A stretch of 64,000 nucleotides of DNA. Origin: Methylotenera mobilis 13. Its GTDB lineage: Bacteria > Pseudomonadota > Gammaproteobacteria > Burkholderiales > Methylophilaceae. The notes beneath the pieces were generated by a model. It was not told the origin of the DNA, ran no database searches, and worked only from the letters and a program-made list of their open reading frames with translations. The stretch covers positions 1,339,362 to 1,403,361 of the forward strand of contig NZ_KB913035.1 of the NCBI RefSeq assembly GCF_000384255.1. The letters are read 5' to 3'. Positions 1 to 64,000 of the stretch are shown here, one piece after another; position 1 is the stretch's first letter, and every line of letters starts with the position of its first letter. The position numbers and the translations under genes are program-made.

Positions 1-341
1 AGGGTAATGGGTAAGGCTTGTTGTATGAGTCCCTCAGTCACATTACCTTCTGCATCGGTTGTTTGCCAAAACACTGGTTTTTGATGCGAAGCGAATGATT
101 GACCAAAATCGAGCGTTACCATTCGTTTTAACCACAACCCGTATTGAACAATGATAGGTTTATCTAGATTGTACATTTCACGTAGTTTTTGACGCGATTC
201 TTCGCTGGCTTTTGGATTGAAGGCAGCTTCATTGCTAGTGATGTCACCTGGTGCTAGGTGCATGATAAAAAATGAGATTAGGCTGATGCCAACAAGCATC
301 GGTATCATCCACAAAACACGTTTGATTAGGTATTTAAACAT
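1..341 (-). CDS. Peptide ABC transporter permease (DppB/OppB type), partial
   Basis: Inner-membrane permease subunit of a dipeptide/oligopeptide ABC importer. Only the N-terminal ~113 residues are present; the C-terminal part lies beyond the window edge. The translated start, MFKYLIKRVLWMIPML, is the classic opening of DppB-type permeases: a basic cytoplasmic tip, then a first membrane helix rich in V/I/L, followed by a short stretch ending in HLAPGD, which is typical of the family. Its ATG lies 5 bp after the stop codon of the binding-protein gene, so the two are co-transcribed. The substrate cannot be told from this fragment. Confidence 0.85.
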   Translation of the reverse strand, partial: MFKYLIKRVLWMIPMLVGISLISFFIMHLAPGDITSNEAAFNPKASEESRQKLREMYNLDKPIIVQYGLWLKRMVTLDFGQSFASHQKPVFWQTTDAEGNVTEGLIQQALPIT

Positions 342-346
342 AATGA

Positions 347-2002
347 TTAATGGGCACTAATTTCGTTTCTTCTTAAAGATTGTGGAATATACCAATCTTG
401 TGAGTTATGGCCGATGCCTGCTGGTGGTGCTGGATCATCAATGCCTTTGACGCGTTTATGGATCGCAGTTAGGCCATAACCTGCTGATAAATAGATAATT
501 GGGCAGTCTTCTAATAATGTTGCTGAGAACTGATGGTAGATATCCATCCGTTTATCTGGATTGAGTTCCAGTCTGCCTTGTTCTAGCAACTTGTCAATTT
601 TAGGGTTGTTGTAGCCGATAAAGTTAAACTGACCAGGCGCTTGTTGGCTAGAGTGCCAGATATTATATTGGTCAGGATCTAAACCTAAGCCCCAGCCCAG
701 CACTACAACATCAAAATCACCTGTTTTAATAAAGCGGCTGATAAAGCTTGCCCATTCTATGGCCCGAATTTGGACATCAATGCCTACTTCTTTTAGTCTG
801 CGTTGAATCAATACTGCTGACTTTTCGCGTTCTTTATTTTGGTTGGTAATGATTTCAAAACTAAATGGCTTGCCATCACGTTCTAATATGCCATCGCCAT
901 TACTATCGGTGAAGCCGGCCTCTTTCAGCAATGCACGAGCTTTAGCTGGGTCGTAGGGGTAGGGAGTTAGCCTTGGATTGCTCCAACGTGTACCTGGTTT
1001 ATAAGGGGAGGCGATGTTGATGCCTAGCCCTAAATAAACGCCATCGATAATTTCTTGTTTGTCGATGGCGTAATTGATTGCTCGACGTACGCGCACATCA
1101 TCAAAGGGTTTGTGCTTGAGATTAAATCCCATGTAGGTGTAGCTATTACCAAGCTCTTTGTATAGCGCTAGTTTTTTTTGTAACTCTGGGCGAGCAGGGA
1201 TAATTCTTGAATATTTAATGGGATCTAAACCCATGAGGTCGATGTTGTCGGCCATTAGCTCTAAGAATTGTGCAGAATTATCAGGAATAATGCGTGTCAC
1301 TAGATTATCGATTCGGGCAGGTCCAAGGACTGAATTTGCATTTCTTGATAGTTTCAGGTGTTCGCCATGCTTCCAGCTATCTAATTTGTAATAGTGGCTA
1401 CCAACGGGATTACGAGCGAATGCAGTAGTATGGAGGTCTTTACCTTCAAGCAGGTGTTTTGGCAAAATTTGTAGCCCCGCCCAGCTATCTAAAGCTGGGG
1501 CATAGGCTTGGTCATAAGTAACACGGAATGTTTGTGGGTCAGGTGTCTCTGCTTTTTTAACTAGCAAAAAGTCTGAGGCATATGGGCTGGCATTTTTTTC
1601 ATTCGTGACGGCTTGCCATGTGAACAGTACATCTGCACTGGTGAGCGGGTTGTTATCCGCCCATTTTAAATTTGGCTTAAGCTTAAATGTAATCGTTTTT
1701 TGGTCTGTAGAAATGTCCCAATGTTCTACAAGATCACCCTCTAGCTCAAGGTTTTTGTCGTATTTAAGTAAGCTATTAAAAATGTTGCTACTTATTGCCG
1801 ATGAGGCTGACTCTCCAGCAATCATGGAGATTAAACCACTAGGTTCACCTGTCATTGCATTAATGAGCGTTCCTCCTGAAATTTTGGGAAACTGAGCGTT
1901 GTAATCAATCAAGTTTTGATTGTCTGTGGGGGAGTGGCACCCTGCAATAAACAGGATGAATGACAGACTAACCGCAATTTTCAGGTTTGATAATGGAGGC
2001 AT
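347..2002 (-). CDS. Peptide-binding lipoprotein of ABC importer (SBP family 5)
   Basis: Extracytoplasmic solute-binding protein of 551 residues for a peptide/nickel-type ABC transporter. It starts with a lipoprotein signal peptide whose lipobox (IAGC) puts the lipidated cysteine at residue 22. The mature part has the family 5 pattern: an early segment ending in LVEHWDIS and TITFKLKPNLKWADNNPLTSADV, the usual signature of DppA/OppA-like proteins, and a C-terminal lobe with GWGLGLDPDQYNIWHSS. It precedes the permease gene by 5 bp, so binding protein and permease form one operon. Peptides are the most likely ligand, but nickel, heme or opines are handled by relatives and cannot be excluded. Confidence 0.88.
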   Translation of the reverse strand: MPPLSNLKIAVSLSFILFIAGCHSPTDNQNLIDYNAQFPKISGGTLINAMTGEPSGLISMIAGESASSAISSNIFNSLLKYDKNLELEGDLVEHWDISTDQKTITFKLKPNLKWADNNPLTSADVLFTWQAVTNEKNASPYASDFLLVKKAETPDPQTFRVTYDQAYAPALDSWAGLQILPKHLLEGKDLHTTAFARNPVGSHYYKLDSWKHGEHLKLSRNANSVLGPARIDNLVTRIIPDNSAQFLELMADNIDLMGLDPIKYSRIIPARPELQKKLALYKELGNSYTYMGFNLKHKPFDDVRVRRAINYAIDKQEIIDGVYLGLGINIASPYKPGTRWSNPRLTPYPYDPAKARALLKEAGFTDSNGDGILERDGKPFSFEIITNQNKEREKSAVLIQRRLKEVGIDVQIRAIEWASFISRFIKTGDFDVVVLGWGLGLDPDQYNIWHSSQQAPGQFNFIGYNNPKIDKLLEQGRLELNPDKRMDIYHQFSATLLEDCPIIYLSAGYGLTAIHKRVKGIDDPAPPAGIGHNSQDWYIPQSLRRNEISAH

Positions 2003-2033
2003 TGGTAGTATTTATTTATTTAACATGATGCCA

Positions 2034-3806
2034 CTATTGAATAATAAGCTTTGCACCAGGCTTGATATGGCTAGATGATTTTTTGTTCCAACGTTTAAGG
2101 TCAGCCACTGCAACATCAAATTTCTCCGCAATACTATGTAATGTATCACCACGTTTAACGGTGTAAGTTTTTTTTCTCTCTGAAGCTTTACTTTTGCTTG
2201 CAGTTTTTTTAGAGCGGCTTAGCTCATTGGTGTCAGCAAGTTCAATATTTAATAGCTGGCCAGCTTTTACTTTGCTGTTTCTCAATGAGTTCGCCGCCAG
2301 TATTTGCTTAACACTAACACCATAGTATTTAGCAATGGACTGCATTACCTCACCTTTTTTAACCTTGTGTGTGACGGTTTGTTTTGATGATGGTTCAACA
2401 TCAACTTCATTATCTTCAATTACCGTGAGAGATGTGCTTTCATTAGCATCAGCTTTAGGCACTAATAATGTCGTGCTCTTTTTCATTTTAGCTTGCGATG
2501 ATAAGTCGTTGACATCCCTCAGTTGAGCCAAGTTTATGCCAAACTTACTAGCAATTTTATCCATACGCTCACCACGTTTTGCCTGATAAGTTTGCCAGTT
2601 GACTAAAGGTTTTTCGTAGCTCGCTAAGTTAGTTCTAAAGGTTTGTGCGGCCATGATCGGTAGCAATAACTCAAGGCTCTCGTGTTCGCTGTTAATCAGC
2701 GGGCGGTCATAACTAGGATTAAGCGCAAGAAATTCTTCATGATTGATTTCAGCAAGCTTAGCAACGAGGTGGGTGTCAATACGTGCTGGTGCTGTTACTT
2801 TTGCAAAATAAGGCGTATTAGCAATAGTTGGAATCTCAAGACCATAATTGCTTGGATGTGTCATTAAGTTCTTGATTGCTTGTAGTTTTGGTACGTAGTT
2901 TCTTGTTTCGTCAGGTAGCGACAGGCTTTCGTAATCGGTAGGTAGGCCTAGTTTTCTGTTGCGTTCAATGGCACGGCCGATAGTGCCTTCACCGGCATTG
3001 TATGCGGCGAGCGCTAAATCCCAAGCACCAAACATAGCGTGTAATTTTTGCAGATAGGTAAGCGCGGCATCTGTTGCCATAGTGATGTTACGTCTGTTAT
3101 CTACCCACCAGTTTTGTTTTAAGCCAAAATGCTTACCTGTTGATGGGATAAATTGCCAGATTCCAGAGGCACTACTTTTTGAATACGCTTTGGGGTTGTA
3201 AGCACTTTCAATCATCGGTAGTAGCGCAATTTCAGTAGGCATGCCACGTTTTTCAACTTCTTCTACGATATGAAATAGGTAACGTTGACTACGTTCTACC
3301 ATGCGCTGCACATAATCTGGACGTGAGCTGTACCAGTCTTCATGCTTGTTTGTGAGCGCAGAGGTTGAATCAGGCATTGCATAACCATTTTTAATACGTT
3401 GCCAAAGATCATCATGTTGAGTTGCTTGTTGTTCAAATGATATGGTGCTGGATTCATCGGTAGCACTCACATTTTTATCTTTGATAGTAATTTCTAAATT
3501 CTCACCAAGGCGGCCGCCTCGAGGATTTTTTTGAATTTGTAGGTCTTTATTGGTTTCTGGTTTGCTGCCTAAATCTCTGATGGCTGGTTTGAATGTATCG
3601 TCAGAGAAGATAATAATTTCATCACCAGCTACGTTTGAGATCGTGTTGGATTCTGCATGTGATGGAGTGTTAAAGATTATTGCAAAAAAGAAGAGGCTGA
3701 ATAATAGCGATGTGTGACGTGCGCGTGACAATAAATGACAAGTCTTGATGGATTGACCAATGCGTAAAAAAAATTGAGTACCCATAGAAACGCTCTTGTT
3801 CATCAT
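2034..3806 (-). CDS. mltD: Membrane-bound lytic murein transglycosylase D with three LysM domains
   Basis: Peptidoglycan lyase of 590 residues that cleaves the glycan strand between MurNAc and GlcNAc. After an N-terminal hydrophobic segment (about 32-50, ending near SHA, probably a signal peptide) comes a family 1 lytic transglycosylase domain (about 150-310). Its catalytic glutamate is E200 in the motif IESAYNP, followed by SASGIWQF and the conserved YNAGEG. Three C-terminal LysM repeats (about 407-455, 478-522, 545-590) bind peptidoglycan. E. coli MltD has two LysM, so this protein is longer. I do not see a clear lipobox at the predicted signal cleavage site, so lipidation is doubtful. It lies divergent from nothing obvious; the gloB gene starts upstream in the same direction. 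Confidence 0.92.
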   Translation of the reverse strand: MMNKSVSMGTQFFLRIGQSIKTCHLLSRARHTSLLFSLFFFAIIFNTPSHAESNTISNVAGDEIIIFSDDTFKPAIRDLGSKPETNKDLQIQKNPRGGRLGENLEITIKDKNVSATDESSTISFEQQATQHDDLWQRIKNGYAMPDSTSALTNKHEDWYSSRPDYVQRMVERSQRYLFHIVEEVEKRGMPTEIALLPMIESAYNPKAYSKSSASGIWQFIPSTGKHFGLKQNWWVDNRRNITMATDAALTYLQKLHAMFGAWDLALAAYNAGEGTIGRAIERNRKLGLPTDYESLSLPDETRNYVPKLQAIKNLMTHPSNYGLEIPTIANTPYFAKVTAPARIDTHLVAKLAEINHEEFLALNPSYDRPLINSEHESLELLLPIMAAQTFRTNLASYEKPLVNWQTYQAKRGERMDKIASKFGINLAQLRDVNDLSSQAKMKKSTTLLVPKADANESTSLTVIEDNEVDVEPSSKQTVTHKVKKGEVMQSIAKYYGVSVKQILAANSLRNSKVKAGQLLNIELADTNELSRSKKTASKSKASERKKTYTVKRGDTLHSIAEKFDVAVADLKRWNKKSSSHIKPGAKLIIQ

Positions 3807-3891
3807 AATGCAACATAGTAACGAACGTGAGCTTGATTAGTCAAGTAAAAATCACCGTAAATTACTTTATAAATATTCTCTATCTTCATGA

Positions 3892-4680
3892 TTAATATGA
3901 GTTTCTAAGCTCTCTTATTCTGCTAAAGGTTTCTAGTGATGTTGGTTTTTCAAGGAATAAAGAAGATTGAATTTCTGAGTAATCACTACGTAGAAAAGGA
4001 TTAGTTGCCAACTCTAAGGCAATGGTGGAAGGTAGTGTAGGACGCCCAGCGTTGATTAGATTAGCGGCATCTTGATAGCGCTTAGTGAGTGCTTTATTTG
4101 AAGGTTCAATTGTTAGTGCAAAGCGTATGTTGTGCAGTGTGTATTCATGAGTACAGTAAACTTGCGCACTAGCTGGAAGTGAAGCAAGCTTTTGCAAAGA
4201 TTTCATCATTTGTGCTGGCGTTCCTTCAAACAATCGACCGCACCCTGCACCAAACAATGTATCACCACAAAATAGCAATTGTTGTTGCTGATGTTCAATG
4301 TAATAGGCGATATGCCCAAGCGTATGTCCCGGTACGTCAATCACCTTAGCAGTACTTATCCAATCTCCTAAGTCAACATTATCTGGCTCGCTGACTGGCT
4401 CGTGCGCAAATAAGTACTGCTCTAGTTTAGGTGCAAAAACTTTTACATCAGGATATGTTCTTAACAATATCTCTACGCCACCGATATGATCTTGATGGTG
4501 ATGGGTAATTAATATTGTTTGTAAATCTAGCTTAAGTTCTTTTAGGGCTTTGATTACGGGGGTGGCATCCCCTGGGTCGACGACAATTGCCTTGTGCTGG
4601 TTATGGATAAGCCAAAGATAATTATCCTTAAAAGCCGGAATTGGAATAATTTGTAATTGATGTTGTATATCGTCTATCAT
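3892..4680 (-). CDS. gloB: Hydroxyacylglutathione hydrolase (glyoxalase II)
   Basis: Cytosolic metallo-beta-lactamase-fold thioesterase that hydrolyses S-lactoylglutathione to lactate and glutathione, the second step of methylglyoxal detoxification. The length of 262 residues fits the family. The dinuclear metal site is complete in motif T59-H-H-H-Q-D-H65 (ligands H60, H62, D64, H65), with further ligands in VPGHTLGH, CGDTLF and CTHEYT. The C-terminal substrate-binding domain carries the arginine-rich end SRIRELRNSY. It is divergent from a methyltransferase gene 68 bp away; this gloB/methyltransferase pairing is common in beta- and gammaproteobacteria. Confidence 0.94.
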   Translation of the reverse strand: MIDDIQHQLQIIPIPAFKDNYLWLIHNQHKAIVVDPGDATPVIKALKELKLDLQTILITHHHQDHIGGVEILLRTYPDVKVFAPKLEQYLFAHEPVSEPDNVDLGDWISTAKVIDVPGHTLGHIAYYIEHQQQQLLFCGDTLFGAGCGRLFEGTPAQMMKSLQKLASLPASAQVYCTHEYTLHNIRFALTIEPSNKALTKRYQDAANLINAGRPTLPSTIALELATNPFLRSDYSEIQSSLFLEKPTSLETFSRIRELRNSY

Positions 4681-4748
4681 CTGCTTAAGTATATTACTTA
4701 AGTAATATATTAGTTTAATTTTAATGCAATTCTAATGACATTATCGCC

Positions 4749-5537
4749 ATGAGCCAGCCATTGAATAGATTAGTATCGTTGCATCCAGAGCATCAATGGC
4801 TAGATTCAGCACTTGGTCGTTATTTGCAACAAGAAGAGCAGACGCTATACGATCAGGCTGTTGTTGATTTATTTGGATTTAACGCACTGCAAGTAGGTTG
4901 CTTGCAAATGGATTTGCTGCGTAACTCACGTATTGCTCATCGATTTAAGTCTACAGAGTATGTCTCGTCCCCAGAGTTCACACATATGTATTGCTGTGAT
5001 GACTTTTTACCTATCGCTGATACTAGTTTAGATGTATTGATTTTGCCGCATCGTCTTGAGTTTAGTGAACGGCCTCACCAAACGTTGCGTGAAGCAGAGC
5101 GTGTCATGATGCCTGAGGGGCATTTATTGATATCGGGTTTTAACCCATTGAGTTTATGGGGCGTGGTGCTTTTTTTTAGAAACTTGCTACATAAACGTAG
5201 GGCTGATGGCAAACCATTTCCCTGGAATGGCAGCTTCATTAGTTTAGGCAGACTAAAAGATTGGCTGGCATTATTAGGGTTTGAAGTGGTTTCTGTTGAG
5301 ATGTGTTGTCATATTCCGCCATTTGAGCAGGAGTCTTGGCATCATCGTTTTAATTTTATGCATCAGTTGGGTGCTAAATGGCTTTCTGCAATAGGCGGTG
5401 TCTATTTTATTGTTGCAAAAAAACGGGTAGTGGGAATGACACCACTTAAGCCCAACTGGAAAGCGGCTCCTTTGAAATCACCTTTAATTGCTAGGCCTAC
5501 ACAGCGTAAACCAAGCCAACGTGGCCACTCAAAGTAG
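4749..5537 (+). CDS. SAM-dependent methyltransferase (type 11) beside gloB
   Basis: Predicted class I methyltransferase of 262 residues. The central part resembles Methyltransf_11 proteins: LPIADTSLDVLILPHRLEF, then the helix with PHQTLREAERVMMPEGHLLISGFNPLSLWG, which is the signature of the family member usually encoded next to gloB and rnhA. Motif I is degenerate (LQVGCLQMD instead of a glycine-rich loop), which is also usual for this family. The C-terminus is basic (KRKPSQRGHSK region) and may contact nucleic acid or be disordered. The substrate is unknown. The gene shares a 68 bp divergent promoter region with gloB. Confidence 0.8.
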   Translation: MSQPLNRLVSLHPEHQWLDSALGRYLQQEEQTLYDQAVVDLFGFNALQVGCLQMDLLRNSRIAHRFKSTEYVSSPEFTHMYCCDDFLPIADTSLDVLILPHRLEFSERPHQTLREAERVMMPEGHLLISGFNPLSLWGVVLFFRNLLHKRRADGKPFPWNGSFISLGRLKDWLALLGFEVVSVEMCCHIPPFEQESWHHRFNFMHQLGAKWLSAIGGVYFIVAKKRVVGMTPLKPNWKAAPLKSPLIARPTQRKPSQRGHSK

Positions 5538-5590
5538 TTGCAGATAATTAATCTCAGTCAGTAGTTTTAATTAACTAGCTTTAAAGTGAT

Positions 5591-6607
5591 TCAAACCTGC
5601 ATGAGTGCTTTTCTCACTTCACTTTCATCAATTTCTTTGCCGATAATGACAATTCTAGAAATAGCCTCATCCTCATCCCAGCCTTCGAGTAATGTTGGAG
5701 GGTACGGCGTAAAATGTACGGCATGAATGGCGAGCGGTGCGGGCTGATCTTCCGCATGAATAATGCCTTTTAAACGCAGTAACTTGCTGCCATGTGTTTG
5801 GCATAGTTTTAGAATAACAGGTTTAAGGTCGCGCCAATTGAGTGGTTTTGGCATGGTGACGGTAAAGCTGGTAATGCCATCTTGATGTGCTTTTTGTGGC
5901 AGTGTTCCTTTAGGTTGGTTAATCTTGCTAGGTGTGCGCAGCCAGCGTTGAGGGGTTGCAATTTTACCTGTTGGGTCAAATAGGCCGACATCGATGATAC
6001 TGTCTGGGTTGATCTCGCCGTGTTGAATTAAATGCTGGCTGGCCCCAGGGTTAATTTCAGCCAGTTTTTCTTGCAGTGCTTTAATTTCATCACTGTTAGC
6101 GATATCTGTTTTAGTGAGCAGAAGTACATCCGCAACTGCAGCTTGTTTGAGCGCCTCAGTATTTTCTTGCAATTGTTTTAAACCATAAACGCTATCAATT
6201 GTGACTACAACGGCATCTAACCTAAACGTTGACTCAATCACCGGTTCATTCATTAAGTTACCCAAAATAGGGCCTGGGTCTGCCATCCCTGTGGTTTCAA
6301 TCACTAATCGATTAAATTGCGGAATTGCCTGTAAAGCGCGCTTGAAAAATAGGTCGCGCATGGTATCTGCAAGTTCATTTTTGAGGCTACAGCAGATGCA
6401 GCCTGAATTGAGTAATACAGTATTGTCCGCAATATGTTCGCTTTCTACCTGAGTGGCTAAAATGTGATCTAAGCCTGTTTCACCTAGCTCGTTAATAATG
6501 ACAGCGGAGTCATGCATTTTGGGGTCGTTCAGTAATTGATTGAGCAGCGTTGTTTTGCCTGACCCTAAAAAACCAGTGAGTAATGTAACTGGAATGCGTT
6601 TATCCAT
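5591..6607 (-). CDS. CobW/COG0523-family GTPase (metallochaperone)
   Basis: P-loop GTPase of 338 residues, in the family of metal insertion and zinc allocation proteins (YjiA, ZigA, CobW). Visible motifs: Walker A GFLGSGKT (12-19), the metal-binding C70-x-C72-C73 motif (GCICC) that defines COG0523, Walker B-like ETTGMADP, and the guanine-recognition motif TKTD. The C-terminal CobW_C domain spans about 235-335. The gene lies downstream of a Fur-family regulator on the same strand, separated by 234 bp that include a 31 bp palindrome, which suggests a role in zinc (or iron) economy. The metal cannot be read from sequence alone; YjiA- and CobW-like roles in other metals remain possible. Confidence 0.88.
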   Translation of the reverse strand: MDKRIPVTLLTGFLGSGKTTLLNQLLNDPKMHDSAVIINELGETGLDHILATQVESEHIADNTVLLNSGCICCSLKNELADTMRDLFFKRALQAIPQFNRLVIETTGMADPGPILGNLMNEPVIESTFRLDAVVVTIDSVYGLKQLQENTEALKQAAVADVLLLTKTDIANSDEIKALQEKLAEINPGASQHLIQHGEINPDSIIDVGLFDPTGKIATPQRWLRTPSKINQPKGTLPQKAHQDGITSFTVTMPKPLNWRDLKPVILKLCQTHGSKLLRLKGIIHAEDQPAPLAIHAVHFTPYPPTLLEGWDEDEAISRIVIIGKEIDESEVRKALMQV

Positions 6608-6800
6608 ATTTATTTATCTTTGAGTGCTCATTGAGCGTTAATTGCTGTTACTAGTGAGGCTGAGACTGTAATTAACGCAAAATGTTATTAAATTTAAGAG
6701 GGTTAGCTTAATTGCTCATACTTAACTTGTGTTGGCACCACATCAATTGGATGTCATTTATCAACTAAAATATATTCGACGCTGATTTTATTGATTTAGC

Positions 6801-6831
6801 AACTTAAATGCAACTTAATTGCATTTAAGTT
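6801..6831. repeat. 31 bp perfect inverted repeat between the Fur-type gene and cobW-type gene
   Basis: Two 13-base arms (AACTTAAATGCAA and its exact complement) around a 5-base centre CTTAA. It starts 10 bp past the stop codon of the Fur-family gene and lies about 195 bp upstream of the CobW-type gene. No long T-run follows on the minus strand, so a classic terminator is not obvious; an operator or mRNA hairpin is equally possible. Confidence 0.55.
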
Positions 6832-6841
6832 GGCAAGTCTA

Positions 6842-7297
6842 TTATGGATGGTTGCAGTCTGAGCATAAGCCTTTGATATTGATATCAATAGATTCAACAT
6901 GATATTGTGCTAAAACTTGCTTGGGAAATTGTGGTTTTAATTCATGTATACAAGTCACTTTTCCACAGGATGTGCAGTGTAAGTGGGCATGCTGATGTAA
7001 GTTTGCCAGAAATTGCTTCTTATCAGAATCTGGTTTTATCGGTGTATAGCTACTCTGCGATAATTGAAATTTCCATGCGCGATTTTCACCAGAGATTTTA
7101 TGGATTAAATGATGCTCAGTAAGCCAATCTAATACGCGGTAAATCGTGACACGGTCAAACTCTTTTTGACTGGACATTTGCTCCAGAATTTCAGAGTGGC
7201 TTAATGCACTATTTACGTTTGTCAGTACATTTAACACAGCAATGCGTGCTTTGGTCGACCTTAGGCCAGCATCAGTAAAAATTTGTTGTATTTTCAT
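6842..7297 (-). CDS. Fur-family metal-responsive repressor (Zur-like)
   Basis: Transcription regulator of 151 residues with an N-terminal winged helix (about 5-80; recognition region FDRVTIYRVLDWL, typical of Fur/Zur) and a C-terminal dimerisation and metal domain. Structural zinc is probably held by two CxxC pairs, CTSC and CSDC. The stretch HQHAHLHC resembles the regulatory site of the superfamily. Zur is favoured over Fur because a COG0523 GTPase lies next door, and because the protein has the shorter metal domain of the Zur group; this is inference. The start ATG lies 9 bp downstream of the selO stop codon, so it may be co-transcribed with selO. Confidence 0.8.
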   Translation of the reverse strand: MKIQQIFTDAGLRSTKARIAVLNVLTNVNSALSHSEILEQMSSQKEFDRVTIYRVLDWLTEHHLIHKISGENRAWKFQLSQSSYTPIKPDSDKKQFLANLHQHAHLHCTSCGKVTCIHELKPQFPKQVLAQYHVESIDINIKGLCSDCNHP

Positions 7298-7306
7298 GGG
7301 CTATTA

Positions 7307-8902
7307 TTATGAGCTACATGAGAGCATGGAACAACCAGCTTTATGCCTTGCCCAGTCTGGACGTTTTTCTTCAAACTTTTCCATTCCAGCTTGTTTGGTA
7401 TAAGGATTCTGCAATAATTTAAGCAGGGTTTCTATCATACAGGTGTCGCCTTGCTCGGCTAAATCAATTGCTTCTTGTGCTAGGTAGTTACGCAATACAT
7501 AGCGTGGGTTAAAGCTTGCCATGCGGGCATGTCTATTTTCATCAGACTCGTTGCTTTGTAAAATGCGCTTGGCGTATTGTGCTAACCAGTCATTAAAGTC
7601 TTCTTCAAAGTTTAAATAGCCTTGTTCGGTATAAAACACACTTTTTAAGTCTGCAATGTTAGGTTTTGCTAAATTGATGTGCGGTAAATGCGTAAAAAAT
7701 AGCGTCATGTCAACTTCCGCTCGCGTCATCAGTTCAAAGCAGCGGTTAATTAATTCGCCATCATCATCTTGCCAAGTGTCTAGGCCAAACTTTCCTACTA
7801 GTGAATCCATTAAGCTTTGCGTGTAAACCGCTTCATACTGGTCTAATGCATGATTTAGGCCTACTGCATCAGGCAGTAGGATAGATAGTGCGTCGGCGAG
7901 ACGTTCTAAATTCCAGCGGCCAATGTCATGTTGTCTGCCAAAGCAATAACGTCTGCCTTGTGCATCGGTGGTGTTTGGTGTCCAGCCTGGGTCAAAATTA
8001 TCAACCCAGCCGTAAGGGCCGTAATCAATTGTTAAACCAAGAATCGACATATTGTCGGTGTTCATTACGCCGTGCACAAAGCCTACGCGCATCCAGTGCG
8101 CAATCATGCGTGCTGTACGTTCGCATATTTCTGTGAACCATGCTTCAATTAACTCAGTAGAAGGTTCGTCAATTGATAATGTGAGTGTTTGTTGTTGAAG
8201 CCAGTCGGTAAAGTCTCGGTCTATCGTAAAGCCGATCATTTTTTTTAATAGCGCTTGTTCACCACGGCTGGCTAGTAACTCGAAATGTCCAAAACGTGTA
8301 AATGACGGTGCTACACGGCATACAATCGCACCTTGTTCCATTTGAGGGTTGCCGTCGTAAAACATATCACGTACTACTTGGTCGCCAGTGCTGACAAGGC
8401 TTAATGCGCGCGTTGTTGGCACGCCTAAATAATGCATGGCTTCACTACATAAAAATTCCCGCAATGATGATCTTAAAACAGCACGGCCATCGGCACGGCG
8501 TGAGTATGGCGTTTCACCAGCGCCTTTGAGTTGTAGCTCAAAACGTTTGTCATTATGGATAAGCTCACCTAGCAATATTGCACGACCATCACCTAACTGA
8601 CCTGCCCAATTGCCAAATTGGTGGCCCCCATAGCAGGTTGCGTAAGATTGCATGCCATCTAATAGTTGATTGCCACCTAATGTATTAACCATGTCAGGGT
8701 GGTGCATATCTGTATCAGTCAAGCCTAGCATTTCAGCCACGGAACTTGAATAAGCCATGAGCGCAGGTGCCTTAACAGGGGTAGGCATCACGCTAGACCA
8801 AAGTGCACCTTTTACTTGGCGCGTGTAGTTCGCGGCGACAGGGTCACTAGGGAGTTCTCTGCAAAAGCGGTTATCAAAGTTCAGTTTTCTCATAGGGTAC
8901 AT
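7307..8902 (-). CDS. selO: Protein adenylyltransferase SelO (YdiU/UPF0061)
   Basis: Pseudokinase-fold enzyme that transfers AMP from ATP to Ser/Thr/Tyr of target proteins, linked in E. coli to glutathionylation and oxidative stress. The 531-residue protein has the full family pattern: CYGGHQFGNWAGQLGDGRA, ELQLKGAGETPYSR, FVHGVMNTDNMSI with the catalytic-loop N and D, and IDYGPYGW. The C-terminus ends in CSS like E. coli SelO (the selenocysteine position of eukaryotic homologues is cysteine here), with another cysteine six residues upstream. ATG at 8893 (MRKLNF) is a good alternative start. It is divergent from the RNB nuclease gene, with 97 bp between them. Confidence 0.94.
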   Translation of the reverse strand: MYPMRKLNFDNRFCRELPSDPVAANYTRQVKGALWSSVMPTPVKAPALMAYSSSVAEMLGLTDTDMHHPDMVNTLGGNQLLDGMQSYATCYGGHQFGNWAGQLGDGRAILLGELIHNDKRFELQLKGAGETPYSRRADGRAVLRSSLREFLCSEAMHYLGVPTTRALSLVSTGDQVVRDMFYDGNPQMEQGAIVCRVAPSFTRFGHFELLASRGEQALLKKMIGFTIDRDFTDWLQQQTLTLSIDEPSTELIEAWFTEICERTARMIAHWMRVGFVHGVMNTDNMSILGLTIDYGPYGWVDNFDPGWTPNTTDAQGRRYCFGRQHDIGRWNLERLADALSILLPDAVGLNHALDQYEAVYTQSLMDSLVGKFGLDTWQDDDGELINRCFELMTRAEVDMTLFFTHLPHINLAKPNIADLKSVFYTEQGYLNFEEDFNDWLAQYAKRILQSNESDENRHARMASFNPRYVLRNYLAQEAIDLAEQGDTCMIETLLKLLQNPYTKQAGMEKFEEKRPDWARHKAGCSMLSCSS

Positions 8903-8999
8903 TTTAGATGTTTTAGCTTACTTAAAGTTACAATTTTTGCAGTAAACCATGGGCTGGCTAATGTATCATTGCGGTTATATTAGGAATAGAAAAAATTGA

Positions 9000-10907
9000 A
9001 TGAACGTATTTTACGAAGAAGACGGCAGTTTTAAAGTTGCTAGCATCATGAGCGAGGCCGAAAGCTCGATGCAAATTGAATCAGTAAGCGGTAAGCGGAG
9101 CAAAATCAAGGCGGCCAATGTGTTGTTGCGTTTCGAAGCGCCATTGTCAGGATTTTTAGAAACAGCACAAGCTGAAGCTGAAAAGCTGGAGCTTGATTTT
9201 CTATGGGAATGCTGCGGAGAGTCAGAATTTAATTTTGAAGATTTCGCTCAAGAATATTACGGTAAAAAACCTACGCATTTAGAGGCCGCTGCGATTGCGA
9301 TTCGCCTACACAGTGCGCCTGTGTATTTTAACCGTAAAGGCAAAGGGCGTTATAAAGCAGCGCCAGCTGATATCTTAAAAGCAGCACTAGCTGGACTTGA
9401 AAAGAAACGCTTATTAGCCGAAAAAATGGCAGGGTATGTAGAGCAGCTAAAAGCGCTGACCATGCCAGAAGAGATTATGCAAAAACGTGACATGCTGATT
9501 TACGAGCCTGATAAAAACGCGTTTGAGTACAAGGTGCTTGATACTGCCGCAGGCGCATTGCATTTAAGCCACCTTAAGCTTTTGCATGCATGCGGTGCAA
9601 TTCCATCTGTGCATGATTACCACTTAGGTGCTTTTTTGCGTGAATATTTTGCCAAAGGCACTGACTTTACCGATGCGCAAATGTCTGCCATGCCTGCAGA
9701 TATCAGCTTTGATTTACCAATGGCAGAAGCTGAGGCATTTAGTATTGATGACAGCACCACCACCGAAATTGATGATGCGTTTTCAATGCGCCAGCTTGAT
9801 AATGGTGTGATGTGTGTGGGTATTCATATTGCTGCGCCAGCATTGGGTGTTGCGATTGATAGCGAGCTAGATATCGCCGCCATGCACCGCTTATCAACGG
9901 TTTATATGCCAGGCCACAAAATCACCATGTTGCCTGAGTCTGCAATTAGACCATTCAGTCTAGATGCAGGGCAGATTAAGCCTGTATTGTCGATGTATTT
10001 GCATGTGAACCCAGACTTTACGATTGCACAGCGTCATAGCAAAGTAGAGCTGATTAAAGTGGCAGAGAATCTACGCCATGACACTTTAGAGCCTTACTTT
10101 AATGAAACTACGTTAGCAGCTGACAGTGGTCACCCATATTGGTCTAAATTATTGTTTCTATTCAACTTGGCTGAATCATTAGAAAAAGCGCGTGGCAAGT
10201 ATGACCCAACGAAACCACCACAAGTAGATTACAACTTTTACGTGAATGATGGCAAGGTAAGCATTGTTGGGCGTCATCGTGGTTCACCCATGGATAAGCT
10301 AGTAGCAGAGTTGATGATTGAGGCCAATAGCCAATGGGGTGCGTTATTAGCCAGTAGTCAGGTGCCAGGTTTATATCGCGCGCAAAGTGGCGGTAAGGTG
10401 TATATGACCACTAAGGCTGAGCCGCACCAAGGCTTAGGCGTTGCTCAGTACTCATGGAGTACCTCTCCATTGCGCCGTGCGGTTGATTTAATTAATCAGC
10501 GGCAAATCATGAGTGTTGTGCAAAATCAGCCACCAGTTTATCCGCAGAATAGCGATGCACTCACCACGCATATGCGTAACTTTGAGCTCACTTACAAAGC
10601 GTATAGTGAGTTCCAAATCCGCATGGAGCGCTATTGGTGTTTACAGTATTTAATTCAAGAAAACGTGCAAGAGATTCATGCCACAGTATGGCGAGAAAAC
10701 TTGGTGCGCTTGGATAACTTGCCCTATATGACCAAAGTGTATGGCCTACCAGAGCTAAAAACTGGCACACGGGTGAGTTTGCAAGTGCAAGAGGTGGATA
10801 CGCTGATGATGGATTTACGCACTAAATTCATACAAGTGTTAGAAAATGAAGCAGTAGTAGCCGATGTACCAGTAGCTGACGATGAAAACGAAGTAGAGGC
10901 TGCCTAG
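9000..10907 (+). CDS. RNB-family exoribonuclease (RNase II/R-like)
   Basis: Predicted 3'-5' exoribonuclease of 635 residues. The RNB catalytic domain (about 235-560) contains the metal-site motif S248-I-D-D-S-T-T-T-E-I-D-D259. One position that is Asp in E. coli RNase II is Glu256 here, as in many beta-proteobacterial and organellar relatives. The N-terminal part has no obvious paired cold-shock domains and no C-terminal basic tail, so this is the short atypical subgroup rather than RNase R. The conserved YSWSTSPLRRAVDLINQRQ is the arginine-rich RNA clamp of the family. It overlaps the next gene by one base, so the two are translationally coupled. Confidence 0.88.
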   Translation: MNVFYEEDGSFKVASIMSEAESSMQIESVSGKRSKIKAANVLLRFEAPLSGFLETAQAEAEKLELDFLWECCGESEFNFEDFAQEYYGKKPTHLEAAAIAIRLHSAPVYFNRKGKGRYKAAPADILKAALAGLEKKRLLAEKMAGYVEQLKALTMPEEIMQKRDMLIYEPDKNAFEYKVLDTAAGALHLSHLKLLHACGAIPSVHDYHLGAFLREYFAKGTDFTDAQMSAMPADISFDLPMAEAEAFSIDDSTTTEIDDAFSMRQLDNGVMCVGIHIAAPALGVAIDSELDIAAMHRLSTVYMPGHKITMLPESAIRPFSLDAGQIKPVLSMYLHVNPDFTIAQRHSKVELIKVAENLRHDTLEPYFNETTLAADSGHPYWSKLLFLFNLAESLEKARGKYDPTKPPQVDYNFYVNDGKVSIVGRHRGSPMDKLVAELMIEANSQWGALLASSQVPGLYRAQSGGKVYMTTKAEPHQGLGVAQYSWSTSPLRRAVDLINQRQIMSVVQNQPPVYPQNSDALTTHMRNFELTYKAYSEFQIRMERYWCLQYLIQENVQEIHATVWRENLVRLDNLPYMTKVYGLPELKTGTRVSLQVQEVDTLMMDLRTKFIQVLENEAVVADVPVADDENEVEAA

Positions 10908-11713
10908 TGTTTAGTGCCGCAAAAAAAATGTTGCGTGGGTTAGCAAACGCCGCTTTGAGTGATGCTGTGGATGTGAGTGAAATCAACGGTGTGCGCGCAT
11001 TGCATTTAGGTTCTGCCACTGTGCAAAGCGCCATGCGTATTAGAGAGCCGTTTGAGTTAGAGCTTACCTACACGCGTGCGATTATGTGTTTTTTGCTGTT
11101 TCACCGTGATGTTAAACAAATGCTCACTATCGGATTGGGTGGTGGCTCGGTGGCTAAATATGTGTATGCACATTGCCCTGAGATTGTTGGCAAGGTGGTG
11201 GAGATTAACCCTAGGATTATTCAAGTCGCTAAAAATCAATTCTTCGTACCAGAAAACGACGATAGATTTGAAGTAATAGAAGCCGATGGTTTGGTTTATT
11301 TGGAAGAGCATATCGATGCAACTGATGTGTTGTTTATCGATGCGTTTGATAGCAATGGCATCCCCCCTAATTTTTGTAGCCAAGACTTTTTCGATCAATG
11401 TGCTAACACCTTAAAAAATGATGGCGTATTTGTGATTAACCTATGGGGTAGCGACAAAAAGTTTGACGTGTATCTCGCAAGAATAGAACAAAGCTTTAAC
11501 AACAAAGTACTGATATTGCGTACCGGTAAGCCAGGCAATATTGCAGTATTTGGTTTTAAACAAGGCGTTGCAGATTTACGGCTCAATACCCTGCGTGATC
11601 ATGCAAAACTATTAGAAAAAACGCACAAAATTGAATTTTTGCAGTTTGTAGAAAAACTAGCAGACAATAACAACAGTACCAACAACCGAATATTTATGAA
11701 AAGCGATCGTTAA
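10907..11713 (+). CDS. Spermidine synthase-like protein (polyamine aminopropyltransferase fold)
   Basis: Soluble Rossmann-fold protein of 268 residues. The nucleotide-binding loop is LTIGLGGGSVAKYV (about 73-86), followed by the acidic residue of VVEINPRI and the motif VLFIDAFDSNGIP. These are the marks of SpeE-like domains, but the substrate-gate aspartates of true spermidine synthases are hard to place, so polyamine synthesis is not assured. A SAM-binding methyltransferase-like role is possible. The start is GTG at 10907, overlapping the last base of the upstream TAG; no better in-frame start exists. Confidence 0.75.
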   Translation: MFSAAKKMLRGLANAALSDAVDVSEINGVRALHLGSATVQSAMRIREPFELELTYTRAIMCFLLFHRDVKQMLTIGLGGGSVAKYVYAHCPEIVGKVVEINPRIIQVAKNQFFVPENDDRFEVIEADGLVYLEEHIDATDVLFIDAFDSNGIPPNFCSQDFFDQCANTLKNDGVFVINLWGSDKKFDVYLARIEQSFNNKVLILRTGKPGNIAVFGFKQGVADLRLNTLRDHAKLLEKTHKIEFLQFVEKLADNNNSTNNRIFMKSDR

Positions 11714-11716
11714 TTT

Positions 11717-12952
11717 ATGGCAGTTAATCAACAAAATACGCGCGAGCAGCATGCACCTAAAGCTCAGTCTGATAGAAATCACACTAGCAAGCAAGCACCA
11801 AACCGATACTTTGCTACATGCCCACGTGGCTTAGAGCAACTACTTGCTGATGAGCTTAAACAAGTCAGCGCAAAAGTAGTGAATGTGACCGATGGCGGAG
11901 TGAGCTTTGATGGTGATTGGTCCGTGTGTTATGCCGCCAATTTACACTCACGCATCGCTACCCGTATTTTGTGGCAAGTAGGCCGTGGTAAATACTTGAA
12001 CGAAGAAGACTTGTTTGATGCTGCCTATAAAATGAACTGGCCGCAATGGTTTGATGTTAGGCATGATTTCATGGTGAAAGTAACAGGTGTTAAATGCCCG
12101 TTAAAAAGCCTAGAGTTTGCCACTTTAAAAATTAAAGATGCGGTATGCGATAAGTTCAGGCTAGCGGTAGGTAGCCGCCCATATATCGACACCAAAACCC
12201 CTAGTGTGCGTATTCATGCTTATTTAACGACAGATGAATATCAATATTATGTTGATACTTCTGGTGCTGCGCTTTATCAACGCGGCAACCGTGGCGCAAG
12301 TATTGAAGCACCATTGCGTGAAAACTTAGCCGCAGGCATTTTAAAACTCACAGGATGGCAAGCAGGCCAACCACTACTAGACCCAATGTGTGGCAGTGGT
12401 ACTTTTCTGTTAGAAGCTGCCATGATCGCGCTAGACATGGCACCTGGCATTAAACGTGAGTTTGGCTTTGAGAAGCTAAAAACGTTTGAATCTGATACTT
12501 GGAAGAAAATCAAAAACCAAGCCTTGAGCAAAGTGAAGAAAGTCAGCTTTCAAAAAATCTACGGCTCGGATATGGATTTGCGCGCAGTACGTGTCACTAA
12601 GCAAAACCTAGAATCAGCTGGCTTGCTAGAGGCCGTGCAAGTGTCTCATGTTGACATGCTAGACGTTGTACCACCGGCCGATCACGGCGTATTAGTGGCT
12701 AACCCACCATACGGTGTGCGGATTGGTGAAGATGAAGCGCTGACATTGCTATACCCAAAAATGGGCGAAACGCTGAAACGTAAATTTGCCGGTTGGAATG
12801 CTTATTTCCTTACTAACGATTTACGCATGCCTAAGCTGATGCGCCTTGCACCAAGCAAAAAAACACCATTATTTAATGGCCCACTAGAGTGCCGTTTGTT
12901 TGAAATTAAAATGGTGGCAGGCTCAAACCGTAAAGATAAACCAGACGCATAA
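11717..12952 (+). CDS. THUMP-domain rRNA guanine-N2 methyltransferase (RlmL-like)
   Basis: Class I RNA methyltransferase of 411 residues. It corresponds to the N-terminal half of E. coli RlmKL, which makes m2G2445 in 23S rRNA; the RlmK half is absent. After a polar N-terminal tail (1-28) comes a THUMP RNA-binding domain (about 55-165), then the catalytic domain with LDPMCGSGTFLLEAA (SAM site) and the catalytic N329-P-P-Y-G motif. The SAM-binding acidic residue lies in YGSDMDLRAV. Gene position 3 bp after the upstream stop suggests operon membership. Confidence 0.9.
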   Translation: MAVNQQNTREQHAPKAQSDRNHTSKQAPNRYFATCPRGLEQLLADELKQVSAKVVNVTDGGVSFDGDWSVCYAANLHSRIATRILWQVGRGKYLNEEDLFDAAYKMNWPQWFDVRHDFMVKVTGVKCPLKSLEFATLKIKDAVCDKFRLAVGSRPYIDTKTPSVRIHAYLTTDEYQYYVDTSGAALYQRGNRGASIEAPLRENLAAGILKLTGWQAGQPLLDPMCGSGTFLLEAAMIALDMAPGIKREFGFEKLKTFESDTWKKIKNQALSKVKKVSFQKIYGSDMDLRAVRVTKQNLESAGLLEAVQVSHVDMLDVVPPADHGVLVANPPYGVRIGEDEALTLLYPKMGETLKRKFAGWNAYFLTNDLRMPKLMRLAPSKKTPLFNGPLECRLFEIKMVAGSNRKDKPDA

Positions 12953-12961
12953 GGAAGCAAC

Positions 12962-13312
12962 ATGGCAGACTCATTGGATGCCCTAAGGGCCCGAGTAAAC
13001 AATTTTGTGAGCGAGCGTGATTGGGCACAATTTCACTCGCCAAAAAATCTTGCTATGGCGATGATTGTAGAAGCGGGCGAGGTCGTAGAGCATTTTCAAT
13101 GGATGACAGAGCAGGAAAGTCGCCAGTTAGATGCGCAAACGAAAGAGCAGGTAGGGCAAGAGTTATCCGACACCTTAGTCTATCTGCTGCGGATTGCAGA
13201 AGTTTGCGGTATTGATTTAATTGAAGCCGCAAATAAAAAAATAGATTTAAATGCGCAAAAATACCCAGTAGACAAATGTAAGGGTAGCAACGCCAAATAC
13301 ACGAATTATTAG
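12962..13312 (+). CDS. MazG-like nucleotide pyrophosphohydrolase
   Basis: Small all-alpha NTP pyrophosphatase of 116 residues, similar to the RS21-C6/dCTPase group that removes unwanted nucleotides such as modified dCTP. The Mg-binding acidic residues sit in VEAGEVVEHFQW and in QELSDTLVYLL, the paired ExxE and ExxD pattern of the MazG fold. Its ATG follows a clear Shine-Dalgarno sequence (AAGGAAG) and is only 9 bp past the rRNA methyltransferase stop. The exact nucleotide substrate is not predictable. Confidence 0.86.
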   Translation: MADSLDALRARVNNFVSERDWAQFHSPKNLAMAMIVEAGEVVEHFQWMTEQESRQLDAQTKEQVGQELSDTLVYLLRIAEVCGIDLIEAANKKIDLNAQKYPVDKCKGSNAKYTNY

Positions 13313-13332
13313 TGCGACATTAAGGATCTGCC

Positions 13333-13824
13333 ATGGCTGACATTCATTCCCCTGTCATCGATTTACTGCAATCTAAAAACATTGCGTTTGAAGTGATTGA
13401 GATCCCACTGAGTGAGGACAGTAAGCCTATCCGTGATTTAGAAGCGCTACTCTCTGCTAAAGGCCTCGATCCAACTTCCGTCGTGCGTAGTGTGGTTTTC
13501 AAAGCTGATTCTGGCAAATACACCTTATTGGCAGTGGCAGGTGGCGGCCGTGCCGATTGGGGCATGCTGCGCAAACATCTGGACGAACGTAAGTTGCGCA
13601 TGGCAGAGTATGACGAAGTGCCAGAAGCCACAGGTTATGTGGTGGGTGCAGTACCGCCTATTGCATTACCTGAAACTTTGCGAGTGTTGGTAGATAAAAG
13701 TGTACGTAATTATGATGTATTAGTAATAGGTAGTGGCGTATTAGGCTATGCGATCACACTTAAAGGCCAAGACTTGCTAGCTTTATTGGCAGGAGCTGGT
13801 GAAGGTGAGTTTGTGAAGGTTTAA
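13333..13824 (+). CDS. YbaK/EbsC-family aminoacyl-tRNA deacylase
   Basis: Predicted trans-editing protein of 163 residues that hydrolyses mischarged aminoacyl-tRNA (Cys-tRNA-Pro or a related species). The YbaK fold is supported by SVVRSVVFKADSGKYTLLAVAGGGRADW, whose lysine in VFKAD is the conserved family residue, and by GYVVGAVPPIALP near the C-terminal third. An AAGGA ribosome site precedes the ATG by 8 bases. Last gene of the rightward run that starts at the RNB nuclease. Confidence 0.82.
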   Translation: MADIHSPVIDLLQSKNIAFEVIEIPLSEDSKPIRDLEALLSAKGLDPTSVVRSVVFKADSGKYTLLAVAGGGRADWGMLRKHLDERKLRMAEYDEVPEATGYVVGAVPPIALPETLRVLVDKSVRNYDVLVIGSGVLGYAITLKGQDLLALLAGAGEGEFVKV

Positions 13825-13903
13825 GCTAGTTTGTTAACTAATTTGTAACTAAGTCAGTTAACGCGTAAATAGCTAAACTCTAATTTCTAATTAACTATAG
13901 CCG

Positions 13904-14119
13904 TCACTTACCTGGACGTCCAAGTGTTTTGCAATGCGCGTCTTTATACGGGCCATCTAACTTTACCCAACCTTCGCCAGGTAGGGTTTGTGTGCACCAC
14001 ACATTGTTATTCAGTTTACTTTTCCATAAATACCAAGGAGCGGGCGCTGCAGTCACTGAAAACGAAACCAATAGCCCAATCGTTACAAATATTATGCTCT
14101 TTATCATCGTTTCTGCCAT
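13904..14119 (-). CDS. Small secreted protein of unknown function, two cysteines
   Basis: Protein of 71 residues with a signal peptide (hydrophobic stretch about 7-22, likely cleaved after TAA) and a mature part of about 47 residues. The mature part, from PAPWYLWKS onward, has two cysteines (in VWCTQ and AHCKT) that could form one disulfide, and tryptophan/glycine-rich turns (GEGWVKLDGP). I recognise the general pattern as a small conserved secreted protein of proteobacteria but know no function. An internal ATG (14107) gives a more typical signal peptide and may be the true start. Confidence 0.6.
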   Translation of the reverse strand: MAETMIKSIIFVTIGLLVSFSVTAAPAPWYLWKSKLNNNVWCTQTLPGEGWVKLDGPYKDAHCKTLGRPGK

Positions 14120-14221
14120 TTCATAGCTAGAATGTATAGAAAATTTAAAGCTAGAGTTACGCTTGTTAAGCTTTAACTAAGCAGCTACTAGCGCCGTTAG
14201 TTTTTTAGTTGATGTACTAGA

Positions 14222-14644
14222 CTATAACTTTTGCTTATCATCCTCTCTATACGCCTGCCTTTCAAAGAAGTTATTGCTGTATCCGTTACGACCATGAAGT
14301 ATTTCCCACAGACTAGACAACGCGTAAGCAGGCAAAAAGAATACGCCCCATTGCTCGTATTGCTTAACATGCACATGTTCGTGTGCTCGTAATGCACAGA
14401 GTTCCTTGTGGCATGTACCTAAAATCACATGACCAAGTGTGACAGCACCAAAGCAAAATGGGGGATGGCGTGATGCAAAGAAGTTTCCCACATGCCCGCC
14501 ATGAAACTCAGCGACGCCAGCCACGATATGCACTCTGCCGCCTAGGGCGAGCATTACAAGCCCAAGTAATATGCCAAGTGCTGTGTTTGGTATAGCCCAA
14601 GCATAATCAATAAGCTTAAAAATAGGTGTGCGATAAGTGTGCAT
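14222..14644 (-). CDS. Small membrane protein with HExxH motif, unknown function
   Basis: Protein of 140 residues with one good membrane segment (about 17-36) and a second moderately hydrophobic stretch (65-78). It carries H88-E-H-V-H92, a zinc-metalloprotease-like HExxH, in the context AHEHVHVKQYEQWG, and is unusually rich in histidine and glycine in the middle part. The arrangement HEHVHVxQY resembles the zincin-like domain of M48/DUF families, but the third ligand is not obvious, so proteolysis is only a possibility. It is in the accessory-looking patch; the first repeat copy starts about 19 bp upstream of its start codon. Confidence 0.6.
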   Translation of the reverse strand: MHTYRTPIFKLIDYAWAIPNTALGILLGLVMLALGGRVHIVAGVAEFHGGHVGNFFASRHPPFCFGAVTLGHVILGTCHKELCALRAHEHVHVKQYEQWGVFFLPAYALSSLWEILHGRNGYSNNFFERQAYREDDKQKL

Positions 14645-14662
14645 TTTAAGGTGTTAAATTGA

Positions 14663-14810
14663 GTGGGGTAGGGTTTCTACTCAGCATAAGAAGCTTGTTT
14701 ATAAGCGACTGTATTCTGTGAGGAAGCCAAATACTGGCTTAACCCCACGCGGTAGTGACAGATAAAGATATTGCAATGCATGGGTCACAAATGCCACGCT
14801 ACTTGGCTAC
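14663..14810. repeat. Dispersed repeat, copy 1 (MITE-like, ~140 bp)
   Basis: Shares long near-identical blocks with 15429-15575, including ACTCAGCATAAGAAGCTTGT and CTGGCTTAACCCCACGCGGT. An internal hairpin is AAGCCA-AATAC-TGGCTT. The right end is decayed (ACGCTAC instead of ACCCTAC). Both copies end in GGCTAC, which supplies the TAG stop of the minus-strand gene to the right. Confidence 0.75.
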
Positions 14811-15313
14811 CAGTATTTCGGGTACTTTGTATCACGGGTTGCATTGTTATAAGCCAGAGCAACAGCTACCAACACCAAGGCGCCGACTAATGTTGGGAAC
14901 AATAGAAAGCCCCAACTGGGCTGCATTAAGAACACAATTACTGGGTTTGATCCAGCAGGCGGATGCACTGTGCGAGTGAGCATCATCAGTGCGATTGCTG
15001 TACCCACAGCGAGCGCGACAGACCACCAATGGGGGCCGAAGGCAAAAAGAAATACAAGGCCAACGAGAGAGCTGATGAAATGGCCAGCAACTACATTTCT
15101 TGGTTGAGAAAACGGCACGTCAGGATAGCCAAAAACTAGGACACATGATGCGCCAAACGACCCAAGCACCAAAGCAACTGAAAGGAAATCATTCAGTGAG
15201 GCAACGGCGGCAATGGCCAAAAATCCGCCCAACCACGCAAGCGCAACCGCTTTTGTTGATGGCTGAGGAGGTAGCGGTGCGTTGTCGCCTTTCAGTTTGC
15301 TTAGAAAAGACAT
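14807..15313 (-). CDS. HPP-family integral membrane protein
   Basis: Membrane protein of 168 residues with about four hydrophobic helices (about 25-42, 44-63, 81-120 as two helices, 128-155). It contains the family signature TRTVHPPAGSNP, in which the HPP triplet names the family. HPP proteins have been linked to nitrite transport in plastids and cyanobacteria, but that role is not proven for this group. The stop codon coincides with the shared end of repeat copy 1, and the start follows a good ribosome site (AGGGAG). Confidence 0.85.
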   Translation of the reverse strand: MSFLSKLKGDNAPLPPQPSTKAVALAWLGGFLAIAAVASLNDFLSVALVLGSFGASCVLVFGYPDVPFSQPRNVVAGHFISSLVGLVFLFAFGPHWWSVALAVGTAIALMMLTRTVHPPAGSNPVIVFLMQPSWGFLLFPTLVGALVLVAVALAYNNATRDTKYPKYW

Positions 15314-15428
15314 GGTAACTCCCTAATTGTAAATTATTGTTTGAGATAATTGGCTGACATCATCATTGAAACCTATGTTATTAAAATTGTAACATCGATG
15401 AACATTTTCGTTAGTATGCGTAACTTGC

Positions 15429-15575
15429 GTAGGGTAGGGTTTTCACTCAGCATAAGAAGCTTGTTTATAAGCGACTATATTCTGTGGGGAAGCCAAATAC
15501 TGGCTTAACCCCACGCGGTAGTGCAGGTAGTAATATTGCAACGCGTGGGTCAAGTGACCCACCCTACATGGCTAC
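15429..15575. repeat. Dispersed repeat, copy 2 (MITE-like, ~140 bp)
   Basis: The better preserved copy. It opens with GTAGGGTAGGG and closes with GACCCACCCTAC, so the ends are inverted copies of each other (GTAGGGT). A palindrome GGGTCAAGTGACCC lies near the right end. No coding capacity. Terminal inversion plus small size suggest a MITE-like or REP-like element; mobility is inferred. Confidence 0.75.
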
Positions 15576-16270
15576 GCGCGACGAGGATAGGTTTTCCCAG
15601 TCTGAGCCTCCCATTCAGCAATCTTTTTTTCCATGGCCGGAGCGATTTCCTGTTCAAGTATTTCGCTCATGCTCCTTGCTGTGATAGGAGGGAGCGCCGA
15701 TTCCGGGGCTGATGGCCCCATCCAGCCACCCATGGTAGGTAAAAAGTTGGAATAGATGATTTCGCCTTTTACAGCGCGAGCAATTTCGACAAGTCTGTCC
15801 GCTGGGCTTAAGGGCAGATCACTCAGGTTGGGAATCATCTGAGGCGACTCGAAGGAACCCGCATCAGAAACCGTTGCAACGAGTTTTCCATTGACGATCA
15901 CCTGGCCAATGGGCTGATACTGATGAGCTTTGGCGTAATTGAAATTGACATTCTCGCGTGCCTTTTCTTGTTGTTCCCTGAGCTTGACCTCATTGATCTG
16001 GGCTTCCGTCATTTTTACGGCAATGAGCGGCCTACCTTTGCTCTTCACCATGTCTTCAATGCTATAGACTGGCCCCTCCACTCGATACAGGTCGGTGGTG
16101 TTTGGATTGAGGCCATTCACGTTATCAACAGCGAGGCGCTCCTGAGCCGCTTGTGAAATAGTCGTTGTGTCGGCAGTTTTTTCCACTAAAGGGGCGACCG
16201 TTTGCCGCTTTAAGAAAAGATTGTCCGTTACCGATGTTGCGAACGTTGCATTGGATTGTTGAATAATCAT
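15572..16270 (-). CDS. Hypothetical protein, 232 residues, probably cytoplasmic
   Basis: I do not recognise this family. The protein has no signal peptide or membrane helix. It opens with a polar region holding DTTTISQAAQERLA, a motif resembling the T-I-S-x-x-A stretch seen near the N-terminus of many proteobacterial hypothetical proteins. It then has a central charged helix (about 108-135, TEAQINEVKLREQQEKARE), and a proline-rich C-terminal part ending in a helix with EWEAQTGKTYPRRA. The base composition looks richer in GC than the neighbours, which hints at acquisition by transfer. Its TAG stop lies exactly at the end of repeat copy 2. Confidence 0.6.
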   Translation of the reverse strand: MIIQQSNATFATSVTDNLFLKRQTVAPLVEKTADTTTISQAAQERLAVDNVNGLNPNTTDLYRVEGPVYSIEDMVKSKGRPLIAVKMTEAQINEVKLREQQEKARENVNFNYAKAHQYQPIGQVIVNGKLVATVSDAGSFESPQMIPNLSDLPLSPADRLVEIARAVKGEIIYSNFLPTMGGWMGPSAPESALPPITARSMSEILEQEIAPAMEKKIAEWEAQTGKTYPRRA

Positions 16271-16356
16271 GATTTTAGCTCTCAGATGAGTGCCAACTGT
16301 GTGCCTAAGGTTTGAATTAAAGGGCTGGCTTTAGCCAGTCCTGCTTGAATGATGGG

Positions 16357-16923
16357 TTAAGCCTCAATAGCTGACACATGCTCTATTGCCTTAAGTGCAT
16401 TCTGCAAGATGGTATTTTCGCTGTTTAACACTTGCTCCCATGCTGCTTCTTCAGTCTTAGCTGCTTTATGAAGGTGAACAAAATTTCTGACTTCATGAAT
16501 TGAAGTAATTTCATTCCAAATTACTTCAACGTCGCGGCGTGGTAGGCCATTCTCTTGCCACGCATGAATTACATTACCAAACGTACGGCGTTTTTGGTCT
16601 GCATTAAGGGGGTAGTTTCTTGCCTCAGCAAGAGCTCTTAGTGCGGCTTCTAATATTGACGCAGCAATTAAAACAGCAGCCTTAACTGCACCAGCTCTAA
16701 CGGAAAAGCTTAGTTCATATTTGTAGGGTGGGTTGGAAATCTCGCCTGCTCGTGTATGCCTGAGATTCTTTAGCATATATAAATGAAAGCATAAGTATTG
16801 CTCTTCTGCGGCTATTGCATACTGCACTTCTGGGTTTTTCAGATGTTGCCATTTAAAAGCCGCTACAGCCTTAAGGGGTTGAATCTCAAATGTTGGATCA
16901 TGGAAAAAGAAATCAGCGGCCAT
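16357..16923 (-). CDS. Hypothetical alpha-helical protein, possible HEPN-like
   Basis: Protein of 188 residues, apparently all-helical and without signal peptide. A long alanine-rich helix, KAAVLIAASILEAALRALAEA (about 81-101), contains a conserved-looking E92, and a later helix carries R146-N-F-V-H150-L-H152. This matches the R-x4-6-H (RN...H) pattern of HEPN domains, found in toxins, abortive-infection RNases and apoptosis-like proteins. Homology to HEPN is my inference and needs a structure or profile search. No antitoxin-like partner gene is adjacent. Confidence 0.5.
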   Translation of the reverse strand: MAADFFFHDPTFEIQPLKAVAAFKWQHLKNPEVQYAIAAEEQYLCFHLYMLKNLRHTRAGEISNPPYKYELSFSVRAGAVKAAVLIAASILEAALRALAEARNYPLNADQKRRTFGNVIHAWQENGLPRRDVEVIWNEITSIHEVRNFVHLHKAAKTEEAAWEQVLNSENTILQNALKAIEHVSAIEA

Positions 16924-17135
16924 ATTATTTTAGAGGCTTAACGATAAGTAGACATGCTATTTGAGGTGAAACTTTGCGTCAATGGATATTTATTCTGATG
17001 AAAATGGTATGAGTTTCTAATTAAAATCATATGGTTATTAATAATTAGTACATCCTAAAGTAGGTTTCATATGCATCAATCAATAATCACAATGTAATTG
17101 TATGTTGATGCTGACGCAACTGATGAGTATCAAAT

Positions 17136-17169
17136 AAAAAGCCCAGCAAGTTAATTTGCTGGGCTTTTA
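17136..17169 (-). terminator. Intrinsic terminator of tpx
   Basis: Stem AAAAGCCCAGCAA / TTTGCTGGGCTTTT with a short AT-rich loop, followed on the minus strand by TTTTTATTT. It lies 20 bp beyond the tpx stop codon. Confidence 0.88.
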
Positions 17170-17190
17170 GTCATTCAAGCGAACAACTAC

Positions 17191-17691
17191 TTATAAAACA
17201 GCTAATGCTGCTTCGTAGTTAGGTTCGTCAGCAATTTCTGCCACTAATTCACTGTGTAGCACCTTATTGTTTTCATCCAATACTACAACAGCGCGTGCTG
17301 TTAAGCCTGCTAAGCTGCTGTCGGTAATGAATACGCCATAGTCTGATGCAAATTTAGCTGTGTCACGGAATGTAGATAAGGTCACTACATTCTCAATACC
17401 TTCTGCACCGCAAAAACGGCTTTGTGCGAAAGGTAAGTCAGCAGAGATACATAACACAACAGTGTTGGCGACGCTGCTCGCTTTTTGGTTGAATGTACGT
17501 ACTGATGTTGCGCAAGTAGGGGTATCGATACTTGGGAAAATGTTTAATACTTTGCGTTTACCAGAGTATGCGTCTAGTGAAACTAATTCACGTTTTGCAT
17601 TAGCGAGTGCAAAGTTAGGGGCTGTTTGGCCTGCTTGTGGAAGGTTGCCACCAACATTAACTGGGTTGCCTTTTAGGGTCACGGTTGCCAT
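17191..17691 (-). CDS. tpx: Thiol peroxidase
   Basis: Atypical 2-Cys peroxiredoxin of 166 residues that reduces hydrogen peroxide and alkyl hydroperoxides using thioredoxin. Peroxidatic cysteine C60 sits in the motif [13 protein letters not shown] and resolving cysteine C94 in SRFCGAEG, the exact Tpx spacing; R131-like residues follow in the C-terminal part ([11 protein letters not shown]). A strong ribosome site (AAGGAG) precedes the ATG. Single-gene unit with its own terminator. Confidence 0.96.
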
Positions 17692-17869
17692 GCTAAATTC
17701 TCCTTGTGTATAAAGGGGCTAACTCTATCGTTTATAGCGCAAGCAATCAACCATAACACTAGTGTGGGTTAGGTTGGTGCTTGTTTATATTCACTATTTA
17801 TTTTATGGTAACTAGCTGTCTGTTTATACAAGCTTGTTAAACCATTCTTTTTCAAGCGGACAGAGTGAT

Positions 17870-19021
17870 TTAAGCGAGTAGATCTTCACTTAAATAACCA
17901 ATCGTCATGGTTTGGTTGTGCAGTACACTGTCGCTAGTATCTGGTCTTGGTGCAAACTCGCCGTATGAATAAAAGCCAGTAATCGCTGTTTGACCACCTA
18001 AAATCTGCTGTACTAGCTTCACTTCGTCGGTTACCAGTTCCGCCATTACGCCTTTACGACCAACACAACTCACGCAAATAGCCAAGCCTGTTTGGTTGAC
18101 ATTGGTATGGTTAGAGACTAAGTGTGCAGCATCTCCAGCGCCTTCCACTAATCTGTCGTGGGTTGATTGGCAGAAGCGCACGGTCTCACCTTCATTGACA
18201 TTGCCTGCAAAGGTGAGGCTATTGTTTTTTGGATCTATTGCTAGCAATGTACGAATTTTTTCAATATCGCGTTTGCCATCTTCAATAATGGCAAATGGGA
18301 AATTTAAACCACTACCAGGTAGGCCTTTAGCTGAGTGTGATCCAATATACATGTTGTATAAGGGGAGCGCTGGTTTTCCATCAAGTTCAAGTACAACGTT
18401 TTTGTCAGACTTAGTGACTTTGCGAGGTGGACCATAAGGTTTCCAGCCTAGGCCAACGCCTGTTGCAGCAATTAAGCTGTTGCCATATAAGCCAACGGCA
18501 ATAACTAGGCCGTCTGAAACAGTGTCATTAAATAGCTGTACTGTTTTACTGAAGTTAAAACCATCACCAGCCATACCTCCCATAATCGGCGTTTCGCCAA
18601 GTTCACTTTTAAAGCCTTCTAGTAATTCGGAGCCATTTACATTTAAACCATCAGAGTAGACCAGCACAGCTTTTAAGCTATCTGACTTTAGTTGTTTGGC
18701 TAACGTAACAGCTGTTTCAAATGAGTTTTGCATACCAGTCATTTTGGTATGCGTCACGCGTTGTACCGTTTTTTCCCACAGGATAGCGGTAATTTGCAGG
18801 CTATCATCATAAACGCCAGTGGCCGTGATTTCGCCAGAGGTAGAACAGCCGATGATTTGTGCTGTCGGGTAGCGCGTTTTTAATATGCTTTGTAACTTTG
18901 CTTCACCAAAACGTTTTACCGATCCAAATACCAGTACCAAATTTGCCGATGGTAAAGGTGACGTAGAGGATAAATCCTTGAGTGTCATTTTAGATGTTAA
19001 TGATTCTTGCCTAATTATCAT
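17870..19021 (-). CDS. FIST-domain sensory protein
   Basis: Protein of 383 residues with FIST_N (about 25-215) and FIST_C (about 220-365) domains, a ligand-sensing module found next to or fused to signalling proteins. Family marks include IGCSTSGEI near residue 60, GGMAGDGF in the middle and GFYSYGEFAPR near the end. FIST proteins may bind amino acids or, in NosP-type members, heme and nitric oxide. The gene is divergent from the Pil-Chp cluster and 282 bp from pilG, so it may feed this pathway; this is inferred from position only. Confidence 0.88.
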   Translation of the reverse strand: MIIRQESLTSKMTLKDLSSTSPLPSANLVLVFGSVKRFGEAKLQSILKTRYPTAQIIGCSTSGEITATGVYDDSLQITAILWEKTVQRVTHTKMTGMQNSFETAVTLAKQLKSDSLKAVLVYSDGLNVNGSELLEGFKSELGETPIMGGMAGDGFNFSKTVQLFNDTVSDGLVIAVGLYGNSLIAATGVGLGWKPYGPPRKVTKSDKNVVLELDGKPALPLYNMYIGSHSAKGLPGSGLNFPFAIIEDGKRDIEKIRTLLAIDPKNNSLTFAGNVNEGETVRFCQSTHDRLVEGAGDAAHLVSNHTNVNQTGLAICVSCVGRKGVMAELVTDEVKLVQQILGGQTAITGFYSYGEFAPRPDTSDSVLHNQTMTIGYLSEDLLA

Positions 19022-19303
19022 GCTTACCCCTTGGTGAACTGCATTTCCCGTTAAATCTTTAATTGTTGCGCTAGTTATGTTGCGCTAGATTTTTATTTAT
19101 TATAAATTGTAACCATCAATTGTAATTATTTGTAATTTTATTATAGACTACCCTAAAGAGTGGTTGAAATAAATATTATTATTATTTTGAATAATATTCT
19201 AAATAGTATTGCTTATTAAGACAGACTATATATAAAATGAAGCACAACAAGTGCAAAAAAGCTAATTAAAGCAGTGATGCATATAAAATAAAGGAGCTTA
19301 CTG
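19022..19303. other. Divergent control region between FIST gene and pilG
   Basis: 282 bp, very AT-rich. It contains repeated TTGTAATT-type runs (about 19105-19140) but no clear palindrome or consensus promoter that I can defend. It must hold the promoters for both directions. Confidence 0.4.
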
Positions 19304-19747
19304 GTGACCCAGGAAAAGCCGTATCAGGAAAAGCTGACGTTAGATCAGCTATCAACAGTCAAGGTGATGGTCATAGATGATAGCAATACGATTCGTCGTA
19401 GTGCTGAGATTTTTCTTAAAGCCTCTGGTTGCCAAGTCATTCTTGCAGAAGATGGTTTTGATGCATTAGCGAAAATATCTAATGAGAATCCTGATTTGAT
19501 TTTTGTTGATATTATGATGCCTAGGCTTGATGGCTATCAGACTTGTTCCCTCATTAAAAGAAATGCGCGTTATAAAACAACGCCTGTCATTATGCTATCT
19601 AGCAAAGATGGCTTGTTTGACCGTGCCCGCGGTCGTATGGTCGGTTCAGACCAGTACCTTACCAAACCCTTTACCCAAGATACATTGATAGAAGCTGTGC
19701 AGATTTACGCTGCTAAAGCTAAAAGTCATCAAAAAGAGGTGGATTGA
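19304..19747 (+). CDS. pilG: PilG-like response regulator of twitching motility
   Basis: Single-domain CheY-like receiver of 147 residues with an N-terminal extension of about 20 residues. Acidic pocket D25-D26 (VIDDSN), phosphoacceptor D69 (VDIMMPRLDG), switch residue S in MLSSKDG and lysine in YLTKPF. The extension and the GRMVGSDQYLTKPFT end are the PilG pattern. Translation starts at GTG 19304 after AAGGAG. It receives phosphate from the PilL kinase and promotes pilus extension (known in Pseudomonas). Confidence 0.92.
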   Translation: MTQEKPYQEKLTLDQLSTVKVMVIDDSNTIRRSAEIFLKASGCQVILAEDGFDALAKISNENPDLIFVDIMMPRLDGYQTCSLIKRNARYKTTPVIMLSSKDGLFDRARGRMVGSDQYLTKPFTQDTLIEAVQIYAAKAKSHQKEVD

Positions 19748-19749
19748 AT

Positions 19750-20115
19750 ATGGGAATACAAACTATTTTAGTCGTCGATGATTCAGCAACGGATCGTTTT
19801 TTTCTTACTGAAATGCTAGAAACTGCGGGTTATCGAGTCGTAGGTGCAGAGAGCGGTGAGGAATGTTTAACTAAAGTCAGTGCTAATCCACCAGATCTTG
19901 TGTTGTGCGATGTAGTGATGCCTGGGTTGACAGGTTTTCAGGTGACACGCACGCTAACAAAAAACCCTGCAACTGCTCATATTCCTGTTGTTTTGTGTAC
20001 TGGTAAGTCGCAGGCGACTGATTTGGCTTGGGCATTGAAAATGGGGGCGAAAGCCTGCGTTACAAAACCAGTGGTTGAGGCTGATTTGTTAGCATTAATT
20101 AAAACGATTGAGTAA
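19750..20115 (+). CDS. pilH: PilH-like response regulator
   Basis: Second stand-alone receiver, 121 residues with the ATG chosen here. Acidic pocket D10-D11, phosphoacceptor D54 (CDVVMPG), conserved T/S in CTGKSQ and lysine in CVTKPV. A TTG at 19744 is in frame, but the ATG at 19750 is preceded by AGAGGTGG at a better distance. In Pseudomonas, PilH antagonises PilG and favours retraction. It begins 2 bp after the pilG stop codon, so the two are co-translated. Confidence 0.9.
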   Translation: MGIQTILVVDDSATDRFFLTEMLETAGYRVVGAESGEECLTKVSANPPDLVLCDVVMPGLTGFQVTRTLTKNPATAHIPVVLCTGKSQATDLAWALKMGAKACVTKPVVEADLLALIKTIE

Positions 20116-20191
20116 TCAGGGCTTGAGTTTCTGGATTTAAGTAATGGATTTTTTTTATTTTAACGGCATTGATTGGGATTAATAATTAACC

Positions 20192-20710
20192 GTGGCACAA
20201 ACTTCTAATTTACGTGAGTTTCAAGAGGCTATTCTTTCTAAGCTTAAGGATGCTGCGAGCCAAGTTGGTGGGGAGTCTTTGTCTCGTTTAGGTGTTAATG
20301 TTGGCGATAAAAGATTTTTAATTAATCTACAAGACGTAAAAGAAGTATTGTCTGTGCCGCCTTTGCAATTGGTGCCATTCACTAAAGCATGGTTTTTGGG
20401 TGTTGCAAACGTCCGTGGTAATTTATATAGCATTTCGGATTTAGCTCAGTTTATGGGAATGCCAGCAACACTTAAATCTGTTAATAATCGTATTTTATTA
20501 CTCAGTACTGAATCTACAGAGCAGGTAGCCTTGTTGGTAGATAGTTTAATTGGTTTACGTAGCATTCAGGCTATGCAGGTTCAGCCTGCTGAACAGGATG
20601 CTAGTTTTTTTAGCATGAATGCTTACATTGATACAGAGGGTAATGATTGGTTGGAGTTGGATGTAGAAGCGCTTGTACAAAATAAAAGCTTTGTTCAGCC
20701 AACGTATTAA
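20192..20710 (+). CDS. pilI: PilI, CheW-like adaptor
   Basis: CheW-fold coupling protein of 172 residues that links the PilJ receptor to the PilL kinase. Typical pieces: VNVGDKRFLINLQDVKEVL (strand-turn-strand), FTKAWFLGVANVRGNLYSISDL, and the second-half ILLLSTESTEQVALLVDSLIG. It starts with GTG at 20192 (VAQTSN), which is the first usable start after the pilH gene. No enzymatic residues are expected. Confidence 0.9.
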   Translation: MAQTSNLREFQEAILSKLKDAASQVGGESLSRLGVNVGDKRFLINLQDVKEVLSVPPLQLVPFTKAWFLGVANVRGNLYSISDLAQFMGMPATLKSVNNRILLLSTESTEQVALLVDSLIGLRSIQAMQVQPAEQDASFFSMNAYIDTEGNDWLELDVEALVQNKSFVQPTY

Positions 20711-20812
20711 CTTATTAATCGGTGTTTAATCAACCATATAGATAAAGTAATAGATGTTTGGTCAATTAAAGTTGTTAAGTAGGCATAATAAATTTAGAAA
20801 TCGGGGTTAACA

Positions 20813-22600
20813 ATGGCATTAAATCTTGCAGCGATAAAAAGCCTGCCACCACAAATGGGATCTTTGATAGGTGGTTTCTTTAGTAATGTTAAAGAAAAAA
20901 TTTCTAATTTATCTGTTTCTAAGAAAAGTACAGATGATTCAACAGGCATTAGTGCCGGTTACCGCCAGCTTTTCTTGCAGATTGTGGCGTTTATTTTGTT
21001 TGCCTTGTTGAGCTTCTGGGTAATTAACCAAGTTCGCGTTAATGGCCCTATTTATAACATACTAGATACTTATGAAAAACTGACTGCGGACACTAATCCT
21101 CCGCCAATGTTTCCACTAGATGCGTTCGCGTCATATAACGAGGCTTATGTTGCATCTACCAGTTTTAATAATCAAAAGCGTGATAATGCCTTAGCAAATG
21201 CGGCAAAAAGTGAGGCCTTGTTCAAGGAGCGCTCTGAGTATTGGCGTAAAAATTTAAATAATGAAAAATTAGCAGCGCCTTTGGAGGCTGTGATTAGTGC
21301 TGGCGAGAACTTTTTTGAAGTAGCTAATAAGCGTTATATTCCAGCTTTGCCATTGGGCACAGTTGCAGCTTCAGCACCACTGCTAGACTTAACAGCAGCT
21401 TTTGAGTCATCTAAACAAGCAGGTAACACTTTTACGTTAGCGATTGCTAAAGAAAACAAGGCGTTGATTGAGTCACAAACTAGATTTATTCAGTTTGTAT
21501 TGATTGGCCTGTTGTTGCTAGGTTTGGTCTTGCTTACTTTGATGTATTTTTTTGGTAAAAAACAAACAGTACAATCCATGACTTTGACGACTCAGCTCGC
21601 GAAAGAGGGCCAAGAAAACCAAGAGGCCGTATTACAATTGCTAGATGAGATGGGTGACTTAGCTGATGGTGACTTAACAGTAAAAGCGGAAGTACGTGAC
21701 AATATTGCAGGTGCGATTGCCGACTCTATTAACTATACAATTGATAGTTTGCGAGACCTTGTTGTTGAGATTAACCGTGCAACTGAGCAAGTGACTTCTG
21801 CGACTTCTGTCGCGCAAGGAACTTCAGAGCAGTTGCTGACTGCGGCGGAGACACAGGCGTCACAAATTACACAAACTACACAAGCTGTTAACGATATGAC
21901 GCGCTCTATCTTGCAAGTGTCTAGTAACGCGGAACAAGCTTCTCAGGTGGCGCAACGTTCATTAGAAGCGGCTATTCAAGGTTCGCAAGCGGTACAGAAT
22001 ACTATTTCAGGGATGAATGAGATTCGTACTCAGATTCAAGAAACTTCTAAACGTATTAAACGTTTGGGCGAAAGCTCACAAGAGATTAGTGAGATTGTTG
22101 AGCTGATTTCAGACATTACTGAACAAACTAACATTCTCGCGTTGAATGCTGCTATTCAGGCAGCGTCTGCGGGTGAAGCTGGTCGTGGTTTTACAGTGGT
22201 TGCAGAGGAGGTTCAACGCTTGGCGGAACGTTCATCTGAAGCGACCAAACAGATTAGTGCAATTGTGAAAACGATTCAGACAGATACGCATGGTGCGGTG
22301 GCGGCGATGGAGAAAAGTACCGAGGGTGTAGTTGAGGGGGCGCGTGTTGCAGATGCTGCCGGGCAGGCACTGAATGAGATTGAGTCTGTTACTACTAATC
22401 TTGCACGATTGATTCAATCTATTTCTGCTGCAACTAGTGCGCAAACGGAGTCTGCCACTACCGTTGCAAATAACATGCAGATGATTCAAGAAATTACGAC
22501 TCAGACCACAGAAGGTACAAAACTTACGGCTGAGTCAGTGGGGCAGCTCACATCGTTGGCAGAGGAATTACGTGATTCAGTGGCTGGTTTTAAACTCTAG
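20813..22600 (+). CDS. pilJ: PilJ, methyl-accepting chemotaxis protein
   Basis: Membrane chemoreceptor of 595 residues for type IV pili. An N-terminal cytoplasmic segment (1-48), first membrane helix (about 49-67), periplasmic sensing domain (about 70-226), second helix (about 227-248), a HAMP-like linker (about 250-325), and the long coiled-coil signalling domain. The signalling tip is [18 protein letters not shown] followed by [15 protein letters not shown]. The C-terminus lacks a CheR-binding pentapeptide. In other species PilJ signals to PilL through PilI. Confidence 0.93.
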
Positions 22601-22688
22601 ACATTTAGTATCTACGCGGAAGTTTAATTTTTAGCATAAGACACATAAAACGCCATGAAAAACTACAAACTGAAAATGGAAGTAAATA

Positions 22689-25600
22689 ATGCCTGAAGCA
22701 TTTGATACTGGCCCATTGTCTTGGGTTAAAGATGAAATTGATCAGTCGCTGAAAAAAGTGCTGGAAAGCTTTAACGAGGTTAATCAAACCCCAAGTGAGT
22801 TTGCTAGCTTAAGATTTACTATTGCCCATTTATACCAAGTGAGTGGTGCACTTGATATGGTAGGTTTGGAAGGGTGTAAACGTTATTGCCATGAGTTAGA
22901 AAAGTTAGCAGATAGTTTAGCGAAACAGTTGATTCCAGTGACTCAAGAGGTAATGGAGTCTCTCATTGTTGCGGTTGAGGCCTTGTCTAAATATTTGCAA
23001 GATCTGCTTAATGGTGAGCCCGATCAACCAATCAGGCTATACAAGCCACTCAAACCTATCGTTGAGGCACAAGGGGAAGCATTAGATGAGAGTGAGTTAT
23101 TTTTCCCTGATGTAGATAGTAGCGCGCCAAAAAGCCTACCGAGTAACCCGATTGAAGAGTCATCTATCCCAATTTTTGTATCAGAGCAAAGAGCGGCATT
23201 TCAAAAATCTTTATTGGATTGGTTGCGCACAAAAGATCCTGTAGCGCTGGATGGCATGCGTACAGCTGTGATTAAAGTTCAAGAGGTCCAATCTAGAAAC
23301 GCCCCGAAAACACTCTGGTGGACAGCTTCGGCGTTTACTGATGCCTTAGCACAAGAAAAAGTCGCAGAAAATCCAGGTGCCAAAAAACTTTGCAGTAAAT
23401 TAGATAGGCAATTACGCAATGTAGCGATGGGTGATGCGAAAGTGCCATCCCGGCTACTACGCGATTTACTTTACTATGTTGCCATCAGTGACAGAAGTAC
23501 TGAAACTATTTCTGCTGTTAAAAATACGTTTGAATTAGACGCTGCTTTGCCTTCTGAAACTCAAGTGGTAGAAGCTACTAGCTCAAATGCGGCAGAACAG
23601 GCAGCATTAGCACAGCTGGTTGCTGACATTCCTACATTGAAAGACTTATGGGCTAGCATTAGTTTAAGTGATGTATTGGTTAGCGCTAATGACTTAGCTG
23701 CACTAGTAAGTAAATTTGAACATATTCAGAACACTGTTCAGCAAGGTATTAATCATGGAGGCGTTGTTAATTTATTTAATGCAACGCATCAAACTGTAGC
23801 TACCTTGCAAAATGATGTTGCTAAGTTAAATGATGCTTCATTTATTGAGGTTGCAGCCTCATTGAATTTGCTTGAGTCAAGTTGCGACCATTATCATCAG
23901 TTAGATGCTGAGGCTGGTCAAAAAATTACTACGCAAATTTCACGTCTAAATGCAGTCATGCATGGAGAGGCGTTGACACCAGCAGTTGATGCCTTTGCGA
24001 CGACTCAACATGATGCTTCTTTAGTTGAGGCTGTTGCTAAACAAGTGCTGGCAGCATTGGCAATTGTAGAAAAATCGTTGGATACTTTCTTTAGAAATCC
24101 AGAAAGTATCAGTGAGTTAGGTGAAGCCAGTAAATCTTTACAACAAATCTCAGCAGCATTTGATATGTTGGAAATGTCTGTGCCGAAATCCATCGCGCAG
24201 TTAAGTGGCGCTTTTGTGGACCACTTTAGAGATAACAACAATCAAACCAGTAAAAATAACAAAGATCAACAATCAGTTTTTGAGCTAATTGCTGAAAACT
24301 TGAGTATGTTAGGTTTGTACGCAGAAGAGTTGCCTCATGTTCACGCAGAGTCTGAGCATGCTTTGTCCGAGGCTTTGTTGCGTTTAGAGCAAGCAGCTGC
24401 TTCATTAGGGCTGAGTGTCGCTAATGATGTGTTAGCCGTTGATCTCTCTTCAATAGATTTGAATTTAACTGATGATGAGGCGGCGGTGACGTCCATTCAG
24501 CCAGCTATCACACCTGTACTAGAAATTGAGCGTGTTGTAGATGAAGTGACTGATCAGGCGTTTGATGCTGAGCTTCTTGATATTTTCTTAACCGAGGCGG
24601 AGGAAGTGCTCGCGTCATTGGCCCAAAATCTACAAGCCTTACGCGTTAATGCAACAGACAGCGAAGCTTTTGTTGAGGTGCGAAGGGCGTACCATACCCT
24701 CAAAGGTAGTGGGCGTACAGTTGGGCTGTTAGGCATGGGTGAAGTAGCATGGGCTGTAGAAAATCTGCTTAATATTGTCTTAGATCGCAAAACGTTTCCT
24801 ACGCCAGCAATTTTAGCTTTTGTTGAAAAAGTCAGTGCTGAGTTTGCAACGTGGGTAGCCATGTTGCAGCAGCACCAGAAAGTGAGTTTAACGCCGGCTC
24901 CATTCCAGCAGCAAGCAATTGAATTAGCATCTGAGCTTGAACAAGCATTAGCTAGCACTCAGCCTAAAGTGCAAAAAGAAGAAGTGTTAATTGGCGGCAC
25001 ACGTAAATTAAGCAAAGCATTCTTCAATATCTTTTTAGGAGAGGCTCAGCAACACTTGCAAGCCCTTGTCGATGCGCAGTCCATGTTAGTCGTTGATTCT
25101 GCTGAATTACCTACACCAGAGAGTTGCCGTGCAGCACATACGTTAGGTAGTAACGCATTGACTGCAGGATTTAAGGCAATAGGTGACTTAGCTCGTGCTT
25201 TAGAGCACTGGTTAGATGAACATCACAGTGTTTGGACATCTCAACACATTTCTCTTTATGGCAATGTGGTTAAGGCCTTAGCGGATGGTTTGGAAAAAGC
25301 AAAAGCATTAAAAAACCCGAGGTCTTCACGTGCGTTGATTGTTGCGCTGAGTGAATCAACGGCTGCAATGCAAGCTTCTGCGGCACAATTAGCAGAAGCA
25401 GCTGTGTTAGAGGTCGAAAAAGCTGAGAATTCTAAGAAAAAATCAAAAACAAGGTCTAAAGCCAAAGCGAGTCAGATAACACCAATCATTGATGAAGAAC
25501 ATGTTCCTGAGCAAGCTAAAGAGTTAGCAGAGTTGGTAATTGATGGCGATGCTTTATTAGCTGCGGAACAGGCATTGCAGCGTAAAGATGCCATCGTTAA

Positions 25601-27779
25601 TGATGAGTTGCTTGCCTTGTTTGTTGAAGAAGCTCGTGAGTTGATTCCTCAAATTGGCAAAGATTTAAGAGGTTGGCGCACTAATCCAAAAGAAGCTGAA
25701 TATCCCGACTCATTGCAACGTGCGTTACATACCTTAAAAGGTAGTGCGCGTATGGCAGGGCAGGCGGTAATTGGTGATAGCGTACATGGAATGGAAGACC
25801 ATGTGATTCGTGCATTGAGACATCAAGTAACGTCCGATGATTTTGATGCCATGTTTCTTGAGTTCGACCGTATTGGCTACATGTTAGAAGATATTGTTGG
25901 TGATATGGGGTTGGCTAAAAATTCGCCCACTCAAGCTAAAACAGCCACACCAAAATCCACAAGGCAGAGCGAGCGTAAAACGCAATTCTTGCGTATGCGC
26001 GCTGATGTATTAGATAGGCTGATTAATGAAGCGGGTGAGGTTTCTATCATGCGTTCTCGCATGGACAGGGAAATGCAAAACTTCAAGCAGTCATCCACTG
26101 ATTTGACTGATAGTATTAGCAGATTGCGTAGCTATCTACGCGAGTTGGAGATTGAAGCGGAAACGCAGTTGCAATCCCGCATGAGTTTGCTGCAAGAGGC
26201 GAATGAGACATTTGACCCATTAGAGTTTGACCGATTTACGCGCTTACAAGAGCTTACCCGTATGATGGCGGAGAGTGTAAACGACGTGGCGACCATTCAG
26301 CATGGTTTGCTACTGAATCTCGATCAAACCGATGCCGCATTGCAACAACAGAACCGCATGAATCGTGAATTGCAACAAGGTTTGATGAGCGTCCGTATGT
26401 TGCCGTTTTCAACTATTTCTGAGCGTTTGCAGCGTATCGTACGCCAAACAGCTAGAGAGTTGAATAAACGCGTTGAAATGACTATCGAAGGCGAAACTAT
26501 TGAGCTCGATCGTGGTGTGTTGGACAAAATGGGCGCACCATTAGAGCATCTGTTACGTAACGCTGTTGCACATGGGCTTGAGTCAGCGGCTGAGCGTGTG
26601 AAGCTAGGTAAATCTGAGGTAGGCCATATTAGGCTGAAAGTAAGCTTAGAAAATGATGAGATTACACTCGTTATTACGGATGACGGTGCTGGCGTTAATC
26701 TAGCTAAAGTGAAACAAAAGGCGATAGAAAAGGGTTTATTTAGTGCTGATCAGGAAGTATCTGACCAAGCGTTGATGACCATTATTTTTGAGCCAGGATT
26801 TTCTACTGCGGATACCGTGTCTCAGATTGCAGGGCGCGGTGTAGGGTTAGATGCTGTGCGTAGTGATATTGCAGCTTTAGGTGGACGTATTGATGTCAGC
26901 AATGCATCAGGCTTGGGTGCAATGTTCAATATTTATTTGCCTGTGACGTTGTCTGTTGCGCAAGTGGTGCTTGCCCGTGTTGGTAATCAAACTTATGCGA
27001 TTCCATCTGTGATGGTTGAGCAGGTACAAAAGCTTAAATCAATTGATTTGAGTGATGCCTATAACGCAAATAAGATTACTTGGGCAGGCAGAGAGTACCC
27101 GTTACATTTCTTGTCAAAACTAGTTGGTGATGTTGATCACGTTGCGCAAGCGCATACTTATACGCCTGTCGTTTTGTTACGCAGTGGTGCTTATCGTACG
27201 GCGTTGCATGTGGATGAGTTGATTGGTAACCAAGAGGTGGTGATGAAGCCTATGGGAACCCAATTAGCACACGTGCCAGGTATGATTGGCGCAACCGTAA
27301 TGGGCGATGGTGCTATTATTCTGGTGATTAACCCAGTGTTGCTGGCAAACAGGGAAGCGTTATCTAGCGGTGCAATCAAAGTCACCAATGTGGCGCCCGT
27401 GGTTGAACAGCTGAAGAAAGTTGCATTGGTTGTTGATGACTCACTTACTATGCGTAAAGTACTTTCTCGCGTACTAGAGCGTGATGGATTTGAAGTTGTT
27501 ACGGCCAATGATGGTATGGATGCGATTCAAAAACTGCAGCAAATATCTCCTGCCATTATTTTGACCGATATCGAAATGCCACGTATGGATGGCTTTGAGT
27601 TCTCGCGTTATGTGAGGGATAACGAACTGACTTCTCGTACACCTTTAATTATTATTAGCTCACGTACGGCAGAGAAACATCGTAATGTGGCAACTGAAAT
27701 TGGCGTCGATGCTTTCTTAGGTAAGCCAGTACAAGATGATGTGTTGATTGAGCAAGTCCACGCTTTACTGCATCATTAA
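22689..27779 (+). CDS. pilL: PilL/ChpA-type hybrid CheA sensor kinase
   Basis: CheA-family kinase of 1696 residues, the core of the Pil-Chp pathway. After a long N-terminal region with one degenerate Hpt-like segment (about 35-75), three Hpt domains follow with phosphoacceptor candidates H669 and H1014 (canonical HTLKGS) and H817 (deviant HTLGSN). Then come the dimerisation helices (about 1110-1230), the HATPase (N-box N1291, GxG loops GRGVGLD), the CheW-like domain (about 1420-1560) and a C-terminal receiver with D1627 (TDIEMPRMDG). P. aeruginosa ChpA has more Hpt units (2472 residues), so this is a compact version. No cheB/cheR homologue follows. Confidence 0.94.
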   Translation: MPEAFDTGPLSWVKDEIDQSLKKVLESFNEVNQTPSEFASLRFTIAHLYQVSGALDMVGLEGCKRYCHELEKLADSLAKQLIPVTQEVMESLIVAVEALSKYLQDLLNGEPDQPIRLYKPLKPIVEAQGEALDESELFFPDVDSSAPKSLPSNPIEESSIPIFVSEQRAAFQKSLLDWLRTKDPVALDGMRTAVIKVQEVQSRNAPKTLWWTASAFTDALAQEKVAENPGAKKLCSKLDRQLRNVAMGDAKVPSRLLRDLLYYVAISDRSTETISAVKNTFELDAALPSETQVVEATSSNAAEQAALAQLVADIPTLKDLWASISLSDVLVSANDLAALVSKFEHIQNTVQQGINHGGVVNLFNATHQTVATLQNDVAKLNDASFIEVAASLNLLESSCDHYHQLDAEAGQKITTQISRLNAVMHGEALTPAVDAFATTQHDASLVEAVAKQVLAALAIVEKSLDTFFRNPESISELGEASKSLQQISAAFDMLEMSVPKSIAQLSGAFVDHFRDNNNQTSKNNKDQQSVFELIAENLSMLGLYAEELPHVHAESEHALSEALLRLEQAAASLGLSVANDVLAVDLSSIDLNLTDDEAAVTSIQPAITPVLEIERVVDEVTDQAFDAELLDIFLTEAEEVLASLAQNLQALRVNATDSEAFVEVRRAYHTLKGSGRTVGLLGMGEVAWAVENLLNIVLDRKTFPTPAILAFVEKVSAEFATWVAMLQQHQKVSLTPAPFQQQAIELASELEQALASTQPKVQKEEVLIGGTRKLSKAFFNIFLGEAQQHLQALVDAQSMLVVDSAELPTPESCRAAHTLGSNALTAGFKAIGDLARALEHWLDEHHSVWTSQHISLYGNVVKALADGLEKAKALKNPRSSRALIVALSESTAAMQASAAQLAEAAVLEVEKAENSKKKSKTRSKAKASQITPIIDEEHVPEQAKELAELVIDGDALLAAEQALQRKDAIVNDELLALFVEEARELIPQIGKDLRGWRTNPKEAEYPDSLQRALHTLKGSARMAGQAVIGDSVHGMEDHVIRALRHQVTSDDFDAMFLEFDRIGYMLEDIVGDMGLAKNSPTQAKTATPKSTRQSERKTQFLRMRADVLDRLINEAGEVSIMRSRMDREMQNFKQSSTDLTDSISRLRSYLRELEIEAETQLQSRMSLLQEANETFDPLEFDRFTRLQELTRMMAESVNDVATIQHGLLLNLDQTDAALQQQNRMNRELQQGLMSVRMLPFSTISERLQRIVRQTARELNKRVEMTIEGETIELDRGVLDKMGAPLEHLLRNAVAHGLESAAERVKLGKSEVGHIRLKVSLENDEITLVITDDGAGVNLAKVKQKAIEKGLFSADQEVSDQALMTIIFEPGFSTADTVSQIAGRGVGLDAVRSDIAALGGRIDVSNASGLGAMFNIYLPVTLSVAQVVLARVGNQTYAIPSVMVEQVQKLKSIDLSDAYNANKITWAGREYPLHFLSKLVGDVDHVAQAHTYTPVVLLRSGAYRTALHVDELIGNQEVVMKPMGTQLAHVPGMIGATVMGDGAIILVINPVLLANREALSSGAIKVTNVAPVVEQLKKVALVVDDSLTMRKVLSRVLERDGFEVVTANDGMDAIQKLQQISPAIILTDIEMPRMDGFEFSRYVRDNELTSRTPLIIISSRTAEKHRNVATEIGVDAFLGKPVQDDVLIEQVHALLHH

Positions 27780-27800
27780 AAATCGCATTATTGATAGCGG

Positions 27801-27836
27801 CTAGCGTGGCACGGATGGTTATTAACTCCACGCTAG
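27801..27836 (+). other. Hairpin downstream of pilL
   Basis: Stem CTAGCGTGG / CCACGCTAG around an 18-base loop, 22 bp past the pilL stop. No T-run follows, so it is not a standard Rho-independent terminator; it may be a transcript-end structure. Confidence 0.35.
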
Positions 27837-27977
27837 TTCCACTGCAGTTGTGGACTAACTAGTTATTAAAAGTGATTTTTTAGCAAGTGCTCAATGTAAC
27901 ATTTAGCACAATTTATTTATCGTTTTTAGTGGCGACATTGCTTACAACGATACCCATCAATAAGGTAAAATTGCCTT

Positions 27978-30900
27978 ATGCTACAAACGACACCAACCCC
28001 TTCAGTTTCTCCTAGTTTTGTCCATTTGCGTTGCCACAGCGAGTATTCTATTGTTGATGGCATTGTGCGAATTGATGACTACGTCAAGCAGGCGGTGAGT
28101 GACCAAATGCCAGCGCTTGCATTAACTGATTTAAGTAACTTGTTTGGTGCAATCAAATTTTATAAAACAGCTCGGGGTAAAGGTGTTAAGCCTATTATTG
28201 GCTGTGATATTTGGCTTGAAAATGAGGATAACCGAGAGCAACCTTCACGTTTATTGTTGCTGTGTCAGTCTCATGCCGGATACTTAAATTTATGTCATTT
28301 GTTAAGTCGTGCTTACTTAACCAATCAATATCGTGGTCGTGCGGAATTCAAACGCGCTTGGTTTGCAGAGGCTGGTACTGAGGGGTTGCTACTATTATCT
28401 GGAGGCCTTGCTGGCGATGTGGGTCAAGCCTGTACGCAGGGTAATTTGGGGCTAGCTAAAAAGCTTGCCAACCAATGGCAACAATTATTTCCAGAACGAT
28501 TTTATTTAGAAGTGCAGCGCATCGCCACTGATGCAAGCAAAGCAACCGAAGAGCAGTATATTCAGCATGTACGTCATATTGCACATGAGCTAAGCTTACC
28601 AATTGTTGCTACACATCCCATACAATTTTCTACGCCAGATGATTACCGTGCACACGAGGCAAGAACGTGTATTGCAGAAGGCTATGTGCTTGCAGATAAA
28701 AGGCGTCCGCAGAACTTCACTACCGAGCAGTACTTTAAAAGGCAGGCAGATATTGCAGCACTTTTTGCTGATATGCCAGAAGCACTTAGCAATAGTGTGG
28801 AAATTGCCAAGCGTTGCAATTTAAACCTCACATTGGGTAAAAATTACTTACCTCAGTTTCCAACCCCTAATAATGAAAGCTTGAATGATTATTTAATTTC
28901 AGAAGCGCGTTTAGGGTTAGCAAAGCGATTAGAAGTGCTATTCCCAGATGAGCAAATTCGCGCTAGCAAACAAGATGCCTACTCAGCAAGGTTGGACTTT
29001 GAAACTAATGTGATTAACCAGATGGGTTTCGCTGGTTATTTCTTAATCGTCGCTGACTTCATTAACTGGGCCAAAAATAATGGCGTACCGGTAGGGCCAG
29101 GTCGGGGTTCTGGTGCGGGCTCTGTCGTTGCGTATAGTTTAGGCATTACTGACCTAGATCCACTAGAGTATAACTTACTGTTCGAGCGGTTCTTAAATCC
29201 CGACCGCGTTTCCATGCCTGACTTTGATATCGACTTCTGTCAGGAAGGTCGCGACCGTGTGATTGACTACGTGAAACAGAAGTATGGGATTGATGCTGTT
29301 TCACAGATCGCCACCTTCGGTACCATGGCGGCAAAGGCCGTGATTCGCGATGTTGGGCGCGTATTGGATTTGCCCTTTAACTTTGTAGATGGCATTGCAA
29401 AACTAATTCCGCTAGAACTTGGCATTACACTGTCTGATGCTTTAGAAAAAGAGCCACAATTGGCAGAGCGTCGTGAGAGTGAAGAGGAGGTCAAAGAGCT
29501 TCTTGAACTTGCGCTAAGACTAGAAGGTTTAGTACGTAATATCGGTATGCATGCGGGCGGTGTGTTAATTTCTCCCAGTAAGATTGCAGATTTCTCACCA
29601 GTGTATTGTCAGCCTGACGGTGCAAGTTTGGTTAGCCAGTATGATAAAGATGACGTTGAAGCTGTAGGGCTGGTTAAGTTCGACTTTTTAGGATTACGTA
29701 CCCTTACCATCTTAGATATGGCATTGGAAAATGCCAATAAACAGCGTGCTGGTAACAATTTACCGCCATTATCATTTGAAACCTTGCCTATTAACGATAA
29801 GCCAACGTTTCAACTATTAAAAACTGCCAATACGACAGCCGTATTCCAGCTAGAGTCACGTGGCATGAAAGACATGCTTAAACAGGCGATGCCAGATTGC
29901 TTTGAAGATATTATCGCCTTGGTAGCATTGTATCGTCCGGGTCCGATGGATTTGATTCCTGATTACTGCCGACGTAAGCACGGTAAGCAGCGTGTAGAGT
30001 ACCCGCATCCGCTGACTGAGCCGATTTTGAAAGAAACCTACGGGATTGCGGTTTACCAAGAGCAGGTGATGCAGATTGCACAGGTGGTGGCGGGTTATAG
30101 TCTGGGTGGTGCGGACTTGCTGCGTCGTGCGATGGGTAAAAAGAAAAAAGAAGAGATGGATGCCCAGCGTAAGATATTTACTGAGGGTGCAACCAAAAAC
30201 AACATGACTGAGCAACAGGCCAGTGATTTGTTTGACTTGCTTGAAAAGTTTGCAGGGTATGGTTTTAATAAGTCTCACGCTGCAGCCTACGCGCTCGTTG
30301 CTTACCATACGGCTTTTCTTAAAACACATTACCCGGCAGCGTTCTTAGCAGCGACGATGTCTGCCGACATGAATAACACAGACAGTGTTCACATATTTTA
30401 TGATGATTGTGCGCCGAATCAGGTTGAGGTATTGCCACCTGATGTCAATGAAAGTGAATTCAAATTTAAGCCTATTAGTAAGAACCAAATCTTGTATGGT
30501 TTGGGTGCAGTGAAAGGCACAGGTGCTGCCGCGATTGATGTGATTTTAGAAGCGCGTAGAAAAGATGGCCCATTTACGAGCTTATTTGATTTTTGCAGCC
30601 GTTTAGATTTACGTAAGGTGAATAGGCGCGTTATTGAGTCTCTGATTAGAGCCGGTGCATTTGATAAACTTGAGCCTAATCGACATGCATTATTAGCAGG
30701 GGTTGCTTTAGCGATTAGTGCGGCTGAGCAAACGAATGCCAATAGTAATCAGAATAGTTTGTTTGGTGAGGCATCTGACCAATCTGTACATGTATTACCT
30801 AGCGTTTCACCGTGGCCTGAGCAACAGCGCTTGCAGGAAGAAAAGGCAGCGCTTGGCTTTTATTTTAGCGGCCATCCATATTGGTCATATCAGAAAGATT

Positions 30901-31460
30901 TAAGCCAGTTCATCAGTACAACGTTGGCAAATTTAGCGCCTAAAGATCAGCCTCAGCTATTGGCCGGGATTGTTTCAGGTGTGCGTAATCGTATGACTGC
31001 GCGCGGTAAAATGGCAATAGTGGGTTTGGATGATGGCACAACCAGAATTGAAGTGGTGGTTGGCAATGATTTATTGAATCAATCGCAACAACTGTTAAAA
31101 GATGACCAGTTGGTGATTGTGGAAGGCCGAGTGAGTCACGATGAATTTTCTGGTGGTGTTCGTGTGAATGCTAGAAAGCTATATGACCTTTCTGCATTGA
31201 GAAATAGCCGCGCCAGCTTTTTAAAAATCATGTGTAATGGTCAATCTGATGCGCTTAAATTAAAGACACTATTAAAGCCTTATTGTGTCAGCGCTTCAGA
31301 TGAATACCGTGGATGCCCGATTAAAATTGAGTACCATAATCAAACCAGTAAAGTCGAACTCATGCTAGGTAATGATTGGCGAGTGGATTTACATGATGAG
31401 CTGATTATGAGTTTAACCGAATGGTTGAGTAAGAATAACGTAAAAATCCTATATAATTAG
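27978..31460 (+). CDS. dnaE: DNA polymerase III alpha subunit
   Basis: Replicative polymerase catalytic subunit of 1160 residues. PHP domain at the N-terminus (FVHLRCHSEYSIVDG), polymerase domain with catalytic carboxylates D417 and D419 (PDFDIDFC) and D569 (VKFDFLGL), then a helix-hairpin-helix region (about 830-910) and the OB-fold (about 1000-1070). Length agrees with E. coli DnaE (1160). Gene order dnaE-accA-tilS is a conserved core cluster, which supports the assignment. Confidence 0.98.
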   Translation: MLQTTPTPSVSPSFVHLRCHSEYSIVDGIVRIDDYVKQAVSDQMPALALTDLSNLFGAIKFYKTARGKGVKPIIGCDIWLENEDNREQPSRLLLLCQSHAGYLNLCHLLSRAYLTNQYRGRAEFKRAWFAEAGTEGLLLLSGGLAGDVGQACTQGNLGLAKKLANQWQQLFPERFYLEVQRIATDASKATEEQYIQHVRHIAHELSLPIVATHPIQFSTPDDYRAHEARTCIAEGYVLADKRRPQNFTTEQYFKRQADIAALFADMPEALSNSVEIAKRCNLNLTLGKNYLPQFPTPNNESLNDYLISEARLGLAKRLEVLFPDEQIRASKQDAYSARLDFETNVINQMGFAGYFLIVADFINWAKNNGVPVGPGRGSGAGSVVAYSLGITDLDPLEYNLLFERFLNPDRVSMPDFDIDFCQEGRDRVIDYVKQKYGIDAVSQIATFGTMAAKAVIRDVGRVLDLPFNFVDGIAKLIPLELGITLSDALEKEPQLAERRESEEEVKELLELALRLEGLVRNIGMHAGGVLISPSKIADFSPVYCQPDGASLVSQYDKDDVEAVGLVKFDFLGLRTLTILDMALENANKQRAGNNLPPLSFETLPINDKPTFQLLKTANTTAVFQLESRGMKDMLKQAMPDCFEDIIALVALYRPGPMDLIPDYCRRKHGKQRVEYPHPLTEPILKETYGIAVYQEQVMQIAQVVAGYSLGGADLLRRAMGKKKKEEMDAQRKIFTEGATKNNMTEQQASDLFDLLEKFAGYGFNKSHAAAYALVAYHTAFLKTHYPAAFLAATMSADMNNTDSVHIFYDDCAPNQVEVLPPDVNESEFKFKPISKNQILYGLGAVKGTGAAAIDVILEARRKDGPFTSLFDFCSRLDLRKVNRRVIESLIRAGAFDKLEPNRHALLAGVALAISAAEQTNANSNQNSLFGEASDQSVHVLPSVSPWPEQQRLQEEKAALGFYFSGHPYWSYQKDLSQFISTTLANLAPKDQPQLLAGIVSGVRNRMTARGKMAIVGLDDGTTRIEVVVGNDLLNQSQQLLKDDQLVIVEGRVSHDEFSGGVRVNARKLYDLSALRNSRASFLKIMCNGQSDALKLKTLLKPYCVSASDEYRGCPIKIEYHNQTSKVELMLGNDWRVDLHDELIMSLTEWLSKNNVKILYN

Positions 31461-31624
31461 CGCATTGTGGATATTGCGATATCAGTGGTCTGAAAGCCTC
31501 TGAGATTTAACGGTTTTATGCAAACTTAGCGATTCTTTAATGTGTTTGCTAAGCATGCAGACATACACCTAGCAAGATAAATAGGCATAATTGAATCAGA
31601 TAATTTGAGACAAAATACAACGAT

Positions 31625-32596
31625 ATGAAAATTACTTATTTAGATTTCGAACAGCCAATCGCTCAATTAGAAGCGAAAATCGAGAGTCTGCGTTCATCAC
31701 ATGATGATCACGATAACTTAGATATCTCAAAAGAACTGACAGCATTGGAAAAGAAAAACAAAAAATTGTCTGAAGATATTTATGGCAACCTAACTGCTTG
31801 GCAGATTTCTCAGTTGGCACGTCATCCACAGCGTCCGTACACATTGGACTATATTCAGGCTCTATTTACAGATTTTGAAGAGTTGCATGGCGACCGTGCA
31901 TTCTCTGACGACCCTGCGATTGTCGGTGGTATTGCTAGGTTTGAAGGCCAGCCAGTGATGGTGATTGGGCATCAAAAGGGCCGAGATATCAAAGAGCGTC
32001 AATACCGTAACTTTGGTATGCCACGTCCTGAAGGGTATCGCAAGGCTTTGCGTTTATTCCGCTTAGCGGAAAAATTCAATATACCAATCATCACGCTCAT
32101 TGATACCCCAGGTGCATATCCTGGTATTGGTGCAGAAGAGCGTGGACAATCTGAAGCCATTGCACGTAACTTGTACGTCATGGCTGAGCTTAAAACACCT
32201 ATTATCGGCGTGATTATTGGCGAAGGTGGTTCTGGTGGTGCGTTGGCCTTGGGTGTTGTTGATCAGCTATTGATGTTGCAATATGGCACTTACTCAGTGA
32301 TTTCACCAGAAGGCTGCGCTTCTATTTTATACAAGAGTGCAGACAAAGCTTCTATCGCCGCTGAAGCGCTTGCCATTACTGCGGATAAACTGAAAGCATT
32401 GGGGTTGGTCGATAAAATCGTACCTGAGCCGATGGGCGGTGCACATCGTGCACCAGAAGAAATGATGGCGTCATTAAGAGCAGCGCTCAAAGAAGAGTTG
32501 ACTCGCTATAAATCTAAATCAATTAAAACATTATTAGTGAGCCGTTATGAGCGCTTAATGAGCTATGGTAAATTCAAAGAAGTTGCTGAAAAGTAA
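31625..32596 (+). CDS. accA: Acetyl-CoA carboxylase carboxyltransferase, alpha subunit
   Basis: Crotonase-fold subunit of 323 residues that, with AccD, transfers carboxyl from biotin to acetyl-CoA in fatty acid synthesis. Typical blocks: [26 protein letters not shown], the oxyanion and CoA-site stretch [20 protein letters not shown], and [13 protein letters not shown]. The ribosome site is not strong. Its last 32 bases overlap the start region of tilS, so translation of the two is probably coupled. Confidence 0.97.
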
Positions 32597-34001
32597 CGCT
32601 TCTATCAAAAGGGCTGGTAAGCAAGTGTTAGCAAGCCAGCCTGTTTCAAGTGAACTTCACCCCTTACTATCCGAACTACATTCTTTTTTTACTCAACACT
32701 TAACTGCTGATGAAAGCTCATTAGCATCATCGCCAGTATCTAAGCTGTTGCTGGCACTAAGTGGTGGTTTAGACTCTTCAGTATTGTTACATTTATTGGT
32801 TTCGCTGAAGCCTATCCTTCGGTTTGAGCTACACGCCTTACATGTGCATCATGGATTAAGTCCTAATGCAGATGCTTGGGCTGCGTTGTGTATGGAGCAG
32901 TGTCAGTCACTGGATGTGCCAATTAGAGTGGTGCAGGTTAATGTGGATCAATCCAGTAAGTTAGGTATTGAAGCAGAGGCACGTCAAATGCGCTATCAGG
33001 CATTATTTGATGAAAGACTATCTATACAAGCAGATTTTATTGTGACGGCGCATCATCAAGATGATCAGGCAGAAACATTCATTCTGCAGCTGATGCGAGG
33101 AGCAGGGGTGAAGGGGCTTAGCAGTATGGCTGAGGTAGATCGTATACGTAGCTTGATTAGGCCATTACTGAGAGTCTCTCGGCAAGCGCTATACGATTAC
33201 GCTATTCAGAATGAGCTTCAGTGGTGTGATGATGAAAGTAATGACAATACACAATATGAGCGTAATTTTGTGCGTCATGATGTCATGCCTATTTTGCAGG
33301 CACGTTACCCGAGTGTGAAATCGGTAATATCAAGAACCGCATCACATCTAGCTGAGGCCAATGCTTTGTTGAATACATTAGCAGAAATAGATGCACAAAC
33401 TTTGGTGGAGAATGACAGTGTTTGTTTGCAGGGCTTAAGTCAGTTAAGTAACTCGCGTGCTAAGAATCTATTGCGTTGGTGGTTTGCTCAACACTATCTT
33501 TCGATGCCTACATCCGATCATTTGGCTGAAATGTTACAGCAGTTATTGAACGCTAAGCCAGATGCTGAACTAAGTATAAAAATTCAGCATTACACACTAA
33601 GACGCTATCAGCAAAGAGCTTATCTTTCTATTGAGCAAATCAATGAGCCGTTTGATTTGGTCTGGAATGGTGAAAATGAACTTATTGTACCGAATGGTGG
33701 AAAGTTGATTTTCAGGCAAGTTGAGGGCTCAGGATTGGCGCTTAAATTTGGTATGACCAGGCTGAGAATTACTAACCGTAGTGGCGGTGAGCGATTTAAA
33801 CCAGATGTATTAAGACCAACCAGAACACTTAAACATCTATTACAGGCCGCCAATATCCCACCATGGCAGCGGGATCATTTGCCGTTGATATACTGGCAAG
33901 ATACTTTAGCATGCGTCCCAGGTGTCGGTGTAGCACATGAGCTAAGAGCATCTAAAAATGAGTTAGGCTTAGACATTACTTGGCAAGCACTAGGCACTTA
34001 A
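32565..34001 (+). CDS. tilS: tRNA(Ile)-lysidine synthase
   Basis: ATP-dependent enzyme of 478 residues that attaches lysine to C34 of tRNA-Ile (CAU) so that it reads AUA. The PP-loop S66-G-G-L-D-S-S72 binds [13 protein letters not shown] and [19 protein letters not shown] are the conserved catalytic-core motifs, and the C-terminal domain (about 390-475) contains [10 protein letters not shown]. The first ATG overlaps accA by 32 bp; a GTG at 32625 is an alternative. The N-terminus before residue 55 is not typical, so the start is uncertain. Confidence 0.92.
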
Positions 34002-34109
34002 TATATAAGTCGTCATACATCACTTTTTGATGCAATCAATACTAGATGTTGTTGTGAAGAGTGAAGGTCAAGCGCAGATGTTTTTAGTCATGAATGATAG
34101 CTATTAGTG

Positions 34110-34754
34110 CTATTTCTTAAGTAGCATCTTGAGTTTAGACCAAATATTATCTAGTACTAGTGGTTGAGCAATCGCGTTAGGGTGGAGACCGTCATCTTGA
34201 ATTAGGTTCGTCTTTGCAGCGATGTTTTCTAGCATAAACGGTACAAGCGGAATTTGGTGCTCTTGGCTGAGTTTTAGGTAGCTCTGGCTAAATAGCTTTG
34301 TATATTGAGGGCCATAGTTTGGTGGAATTTTCATCCCCACGAGCAATATCTTCGCACCAGATTTTTTACCTTCTTGAATAATCGTGTTTAAATTAGCGAT
34401 CATTGATTCGATAGGTAGTCCACGCAGACCATCATTTGCGCCAAGTTCTAAAATGATAATATTAGGCTTTATTTGGCTGAGGGAGTTACGAATACGGCTT
34501 GCTCCGCCACTGGTTGTTTCGCCGCTAATGCTCGCGTTGACGACATCATATTGATAATGTTCTGAGACTAGTTTTTGTTGCAGTAACGATGCCCATCCTT
34601 TTTGCTGCGGGATACCATAGGCTGCCGATAAACTATCACCATAAATCATTATTTTTGGATTTTCTGCATAAGCGGGTACCGACCATGCAACGAAACTCGA
34701 GAAAAACAAACTAAGCAATAAGGTTTTTAATACTAACAATAAACGGAACAACAT
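34110..34754 (-). CDS. tesA: Periplasmic arylesterase/acyl-CoA thioesterase I (GDSL)
   Basis: SGNH hydrolase of 214 residues. Signal peptide about 1-30 (ending AYA), then the nucleophile block Y-G-D-S41-L-S, the oxyanion glycine and asparagine in ISGETTSGG and ELGANDGLRG, and the catalytic D-x-x-H in DDGLHPN near the end. Related to E. coli TesA (thioesterase I/protease I). A TTG 18 bases upstream (34772) is in frame, but the ATG at 34754, preceded by GGAG, is a better start. Divergent from ybbA, as in E. coli. Confidence 0.9.
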   Translation of the reverse strand: MLFRLLLVLKTLLLSLFFSSFVAWSVPAYAENPKIMIYGDSLSAAYGIPQQKGWASLLQQKLVSEHYQYDVVNASISGETTSGGASRIRNSLSQIKPNIIILELGANDGLRGLPIESMIANLNTIIQEGKKSGAKILLVGMKIPPNYGPQYTKLFSQSYLKLSQEHQIPLVPFMLENIAAKTNLIQDDGLHPNAIAQPLVLDNIWSKLKMLLKK

Positions 34755-34756
34755 GA

Positions 34757-35443
34757 ATGCAACAATCTCCAATGATTCAAGCGCAAGACCTGCACTACGA
34801 AGTTACTAACCATGATAACCAAATTCGCATATTAAGTGGCCTAAATCTCAGTGTAGTAAATGGCGATCAAATTGCCATTATTGGTAGTTCAGGTTCAGGT
34901 AAATCTACATTACTTAGCTTACTTGCTGGTTTGGACGTTCCTACCAGTGGAAGCGTTCAAATTAAAGGTGCTGCATTTAGTGATTTAAATGAAGATGGCC
35001 GCGCAGCTGTTCGTGCGAGAGACATGGGTTTTGTGTTTCAGTCATTTCAATTATTACCTGCACTGACGGCATTAGAAAATGTGATGCTACCACTACAGTT
35101 AAAAAGTCATCCTAGAGCTGAAATGTTAAGTCTTGAAGCTTTGGATAAAGTGGGACTTAGTCATCGTGTTCAGCATTATCCTAAGCAGCTATCAGGAGGA
35201 GAGCAACAACGTGTCGCAATTGCACGTGCTTTTGCGACACAACCCAGTATTTTATTTGCAGATGAGCCTACAGGTAATTTGGATAGTGCAACAGGTCAAA
35301 TGATTATTGATTTGTTGTTTAACATGAATAAAGAGGCTGGTACTACGTTAGTATTAGTCACGCATGATATCAAGTTGGCTAATCGTTGTAAGCGATTGTT
35401 TAAATTAGATAATGGTGTTCTGTTAGAAATGGCGCAAGTATGA
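34757..35443 (+). CDS. ybbA: ABC transporter ATP-binding protein (YbbA-like)
   Basis: ATPase of 228 residues of the MacB/LolD-type ABC group. Walker [10 protein letters not shown] (43-51), Q-loop in [10 protein letters not shown], signature [14 protein letters not shown], Walker [13 protein letters not shown] and the switch histidine in LVTHD. In E. coli, ybbA-ybbP sits divergent from tesA and is thought to act at the inner membrane, though the substrate is not settled. Its stop overlaps the ybbP start by 4 bases. Confidence 0.92.
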
Positions 35444-37947
35444 TACTGGCGGCTAGGTTGGCATGGGCACAAACCATCAGTTTGTGGCGTGCAGGTGCAT
35501 TAAGGGTATTAATATTTGCACTAATTTTGGCAGTTGCGGCGATTACTGCTGTGAGTTTTTTTACACAAAGAATTGAGTCTGCACTCAATCAGCAGGGCAG
35601 TTTGTTAATTGGTGGAGATTTGGCAATTTTAGCTGATCACCCGATACCTGATGCTTTTGCTGATCGTGCCAAACCACAGGCAATTTTAACGACACGTACC
35701 TATGAATTTGCCAGTATGGTGATCCATGGTGAGTCTAGCCAATTAGTGGAAATTAAGGCGGTTGAGCCAAACTTTCCTTTGCGGGGGAATTTAACAATAG
35801 GTCAGCACGCGAATGATATTGGTCAATCTGTACAGACGGCTCCTCAACGTGGAGAGGTCTGGATAGAGCCAAGGCTAGCAACGCTACTCAATATAAAAGT
35901 AGGTGATCAGCTTCAAGTAGGTGAGTTAAGTGTGGCAGTAAGTGCCATTTTGTTACGTGAGCCGTCGCGTGGTGGCAATATGTTTAGCTTTGCACCACGA
36001 CTAATGATGAATGCTGCTGATTTGCCTGCAACTCAACTTATTCAATATGGTAGCCGTGTGAAGTACCAGCTTTTGTTGGCCTCTAGTCCAGCACAAATTA
36101 ATCGTTATTCCGAACAAGTTAAACCCATATTGGGCAGAGGCGAGCGAATGGATGATGTTCGTAATGCGCGTCCTGAAATTAAAACTGCCCTAGACAAAGC
36201 TCAGCAATTTCTTGGCTTATCTGCCATGGTAAGTGTGGTGTTGGCGATGGTGGCCATGTTGCTATCAAGTCTTCCTTACATCAAACAAAGTTTAAATACA
36301 TTTGCTTTGATGCGGTGCTTTGGTACGCAGCAAAACACTGTTTTGCAGATATTGACGATTCAAACATTAATTATCGCGTTATCAAGCGCATTAGTTGGTG
36401 CGTTGCTTGGATTTTTTGCACAACTAGGATTATCACAATTGGCAGGTAGTTTATTTGTGGAAACATTGCCATCTGTCTCTTTAGCTCCTGTGTTAATAGG
36501 ATTTTTGGCTAGTATTGGGATGATGGTAGCCGTGGTGCTACCACATGCTTGGCAGATGAGAAATATTTCAGCGATGAATATACTAAGGCGAGAAACCTTA
36601 GTACAGCCGCTTACAGCTCAGGCAAAATTTCTACCAGCAGCTTTTGTGATGGTGGCCATGATTTTTTGGCAAGCACGTGATGTATATATTGCAGTTTCAA
36701 CGATTGTTGCAATGCTCGCATTAAGCTTGATTATATTGGGCTTTGTTTATGGCCTCACTTATGTGGCACAGAAGTTTTTAATGATAACGCCTAAAAGTAG
36801 TACCTGGGCATCAATTAATTTAGGGATACAAGGCTTAAAGCGACGGCTAGGATTGTCCACTGTGCAAATGATAGGGTTCTGTATGGGGCTGATGGTCATT
36901 ATGCTACTCACGTTGATACGAGGTGATTTAATTCGTAACTGGCAAGCCTCTTTGCCAGAGGGGGCACCTAATCGATTTGTGATTAATATTCAACCAGACC
37001 AGATTGATCAAGTAAATCAGTTTTTCATTCAACAAAATATTCAAGATGCCGCCATTTTTCCAATGGTTCGTGCGCGATTAGTCAGTAAAAATAAACAGTT
37101 AATTAATTCCGTGAAATGGGATGATGAGCGTGCAAAAAGATTAGCTGAGCGTGAGTTTAATTTGTCATGGGCTGCGCAAATGCAAAGTGACAATAAGCTA
37201 CTTGCTGGGCGCTGGTGGCAAGAAAATGAGTATGGAAAGCCATTGATCTCACTTGAAGAGGGGTTAGCTAAAAGCCTTAATATTCATGTTGGAGATCAAC
37301 TGCTTTTTGATGTCGCAGGTAGTCCATTAACACTCACCGTCACAAGCTTAAGAAAAGTGGAGTGGGATACGATGCGTGCTAATTTCTTTGCAGTGACACC
37401 GCCAGGAGTGTTAGACACTTATGCTGCTAGCCACATCAGCAGTTTTCATTTGCCGATTGGCGCAGAGGAGTCACTTAATCTACTGGTGAAGCAGCACCCC
37501 AATTTAACCGTGATTGATATTGCAGCACTCATGCAACAAGTTCGTGGAATTATGCAAAAAATGAGTCAAGCAATTGAGTATGTTTTTGTATTTAGTTTAA
37601 TTGTAGGTGTTGCGGTACTCTACGCAGCGCTTGTTGCTACCAGGGAGGAGCGAGTGACAGAAGCAACACTGCTGCGTGTGTTTGGCGCTTCACGCAAACA
37701 GGTAAGCATTGCTTATATCGCGGAGTTTGCCTGTATTGGATTTATTTCGGCATTAGTCGCATCAATCGCTGCGAATGGTTTGGCGTATTACATTAGCGTG
37801 AACGTTCTCAATATACCGTTTCAGTTTAATTTAAGTTTGGTTGTATTCAGCACATTAGTTGCTGCAAATTTGATTCCACTGGCTGCATGGTTAGGGTTAC
37901 GTAGTTTTTTGAATATTGCACCTAGGCAGTTACTTAATAGTATGTAA
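35440..37947 (+). CDS. ybbP: FtsX-like permease (YbbP-like)
   Basis: Inner-membrane protein of 835 residues, partner of YbbA. An N-terminal helix (about 18-40) is followed by a periplasmic domain (about 45-260), then FtsX-like helix groups about 265-365 and further helices about 385-450. Another periplasmic domain (about 500-690) precedes the C-terminal three-helix FtsX block (about 700-820). The substrate is unknown. The family is predicted to power export or membrane-lipid handling; I infer no more than this. Confidence 0.9.
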   Translation: MILAARLAWAQTISLWRAGALRVLIFALILAVAAITAVSFFTQRIESALNQQGSLLIGGDLAILADHPIPDAFADRAKPQAILTTRTYEFASMVIHGESSQLVEIKAVEPNFPLRGNLTIGQHANDIGQSVQTAPQRGEVWIEPRLATLLNIKVGDQLQVGELSVAVSAILLREPSRGGNMFSFAPRLMMNAADLPATQLIQYGSRVKYQLLLASSPAQINRYSEQVKPILGRGERMDDVRNARPEIKTALDKAQQFLGLSAMVSVVLAMVAMLLSSLPYIKQSLNTFALMRCFGTQQNTVLQILTIQTLIIALSSALVGALLGFFAQLGLSQLAGSLFVETLPSVSLAPVLIGFLASIGMMVAVVLPHAWQMRNISAMNILRRETLVQPLTAQAKFLPAAFVMVAMIFWQARDVYIAVSTIVAMLALSLIILGFVYGLTYVAQKFLMITPKSSTWASINLGIQGLKRRLGLSTVQMIGFCMGLMVIMLLTLIRGDLIRNWQASLPEGAPNRFVINIQPDQIDQVNQFFIQQNIQDAAIFPMVRARLVSKNKQLINSVKWDDERAKRLAEREFNLSWAAQMQSDNKLLAGRWWQENEYGKPLISLEEGLAKSLNIHVGDQLLFDVAGSPLTLTVTSLRKVEWDTMRANFFAVTPPGVLDTYAASHISSFHLPIGAEESLNLLVKQHPNLTVIDIAALMQQVRGIMQKMSQAIEYVFVFSLIVGVAVLYAALVATREERVTEATLLRVFGASRKQVSIAYIAEFACIGFISALVASIAANGLAYYISVNVLNIPFQFNLSLVVFSTLVAANLIPLAAWLGLRSFLNIAPRQLLNSM

Positions 37948-38002
37948 TCGAGTTGTATTTTTAATCAAAAACATCTAATAGAAAAACAAAAGCATAGCTA
38001 AT

Positions 38003-38036
38003 AAAAAAGGGTTACAGCAAGCTGTAACCCTTTTTT
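38003..38036. terminator. Bidirectional intrinsic terminator (ybbP / TonB receptor)
   Basis: Perfect stem AAAAAAGGGTTACAG / CTGTAACCCTTTTTT around CAAG; U-runs on both strands. It separates the convergent genes ybbP and the TonB receptor. Confidence 0.95.
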
Positions 38037-38084
38037 GCTAAGCAATCGTATCTAATGGTGACTGCTTAATTTACATCTAGTAGT

Positions 38085-40502
38085 TTACTTCTTTGGACCA
38101 CCAAACTCATAACGAGCACCAATCCAGGCCGCACGTGGAGCACCTGGTAATAGGCCAAGTTGTTTTGATTCAGTGCCATAGGTACCGTCTGCAGCAAACA
38201 TTGTTTCAGCTAAACGACCACTCACATTGTACTCACGGTCAAAAATGTTGGTGGCTTTAGCAAACGCTTTCCAACCATTACCGATGTTGTACTGTGTATC
38301 TAAGTTCACAATGAAATAGCCACTTACTTTGCCGTTTCCTGTAGCACAGCTGGTGTTGTCAGCAACACAAGTTGCACTATTCGCACGATGTTGATTGTTT
38401 TCGTTACCCCAAACATAAGCGTTTGAGAACCCGATCACGTTAGTACCAATAGACCATGCTGGCGTTACTGTGTATTGACCACGTAGTTTCAACTGATGTG
38501 CTGGAATAGATGGAATTCGATCACCTGGTTTTGCGTAGATCATTGAGTTGCCATCTTCTGATGAATTAGAAGAGCTTACAAATGAAACATCAGAGTCGTA
38601 AGTTGCACGAACATAGCTGTAAGAAGCACTCCATTTGAACTTGTCAGCATCACCAGCTAAGCCCATATCAATCCCTTGGCGTTTAGTTCTGCCTACGTTT
38701 TTATAGTAGCCTGCACCGTTTGATGAACCAGCCGCCGTAAATTGAATGTCATCATGGTTGATAGCTTGATATAGCCCAGCATTCCAACGAATGTTCTCAG
38801 TGAGTAGGCCACGGCCACCAAATTCATAAGTCTTCGCAACTACTTGGTTTAGAGGAGGGTCATCTGCCATTGCTGATGGAAGTAGGCATGGCGCTGCTGG
38901 GTTTGAACAGCCTAACTCAATAGATGTAGGTGCACGGCTAGATTCACTATAAGACGTAAAGAACGTTAAATTGTCGTTAGGCGTATGGGTTAATCCTAGT
39001 GTTGGGTTTAAGCGAGTATAGCTATCTTTTGCAGTCAAGCTATTTGGATTTGTATCTGAACGAGGTCCTCTTAGCGTATCTACGTTATCAACACGCGTAA
39101 AGTTCCAGCTTGCACCACCCGTTAAGTGCCACTGATCATTAAGCGACAATGTATCTGTTGCAAATAAGCGAGCTGTATATTGTTTACCAGTAAGACCTGT
39201 TGTTTGTCTTTCTGGTAGCAAACCAGTGCCACCTAAAATAGGAGCCCTAGTGCCGTCAAAAACTACACTACTTTCAACTATACCACCTAAATCATCACCT
39301 ACGTCAGAGAGGTTCACATGCTCAGATTGTTTGAATCTCATTAACGTGTAGTCGTAACCTGCGCCAACTACAAATTGATTCTTTTTACCCATCCAGTCTT
39401 GATCAAATGTCATTTGACCCGTTGCACCATATGTGTCTTGTGTCGTTTTGGATGAGTTAAGTGTAGAGCCAGTTACCTCACAATCGCCTGGCCCAGCACA
39501 TGAAATACCTGGATAACCATTTAAATCCTCACCGCCCTCAACTTCAGCTTCATATAAATCGCCATTCACAGTATGACGATTAGATTTTCTGTAATACACG
39601 TTGCCAGAAAACATTGTGTCTTCATTAATCCAATGTGAACCATTTAACGCTAAGAAGTGTGAGTAGTTGTTGGTAAAGTCTGGGCGAGTATGAATTTGAT
39701 CACGGTCACCGCTTAGCAAGTTTTCTGGAGCAAAGCCGTTGCCGATCAGATTGTTGTCGGTACCGATATAAGTTAAATCTAACTTAGTCGATTCATTTTG
39801 CCAGCCTAATTTACCAAATAATTGGTTGAGGTGAGAAGGTGAGTAATCTCTCCATCCGTCTTCAGTCGTGTGTTGATAGCCGAACATGTAATCCACAGAG
39901 CCATCTTTAGATACACCACCAGCCTCAATCAACGCACGTTGACGACCCCAAGAGCCAGCTTCATATTCTAAAGCCATGCCTTGATTATCACGACCACTTT
40001 TAGTTTGAATAGCAATCGCGCCGCCTAAAGTATTTAAGCCGAATAATGGGTTTGATCCAGGCACTACTTGCATATTGCCAATCGCAAAACTAGGAATTTT
40101 GTCCCAAAGTGTTACATCGCCAAATGGTTCGTTTACACGTACACCATCCACATAAGTAGAAAGGCCTTGAGCATTACCTAATAAAGAAGAGGCGGAATAA
40201 CCACGGAAGTTAATTTCCGGTTGCCATGGGTTACCAGACATATCTGACACTGTCACGCCCTGCATGTTGTTCATCATGTAATCAGCGATTGAAACACCAG
40301 CTTGATTAGCAACCTCTTTTGGTGAGGCCATTTGAATATTGGCAGGTACTCTATTTAACGGTAAGCCAATACCTGGTAGCGGTGTTGTGCCGTATACCTC
40401 AATTTTCTTGATATTAATTGCAGTGTCATCTGCAAGTGCTGGCGTGTTTGCAAAAGCAAGCATCACCGCTACAGATGTAAGTTTCATTAATGGTTTTTTC
40501 AT
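38085..40502 (-). CDS. TonB-dependent outer-membrane receptor
   Basis: Beta-barrel receptor of 805 residues. A signal peptide (1-24, ending ALA) leads to a plug domain (about 45-165) with LNRVPANIQ, SVSDMSGNPWQPEINFRGYS-type features and GLNTLGGAIAIQTKSG, then a 22-strand-type barrel. No STN signalling domain is present, so this is not a FecA-type transducer. A putative TonB box is KIEVYG near residue 35. Three loop motifs with paired cysteines (CAGPGDC, CSNPAAPC, CVADNTSC) likely form disulfides outside. The C-terminus extends past the last strand (YEFGGPKK). The ligand is unknown. Transcribed divergently from the NtrC-type gene, with a sigma-54-like promoter upstream. Confidence 0.9.
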   Translation of the reverse strand: MKKPLMKLTSVAVMLAFANTPALADDTAINIKKIEVYGTTPLPGIGLPLNRVPANIQMASPKEVANQAGVSIADYMMNNMQGVTVSDMSGNPWQPEINFRGYSASSLLGNAQGLSTYVDGVRVNEPFGDVTLWDKIPSFAIGNMQVVPGSNPLFGLNTLGGAIAIQTKSGRDNQGMALEYEAGSWGRQRALIEAGGVSKDGSVDYMFGYQHTTEDGWRDYSPSHLNQLFGKLGWQNESTKLDLTYIGTDNNLIGNGFAPENLLSGDRDQIHTRPDFTNNYSHFLALNGSHWINEDTMFSGNVYYRKSNRHTVNGDLYEAEVEGGEDLNGYPGISCAGPGDCEVTGSTLNSSKTTQDTYGATGQMTFDQDWMGKKNQFVVGAGYDYTLMRFKQSEHVNLSDVGDDLGGIVESSVVFDGTRAPILGGTGLLPERQTTGLTGKQYTARLFATDTLSLNDQWHLTGGASWNFTRVDNVDTLRGPRSDTNPNSLTAKDSYTRLNPTLGLTHTPNDNLTFFTSYSESSRAPTSIELGCSNPAAPCLLPSAMADDPPLNQVVAKTYEFGGRGLLTENIRWNAGLYQAINHDDIQFTAAGSSNGAGYYKNVGRTKRQGIDMGLAGDADKFKWSASYSYVRATYDSDVSFVSSSNSSEDGNSMIYAKPGDRIPSIPAHQLKLRGQYTVTPAWSIGTNVIGFSNAYVWGNENNQHRANSATCVADNTSCATGNGKVSGYFIVNLDTQYNIGNGWKAFAKATNIFDREYNVSGRLAETMFAADGTYGTESKQLGLLPGAPRAAWIGARYEFGGPKK

Positions 40503-40555
40503 TATGTACTTTCGATAAAAATTCTAGGCTATCTTTCATAAAAGATATGCATATC

Positions 40556-40573
40556 AAGCAAAATATATTCCAA
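40556..40573 (-). promoter_or_regulatory. Putative sigma-54 promoter of the TonB receptor gene
   Basis: On the minus strand, TTGGAATATATTTTGCTT. The invariant GG (-24) and GC (-12) are separated by exactly 10 bases, and TTGCT at -12 is complete. The expected start site leaves a leader of about 44 bases. Confidence 0.6.
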
Positions 40574-40669
40574 TTTAATATTCAATCCGTGTTGGTTAAT
40601 TCAAGTGATTGAATTAAATTAAATTAAAAAATATGATAACTGTATAGCTAAGTGTTTAACTTAAATTTA

Positions 40670-40738
40670 TGGTTGTAATAAACCAATATTATGGTTGTAT
40701 ATAACCAATTATTGGTTGTAATGAACCAATAATTGGTT
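40670..40738. promoter_or_regulatory. Tandem operator array: three TGGTT-N6-AACCA palindromes plus a half-site
   Basis: Sites at 40670-40685, 40692-40707 and 40713-40728, with a lone TGGTT half-site at 40734-40738. Start-to-start spacing is 22, 21 and 21 bp, i.e. about two helical turns, so all sites face the same side of DNA. The array lies about 80-145 bp from one sigma-54-like promoter and about 100-165 bp from the other, a typical enhancer distance. Confidence 0.8.
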
Positions 40739-40811
40739 GATGATAGTAATCTTTATTTTTAGTATCAAATCATCTCGTTATTTAGGTGGCGTTTTTTATC
40801 ATCTGTGGTGT

Positions 40812-40828
40812 TTGGAATGCTTCTTGCT
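40812..40828 (+). promoter_or_regulatory. Putative sigma-54 promoter of the NtrC-type regulator gene
   Basis: TTGGAATGCTTCTTGCT, with GG-N10-GC spacing and complete TTGCT. It closely resembles the opposing promoter (both TTGGAAT...TTGCT). The start site would lie about 40 bases before the TTG start codon at 40879. Confidence 0.65.
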
Positions 40829-40878
40829 ATTCGTTAAGCAAATAAAGAAAATTAATATTTGTATTTCAGGAGTAATCA

Positions 40879-42291
40879 TTGCAATTAGCGCATCTCAACA
40901 ATACTGAAGCTTCAACATTAGCTAAACAGCAATCAAAGTTATTGATTGTTGAAGATGAGGCTCTTTTTGCCCGCGCTGTGGTGCGTCGTCTGCAAAAGTC
41001 TGGCTATGAATGTGCCCATGTAGAAAGCCTACAAGACGCGCGAAATATTGTGAAGCAGTTTACACCAGACATTGTTTTGCTCGATATGCGATTGCCAGAC
41101 GGTAATGGCTTGGATTTACTTACTGAGTTTGTTGCAAAAGGTGCTGTGGTGATTGTGATGACGGCGCATGGGGAGATTAGCGATGCTGTTAATGCAATGA
41201 AGCTAGGTGCCGTTGATTACCTTAAGAAACCAATTGACCTAGAAGAGTTGTTGTTGTCGATCCAAAAGGCTGAAACTGCAGCTATGCAGAGTAAGAGTCT
41301 TGATTATTCACGTCAACGCAATACACATGCATCAGAAGGTGTTGAGCTGTTGGGTGATAGCTTAGCAATGCAAAATGTAAAAATGCAAATTAAACGTATT
41401 GCTCAGTTAGTATCAAACGACAGCGTTCCACCTACTGTTCTGATAGGTGGTGAAACAGGTACTGGCAAGGATGTTGCGGCACGTTCGTTGCATTTATCTT
41501 GTGCAAATAGTGATAAACCATTTGTGCATGTCGATTGTGCATCGTTACCAGCTGAGTTGATGGAAAGTGAGCTCTTCGGTCATGAAAAAGGTGCCTTTAC
41601 GGGCGCTGTTAGCGCTAGGCCTGGGCTGATAGAAGCAGCCGAAGATGGCACTTTATTTTTAGATGAGATTGGTGAATTGCCTTTGGCGCTACAGGCAAAA
41701 TTGCTTAATGTTTTAGAGCGTCGAGTGGTTCGACGCATCGGCTCAACTAAAGAGCGCTCAGTTCCTGCGCGTTTTGTGGCGGCGACTAATCGTGATCTTC
41801 ATGAAATGTCTCAAAATGGCCGCTTTAGACAAGACTTATATTACCGTCTTAATATGATGAGTATTTTTATGCCACCATTGCGTGATCGTGGTCACGATAT
41901 TATGTTGTTGGCAAAAAGTTTCGCAGCACAAACCGCTAGGCGTTATGGCTTACCAAGCCCACATTTTACTCGAGAGGCAATCAGTACCATACAAACATAC
42001 GCTTGGCCAGGTAATGTGCGTGAATTAAAGCATCAGGTCAGCCGAGCTATGCTACTTTGTCATCATGGAGAACTGACAGATATTGATTTGGCACTCCCTA
42101 ATAGTCGCATGGAGACAATTCCAGTTCCTCTATCAGACTCTCATCAATCGACTCTAGATGCAGCAGAGAAGTCTATATTAATGCAAGTGTTGGTTGATAC
42201 TAAATACAATGTTTCAGAAGCGGCAAGGAAGCTTGGTATTACCCGCATGACAATGCGCTATCGTATGGATAAGCATCAAATTAAAGTTTAG
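40879..42291 (+). CDS. Orphan NtrC-family response regulator (sigma-54 activator)
   Basis: Sigma-54-dependent activator of 470 residues. Receiver domain (about 20-130) with acidic pocket E25-D26 and phosphoacceptor D69 (LLDMRLPDG); AAA+ domain (about 160-390) with Walker A GGETGTGKD near 192 and the sigma-54 contact loop G-A-F-T-G-A at 238-243; C-terminal Fis-type HTH (about 430-470, ARKLGITRMTMRYRM). The start is TTG 40879, 6 bases after AGGAG; no ATG upstream of the receiver fits. No kinase gene lies nearby, so the partner is unknown. It probably binds the palindromes at 40670-40738 and controls itself and the TonB receptor. Confidence 0.93.
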   Translation: MQLAHLNNTEASTLAKQQSKLLIVEDEALFARAVVRRLQKSGYECAHVESLQDARNIVKQFTPDIVLLDMRLPDGNGLDLLTEFVAKGAVVIVMTAHGEISDAVNAMKLGAVDYLKKPIDLEELLLSIQKAETAAMQSKSLDYSRQRNTHASEGVELLGDSLAMQNVKMQIKRIAQLVSNDSVPPTVLIGGETGTGKDVAARSLHLSCANSDKPFVHVDCASLPAELMESELFGHEKGAFTGAVSARPGLIEAAEDGTLFLDEIGELPLALQAKLLNVLERRVVRRIGSTKERSVPARFVAATNRDLHEMSQNGRFRQDLYYRLNMMSIFMPPLRDRGHDIMLLAKSFAAQTARRYGLPSPHFTREAISTIQTYAWPGNVRELKHQVSRAMLLCHHGELTDIDLALPNSRMETIPVPLSDSHQSTLDAAEKSILMQVLVDTKYNVSEAARKLGITRMTMRYRMDKHQIKV

Positions 42292-42447
42292 TCAGCTTAA
42301 TCACGGTTTTATGAACTTGGAATGATAAAAGCGATTTATTTATCAGTCTGGGTTATTCTGTATTTTCTTGTAAATTAAGTGTATCTCTAATTTTCTTAAA
42401 AATAGCTGCATGGTATGATTCGAGCAATCATAAAATGAAAGAACCCT

Positions 42448-43647
42448 ATGCGAATCGGAACCCCTTTAAGCCCTAATGCAACCCGTGTCATGCTCTTAGG
42501 TAGTGGTGAGCTTGGTAAGGAGGTGATTATCGCTCTGCAACGCCTAGGTGTTGAAGTGATTGCTGTCGATCGGTATAAAAATGCACCAGGTCATCAGGTT
42601 GCACATCGTGCTCATGTGATTGATATGACCGATGATCAAGCATTACGTCAACTGATTGCACTTGAAAAGCCACATTTGATTGTCCCTGAAATTGAAGCTT
42701 TAAATACAGCAACACTTGCCGATATTGAACAATCTGGCGTTGCAACCGTCATTCCCACCGTTAAAGCTGTTCAGTTGACGATGAACCGAGAAGGTATTCG
42801 CAGACTTGCAGCTGAAGACCTTAACCTGCCAACATCTCCTTATGCATTTTCCAGAAGCGAAGCTGAGCTCCAAGCTGCGATTGATGCTGGTATCGGCTAT
42901 CCATGTTTTATCAAGCCAACTATGTCTTCCTCTGGTAAAGGCCAATCACGCATTACACAGGCCAGTGAAGTGTCCTCAGCTTGGGAGTATGCTGCGTCCG
43001 GTGGACGTGTTAATCAAGGTGTAGTGATTGTTGAGGGGCAAATTGATTTTGATTATGAGATAACCCTGTTAACTGTCCGTGCAAAAAATGCGCAAGGTGA
43101 AATCACTACTTACTTCTGTGAGCCAATTGGCCACGTGCAAGAAAAAGGTGACTACGTGGAGAGCTGGCAGCCACAACCTATGGCCACCAAAGCATTGGAA
43201 GAGTCTAAACGTATCGCTAAAGCTGTGACTGACAGCTTAGGTGGGTTAGGTTTGTTTGGGGTTGAGTTGTTTGTGAAGGGCGACCACGTTTGGTTTAGTG
43301 AGGTAAGTCCTCGTCCACATGATACGGGCATGGTGACGATGGCAACACAACGCTTCAGTGAGTTTGATTTACACGCACGTGCAATTTTAGGATTGCCCGT
43401 TGATGTAAGCCTGCGAGAAGCAGGTGCTAGTGCAGTCATCTATGGTGGGCATAATACTCAGCAACTAGCTTTTGATGGTGTAGAAAAAGCCCTAGCCGTG
43501 AATAATGCTGATATTCGCTTATTCGGTAAGCCAGAGTCCTTTACTAAAAGGCGCATGGGCGTTGCATTAGCGACAGGTAAAGATATTACAGAAGCTAGAG
43601 TAAGTGCAAAATTAGCAGCTGGTCTAGTAACGCCTGTTGATGTTTAA
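42448..43647 (+). CDS. purT: Phosphoribosylglycinamide formyltransferase 2
   Basis: ATP-grasp enzyme of 399 residues that uses formate and ATP to formylate GAR in purine synthesis. N-terminal Rossmann-like region with [11 protein letters not shown], central ATP-grasp with [10 protein letters not shown] and [15 protein letters not shown], and metal-binding ESWQPQP / [28 protein letters not shown], all typical of PurT. Formate-dependent formylation suits an organism with abundant C1 metabolism; that link is inference. Confidence 0.96.
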
Positions 43648-43728
43648 TGTGGGGATAGTAGCCGTACATTTGTGATGTGGGCTACAAACTGCGCTACAAA
43701 AAATTCCTACATTTAAGGTTATAGGCAT

Positions 43729-44157
43729 ATGTTGAATGAAATAGAAGAAGCGGGTAGTGATAAGCGTACATTTTTTGAGCTACTTGGTGGCGAAGAAAAA
43801 GGCACCCAAAATATTCGTTTATTGGTGGAAACGTTTTACGACATCATGGATAGTGATCCAAAAGCGAAGCCTATCCGTGACATGCATCAATCAGACTTAA
43901 CTTCTGCACGCGAGAAGCTGTTTATGTTTCTAACAGGGTGGACAGGTGGACCGCAACTTTATATCGAGCGCTATGGGCACCCTATGCTGCGTAAGCGCCA
44001 TTTGCCCTTTGCTATTGGAGAGTCAGCACGTGATCAATGGATGTATTGCATGATTAGAGCGATGCATCAGTTGGAGTATGATGAAGCATTGATGAAAAAA
44101 TTAGCCAATCAGCTGTATGGCGTGGCTGATTTTATGCGTAATCAACAGGGGCACTAA
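43729..44157 (+). CDS. Group II truncated hemoglobin
   Basis: Small 2-on-2 globin of 142 residues. The heme-proximal histidine lies in RYGHPMLRKRHLPF (F-helix), and the group II tryptophan G8 is present in DQWMYCM. FELLGGEE and the Gly-Gly turn (GWTGGPQ) are also typical. Likely role: oxygen or NO handling. Separated from purT by 81 bp. Confidence 0.92.
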   Translation: MLNEIEEAGSDKRTFFELLGGEEKGTQNIRLLVETFYDIMDSDPKAKPIRDMHQSDLTSAREKLFMFLTGWTGGPQLYIERYGHPMLRKRHLPFAIGESARDQWMYCMIRAMHQLEYDEALMKKLANQLYGVADFMRNQQGH

Positions 44158-44186
44158 CTTCCCTTAATCCAATCACTACAGGTAAT

Positions 44187-44213
44187 AAAAAGGGGCCATT
44201 AGTGCCCCTTTTT
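44187..44213 (+). terminator. Terminator of the truncated hemoglobin gene
   Basis: Stem AAAAAGGGGC / GCCCCTTTTT with a T-run on the plus strand. It shares bases with the longer inverted repeat 44193-44232. Confidence 0.88.
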
Positions 44214-44232
44214 AGCTGGGCACTAATGGCCC
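44193..44232 (-). terminator. Overlapping terminator of the helicase gene (minus strand)
   Basis: A perfect 15-base inverted repeat, GGGCCATTAGTGCCC (44193-44207) and its complement (44218-44232). Read on the minus strand it is followed by CTTTTTATT. Confidence 0.8.
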
Positions 44233-44252
44233 GCGTAACTCAAAAAGATTAA

Positions 44253-45656
44253 TTACTTTCTAGATAACAGTCCACCAAGCAATGCCGCCACAGGCGCCTT
44301 TTTGGTGTTAATTTGTCTAGTAGCTATCACGTTATTTTGTTGTGTACTTGGTTCATATGGCTTATCAAACCATGGGTCAGCACTTTTTTTCTTAGCAGGT
44401 AAGCGTCTGGTAGGTGCTTCTTGCTCTTTTACCTGATTGCTTGCGTGACTACGTGTGCGTGACGCTGATTTCGGTTTATCTAGCGCTACCGTTTCTTTGG
44501 TAATTTGGCGCTTGATTAACTTCTCGATCTCCACGAGATATTTCTCTTCATCATCGCTAACAAATGAAATGGCAACACCACTTGCGCCTGCTCGTCCAGT
44601 ACGGCCAATACGATGTACATAGTCTTCTGGCGCGCTTGGGATTTCATAGTTAATCACCATCGGTAGTTCACTAATATCTAAACCACGCGCCGCAACATCA
44701 GTTGCAATCAGCGCAGTGACAGTGCCTGCTTTAAAAGCATCTAATGCTTTAATGCGTTCTTGTTGATTTTTATCGCCATGAATAGCATCTGCCGCAATGC
44801 CTTCGCGTACTAGGCTACGACTTAAACGGCTCGCCGTTAATTTTGTTTTGGTGAATACGATGACTTGTTTCGCATCGGCTTCTTTTAGTAGCTGAATCAG
44901 CAAAGCTTCTTTATCTGACTGCGCAACTTGATATACTTTTTGCGTCACATTGTCGTTGGTCGCATTGCTGCGTGCAACTTCAATCAGTTGAGGCTTTGTT
45001 AAAAAATCATCTGCTAATTTTTTTATTTCGTTTGAGAATGTCGCTGAAAACATCAAATTCTGACGCTGTTTTGGCAATAGTGCCAAGATGCGTTTCAAAT
45101 CAGGCATGAAGCCCATGTCTAGCATTCTGTCTGCTTCATCAAGTATTAACATTTGTACTTGGTTGAGTTGCAGAGTTTTTTGTTCAATATGATCCAACAA
45201 ACGGCCAGGCGTCGCTACCAACACTTCTATGCCAGTTTTAAGGTGGGGTGTCTGTGTTTTGATATCTACGCCACCATACACAACGAGTGAGCGCAATTGC
45301 GTGTGCTTAGCATACGCTTTAACGCTTTCTTCCACCTGTATTGCAAGCTCACGTGTTGGCGTTAAAATTAACGCGCGCACGGGGTGCTTTGCAGGAGAAG
45401 TGCTACTATTGGCTAGCGGTAATAACTTCTGTAGTAGGGGAAGCGCAAATGCCGCAGTTTTACCTGTGCCTGTTTGCGCCCCTGCCATTACATCACCCCC
45501 AGCCAAGGCAACAGGTATAGCCTGTGCCTGAATTGGTGTGGGAGTAGTGTAACCAGATTCAGTTAATGCACGTAAGAGCTCAGGTGCGAGTCCTAATGTG
45601 CTGAAACTTGGGCTGTCAGTCGTTACGATTTCTGTCATTTGTTGGATACTGTTCAA
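44253..45656 (-). CDS. DEAD-box RNA helicase (RhlE-like)
   Basis: ATP-dependent RNA helicase of 467 residues. Q-motif region YTTPTPIQAQAIP, Walker A AQTGTGKTAAF, DEAD box LILDEADRMLDMGF, SAT motif FSATF, and motif VI HRIGRTGRAG. The short basic C-terminal tail (about 380-467, KSASRTRSHASN and PAKKKS) probably binds RNA. Same strand as the next helicase, whose stop is 18 bp upstream of this start, so the two form one operon. Confidence 0.94.
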   Translation of the reverse strand: MNSIQQMTEIVTTDSPSFSTLGLAPELLRALTESGYTTPTPIQAQAIPVALAGGDVMAGAQTGTGKTAAFALPLLQKLLPLANSSTSPAKHPVRALILTPTRELAIQVEESVKAYAKHTQLRSLVVYGGVDIKTQTPHLKTGIEVLVATPGRLLDHIEQKTLQLNQVQMLILDEADRMLDMGFMPDLKRILALLPKQRQNLMFSATFSNEIKKLADDFLTKPQLIEVARSNATNDNVTQKVYQVAQSDKEALLIQLLKEADAKQVIVFTKTKLTASRLSRSLVREGIAADAIHGDKNQQERIKALDAFKAGTVTALIATDVAARGLDISELPMVINYEIPSAPEDYVHRIGRTGRAGASGVAISFVSDDEEKYLVEIEKLIKRQITKETVALDKPKSASRTRSHASNQVKEQEAPTRRLPAKKKSADPWFDKPYEPSTQQNNVIATRQINTKKAPVAALLGGLLSRK

Positions 45657-45674
45657 TTAAAGTCTTTACTTAAA

Positions 45675-47387
45675 TTATGCAAAACTACGTGAGCGACGTG
45701 GTGCACCAGTGCCTGCACCTGCATTAGCGCCAGCAAAAGCACGTGTTGGAGCACGGCTATCGCTACGACCAGCAGGACGGCTGTCACTACGAGCACCATC
45801 ACGACGTGCAGCAGGTGCTGCACCACGATCAGAACGGCCTTCGCTACGTTGACCGTCGCGTGAGTAAGGTTTTTTACCGAAAGCTACGCTGTCGCCAAAA
45901 CTACGGTTAGGTGTGCCAGCGTTGTTACCACGGCTACGGTCACCAGATTTATCAAACGCTGCTCGGTCGCCAAAGCTACGTGCACGGTCGCCAGATGGTC
46001 TTTCTGAACGATTAAATTCAGGTTTTGGCGCATAGCCAGCTGAATTACCATTTGCTTCACGTGGTGCTGAGTCGCGATTGCCGCGGTTTTCAAAACGGTT
46101 TTCGCTACGAGGCGCGCTATCACGGCTAGCGCCATTGCGATCATCACGACCTTTGTAACCACCGCGGTCATCACGCGGTTTAAAGCCACCACGACCGCCT
46201 GGTTTATGACCATCACGACGGCTGCCGCTAGGACCATCCATCTTCATGGCACGTTTTGGTTCAAAGCCTTCAATCACTGCTGGTGACATAGTGTTACCAG
46301 TGAATTGTTCGATTTTGCGCAGAATATGTCGATCCATGTTCGACGCGAATGAAATGGCGATACCAGTGTTGCCAGCACGACCAGTACGGCCGATACGGTG
46401 TACATAGTCTTCAGCAAATTTAGGTAGATCGTAATTGATAACGTGTGTAATGCCGTGTACGTCGATACCACGTGCAGCAACGTCAGTCGCTACCAAGATT
46501 TTTACATCACCATGACGTAATTTAGTCAATGTACGGTTACGTGCACCTTGTGTCATATCACCGTGAAGTGCAGCTGTTTTATGGCCAGCTGCATATAAAT
46601 CTTCAGCTAACACATCAGCGTGACGTTTTGTGCTTGTGAAAATGATGGCTTGATTCACTTCAGGCGCAATTAATAAATGCTCAAGAAGTTTGTTTTTGTG
46701 TGTCATGTCATCCACAAAGTGCAAGCGTTGCTCGATGTTTGCGTGTTTTTCACGTTGAGCTGCTACTTGAATTGTTTTAGGATTTTTAAGGATTTTGTTC
46801 GCAATACGTGCGATGTCACCATCTAGCGTTGCTGAGAACAATAATGTTTGACGCTCTGCAGAGAGTTGCTCGCAAATACGTTCAACATCAGGTAAGAAAC
46901 CCATGTCTAACATACGGTCAGCTTCATCTAATATCAACATTTGTAGACGTGACAGATCAATACGGCCACGTTCCATATGGTCCAATAGACGGCCTGGCGT
47001 TGCTACTAAAATATCTAGCGGTTGTGATAATAGTTTGTTTTGTAGTGGGTAAGGCATGCCACCTACGATACTTACAGTACGTGCACGGATGAATTTACCG
47101 TATTTACGTGCAGCTTCGTTCACTTGTGTTGCAAGTTCACGTGTCGGTACAAGGATCAAAATACGTGGGCCACGGCTTTTAGATTCGTGCGGTGTTGCTA
47201 GTAAGTTTAGTGCTGGCAGCATAAATGCTGCAGTTTTACCTGTACCAGTTTGTGCTGAAGCCATCAAGTCGTGACCTTCTGTCACAACTGGAATTGCTTG
47301 TGCTTGAATAGGGGTTGGGGCTGTATAGCCTGATTCCTCTAACGCACGAATAATAGTAGGGTGTAGATTTAATGATTCAAAAGACAA
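45675..47387 (-). CDS. rhlE: DEAD-box RNA helicase with RG-rich tail (RhlE-type)
   Basis: ATP-dependent RNA helicase of 570 residues with the start used here. Q-motif in YTAPTPIQAQAIP, Walker A AQTGTGKTAAF, DEAD motif, FSATL, and HRIGRTGRAG are in order. The last ~190 residues are disordered, rich in Arg, Gly, Asp and Ser (RGGFKPRDDRGG type), typical of RNA-binding helicase tails. The start is taken as TTG 47387 (MSFESLNLHP), which matches the usual RhlE beginning and has an AAGGGA site 5-6 bases upstream; a longer reading frame from 47498 adds residues with no family match. Confidence 0.9.
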   Translation of the reverse strand: MSFESLNLHPTIIRALEESGYTAPTPIQAQAIPVVTEGHDLMASAQTGTGKTAAFMLPALNLLATPHESKSRGPRILILVPTRELATQVNEAARKYGKFIRARTVSIVGGMPYPLQNKLLSQPLDILVATPGRLLDHMERGRIDLSRLQMLILDEADRMLDMGFLPDVERICEQLSAERQTLLFSATLDGDIARIANKILKNPKTIQVAAQREKHANIEQRLHFVDDMTHKNKLLEHLLIAPEVNQAIIFTSTKRHADVLAEDLYAAGHKTAALHGDMTQGARNRTLTKLRHGDVKILVATDVAARGIDVHGITHVINYDLPKFAEDYVHRIGRTGRAGNTGIAISFASNMDRHILRKIEQFTGNTMSPAVIEGFEPKRAMKMDGPSGSRRDGHKPGGRGGFKPRDDRGGYKGRDDRNGASRDSAPRSENRFENRGNRDSAPREANGNSAGYAPKPEFNRSERPSGDRARSFGDRAAFDKSGDRSRGNNAGTPNRSFGDSVAFGKKPYSRDGQRSEGRSDRGAAPAARRDGARSDSRPAGRSDSRAPTRAFAGANAGAGTGAPRRSRSFA

Positions 47388-47801
47388 GATAGTCCCTTTC
47401 AAAAGCAGTTTTATAAAAACAATAAAAGGGCGCGAGCAAATACATGTATGTTTACAGTGATGTTGTAAAAACAACATAACGCAAAAAGCAAATTTCAAAT
47501 ATATAGTTTCGAGATGCTTTATTTACCAGCGCACGGGCATAGCCGCTAACCAGTAAAGATAGATTTAATATTAAATCTAAAGATAGTCACTTCAAAATTT
47601 CACGAGTGACTGAGGGTCAGGGCGATGAATCTAAAACCTTTAGAGCTATTTGTTAAGCTATTTAAAGTTCTAAGTTGTGCGCATTATATGCATTAATTAC
47701 ACTTTGTCAAAGTGTTTTTTACTTTATTTGTAGATAGTTAAATCATTCTTAGGGCTTAATGTGTTAAAATCGCCGCCTTTCAATGAACTGGTAGCAAGAC
47801 A
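47388..47801. other. Long leader of the RhlE gene and divergent typA promoter region
   Basis: About 414 bp. It holds a perfect 18-base palindrome AGATTTAATATTAAATCT (47561-47578) and a hairpin with GTCACT/AGTGAC arms (about 47586-47610). The consensus promoter at 47683-47710 implies a leader of about 290 bases before the helicase. Confidence 0.5.
47683..47710 (-). promoter_or_regulatory. Consensus sigma-70 promoter of the RhlE operon
   Basis: On the minus strand, perfect TTGACA (-35) and perfect TATAAT (-10) separated by 16 bases. Transcription should start near 47675. Confidence 0.8.
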
Positions 47802-49610
47802 ATGTCTCGTAATTTAAGAAATATCGCAATTATTGCCCACGTTGACCATGGTAAAACAACTATGGTTGATAAACTTCTACATCAAGCAGGTACATTTACA
47901 TCTCACCAGACAGTGTCTGAGCGTGTGATGGACAGTGGCGATATTGAAAAAGAACGCGGCATTACTATTTTGGCAAAAAACACTGCGCTTAATTACGAAG
48001 GTACGCACATTAACGTTGTGGACACCCCAGGCCATGCGGACTTCGGTGGTGAGGTTGAGCGTGTATTAGGTATGGTAGACGGCGTTGTTCTGTTGGTTGA
48101 TGCTGTAGAAGGCCCGATGCCACAAACACGTTTTGTGACTAAAAAAGCATTGGCACTTGGTTTAAAACCAATCGTTGTGATTAATAAAGTAGACCGTCCT
48201 GGTGCACGTACTGACTGGGTAGTGAATCAAACATTTGATTTGTTTGCAAACTTAGGTGCAACAGATGAGCAATTAGACTTCCCAGTGGTATATGCATCAG
48301 CAATTAATGGCTATGCAATGTTAGATATGAATAAACCTAGCGATAACATGCGCGCTTTATTCGAAACGATTTTAAGCCACGTTGCGCCACCAGCTGGTGA
48401 TAGCAATGCACCTTTACAGTTGCAAGTTTCAGCATTAGATTACTCAACTTACACAGGTCGTTTGGGTATTGGTCGTATTACTAACGGTAAAATCAGACCA
48501 GGCCAAGCAGTAACTGTCATGAATGAAACAAAACAAATCGCTACGGGTAAAATCAACCAAGTGCTTGGTTTCCGTGGTTTGGAGCGTGTGCCTGTTGAAG
48601 AAGCAGAAGCTGGCGACATTGTGATTATTTCAGGTTTAGATGATATTGGTATTGGTTTCACTATTTGTGACCGTGAAAACCCAGTTGGTTTGCCACATTT
48701 AGGTGTCGATGAGCCTACATTGACCATGGACTTTATGGTGAACACTTCACCATTAGCTGGTACTGAAGGTAAGTTTGTGACTTCACGTCAAATTCGTGAC
48801 CGTTTAACTAAAGAGCTTTTAGTCAACGTTGCTCTACGTGTTGAAGATACTGAAGATGCTGACGTGTTCCGTGTTTCTGGTCGTGGTGAGTTGCACTTAA
48901 CGATCCTGCTTGAAAATATGCGTCGCGAAGGTTTCGAGATGGCAGTAGGTAAACCAAAAGTTGTTTACCGTGAAATTAATGGTGAAAAATGTGAGCCATA
49001 TGAAATTCTTACCGTTGACTTAGAAGATGAGCATCAAGGTGCTGCGATGGAGGAGTTAGGCCGTCGTCGTGGTGAAATGCAAAATATGGAGTCTGATGGT
49101 AATGGCCGTACACGTTTGGAATATAGAATCCCAGCGCGTGGTTTGATTGGTTTCCAAGGTGAATTCTTAACAATGACACGTGGTACAGGTTTGATGGGTC
49201 ATGTGTTTGATGAATATGCACCAGTTAAAGCTGATATGCCTGGCCGCCGTAACGGCGTGTTGATTTCAGCTGAAAATGGTGAAGCTGTGGCTTATGCGCT
49301 TTGGAAGTTGCAAGATCGCGGTAAAATGTTCTCAGTACCAGGCGACAAGTTATATGAAGGTATGGTAATTGGTATTCACAGTCGTGATAACGATTTGATT
49401 GTTAACCCGATTAAAGGTAAACAACTGACAAACATTCGTTCATCAGGAACTGATGAAGCTGTGCGCTTGATTACGCCAATAGCATTATCTTTAGAATCAG
49501 CAGTTGAGTTTATTGATGATGATGAATTGGTGGAAATTACCCCTAAAACGATTCGTATCCGTAAACGTTACTTGCTTGAACATGAGCGTAAACGTGCATC
49601 AAAAGACTAA
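47802..49610 (+). CDS. typA: Translational GTPase TypA/BipA
   Basis: Ribosome-associated GTPase of 602 residues linked to ribosome assembly and stress adaptation. G1 in [12 protein letters not shown]2/G3 region with [10 protein letters not shown] and [13 protein letters not shown]4 NKVD, then domain II, EF-G-like domains III and V, and the unique C-terminal domain ending in [12 protein letters not shown]. Length and motifs match the family. Divergent from the RhlE operon, with its own terminator downstream. Confidence 0.97.
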
Positions 49611-49630
49611 TTAATTAGTTGAAAGTTTTG

Positions 49631-49657
49631 AAACCCAGCCTAGTGCTGGGTTTTTTA
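49631..49657 (+). terminator. Terminator of typA
   Basis: Stem AACCCAGC / GCTGGGTT with loop CTAGT, followed by TTTT. Confidence 0.92.
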
Positions 49658-49835
49658 TTGTTTGTTCGTACATTTTGGATGGATAGACGCCTGATATTGG
49701 TTGATTACAACCAGAAATGTAATAGTTTTGTAAATCAATCAAATGGTTAGTGCTTGTTTGGTAAAATTAGAAAATAGTAATAGATTTACTTAAGTACTTA
49801 TTTTTATACTTCACTAACAATAATAGGAGTTAATT

Positions 49836-50363
49836 ATGTTTCGTTTATCTTTAGGCTCTACTTTAATAGCCGCTGTATTTTTTGCGAACTCTGCTGTTGC
49901 TGGCCATGACACGATTAAACCTAAGGCTTACGACAGCTTGGGCAAGTGCGTAAAAGCAGCATTAACTAAACACGAAGGTACTATTGTAAAGACAGAGTTC
50001 AAGTCAGAGAAAAAAGTTGGTGTTTACGAGTTTGATATTGAAACTGCAGATGGTAAAGCATGGGATGTTGAGTGCAATGCTAAAACTGGCAAAGTAATAG
50101 AAGTTGAGGAGGAGGTTAAGGCTGACGACGCTAGATTTAAAGCACTTGCTAAAGTAAGTGAAGCTGATGCTAAAGCTACAGCGCTAGCTGCACATCCTGG
50201 CACTGTAGTAGAAACAGAGTATGAGCTTGAGTCAGATGGTAAAGCTTCATACGAGTTTGATATTTTAGAAGGCGATAAAGAAGAAATTAAAGTCGAGGTT
50301 GATGCGACTACTGGCAAGATTGTTGAAGTTAGCTACGAAGAATACCAAATCGGTAAAGAGTAA
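49836..50363 (+). CDS. Periplasmic protein with two PepSY domains
   Basis: Secreted protein of 175 residues. Signal peptide about 1-22 (cleavage after AVA). Two PepSY-type repeats follow (about 35-92 and 100-168), each with the pattern ...TE(F/Y)xxExDGKxxYEFDI...; the second is the better preserved. PepSY proteins are thought to inhibit proteases or chelate/sense ions. I cannot name the partner. A GNRA hairpin terminator lies downstream. Confidence 0.8.
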
Positions 50364-50384
50364 TTAATCGATTTTGTGCAAATT

Positions 50385-50410
50385 AAAAGCCAGCGAAAGC
50401 TGGCTTTTTT
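50385..50410. terminator. Terminator between the PepSY gene and motD
   Basis: Stem AAAAGCCAGC / GCTGGCTTTTTT with a GAAA tetraloop, T-runs on both strands, so it can end transcripts from either side. Confidence 0.92.
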
Positions 50411-50479
50411 GTTGATGAAATTACTCCATTATTAGCCAATGCAAAAAACAACACTATTACACTCAGAAAGCTTTGGGTA

Positions 50480-51343
50480 TTACTTAGTGAGGTTTTTTAG
50501 CACAGTTGGCGGTGCTTGCGGTGGTAGAGCAGATGCTTGAGGTGCAATGACATTAGATGTGTCTTCCTGCGTAGGGACTTCGTAGGTAATGATGATAGAT
50601 ACACGCCTGTTTTTTGCGCGTCCTGACTCTGTTTCATTTTCGCTGATTGGTTGTGATGCGCCTAGACCCGTTGCACTTAAGCGTTGTTCGCTGATACCTA
50701 AAGTGCTTAGTAATCTCACAACACTGCTAGCGCGCACTGCAGAAAGTTCCCAGTTAGAGAAGAATGTAGTGTTATGAATAGGCGTGTTGTCTGTGTGACC
50801 CTCCACCTGTATTTTGCGTTGATTATCTTTAATTAAGGGAACAATTTCGCTGATGATTGCGTTGGCTGCTGTTGATAAATCAGCAGAGCCAGCACTAAAT
50901 AGCAAGTTATCTTGTATATCAATACGGATACCACGGCTAGTTTGAATCACTTGAATTTTTCCTTCAGCAATCATTGGCGCCAGTTTGTTTGATACTTCAG
51001 CACCCGTTTTGGCCATGGAGTCACGTTCTCTGCGCATTTTTTCTGTATATAAATGGCTTAGTGGGAGTGGCTTAATGATAGAACTGGTCTTGGTTTCTGT
51101 CACTCCTCGCGCGCCGAGGCCTTTTTCTGTACTTGTCTGGTTGACGCCAGAGCTACCGTTACCGCTAAAAGCTGTGCCGATAGAGTTAGTGAGTTGTTTG
51201 TATTTACCTATTTCTACAGAGGAAATGGAGTACATAACAACAAAAAATGCGAATAAAAGCGTGATAAAGTCAGCATAAGAGACTAGCCATCGATCATGGT
51301 TGTCTTGATCCTCTTCTACTCTCTTACGGATGAGTTTCGACAT
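50480..51343 (-). CDS. motD: Flagellar stator protein MotB-family (MotD-like)
   Basis: Inner-membrane stator subunit of 287 residues. Short cytoplasmic tip, one membrane helix (about 19-40) with the proton-binding aspartate D25 (VSYADFITLLFAFFV), linker with plug-like region, and a C-terminal OmpA-like peptidoglycan-binding domain (about 160-260) with GHTDNTPI, NWELSAVRA and SENETESGRAKNRRV. It is the partner of the upstream MotA-type protein and corresponds to MotD of Pseudomonas, where it forms the second stator pair. The end is proline- and alanine-rich. Confidence 0.88.
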   Translation of the reverse strand: MSKLIRKRVEEDQDNHDRWLVSYADFITLLFAFFVVMYSISSVEIGKYKQLTNSIGTAFSGNGSSGVNQTSTEKGLGARGVTETKTSSIIKPLPLSHLYTEKMRRERDSMAKTGAEVSNKLAPMIAEGKIQVIQTSRGIRIDIQDNLLFSAGSADLSTAANAIISEIVPLIKDNQRKIQVEGHTDNTPIHNTTFFSNWELSAVRASSVVRLLSTLGISEQRLSATGLGASQPISENETESGRAKNRRVSIIITYEVPTQEDTSNVIAPQASALPPQAPPTVLKNLTK

Positions 51344-51368
51344 AATTTGTATTTAAGTTGATCGGTTG

Positions 51369-52118
51369 CTAGTGTGGTTTATCTAAGTAACTATCTAAGC
51401 GTTCCTCAACGATTCTAGGATGATCGCCATTAGCTATCGATACCCATGCGTTGAGTAACATTTCATGCGTTTTTAATTCTGATTGAATGTGTGCTTTTAA
51501 TTTGTTTGCAATAGGTAAAAATATCAAATTGGCAAATCCAACTCCATAAATAGTGGCCACAAAAGCAACTGCAATACCGCTACCTAGCTTGCTTGGGTCG
51601 GATAAGTTTTCCATCACATGAATTAGGCCCAATACAGCCCCCAGAATTCCTACGGTTGGCGCATAGCCTCCGGCTGCATCCCAAACTTTCGCAGCACTGC
51701 GCATTTGAACTTCATGAAAGTAGATATCAATCGCACATATCTCGCGAATTTTTTCTGGTGGCGTACCATCAATCATCAATCGCATGCCTTTGATAATAAA
51801 TGGATCAGTTTCCCTTTTTAAAAAAGGCTCAAGCATGAAAATACCTTCTTTACGGGCAAAATTGCTCCAGACTAATATGCGTTTGATCAATTCTCTTTTG
51901 TCATCAACTGGTTTTTTAAATACTTTTTTTAGCATTTTCAAACCTTGAATGAACGTCTTGGTTGGTGTTTGTACAAGTACTGCACCAAAAGTGCCGAACA
52001 TTACGATAAGAAAAGCTGCAAACTGCAATAGCGAGCCAACGTTTCCGCCTTCAAGTTTTTGTCCTAATATAATCCCCGCAACAGCAAGGATTAGACCAAT
52101 TACGCTGCCCCAGTCCAT
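51369..52118 (-). CDS. motC: Flagellar stator protein MotA-family (MotC-like)
   Basis: Proton-channel stator protein of 249 residues with four membrane helices (about 3-20, 30-50, 150-170, 180-205). Family signatures are GSVIGLILAVAGIILGQ, FAAFLIVMFGTFGAVL and the late GGYAPTVGILGAVLGLIH block. It overlaps the end of fliA by 19 bases, a sign of translational coupling. The presence of a full MotAB pair at 61 kb makes this the second, MotCD-type pair. Confidence 0.9.
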   Translation of the reverse strand: MDWGSVIGLILAVAGIILGQKLEGGNVGSLLQFAAFLIVMFGTFGAVLVQTPTKTFIQGLKMLKKVFKKPVDDKRELIKRILVWSNFARKEGIFMLEPFLKRETDPFIIKGMRLMIDGTPPEKIREICAIDIYFHEVQMRSAAKVWDAAGGYAPTVGILGAVLGLIHVMENLSDPSKLGSGIAVAFVATIYGVGFANLIFLPIANKLKAHIQSELKTHEMLLNAWVSIANGDHPRIVEERLDSYLDKPH

Positions 52119-52834
52119 GACTTCTCTCTTAAGTTAGCACGCAGTCTTGCAACTGCCTGGCTATGTAATTGACATACACGGGATTCTGAAACGCTCATTA
52201 CCGCACCAATTTCTTTTAAGTTTAATTCTTGTTCGTAATATAAACCCAGCAAGATTTTTTCTCGTTCAGGCAGGGAATTAATTGCTGCAATCAAAGCATC
52301 TCTGAAGTCGCCAATTAGTAAGCCTTTAATCGGGTCACTATCGTTGTCAGTTTGAAAGCGATCTAAGAAGTGTTCTCCGCTATCAGCTTCATGAAAGTCT
52401 TCGTAGTAAACGAGTTGGTGCCCACTACAATCACCTAGCATTTCATGGTAATCAGCGAGTGATAAATTAAGTTTTTTAGCTACATCATTTTCAGTAGGGG
52501 GTTGACCTAGTTGTTGCTCCAGTTGGCTAATTGCATGCTCAACATCACGCATGTTCTTACGGATACTACGCGGTAACCAATCCGTACTACGCAACTCATC
52601 CAGCATTGAGCCTCTGATTCTTTGTGCGGCATAGGTTTCAAATTGGGCACCATGGGTGTCCTCGTAGCGGTTAACCGCATCTAATAACCCCATCATGCCT
52701 GCTTGAATTAAATCATCAAGCTCTACACTTGGAGGGAGCTTGGCTTTTAATTGATAAGCAAGTTTTTTAACTAAGATAGCATGCTGATCCAGCAAAACGT
52801 CTTTTTGATCTTTTTTTCCATGCGCTGTGTACAT
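52100..52834 (-). CDS. fliA: Flagellar sigma factor FliA (sigma-28)
   Basis: Alternative sigma factor of 244 residues for late flagellar and chemotaxis genes. Sigma region 2 (about 30-110: EDTHGAQFETYAAQRIRGSMLDELR), region 3 (about 115-160), and region 4 with LKEIGAVMSVSESRVCQLHSQAVARL (about 200-235). It is expected to recognise TAAA-N15-GCCGATAA-type promoters; matching sites occur in this window upstream of flhD/flhB and cheY. The C-terminus overlaps motC by 19 bp. Confidence 0.95.
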   Translation of the reverse strand: MYTAHGKKDQKDVLLDQHAILVKKLAYQLKAKLPPSVELDDLIQAGMMGLLDAVNRYEDTHGAQFETYAAQRIRGSMLDELRSTDWLPRSIRKNMRDVEHAISQLEQQLGQPPTENDVAKKLNLSLADYHEMLGDCSGHQLVYYEDFHEADSGEHFLDRFQTDNDSDPIKGLLIGDFRDALIAAINSLPEREKILLGLYYEQELNLKEIGAVMSVSESRVCQLHSQAVARLRANLREKSWTGAA

Positions 52835-52848
52835 AAATCGTCTTTAGC

Positions 52849-53688
52849 TTAGTTGTATGATGCCTGCTTATTGTTAAAAATATTATCATGCTTGTAATCT
52901 AAGCGTTGCGCAATTTGTTTCAATGCTGTGGATGCTGACGCAAACGGAAATGCATCAATCACAGAGCGGCCTAATTTTGAGGCGCGGTTTAAATGGCTGT
53001 CAGTAGGTATCGCCCCAAAAAAATCCAATTCAATTTGCATAAAACGTTTTGCCACCTGCGATATATTACCAAATACTATTTGTGCTTGCGCATCTGTTGA
53101 GTCATCTACAATGATACCAAAAGAACGTCTACCTAGTTCATTGCATAGCAGTTTAATCAGTGAGTACGCTTGTGTAATAGATTCTGGCTTACGAGTGAGT
53201 TGAATGATAATCTCACTTTCATTCAGTTTGTGCAAAGGTAGTACGTTAGTTTTGGTCAGCATGGTATCTACTAATACCATATCGTATTGCTGAGCTAATT
53301 GGTTAAAAAGAAGATTAAGCTGACTGGTTGTATGATTGTTATTTGCACTGTTTAGCAGGTTTTTTTGCATTAACCTTACACTAGAGAAGCCGTGGCTAGT
53401 TAATTTAACTGCTTGCTGCAAGGTATGTTTTTCTAGAATAACATCAAGAAGGGAAGGCGACTGATCTAACTCATAACTGCGCTCAAATGTGCTTTCTGAC
53501 GCATGCATGACAAGCACTTCGCTACCTTGGCTCACTATAGAAGCTGCAAGGTTTGTAATTAAACGAGGTTGAACTTGAGAGGGCGAAGCAGATAAAACCG
53601 ACACCACTCTAGGCTTTGGTTTTGCCATGATACGTCTTAATCCTGCAGCTTGATCATTGTGTATGTGATTGCTATTGAAGTTTGACAT
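52849..53688 (-). CDS. flhG: FlhG/FleN-like flagellar number regulator lacking the P-loop
   Basis: MinD-family-like protein of 279 residues, encoded between flhF and fliA as FlhG usually is. FlhG normally binds ATP, activates FlhF GTPase through an N-terminal DQAxxLR helix and limits flagellar number. Here D12-Q-A-A-G-L-R18 is present, but the Walker A position (about 33-43, SASPSQVQPRL) has no GKGGxGKT-like lysine, so ATP binding is unlikely in the usual way. A Walker B-like VLVDT remains near residue 144. Identity as FlhG rests mainly on the helix, length and gene order. Confidence 0.75.
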   Translation of the reverse strand: MSNFNSNHIHNDQAAGLRRIMAKPKPRVVSVLSASPSQVQPRLITNLAASIVSQGSEVLVMHASESTFERSYELDQSPSLLDVILEKHTLQQAVKLTSHGFSSVRLMQKNLLNSANNNHTTSQLNLLFNQLAQQYDMVLVDTMLTKTNVLPLHKLNESEIIIQLTRKPESITQAYSLIKLLCNELGRRSFGIIVDDSTDAQAQIVFGNISQVAKRFMQIELDFFGAIPTDSHLNRASKLGRSVIDAFPFASASTALKQIAQRLDYKHDNIFNNKQASYN

Positions 53689-53690
53689 GA

Positions 53691-55022
53691 TTAAATCTCC
53701 GCTAATTGCGAGATGTTGCCTGTGACTCGTGCTTGTCCTGCTACAAATGGCAACTCTTCAGCCAAGAATTGAAATGGACGGTTTGCAGGTGTTTTCAAGT
53801 TTAATGCTAAAGAAATCAGCTCAGTTTTGTTGGCTAAATTGATGTCTTCGGGAACACGCTGCCCACTAGTAACATAATATAGTTTTAATTTTTCGCGAAT
53901 AATTACATCCAGCGCGCTGCCGATTGTGGCAGCTTCATCTAATTTGGTAATGATGCAGCCATCAAGGCCTTTTCCTTTATATGCCATAATTACATCAGTT
54001 AATGTTTCACCGGTATTCGTTGCGTTTAAGCAAAGTAGTTTTTTTATGGTTGTCTTGCTGCTGGAAAGCAGGGCAGTTTGCTCTGTTACCATGCGGTCAC
54101 GCTGACTAACGCCGACCGTGTCTATTAAAATAGTGTGTTTATTTTTCAATTCATTGAGCGCAATTGCGAGATCGGTTTCATCTTTAACTGCATAAACCAT
54201 TACACCTAAAATCTTGCCATAGATGCGTAGTTGTTCATGACCACCAACCCGATATGCATCCGTTGTAATTAAGCCTAAGTTCTGAGTGCCATGTTTCATC
54301 ACATAACGAGCTGCAAGTTTTGCTGTCGTCGTCGTTTTACCTACACCAGTAGGGCCAATTAAGGCAAATACTCCGCCTTGGTCCAGTACCTCTGTCTCAT
54401 TTTCTATTGTCGTTAGATTTTTACCTAGAATATGCTTCACCCAAGCATTTGCTTTTTTGCTATCCAAGTTTGCAGGTAGTTTTTCTGCTAAATATCTTGA
54501 TAATGCAGGGCTAAAACCAGCGCTTAGTAAAGCTCCAAGCATTTCAGACTTAATTGGTTCACGTTGTTGGATATTACTCCAAGCGATCGTGGCAAGTTGA
54601 GATTCAATGACATTACGCATACTGCGCATTTCATTTAACATGAGTGCCATTTGTTTGCTAGTAGCAACGTTGCTTGTGTCGCTAGGATCAGCATCGTGAG
54701 TGTGTGTTTGTGTATTTGAGTCTTTTAAGTGGCTATCAATTTTTTTAGCATCAACGCGCTGATGCTCTTCTGCTATTTTTTTGTTCAGTAATGATAATAA
54801 TGCTGTTGGTTCGTCATCATGTTTAGCTTGATCATAGTTAAACGCATGCACTGCTTTTTCACCGTTCATCATTGCATTCATCTCATCTTCTCTGAAGGCC
54901 ATAATCTCATTGCCACCGGAAACTGCTCTATTGGAAAGAATGACCGCATCATCACCTAACTCCTTACGGACCATGGTCAGTGCTTCGCGTGAGCTTTTAC
55001 CGAAAAATCGTTTAATGTTCAT
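53691..55022 (-). CDS. flhF: Flagellar biosynthesis regulator FlhF
   Basis: SRP-type GTPase of 443 residues that marks the site of flagellum assembly. The N-terminal basic and variable B domain (about 1-150) leads into the NG domain: G1 GPTGVGKTTTT, G3 DTVGVSQRD, G4-type TKLDEA, and a closing helix. The C-terminal region of about 40 residues is unusual in length. It overlaps flhA by 4 bases and is followed by flhG after 2 bp, so the genes form one operon. Confidence 0.94.
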   Translation of the reverse strand: MNIKRFFGKSSREALTMVRKELGDDAVILSNRAVSGGNEIMAFREDEMNAMMNGEKAVHAFNYDQAKHDDEPTALLSLLNKKIAEEHQRVDAKKIDSHLKDSNTQTHTHDADPSDTSNVATSKQMALMLNEMRSMRNVIESQLATIAWSNIQQREPIKSEMLGALLSAGFSPALSRYLAEKLPANLDSKKANAWVKHILGKNLTTIENETEVLDQGGVFALIGPTGVGKTTTTAKLAARYVMKHGTQNLGLITTDAYRVGGHEQLRIYGKILGVMVYAVKDETDLAIALNELKNKHTILIDTVGVSQRDRMVTEQTALLSSSKTTIKKLLCLNATNTGETLTDVIMAYKGKGLDGCIITKLDEAATIGSALDVIIREKLKLYYVTSGQRVPEDINLANKTELISLALNLKTPANRPFQFLAEELPFVAGQARVTGNISQLAEI

Positions 55023-57100
55023 GCAGAACCTCCAATAAGGCTAGTGACGCGGATTGTTTTTGAATCAGGTAACTCTTCGTGTGAAAGTACACGTAAGTTA
55101 GGTACAGCGCGACGCAGGAATTTAGCAAGTGCAGCTCTGAGAGGTGCAGAAACTAATAGTACTGGGGTTAAGCCCATTTGCTCTTGCTGTCTTGCAGCTT
55201 CTTCAGCTTGTCTTGATAGCGTCTCTGCCATGCCAGGTTCCATTGCTGAGCCACCGGTGTTATTTTGCATGGCTTGTAGGAGCAGTCGTTCCAAGTTGTT
55301 ATCAAGTGACATGACTGTTACTTCGTTGCCTGTAGGGAACAGTTGTTGTACGATTGCACGGCCTAGTTGTACGCGTACTAATGCTGTTAAATCATTTGTA
55401 TCTTGAGTCTGGCTTGCATGTTCTGAAAGCGTTTCAACAATTGTTCGCATGTCTCTAATATGAACACCCTCTACTAGGAGGTTCTGTAGTACTTTTTGCA
55501 CAACTGCCAGAGGCATGAGTTTAGGTACTAAATCTTCAACTAGTTTTGGAGACTCTTTGCTAATATGATCCAGTAGCTGCTGTACCTCTTGGCGACCTAA
55601 TAGCTCTGCTGCATGCATTGAAATAATATGGTTTAAGTGTGTTGCGATAACAGTACCAGCATCCACTACCGTGTACCCCATGCTTTGCGCTTCATCACGG
55701 ATACCCGCATCAATCCATACCGCTGGCAAACCAAAGGCGGGGTCTGTTGTGATTTGTCCTGCAAGTGGTCCTGTCACCATCCCTGGGTCAATGGCTAAGT
55801 ACTGACCATAGTTAGATTCTCCAGTCGCAATTTCAACCCCTTTTAAAGTGATTCGATAACCAGATGGTTTCAACTCAAGGTTGTCACGAATGTGAACGGT
55901 AGGGGCGAGGAAACCAATCTCGTTAGCAAATTTCTTGCGTAATCCTTTAATTCGTTTAAGTAAATCACCGCCTTGTAATTTATCTACTAATGGAATTAAA
56001 CGATAACCAACTTCTAATCCCACGGTATCTACAGGTGTCACATCATCCCAGCTAGCTTCTTCTACTTCTAATGGAGTGATTGGTGCCTCTTCAATATCAG
56101 GCTCTACTTTGACAACTTTTTGTTGTTCACTTACAAGATAAGCAATACCTGCAAGGAATAGTGCTAATGTAATGAATGCAAAATTAGGCATACCAGGAAT
56201 AATGCCCATACCACCGACAATCGCAGCTGTCACATAAATCACTCTAGGATTGGAGAATAATTGTGTTGTTAGTTGTCCTCCAATGTCTTCGCTATTGGCA
56301 ACCCTTGATACAACCACGCCGGCTGCTACAGAAATAACGAGGGAGGGTATTTGAGCAACTAAACCATCACCAATTGCAAGCAGGGTGTAAATTTTGACTG
56401 CATCTTCAAATGCCAAGCCATGTTGAATCATGCCAACAATCAACCCACCAACAATATTGATGATTGTGACTAAAATACCTGCAACTGCATCACCACGCAC
56501 ATACTTACTTGCACCATCCATTGCGCCATAAAACTCTGACTCTTGACTGATTTCAGTCCGGCGCTTGCGAGCCTCATCTTCACCAATGAGCCCTGCGTTA
56601 AGATCAGCATCAATCGCCATTTGTTTACCTGGCATCGCATCCAACGTAAACCGTGCGCCAACTTCAGCAATACGGCCTGCACCTTTTGTCACAACAGTGA
56701 AGTTGATAATGGTCAAGATAATAAATACCACAATACCAACCGTATAGTTACCACCAATTAAAAAGTGGCCAAATGCCTCAATGACTTTACCTGCAGCATC
56801 AGGGCCGGTATGGCCCTCTGTGAGTACAACGCGAGTCGATGCCACATTGAGTGATAAGCGAAGCATAGTGGTAACTAACAACACAGTAGGGAATGCTATA
56901 AAGTCCAATGCCTTTTTAGTTTGCAATCCAATGAGTAATACCATGATCGACAGTGCAATATTAAAGCTGAATAACACATCCAGTGCGATAGCTGGTAATG
57001 GCAGAATCATCATTGATAACAATAAAACAATGATGAGTGGTGCAGCAACCGTGCGGCTGCCTAGATTGGTCATCCATGCTGGTAAGTTAATTGGGTTCAT
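55019..57100 (-). CDS. flhA: Flagellar export gate protein FlhA
   Basis: Inner-membrane component of the flagellar type III export gate, 693 residues. Eight N-terminal membrane helices (about 15-320) include the FHIPEP-related conserved stretch RIAEVGARFTLDAMPGKQMAID; the C-terminal cytoplasmic domain (about 370-693) binds substrates and chaperones. The order flhB-flhA-flhF-flhG-fliA is a common flagellar gene order. Its start codon and the flhB stop share one base. Confidence 0.96.
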   Translation of the reverse strand: MNPINLPAWMTNLGSRTVAAPLIIVLLLSMMILPLPAIALDVLFSFNIALSIMVLLIGLQTKKALDFIAFPTVLLVTTMLRLSLNVASTRVVLTEGHTGPDAAGKVIEAFGHFLIGGNYTVGIVVFIILTIINFTVVTKGAGRIAEVGARFTLDAMPGKQMAIDADLNAGLIGEDEARKRRTEISQESEFYGAMDGASKYVRGDAVAGILVTIINIVGGLIVGMIQHGLAFEDAVKIYTLLAIGDGLVAQIPSLVISVAAGVVVSRVANSEDIGGQLTTQLFSNPRVIYVTAAIVGGMGIIPGMPNFAFITLALFLAGIAYLVSEQQKVVKVEPDIEEAPITPLEVEEASWDDVTPVDTVGLEVGYRLIPLVDKLQGGDLLKRIKGLRKKFANEIGFLAPTVHIRDNLELKPSGYRITLKGVEIATGESNYGQYLAIDPGMVTGPLAGQITTDPAFGLPAVWIDAGIRDEAQSMGYTVVDAGTVIATHLNHIISMHAAELLGRQEVQQLLDHISKESPKLVEDLVPKLMPLAVVQKVLQNLLVEGVHIRDMRTIVETLSEHASQTQDTNDLTALVRVQLGRAIVQQLFPTGNEVTVMSLDNNLERLLLQAMQNNTGGSAMEPGMAETLSRQAEEAARQQEQMGLTPVLLVSAPLRAALAKFLRRAVPNLRVLSHEELPDSKTIRVTSLIGGSA

Positions 57101-58287
57101 TAGGCAAACGCTCCAGGTTCATTTGACACATCATCTACACTGGGAAGTGGTAGCAGGCTGTGAGGATCCAACTCGTCAGGTACCGGTAACGTGTTTGGCA
57201 CTTCTGGTTGATGACCGCCATCTTTTTTGAAAATACGCATTTGAAATACGTAAGCCAATACTTCTGCAACCGCAGTATACAAAGCTTCTGGGATTTCATG
57301 CTCTAGTTCAGTATGTGCGTATATCGCACGTGCTAGCTTTGGAGATTCTACAATAAGAATTTTGTGCTCATCAGCGATTTCACGTATCTTAAGCGCCACG
57401 GCATCTGCACCCTTAGCCACCACGACAGGGGCTTTCATGCCGCCTTCCTTATATTGGATTGCAACAGCATAATGCGTAGGGTTCGTAATCACGACATCCG
57501 CATTGGGGATTTCTGACATCATTCTGCGTCTAGACATTTCTCGCTGCTGTTGACGAATTCTCGATTTAATTTCGGGGTTACCGTCAGACTCTTTAGACTC
57601 ACGCTTTACTTCTTCTTTCGTCATTTTAAGCTTCTCAGCATATTGATATAGCTGAAAAGGCACATCGATGGCTGCGATAAAAACAAGAACGCTTACAATC
57701 GCTAAAAAGCTGAACAGTAATAAATCGTTTACCTCAGCAATACTTTGGCTTAAAGGCATTAGTGAAAGTGAAAGAATTGATTCCATGTCATTTACAATCA
57801 CGACATAAGACACCACACTCACCAAAATAGCTTTTCCAATAGACTTAATGAGCTCAGCTAGTGAGTTTTTAGAGAACATATTACTTAATCCATTGATTGG
57901 ATTAAGTTTACTAAACTTAGGCGCAAGTGCTTTTTCGCTGAATACCCAGCCACCAATCAGCGCAGGTGATGCTATTGCAACCACAAATAAAATCAATGCT
58001 AGTGGTGAGAATGCGATTAATAAGTTATAGATGTTGTCTGATATTTTCATTAAAAGTATCATTGGGTCGTAGGCATAAGCACGCTCCAGCGTTAACCCTG
58101 AACTCATCGATAGTTTTAACGCTTCAGCTAGGTCGGCGCCCATCATTAACATCGAAAAGCCAGCTGCCAGTAGCACTGTCACCGTTGCTAGCTCACGAGA
58201 GCGCGGAACGTCACCTTCTTCACGCGCTTTTTCTAAACGCTTGGGGGAGGCCTCTTCCGTTTTCTCTAAATCGCTTTCTTCAGCCAT
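57100..58287 (-). CDS. flhB: Flagellar export switch protein FlhB
   Basis: Substrate-specificity switch of the export gate, 395 residues. Four membrane helices (about 32-50, 85-110, 145-165, 185-210) and a C-terminal cytoplasmic domain with the autocleavage motif N269-P-T-H, matching E. coli FlhB numbering (cleavage between N269 and P270). A C-terminal tail of ~40 residues past the E. coli end is proline-rich. First gene of the flhB-flhA-flhF-flhG-fliA-motC-motD operon. Confidence 0.95.
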   Translation of the reverse strand: MAEESDLEKTEEASPKRLEKAREEGDVPRSRELATVTVLLAAGFSMLMMGADLAEALKLSMSSGLTLERAYAYDPMILLMKISDNIYNLLIAFSPLALILFVVAIASPALIGGWVFSEKALAPKFSKLNPINGLSNMFSKNSLAELIKSIGKAILVSVVSYVVIVNDMESILSLSLMPLSQSIAEVNDLLLFSFLAIVSVLVFIAAIDVPFQLYQYAEKLKMTKEEVKRESKESDGNPEIKSRIRQQQREMSRRRMMSEIPNADVVITNPTHYAVAIQYKEGGMKAPVVVAKGADAVALKIREIADEHKILIVESPKLARAIYAHTELEHEIPEALYTAVAEVLAYVFQMRIFKKDGGHQPEVPNTLPVPDELDPHSLLPLPSVDDVSNEPGAFA

Positions 58288-58527
58288 AATGCATCCTGGT
58301 GCTTAAATAACGTCTTTAAGGTTAGTTTTAAAACTGATTACTTTTCAAGTAATCACATTATTAATTAAATTGGTGTACTTACATCTTGAGAATAAGCAGG
58401 TGAAAACCCTGCTTTCTTATTGAGATTAAATTTTTTTGAACGATTGATTGATGTTTTTAATAATTAAAAATTTTTTATCAAAATAATTAAAATTATTTTA
58501 TGTTTAAAAACAATGGCTTATTTAATT

Positions 58528-58557
58528 TTTACAAAATAACTCAAATTATTTTGTAAA
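58528..58557. repeat. AT-only perfect inverted repeat upstream of flhB
   Basis: Arms TTTACAAAATAA (58528-58539) and its exact complement (58546-58557) around a 6-base spacer CTCAAA. It could be a protein-binding site; it lies just beyond the -35 side of the plus-strand sigma-28-like promoter. Confidence 0.5.
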
Positions 58558-58563
58558 TTACCC

Positions 58564-58590
58564 TAAAGTTTTCTAAATTGTAGCCGTTAA
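58564..58590 (+). promoter_or_regulatory. Putative FliA (sigma-28) promoter reading toward flhDC
   Basis: TAAAGTTT-N11-GCCGTTAA, 15 of 16 positions of the enterobacterial consensus TAAAGTTT-N11-GCCGATAA. Confidence 0.7.
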
Positions 58591-58654
58591 CGACTTATTG
58601 GATGAAAGCGTTATTGTATTTACTAATTTGACTTAGTCTTATTAACTATACAAT

Positions 58655-58681
58655 TTAACGGTTTTTATTGTTAAAACTTTA
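58655..58681 (-). promoter_or_regulatory. Putative FliA (sigma-28) promoter reading toward flhB
   Basis: On the minus strand TAAAGTTT-N11-ACCGTTAA, 14 of 16 consensus positions. It points at the promoter 58564-58590, so the two are face to face. Confidence 0.6.
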
Positions 58682-58778
58682 GGATTGTTGATGGATTTTA
58701 AACGTTAAGAATTTTTATATCTGTATTTAATTGCGATTTAATTAAGTGCAGTTGCTAGATACAATTTAATATTCACAT

Positions 58779-58824
58779 AGCCGATGTAAGTGTTTGTAAG
58801 ACAGACACCTACATCGGCTTTTCT
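58779..58824 (+). terminator. Strong hairpin terminator in the flhDC leader
   Basis: Stem AGCCGATGTA / TACATCGGCT extended by GTGTTTGT / ACAGACAC (one mismatch, one G-T pair), then TTTTCTT. The next gene, flhD, starts 123 bases later on the same strand, and no plus-strand gene precedes it. Confidence 0.7.
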
Positions 58825-58946
58825 TGTTCGCTCACAAAAAAAACCGACTACCGATTCTTGTTAATTGCCTTAAAAAGGGTCAAAGTATAACTAACCATAG
58901 CTCGTATACTTTAATCACTGCAATAAACTTAGAATTGGAAATTAAA

Positions 58947-59264
58947 ATGACTGAAATAGAATTGATGTCGGAAATCAGAGATGCCAACCTCAACTATTTA
59001 ATGTTAGCGCAGCAGCTGATTAGGGCTGACAAAGCTACCGCAATTTTCCGTTTAGGTATTAGTGCTGAAATCGCAGATCTTTTAGAAGGTCTAAGTAATA
59101 TGCAGTTGGTCAAGTTGAGTAGTGCAAATGTCATGCTGGCTAGGTTTCGCTTTGATGATGGCGCTATTTTAGGTATGCTTACTAATTATACAAAAGATCG
59201 ATCACAAGCCCATCTACACACTGCAATATTGATGTCTGGTCAAGTTGCTGAAACAATAGCTTAA
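58947..59264 (+). CDS. flhD: Flagellar master regulator subunit FlhD
   Basis: Subunit of the FlhD4C2 activator of class II flagellar genes, 105 residues. It is all-helical, with the usual N-terminal block [24 protein letters not shown] and [25 protein letters not shown]. The ATG at 58947 gives the typical length; the frame is open further upstream to 58824 without family similarity. Forms an operon with flhC, 40 bp downstream. Confidence 0.93.
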
Positions 59265-59304
59265 GTATATTGATTTTAGCGATGAAATTAAGAAGGAAAT
59301 TATC

Positions 59305-59883
59305 ATGGAAAATAAAAGCTCAGTGACTTCTGTAAAAAGTGTAGTAAATGAATCAGAGCAAATCCAGCTTGCTATCCAGATGATTAAATTAGGGGCGAGA
59401 TTGCAACTGCTAGAGTCTCAAACTACCCTGTCTCGTGAGCGTTTAATTAAACTCTATAAAGAGCTTAAAGGTGTTTCTCCACCAAAAGGCATGTTGCCAT
59501 TTTCAACTGATTGGTTTTTGACTTGGCAGCCTAATATCCACTCATCTATTTTTTATAACATTTATAAATTCATGATTGATTACACAGGTGAAACTGGTAT
59601 TCATGCAATTATTAAAGCCTACAGTCTTTATCTTCAGCAAGTTGAGACGGAAGAGGGTGCTGAACCTGTGTTATCGATGACGCGTGCATGGACGATGGTA
59701 CGGTTTGTTGAGAGCAAAATGCTCAAGTTGCAAAGCTGTAGCTGTTGTGGCGGCAATTTTATTGTCAATGCGTACGATTTGAATGGTAGTTATGTGTGCA
59801 ATCTGTGTCACGTTCCCTCAAGAGCTGGAAAAACTAAAAAAGCAAAAGAGCTTACTTACAAAGTTGTAACAATGAGCGCCTAA
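59305..59883 (+). CDS. flhC: Flagellar master regulator subunit FlhC
   Basis: DNA-binding subunit of the FlhDC complex, 192 residues. Typical FlhC features are the N-terminal [21 protein letters not shown] helix, the central [20 protein letters not shown] and a C-terminal zinc site with four cysteines in two CxxC pairs (CSCC region about 143-146, CNLC about 163-166). The last ~20 residues are basic. Likely needs FlhD for DNA binding. Confidence 0.94.
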
Positions 59884-59991
59884 TGGGTGCTTGTAATGTA
59901 TTGGTATTATGTTAGAGTTTTGATCGCCTGGAATTACATAAAAATATAATAAAAACATCAGTACATGCTCTGCATCACAGGGGAGGTGAGT

Positions 59992-60816
59992 GTGTACCGA
60001 AAATTAAATTGGCATCAAATGCTGCAGTTATTTTTCAATAAAATCAATCTAAAACCAGCGACGCTTGCTGTTTTAATACAAGCTACTGCATTTTTTTTTG
60101 TATTTTCATTTGCTTGGATACTTAAGTCGCAATCACTCTACGTGATAAGTGCTTTCCCATTGTGGTTCTTGTCGTTTCTAGTGTTGATGCATGCCGCTAT
60201 TGCTGTATGGTTTGCTAATATAACCAATATGGCTAAATGGTGGCGTTGGATACACTTTTTCTTCCCGCTAGCCGTTTGGATAATGTCTCAGTGGCATGTG
60301 CCCAATACAATCTACTTGATAGGCTTTTTGCTTAGTCTTAGTTTGTACTGGACAACTTTTCGTACGCAAGTTCCATTTTTTCCCTCTACAGCCACCGTTC
60401 GTCAACAAGTCTTAACATTGATTCCTCAATATCAACCTATGCGCATCATTGATATAGGTAGTGGTCTAGGAGATATGTCTATGTATATAGCTAAGCTAAG
60501 ACCTGAATGTTCAGTCGAGGGAATTGAAATAGCACCATTACCTTGGCTAATCAGTATAGTACGTGCAAAACTTAATCGTTCTAAAGTGGATTTTAGGATT
60601 GGTGATTACCGATTGTTAAATTTTGCAAACTATGATCTTATTTTTGCCTATTTATCACCTGCTGCAATGTCTGATTTATGGCAAAAAGCACAAGCTCAAA
60701 TGCGCCCAGGTTGTTTGTTGGTGAGTTACGAATTTAATATAGAAGGCGTAGAGCCAACTCAGATTATTCAGCAAACTGACCGTGAAAAGATGGTATATGT
60801 TTGGAAAGTTAAATAA
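59992..60816 (+). CDS. Membrane-anchored class I methyltransferase, substrate unknown
   Basis: Protein of 274 residues with three or four membrane helices in the N-terminal ~120 residues and a soluble SAM-dependent methyltransferase domain (about 130-270). Motif I is IDIGSGLGDMSM, followed by the acidic VEGIEIAP and LIFAYLSPAAMSDL. The start is GTG 59992, 5 bases after GGGAGG; an ATG 27 bases upstream (59965) is an alternative but lacks a ribosome site. It sits between flhC and motA and may be co-transcribed with flhDC; no function in motility is established. Confidence 0.75.
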   Translation: MYRKLNWHQMLQLFFNKINLKPATLAVLIQATAFFFVFSFAWILKSQSLYVISAFPLWFLSFLVLMHAAIAVWFANITNMAKWWRWIHFFFPLAVWIMSQWHVPNTIYLIGFLLSLSLYWTTFRTQVPFFPSTATVRQQVLTLIPQYQPMRIIDIGSGLGDMSMYIAKLRPECSVEGIEIAPLPWLISIVRAKLNRSKVDFRIGDYRLLNFANYDLIFAYLSPAAMSDLWQKAQAQMRPGCLLVSYEFNIEGVEPTQIIQQTDREKMVYVWKVK

Positions 60817-61042
60817 ATAGTGAGTCAGTATTTACTATAAATTGTGTTGTTGGATTTTTAGATAAGCATATGATTATTAGATATATATCAATACTTCTAG
60901 GCGACTGGTGGGTGATTGTGCTTAGTAAATTAGATGTGCAGTTAGAAAAAATTGCTTTATTCAAGTAATTAAATTACGTTATATTGGCTATTCTATTAGG
61001 AATGTTTGAAAATCGTAGTATCTGAACCTGAGGTGCGTAAGT

Positions 61043-61903
61043 ATGTTTGTAATCATTGGTTATGTAGTAGTTTGCGGTACCATTTTTGGGGGCTACGCGC
61101 TTGCAGGTGGGCATTTAGGTGGCTTATGGCAGCCATTGGAAGTGCTTATGATTTTTGGCGGTGCAATTGGTGCATTTATCGTGGGTAATGACACTAAAGC
61201 CCAGAAGGCCACGCTGAAGGCTTTACCTACAATTTTCAAAGGATCGAAGTTTAACAAAGCACTTTATATGGATTTATTGGCTTTGTTATATGAGATTCTG
61301 ACTAAAATTCGTAAAGACGGCATGATGTCTATCGAGAATGATGTTGAGAATCCAGAGGCTAGCCCTTTGTTTAGTAAATATCCAGCTTTACAACATGATC
61401 ATCATTTAATTGAGTTTATTACAGATTATTTACGCTTAATGGTATCCGGCAATATGGATGCATTTCAAGTTGAAAATTTAATGGATAATGAAATTGAAAC
61501 GCATCATATGGAAGGGCATGTCCCAGCACATTGTATTGCAAAGTTGGGGGATGGTTTGCCAGCCTTTGGTATTGTAGCTGCTGTGATGGGTGTTGTGCAT
61601 ACGATGGAGAACGTAGCTTTGCCTCCTGCTGAGTTGGGTATTCTGATTGCGCACGCTTTGGTAGGTACGTTCTTAGGTATTTTGCTTGCTTATGGTTTCG
61701 TTGGACCACTTTCTGGCTTGTTGGAACAGAAACTCGAAGAGAGTACAAAAATGTACCAAACGGTTAAAGTGACACTGCTAGCGAGTCTTAATGGATATGC
61801 ACCAGCTATCGCCGTAGAGTTTGGACGTAAGGTACTTTATTCAACAGAACGCCCTGGTTTTGCTGAACTTGAAACACATGTTAAACAAGCTAAAGGCAAA
61901 TAG
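61043..61903 (+). CDS. motA: Flagellar stator protein MotA
   Basis: Proton-channel stator protein of 286 residues. It begins MFVIIGYVVVCGTIFGGYALAGG, the MotA opening, and has four membrane helices (about 2-20, 30-50, 170-190, 200-222) with the conserved proline-rich cytoplasmic loop region. The C-terminal cytoplasmic part carries FGRKVLYSTERP. Its partner MotB follows after 11 bp. Confidence 0.95.
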   Translation: MFVIIGYVVVCGTIFGGYALAGGHLGGLWQPLEVLMIFGGAIGAFIVGNDTKAQKATLKALPTIFKGSKFNKALYMDLLALLYEILTKIRKDGMMSIENDVENPEASPLFSKYPALQHDHHLIEFITDYLRLMVSGNMDAFQVENLMDNEIETHHMEGHVPAHCIAKLGDGLPAFGIVAAVMGVVHTMENVALPPAELGILIAHALVGTFLGILLAYGFVGPLSGLLEQKLEESTKMYQTVKVTLLASLNGYAPAIAVEFGRKVLYSTERPGFAELETHVKQAKGK

Positions 61904-61914
61904 AGGAAGTTGTT

Positions 61915-62853
61915 ATGGCTGAGGAACTGCGCAAGCCGATTATTGTTAAAAAAATTAAAAAAAGCGGCGGTGGTCATCATGGCGGCGCATGGAAAATTGC
62001 ATACGCTGACTTTGTGACTGCGATGATGGCGTTCTTCCTACTTATGTGGCTGTTGGGCTCTACATCTAAAGCACAAAAAGAAGGGATTGCTGAATACTTT
62101 AAAACGCCATTAAAGGTTGCATTGATGGGTGGGGATTCTGTAGGTGCTAGTGATACCTTAATCAAAGGTGGTGGGGGTAAAGACTTTACTAAGAAGCAAG
62201 GACAAGTAAAGCCAGTTGATGGGCCACCAGGTAAGCAAAAAAATGTGGATATTAAAGACGCTAAGGCAGCGCTAGAGAAGGCTGAAGCAGAAAAGCTGGA
62301 GCTTTTAAAAGAGAAGTTAGAAAAAACTATTGAAGAAAGTCCGACTTTAAGTAAGTTTAAAAAACAATTATTAATTGATATCACAACAGAAGGTTTAAGA
62401 ATACAAATAGTTGATGAGCAAAATCGACCTATGTTTGAGTCTGCAAAGGCTGAAATGCAACCCTATGCTAGGCAGATTTTGAAAGAAATTGGACAGATGC
62501 TGAATGGTGTTACCAATAAAATTAGCTTATCTGGGCATACGGATGCCGCACCTTACTCTAGTGGTGAAAAAGGTTACAGCAATTGGGAGTTATCATCTGA
62601 CCGTGCTAACGCATCACGCAGAGAGTTAATTGCTGGTGGGATGGATGAAGCCAAGTTGTTGCGTGTGGTGGGTTTATCCTCAGTTTCTTTATTTGATAAA
62701 GATGATCCACTTAATCCTATCAATCGTCGTATCAGCATTATTGTGATGAACAAACAAGCAGAAATGGATGCGATGAAAGATGATGGTGAAGCGACATTAG
62801 CATCTGATGCAGATAGTGAAACGGTAGATAATGTACTGAATAAGAATAACTAA
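61915..62853 (+). CDS. motB: Flagellar stator protein MotB
   Basis: Stator anchor protein of 312 residues. Basic N-terminus, then one membrane helix (about 27-47, WKIAYADFVTAMMAFFLLMW) with the proton-carrying D32, the same position as E. coli MotB. A long lysine- and glycine-rich linker (about 65-150) precedes the OmpA-like peptidoglycan domain (about 160-275) with SGHTDAAPY, NWELSSDRANASR and INRRISIIV. Forms the first stator with MotA. Confidence 0.96.
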   Translation: MAEELRKPIIVKKIKKSGGGHHGGAWKIAYADFVTAMMAFFLLMWLLGSTSKAQKEGIAEYFKTPLKVALMGGDSVGASDTLIKGGGGKDFTKKQGQVKPVDGPPGKQKNVDIKDAKAALEKAEAEKLELLKEKLEKTIEESPTLSKFKKQLLIDITTEGLRIQIVDEQNRPMFESAKAEMQPYARQILKEIGQMLNGVTNKISLSGHTDAAPYSSGEKGYSNWELSSDRANASRRELIAGGMDEAKLLRVVGLSSVSLFDKDDPLNPINRRISIIVMNKQAEMDAMKDDGEATLASDADSETVDNVLNKNN

Positions 62854-62956
62854 TGTTATGTGATATTCATTGGTTTTAATTGTAAAGTTAGTAGTAGTTT
62901 TTGAAAATAATACTGTGCTTAATTTAGTAGTATCAACGCGTTAGGATCGTTGTTGT

Positions 62957-63505
62957 ATGGAAATAAAAACATTACCAATTGCTGAGTTGCGCAAGCTACT
63001 TGCTGCGGTTTCTGACCACGGCAAACAGCATTTAATAGAGGTTGAGGCAGATTTGCTACAAACAACATATCTATTAAGTGAGGCCATTGAGAAGTTAAGC
63101 ACCAGTTTCACCGCTGTGCATGAGGCTGTCTGCGAGCAGCAGCAAGTTCTTGATGCATTGGTTGCAAAATATGCAATCGAGAAACCTGTGTTAGAAAAGC
63201 TAGAAACATTCAAATCTAAAATTGGTGAGGAAGTCAATGTGGCCGTCACCAGTCTTCAGTTCCAAGATCTTACAAGTCAGCTAATAGCAAGAACTATAAA
63301 ACGAGTAAATGGCTTAAAAGACTTATTACATGAAGTTGAGTCTCATAGTAACGAGATGGATCCCAGTCATGAACACGAAGAAATAGTGAAGTTTTTAGAA
63401 GAAATTAGTAATAGTTTGCAGGTAGGTAGCCATGCTTTGTCTGGCGGCTTGCGTCGATCAGTTGGACAGAAAGACATGGCAACTGGTGAAATTGATCTTT
63501 TTTAG
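62957..63505 (+). CDS. cheZ: Probable CheY phosphatase (CheZ)
   Basis: All-helical protein of 182 residues with a long coiled-coil hairpin (about 35-130). The motif VTSLQFQDLTSQLIARTIKRV corresponds to the active-site helix of CheZ (D and Q in QDLTSQ). The end EIDLF is similar to the CheY-binding tail of CheZ. It precedes a CheY-like gene. Assignment is by motif and position; a related CheX/CheC-type or adaptor role is less likely. Confidence 0.8.
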   Translation: MEIKTLPIAELRKLLAAVSDHGKQHLIEVEADLLQTTYLLSEAIEKLSTSFTAVHEAVCEQQQVLDALVAKYAIEKPVLEKLETFKSKIGEEVNVAVTSLQFQDLTSQLIARTIKRVNGLKDLLHEVESHSNEMDPSHEHEEIVKFLEEISNSLQVGSHALSGGLRRSVGQKDMATGEIDLF

Positions 63506-63572
63506 AGCGCTAAGGCTAAATATATTAGGTTTGCTGCCGTTAGGCAGTGTAGGTTAAGCATAATAGCGCTCT
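63504..63572. repeat. Long-range inverted repeat around the cheY promoter
   Basis: Nine-base arms AGAGCGCTA (63504-63512) and TAGCGCTCT (63564-63572) flank a smaller hairpin CTGCC-GTTA-GGCAG (63534-63547). Confidence 0.45.
63517..63543 (+). promoter_or_regulatory. Putative FliA promoter of cheY
   Basis: TAAATATA-N11-GCCGTTAG; the -10 part is nearly the same as in 58564-58590 (GCCGTTA). Confidence 0.5.
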
Positions 63573-63624
63573 GGTTCTAGTGGTAAGCGTGATTGTTTGT
63601 TAACAGTAAAAAGTGAGTAAATAA

Positions 63625-63993
63625 ATGGCAAAAACAATATTAGCAGTAGACGACTCAGGATCTCTGCGCCAAATGGTAGCATTTAGTCTAAAGGCTGCAG
63701 GCTATGATGTGGTTCAGGCGGTAGATGGACAAGACGGTCTGAATAAAGCCAAAGAGAAAACTGTGGATCTGGTGTTAACTGATCAAAATATGCCAATTAT
63801 GGATGGTCTAACATTAATTAAAAACTTACGTGAATTAGGTTCTTATCAAAAAGTGCCAATTTTGATGTTAACGACTGAGTCTAGTGATGAAATGAAAGCA
63901 AAAGGTAAGGCTGCCGGTGCTAATGGCTGGCTAGTGAAACCTTTTGATCCGAAACGTTTGATTGAAGTTGTACAAAAAGTGATTGGCTCATAA
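63625..63993 (+). CDS. cheY: Chemotaxis response regulator CheY
   Basis: Single-domain receiver of 122 residues. Acidic pocket D9-D10 (LAVDDSGSLR), phosphoacceptor D53 (TDQNMPIMDG), T/S in MLTTESS, and lysine in WLVKPFD. Phosphorylated CheY binds the flagellar switch; the neighbouring cheZ dephosphorylates it. The gene is followed by the window edge, probably by cheA in the same operon. Confidence 0.92.
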   Translation: MAKTILAVDDSGSLRQMVAFSLKAAGYDVVQAVDGQDGLNKAKEKTVDLVLTDQNMPIMDGLTLIKNLRELGSYQKVPILMLTTESSDEMKAKGKAAGANGWLVKPFDPKRLIEVVQKVIGS

Positions 63994-64000
63994 GGTTTTG

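Follow-up and report, generated by a model that had tools for sequence, protein, structure and literature searches.

A tonB-linked histidine kinase and a receptor-linked sigma-54 regulator as a putative split two-component system of Methylophilaceae

Two-component control of TonB receptors and two-component lanthanide switches for methanol dehydrogenase are both known (PMC4141801; PMC5018670). In Vibrio parahaemolyticus, the Fur-controlled enterobactin system PeuRS-PeuA-TonB2 has its kinase and regulator in a common operon next to the receptor, with tonB genes in the locus as well (PMC4141801). The system reported here is similar in that a two-component system is apparently set over a TonB-dependent receptor. 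In contrast to PeuRS, however, the pair is split, the kinase lying with tonB and the regulator with the receptor, and the regulator is of the NtrC type with -24/-12 promoters. MxaY/MxaB of Methylomicrobium buryatense is likewise a methylotroph case of two-component control tied to lanthanides, with an orphan regulator and a distant kinase. Unlike the present system, it controls methanol dehydrogenase genes, and the excerpted text of its description makes no mention of TonB, LuxR or NtrC (PMC5018670). In the genome of our window (the whole 64 kb stretch of DNA analysed; its genome, G000, is 2.80 Mb in one contig), a gene adjoining xoxF codes for a separate HisKA_3 kinase, which matches LapD_MoxY_N below the cut-off, so that a system of the MxaY/MxaB type differs from the one described below.

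LanP (lanpepsy) of Methylobacillus flagellatus is described as a small protein of the periplasm in which the PepSY domain occurs twice. The window encodes a LanP-like protein that is 49% identical to the single match in the genome taken as that of M. flagellatus L1B, and its metal binding is a prediction. PrsK-PrsR (PEP-CTERM) and other NtrC-type equivalogs share the domain order found here, with scores that stay under their cut-offs. In a term search of a 2025 survey of sigma-54 regulons, TonB came up only for Flavobacteriia, with its control unconfirmed (PMC12316311). In the open-licence PMC literature searched, we found neither a report of the combination seen here nor an account of the regulator, the operator or the tonB-kinase pair.

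An operator array between receptor and regulator

In the window, a TonB-dependent receptor gene and an NtrC-type regulator gene are divergently oriented (Table 1). Reading of the sequence bears out the preliminary description of the DNA between them: three TGGTT-N6-AACCA palindromes, whose starts are spaced 22 and 21 bp, and a half-site are flanked by two outward -24/-12 elements, TTGGAATATATTTTGCT and TTGGAATGCTTCTTGCT, both with GG-N10-GC spacing. Sigma-54 transcription starts, as a rule, about 12 bp past the -12 element. Given such starts, the palindrome centres would lie ~118-174 bp upstream on either side, the usual enhancer distance, as had been claimed for the array. With a matrix trained on the receptor-upstream regions of relatives (consensus of 122 sites, TGGYTGTATACARCCA), only four sites in the 64 kb exceed 20 bits, namely the three palindromes and a site at 49698-49713; the next one reaches 11.7 bits.

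Table 1. Features of the window, with the basis of each assignment
Feature	Position	Strand	Basis
TonB-dependent receptor, 805 aa	38085..40502	-	Pfam Plug and TonB_dep_Rec_b-barrel over cut-off
Receptor's -24/-12 sigma-54-type promoter, TTGGAATATATTTTGCT	40557..40573	-	sequence; element in 52/55 loci
Operator palindrome 1, TGGTTGTAATAAACCA	40670..40685	.	sequence; 21.0 bits; array conserved
Operator palindrome 2, TGGTTGTATATAACCA	40692..40707	.	sequence; 25.6 bits
Operator palindrome 3, TGGTTGTAATGAACCA	40713..40728	.	sequence; 20.1 bits
Half-site TGGTT, 21 bp beyond palindrome 3	40734..40738	+	sequence
Regulator's -24/-12 sigma-54-type promoter, TTGGAATGCTTCTTGCT	40812..40828	+	sequence; element in 6/6 divergent loci, window included
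NtrC-type response regulator, 470 aa	40879..42291	+	Response_reg, Sigma54_activat and HTH_8 over Pfam cut-off
Fourth operator palindrome, TGGTTGTAATCAACCA, 122 bp before LanP-like gene	49698..49713	-	24.2 bits; conserved before LanP-like genes
LanP-like secreted protein, two PepSY stretches, 175 aa	49836..50363	+	Pfam PepSY; PDB 9vy3 match, E 5.7e-50

The regulator has a TTG start codon, with AGGAG at 40868-40872, and the domains of the NtrC type in the order receiver, AAA+ sigma-54 domain and Fis-type HTH. As it has a receiver domain, it is a two-component response regulator. Alignment agrees with the GAFTGA loop attributed to it earlier. The receiver residues E25, D26, D69, T95 and K117 are unchanged in 24 aligned orthologues, the phospho-acceptor residues being invariant, and the recognition region is near constant across orthologues. 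The sigma-54 contact loop itself differs among these 24 sequences (GAFTGA, GAFTSA, GAFTNA and GAYTSA). By the regulator, the closest named relatives of the window are Methylotenera MAGs (92-94% identity), which places it in the Methylophilaceae. Two identities were tried and rejected by NCBIfam, PrsR, which is the best match (368.6 bits vs a cut-off of 502.6), and the NtrC equivalog (343.8 vs 558.6); indeed the regulator is under the cut-off for each NCBIfam family in the best 25 of 114. The receptor also scores under the cut-off of every NCBIfam equivalog, which leaves it in no specific NCBIfam class, and it gave no solved-structure sequence match at 1e-5. The gene rpoN was found in 115 of the 120 family genomes, G000 included.

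An orthologue of the regulator with at least 59% identity is present in 66 of 120 Methylophilaceae genomes, the next matches reaching at most 44%. We fetched 60 regulator loci and added the window. In 58 of the 60, the regulator has a receptor homologue next to it; the two follow each other on one strand, receptor first, in 53 cases and are divergent in five, to which the window is added. The two outward promoters of the preliminary description are thus present in the window and conserved in the divergent loci, where TTGGAATG-N4-TTGCT stands 66-81 bp before the regulator (6/6), but they are not the general design, the one-strand operon being the usual form. By comparison of the loci, the two-way layout is a derived form that goes back to a rearrangement within one genus. 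The widely kept gene order is tilS, tesA, ybbA-/ybbP-like, receptor, regulator, purT, a truncated-haemoglobin-like gene and a DEAD helicase gene, with no kinase among the recurrent neighbours of the regulator in the family loci.

The upstream DNA was readable in 55 loci, after leaving out L068 and L110 (no receptor match) and L086, L105, L107 and L113 (cut contigs or too short an upstream region). A palindrome with at most one mismatch precedes the receptor in 54 of the 55, window included, in a count that involves no training; L063 is the exception. All 55 have a site of at least 15 bits by the matrix, which was trained on these same regions, and 54 have two or three such sites (48/49 operon-type and 6/6 divergent loci). 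The strict element GG.AY.{5}TTG[CA] lies between array and receptor, 55-110 bp before the gene, in 52 loci, against 0.34 expected from first-order shuffles. Fifteen of these 52 have TTGA instead of TTGC at -12, and L100, L102 and L103 are without the strict element. When single loci were scored more loosely against shuffles, 42 of the 58 regions reached p≤0.05 and 28 reached p≤0.01, 16 being non-significant at 0.05; three of the 58 lie on cut contigs. The preliminary description had expected palindromes and GG-N10-GC elements in orthologous regions, and the counts agree with it. Its proposal that the array serves as an enhancer, with the regulator as probable binder acting on itself and on the receptor, is also supported by this comparison.

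The receptor appears to have been exchanged under a constant switch. In the pairs L065/L067, L091/L092, L071/L072 and L058/L059, regulators are 90-97% identical and receptors at the same place 45-50%, and arrays and promoters remain alike. One genome (G006) has a second copy of the regulator (L068), 72% identical to that of the window and with no adjacent receptor.

A kinase gene directly behind tonB

Distant orthologues of the regulator (51-57% identity) are found in Gammaproteobacteria (Methylohalomonas, Methylophaga and many MAGs) and in Ferrovum-type bacteria. In 36 of 38 such loci, a HAMP-HisKA-HATPase kinase gene lies upstream of the regulator; the contigs of the other two (L279 and L291) are cut. 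No recognisable adjacent receptor of the present kind was seen in the 38 loci, apart from one weak match in L278. A distant regulator-kinase locus (L281) also occurs in a metagenome bin titled Klebsiella pneumoniae, a title that is probably a mislabel.

A search of the 120 family genomes for this kinase gave one clear match per genome in 69 of them (199-358 bits; next 105). It is present in 65 of the 66 regulator-bearing genomes vs four of the 54 others (p 8e-28). The regulator occurs without the kinase in G052, and the kinase without an intact regulator in G007 (where the regulator is truncated), G012, G024 and G064; 50 genomes have neither. The mark that we looked for in a cognate pair, adjacency in some lineages together with co-inheritance, is thus seen in 36/38 distant loci and 65/66 genomes. 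The preliminary description had found no kinase for the regulator; the probable cognate kinase is encoded in G000 at ~617.9-619.4 kb, ~760 kb away. Its score for PrsK is 50.8, against a cut-off of 300.

We examined 20 kinase neighbourhoods chosen from the 69 kinase-bearing genomes. In all 20, a tonB-like gene lies directly before the kinase on the same strand, with a gap of at most 51 bp (TonB_C by Pfam in two). An operator of at least 15 bits stands just before tonB, 859-875 bp before the kinase, in four loci (L309, L316, L318 and L320), and these are the only sites of that strength anywhere in the 20. A fifth, of 14.7 bits, takes the same place in L314, making 5/20 within the 1500 bp scanned before the kinase. 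G000 has no operator before its tonB-kinase pair, the best score in 1500 bp being 2.8 bits. The same NDH-2-type gene occurs near the kinase in 20/20 family loci and 12/38 distant loci, quinoprotein-relay hydrolase genes in nine of the 20 family loci, and xoxJ-like genes in six of the 38 distant ones. Among 52 kinases, at least 94% carry an acidic residue at each of four periplasmic positions, numbered 65, 74, 104 and 154 in the aligned L302 fragment.

The operator also accompanies the distant kinases. A palindrome with at most one mismatch lies near the kinase start (-400 to +60 bp) in 17 of 35 distant loci with readable upstream DNA, several of them as pairs 22-23 bp apart. We counted 25 palindromes in ~16 kb near the kinase start vs 16 in ~343 kb elsewhere in these loci. 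In 15 of the 17, the palindrome is 18-47 bp before the start, and repression would therefore be as likely as activation at the distant kinase.

Operators before LanP-like and other genes

Contrary to the preliminary description, the module is not self-contained. Besides some tonB-kinase pairs, the operator precedes LanP-like, beta-propeller and FecI/FecR-type genes. The LanP-like gene of the window lies ~9 kb from the array; its product has two PepSY stretches, 175 aa and, by eye, a signal peptide, which agrees with a secreted LanP of ~19 kDa. A second LanP-like gene of G000 (L022:9183-9704) has an operator at 9016 and is placed in the xox region, near genes for XoxF (TIGR03075), XoxJ (TIGR03871) and a SoxYZ-like carrier (TIGR04557). 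In regulator-bearing genomes, the operator precedes LanP-like genes in 31 of 35 cases, vs none of 15 in regulator-less genomes (p 1.7e-9). The former were judged by mismatches or matrix and the latter by matrix only, and the count leaves out L169 and L189-L191, which were found by their motif, and L022. Among the best 30 LanP-like matches, all in regulator-bearing genomes, an exact TGGYTN6ARCCA stands within 400 bp in 27 cases, and a site with a single mismatch in L137; L121 is without operator and L120 presents a run of N. Five further regulator-bearing genomes add three operators, with none in G047 and G010. In the 15 LanP-bearing genomes without regulator, no operator was found and the best matrix score is below zero. 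These genomes mostly belong to a few small-genome genera, so that independent events are fewer than the counts, and the LanP-like proteins they encode are more distant.

Sigma-54 control of LanP was considered and rejected, as no -24/-12 element is visible by eye and the promoters look sigma-70-like; the operator there could therefore mean activation or repression. Just past the palindrome, LanP promoters share TGTAA direct repeats ~11-12 bp apart (window 49714-49760, L023:2240-2275; by eye). A similar TGTAA pair before xoxF in G000, also by eye, possibly indicates a second shared regulator. No operator of note precedes xoxF in G000, the one genome checked for this (best 9.0 bits, in L023).

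A genome scan for further copies of the array had been advised. The bare TGGTTN6AACCA pattern is not enriched in the whole genome (13 sites vs 14 for the reversed control). The degenerate pattern gives 30 sites vs 19 in G000, so that a single site in this genome is credible only when conserved. The same pattern occurs 29 times, vs one in the control, in what we take to be the genome of M. flagellatus L1B. There the single LanP-like match has an operator 123 bp upstream, and other sites precede FecI-like, kinase, secretin-like and glycosyltransferase-like genes (annotated by eye); two good sites are inside genes (L348 and L349). Across the family, the exact consensus is found in 28/120 genomes and the reversed control in 0/120. 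FecI/FecR-type modules are preceded by the exact consensus in G043 (four sites), G014 (two) and G055 (one), the Pfam check being confined to L172, and so are beta-propeller genes (L178, L179 and L182). Upstream of the beta-propeller homologue of G000 itself stand two sites, spaced by 23 bp (L352). In one genus (L184 and L185), the operator precedes a kinase gene resembling, by eye, that of the HisKA_3 kinase adjoining xoxF in G000.

Several scattered sites may be recorded here. One lies ~142-149 bp before glyA in two genera, represented by G000 and G050 (L354:5001 and L186:5001). Others precede secretin-like, glycosyltransferase-like and pilin-like genes in several genomes (L344, L345, L180 and L022:6749), and pili or secretion may be part of the regulon. 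In the xox region of G000, an operator of 24.5 bits (L022:10105-10340) has no gene clearly downstream; behind it come a box similar to TATATTAAT and what may be a hairpin. This could perhaps be a small RNA; the window, L022 and L023 gave no Rfam match at gathering thresholds. The XoxJ-like protein of G000 (L022:15943-17568, 541 aa) carries ankyrin-type repeats in its C-terminal half.

A putative split system for metal uptake

We lean, with some confidence, towards a split two-component system, made of the TonB-linked kinase and the receptor-linked sigma-54 regulator, that would run a metal-uptake regulon, probably for lanthanides. The membrane histidine kinase encoded directly behind tonB would sense a periplasmic signal and phosphorylate the NtrC-type regulator, which would then assemble on the array. 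Via sigma-54 polymerase, it would activate the receptor promoter and its own, creating a positive loop on uptake. As LanP-like, beta-propeller, FecI/FecR-type and some tonB-kinase genes share this operator, the regulator may govern a wider regulon of envelope and uptake functions, and in genomes where tonB and the kinase are under this operator, a second loop would be closed. Signal and cargo would most likely be a lanthanide, free or chelated, for use by the XoxF methanol dehydrogenase.

The lanthanide signal is the weakest link of this proposal, and is suggested by the company that the genes keep: the LanP-like targets, the second LanP-like gene with its operator in the xox region of G000, and the quinoprotein-relay and xoxJ-like genes. 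Judged by the FecI/FecR-type targets, iron is as good a candidate as lanthanides. According to a review, LanP did not seem to have a direct link with the upregulation of XoxF or the uptake of lanthanides in the conditions that were tried. It is tempting to speculate further on a TonB-coupled lanthanide sensor, in which a kinase encoded with its own TonB would monitor how much lanthanide is available, or how well the TonB-receptor system is working, via a periplasmic helical domain with conserved acidic residues and drive a sigma-54 feed-forward loop on a receptor that is repeatedly exchanged, operator and regulator staying. In this full form the idea is doubtful.

The same machinery could serve another signal, such as iron, a siderophore, methanol or the state of the envelope, with LanP-like proteins as one target of many. 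This is a real, if lesser, possibility, which would fit the sites before FecI/FecR-type modules (Pfam-checked only in L172), the conserved sites before glyA, those before the secretin-like and glycosyltransferase-like genes that we annotated by eye in the genome taken as that of M. flagellatus L1B, and a receptor outside any specific NCBIfam class. LanP-like genes are nevertheless the most regular extra target, and xox and quinoprotein-relay genes recur both near LanP and near the kinase. The signal apart, the palindromes might be bound by another transcription factor with shared targets, the regulator acting elsewhere. Its binding to them is deduced from comparison, the LanP promoters do not look like sigma-54 promoters, and a palindrome 18-47 bp before most distant kinase starts is in no enhancer place. 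We consider this unlikely, because the operator tracks the regulator gene through two layouts, receptor-regulator and kinase-regulator, in several lineages, is absent before LanP-like genes in all 15 regulator-less genomes, and goes with a near constant recognition region.

It is also improbable that the tonB-linked kinase is not the cognate one and that the regulator works with a different kinase or, as a true orphan, with none. The long distance between the two genes in G000, the four of 69 kinase-bearing genomes without an intact regulator and the one of 66 regulator-bearing genomes without the kinase would agree with such a view, as would the presumptive nature of the phosphotransfer. Yet the two are adjacent partners in nearly all distant loci and co-occur in the family, one and the same NDH-2-type gene recurs close to the kinase in both groups, and the operator before tonB-kinase pairs lowers the odds of a foreign kinase slightly. 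Finally, sigma-70-like sites are easily found in AT-rich DNA and three loci are without the strict element, so one might take the TTGG-N10-GC elements as chance and the genes as read from sigma-70 promoters. Their number, far above the shuffled expectation, their constant place between array and gene, and the joint presence of an NtrC-type regulator and rpoN make this highly improbable, and dependence of these promoters on sigma-54 remains the reading that we prefer.

Lanthanide sensing and the control of lanthanide uptake in methylotrophs are largely open, and the regulators named in the parts of the review available are those of the methanol dehydrogenase switch. Our analysis provides a concrete candidate regulator, operator, kinase and list of targets. 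In the putative system, each half of a TonB transport system would hold one partner of a two-component pair, which would make it a clear example of such a split and also of receptor genes exchanged beneath a constant switch. Should the TonB-coupled lanthanide sensor prove true, it would give Methylophilaceae and several gammaproteobacterial lineages a transcriptional regulator of lanthanide acquisition.
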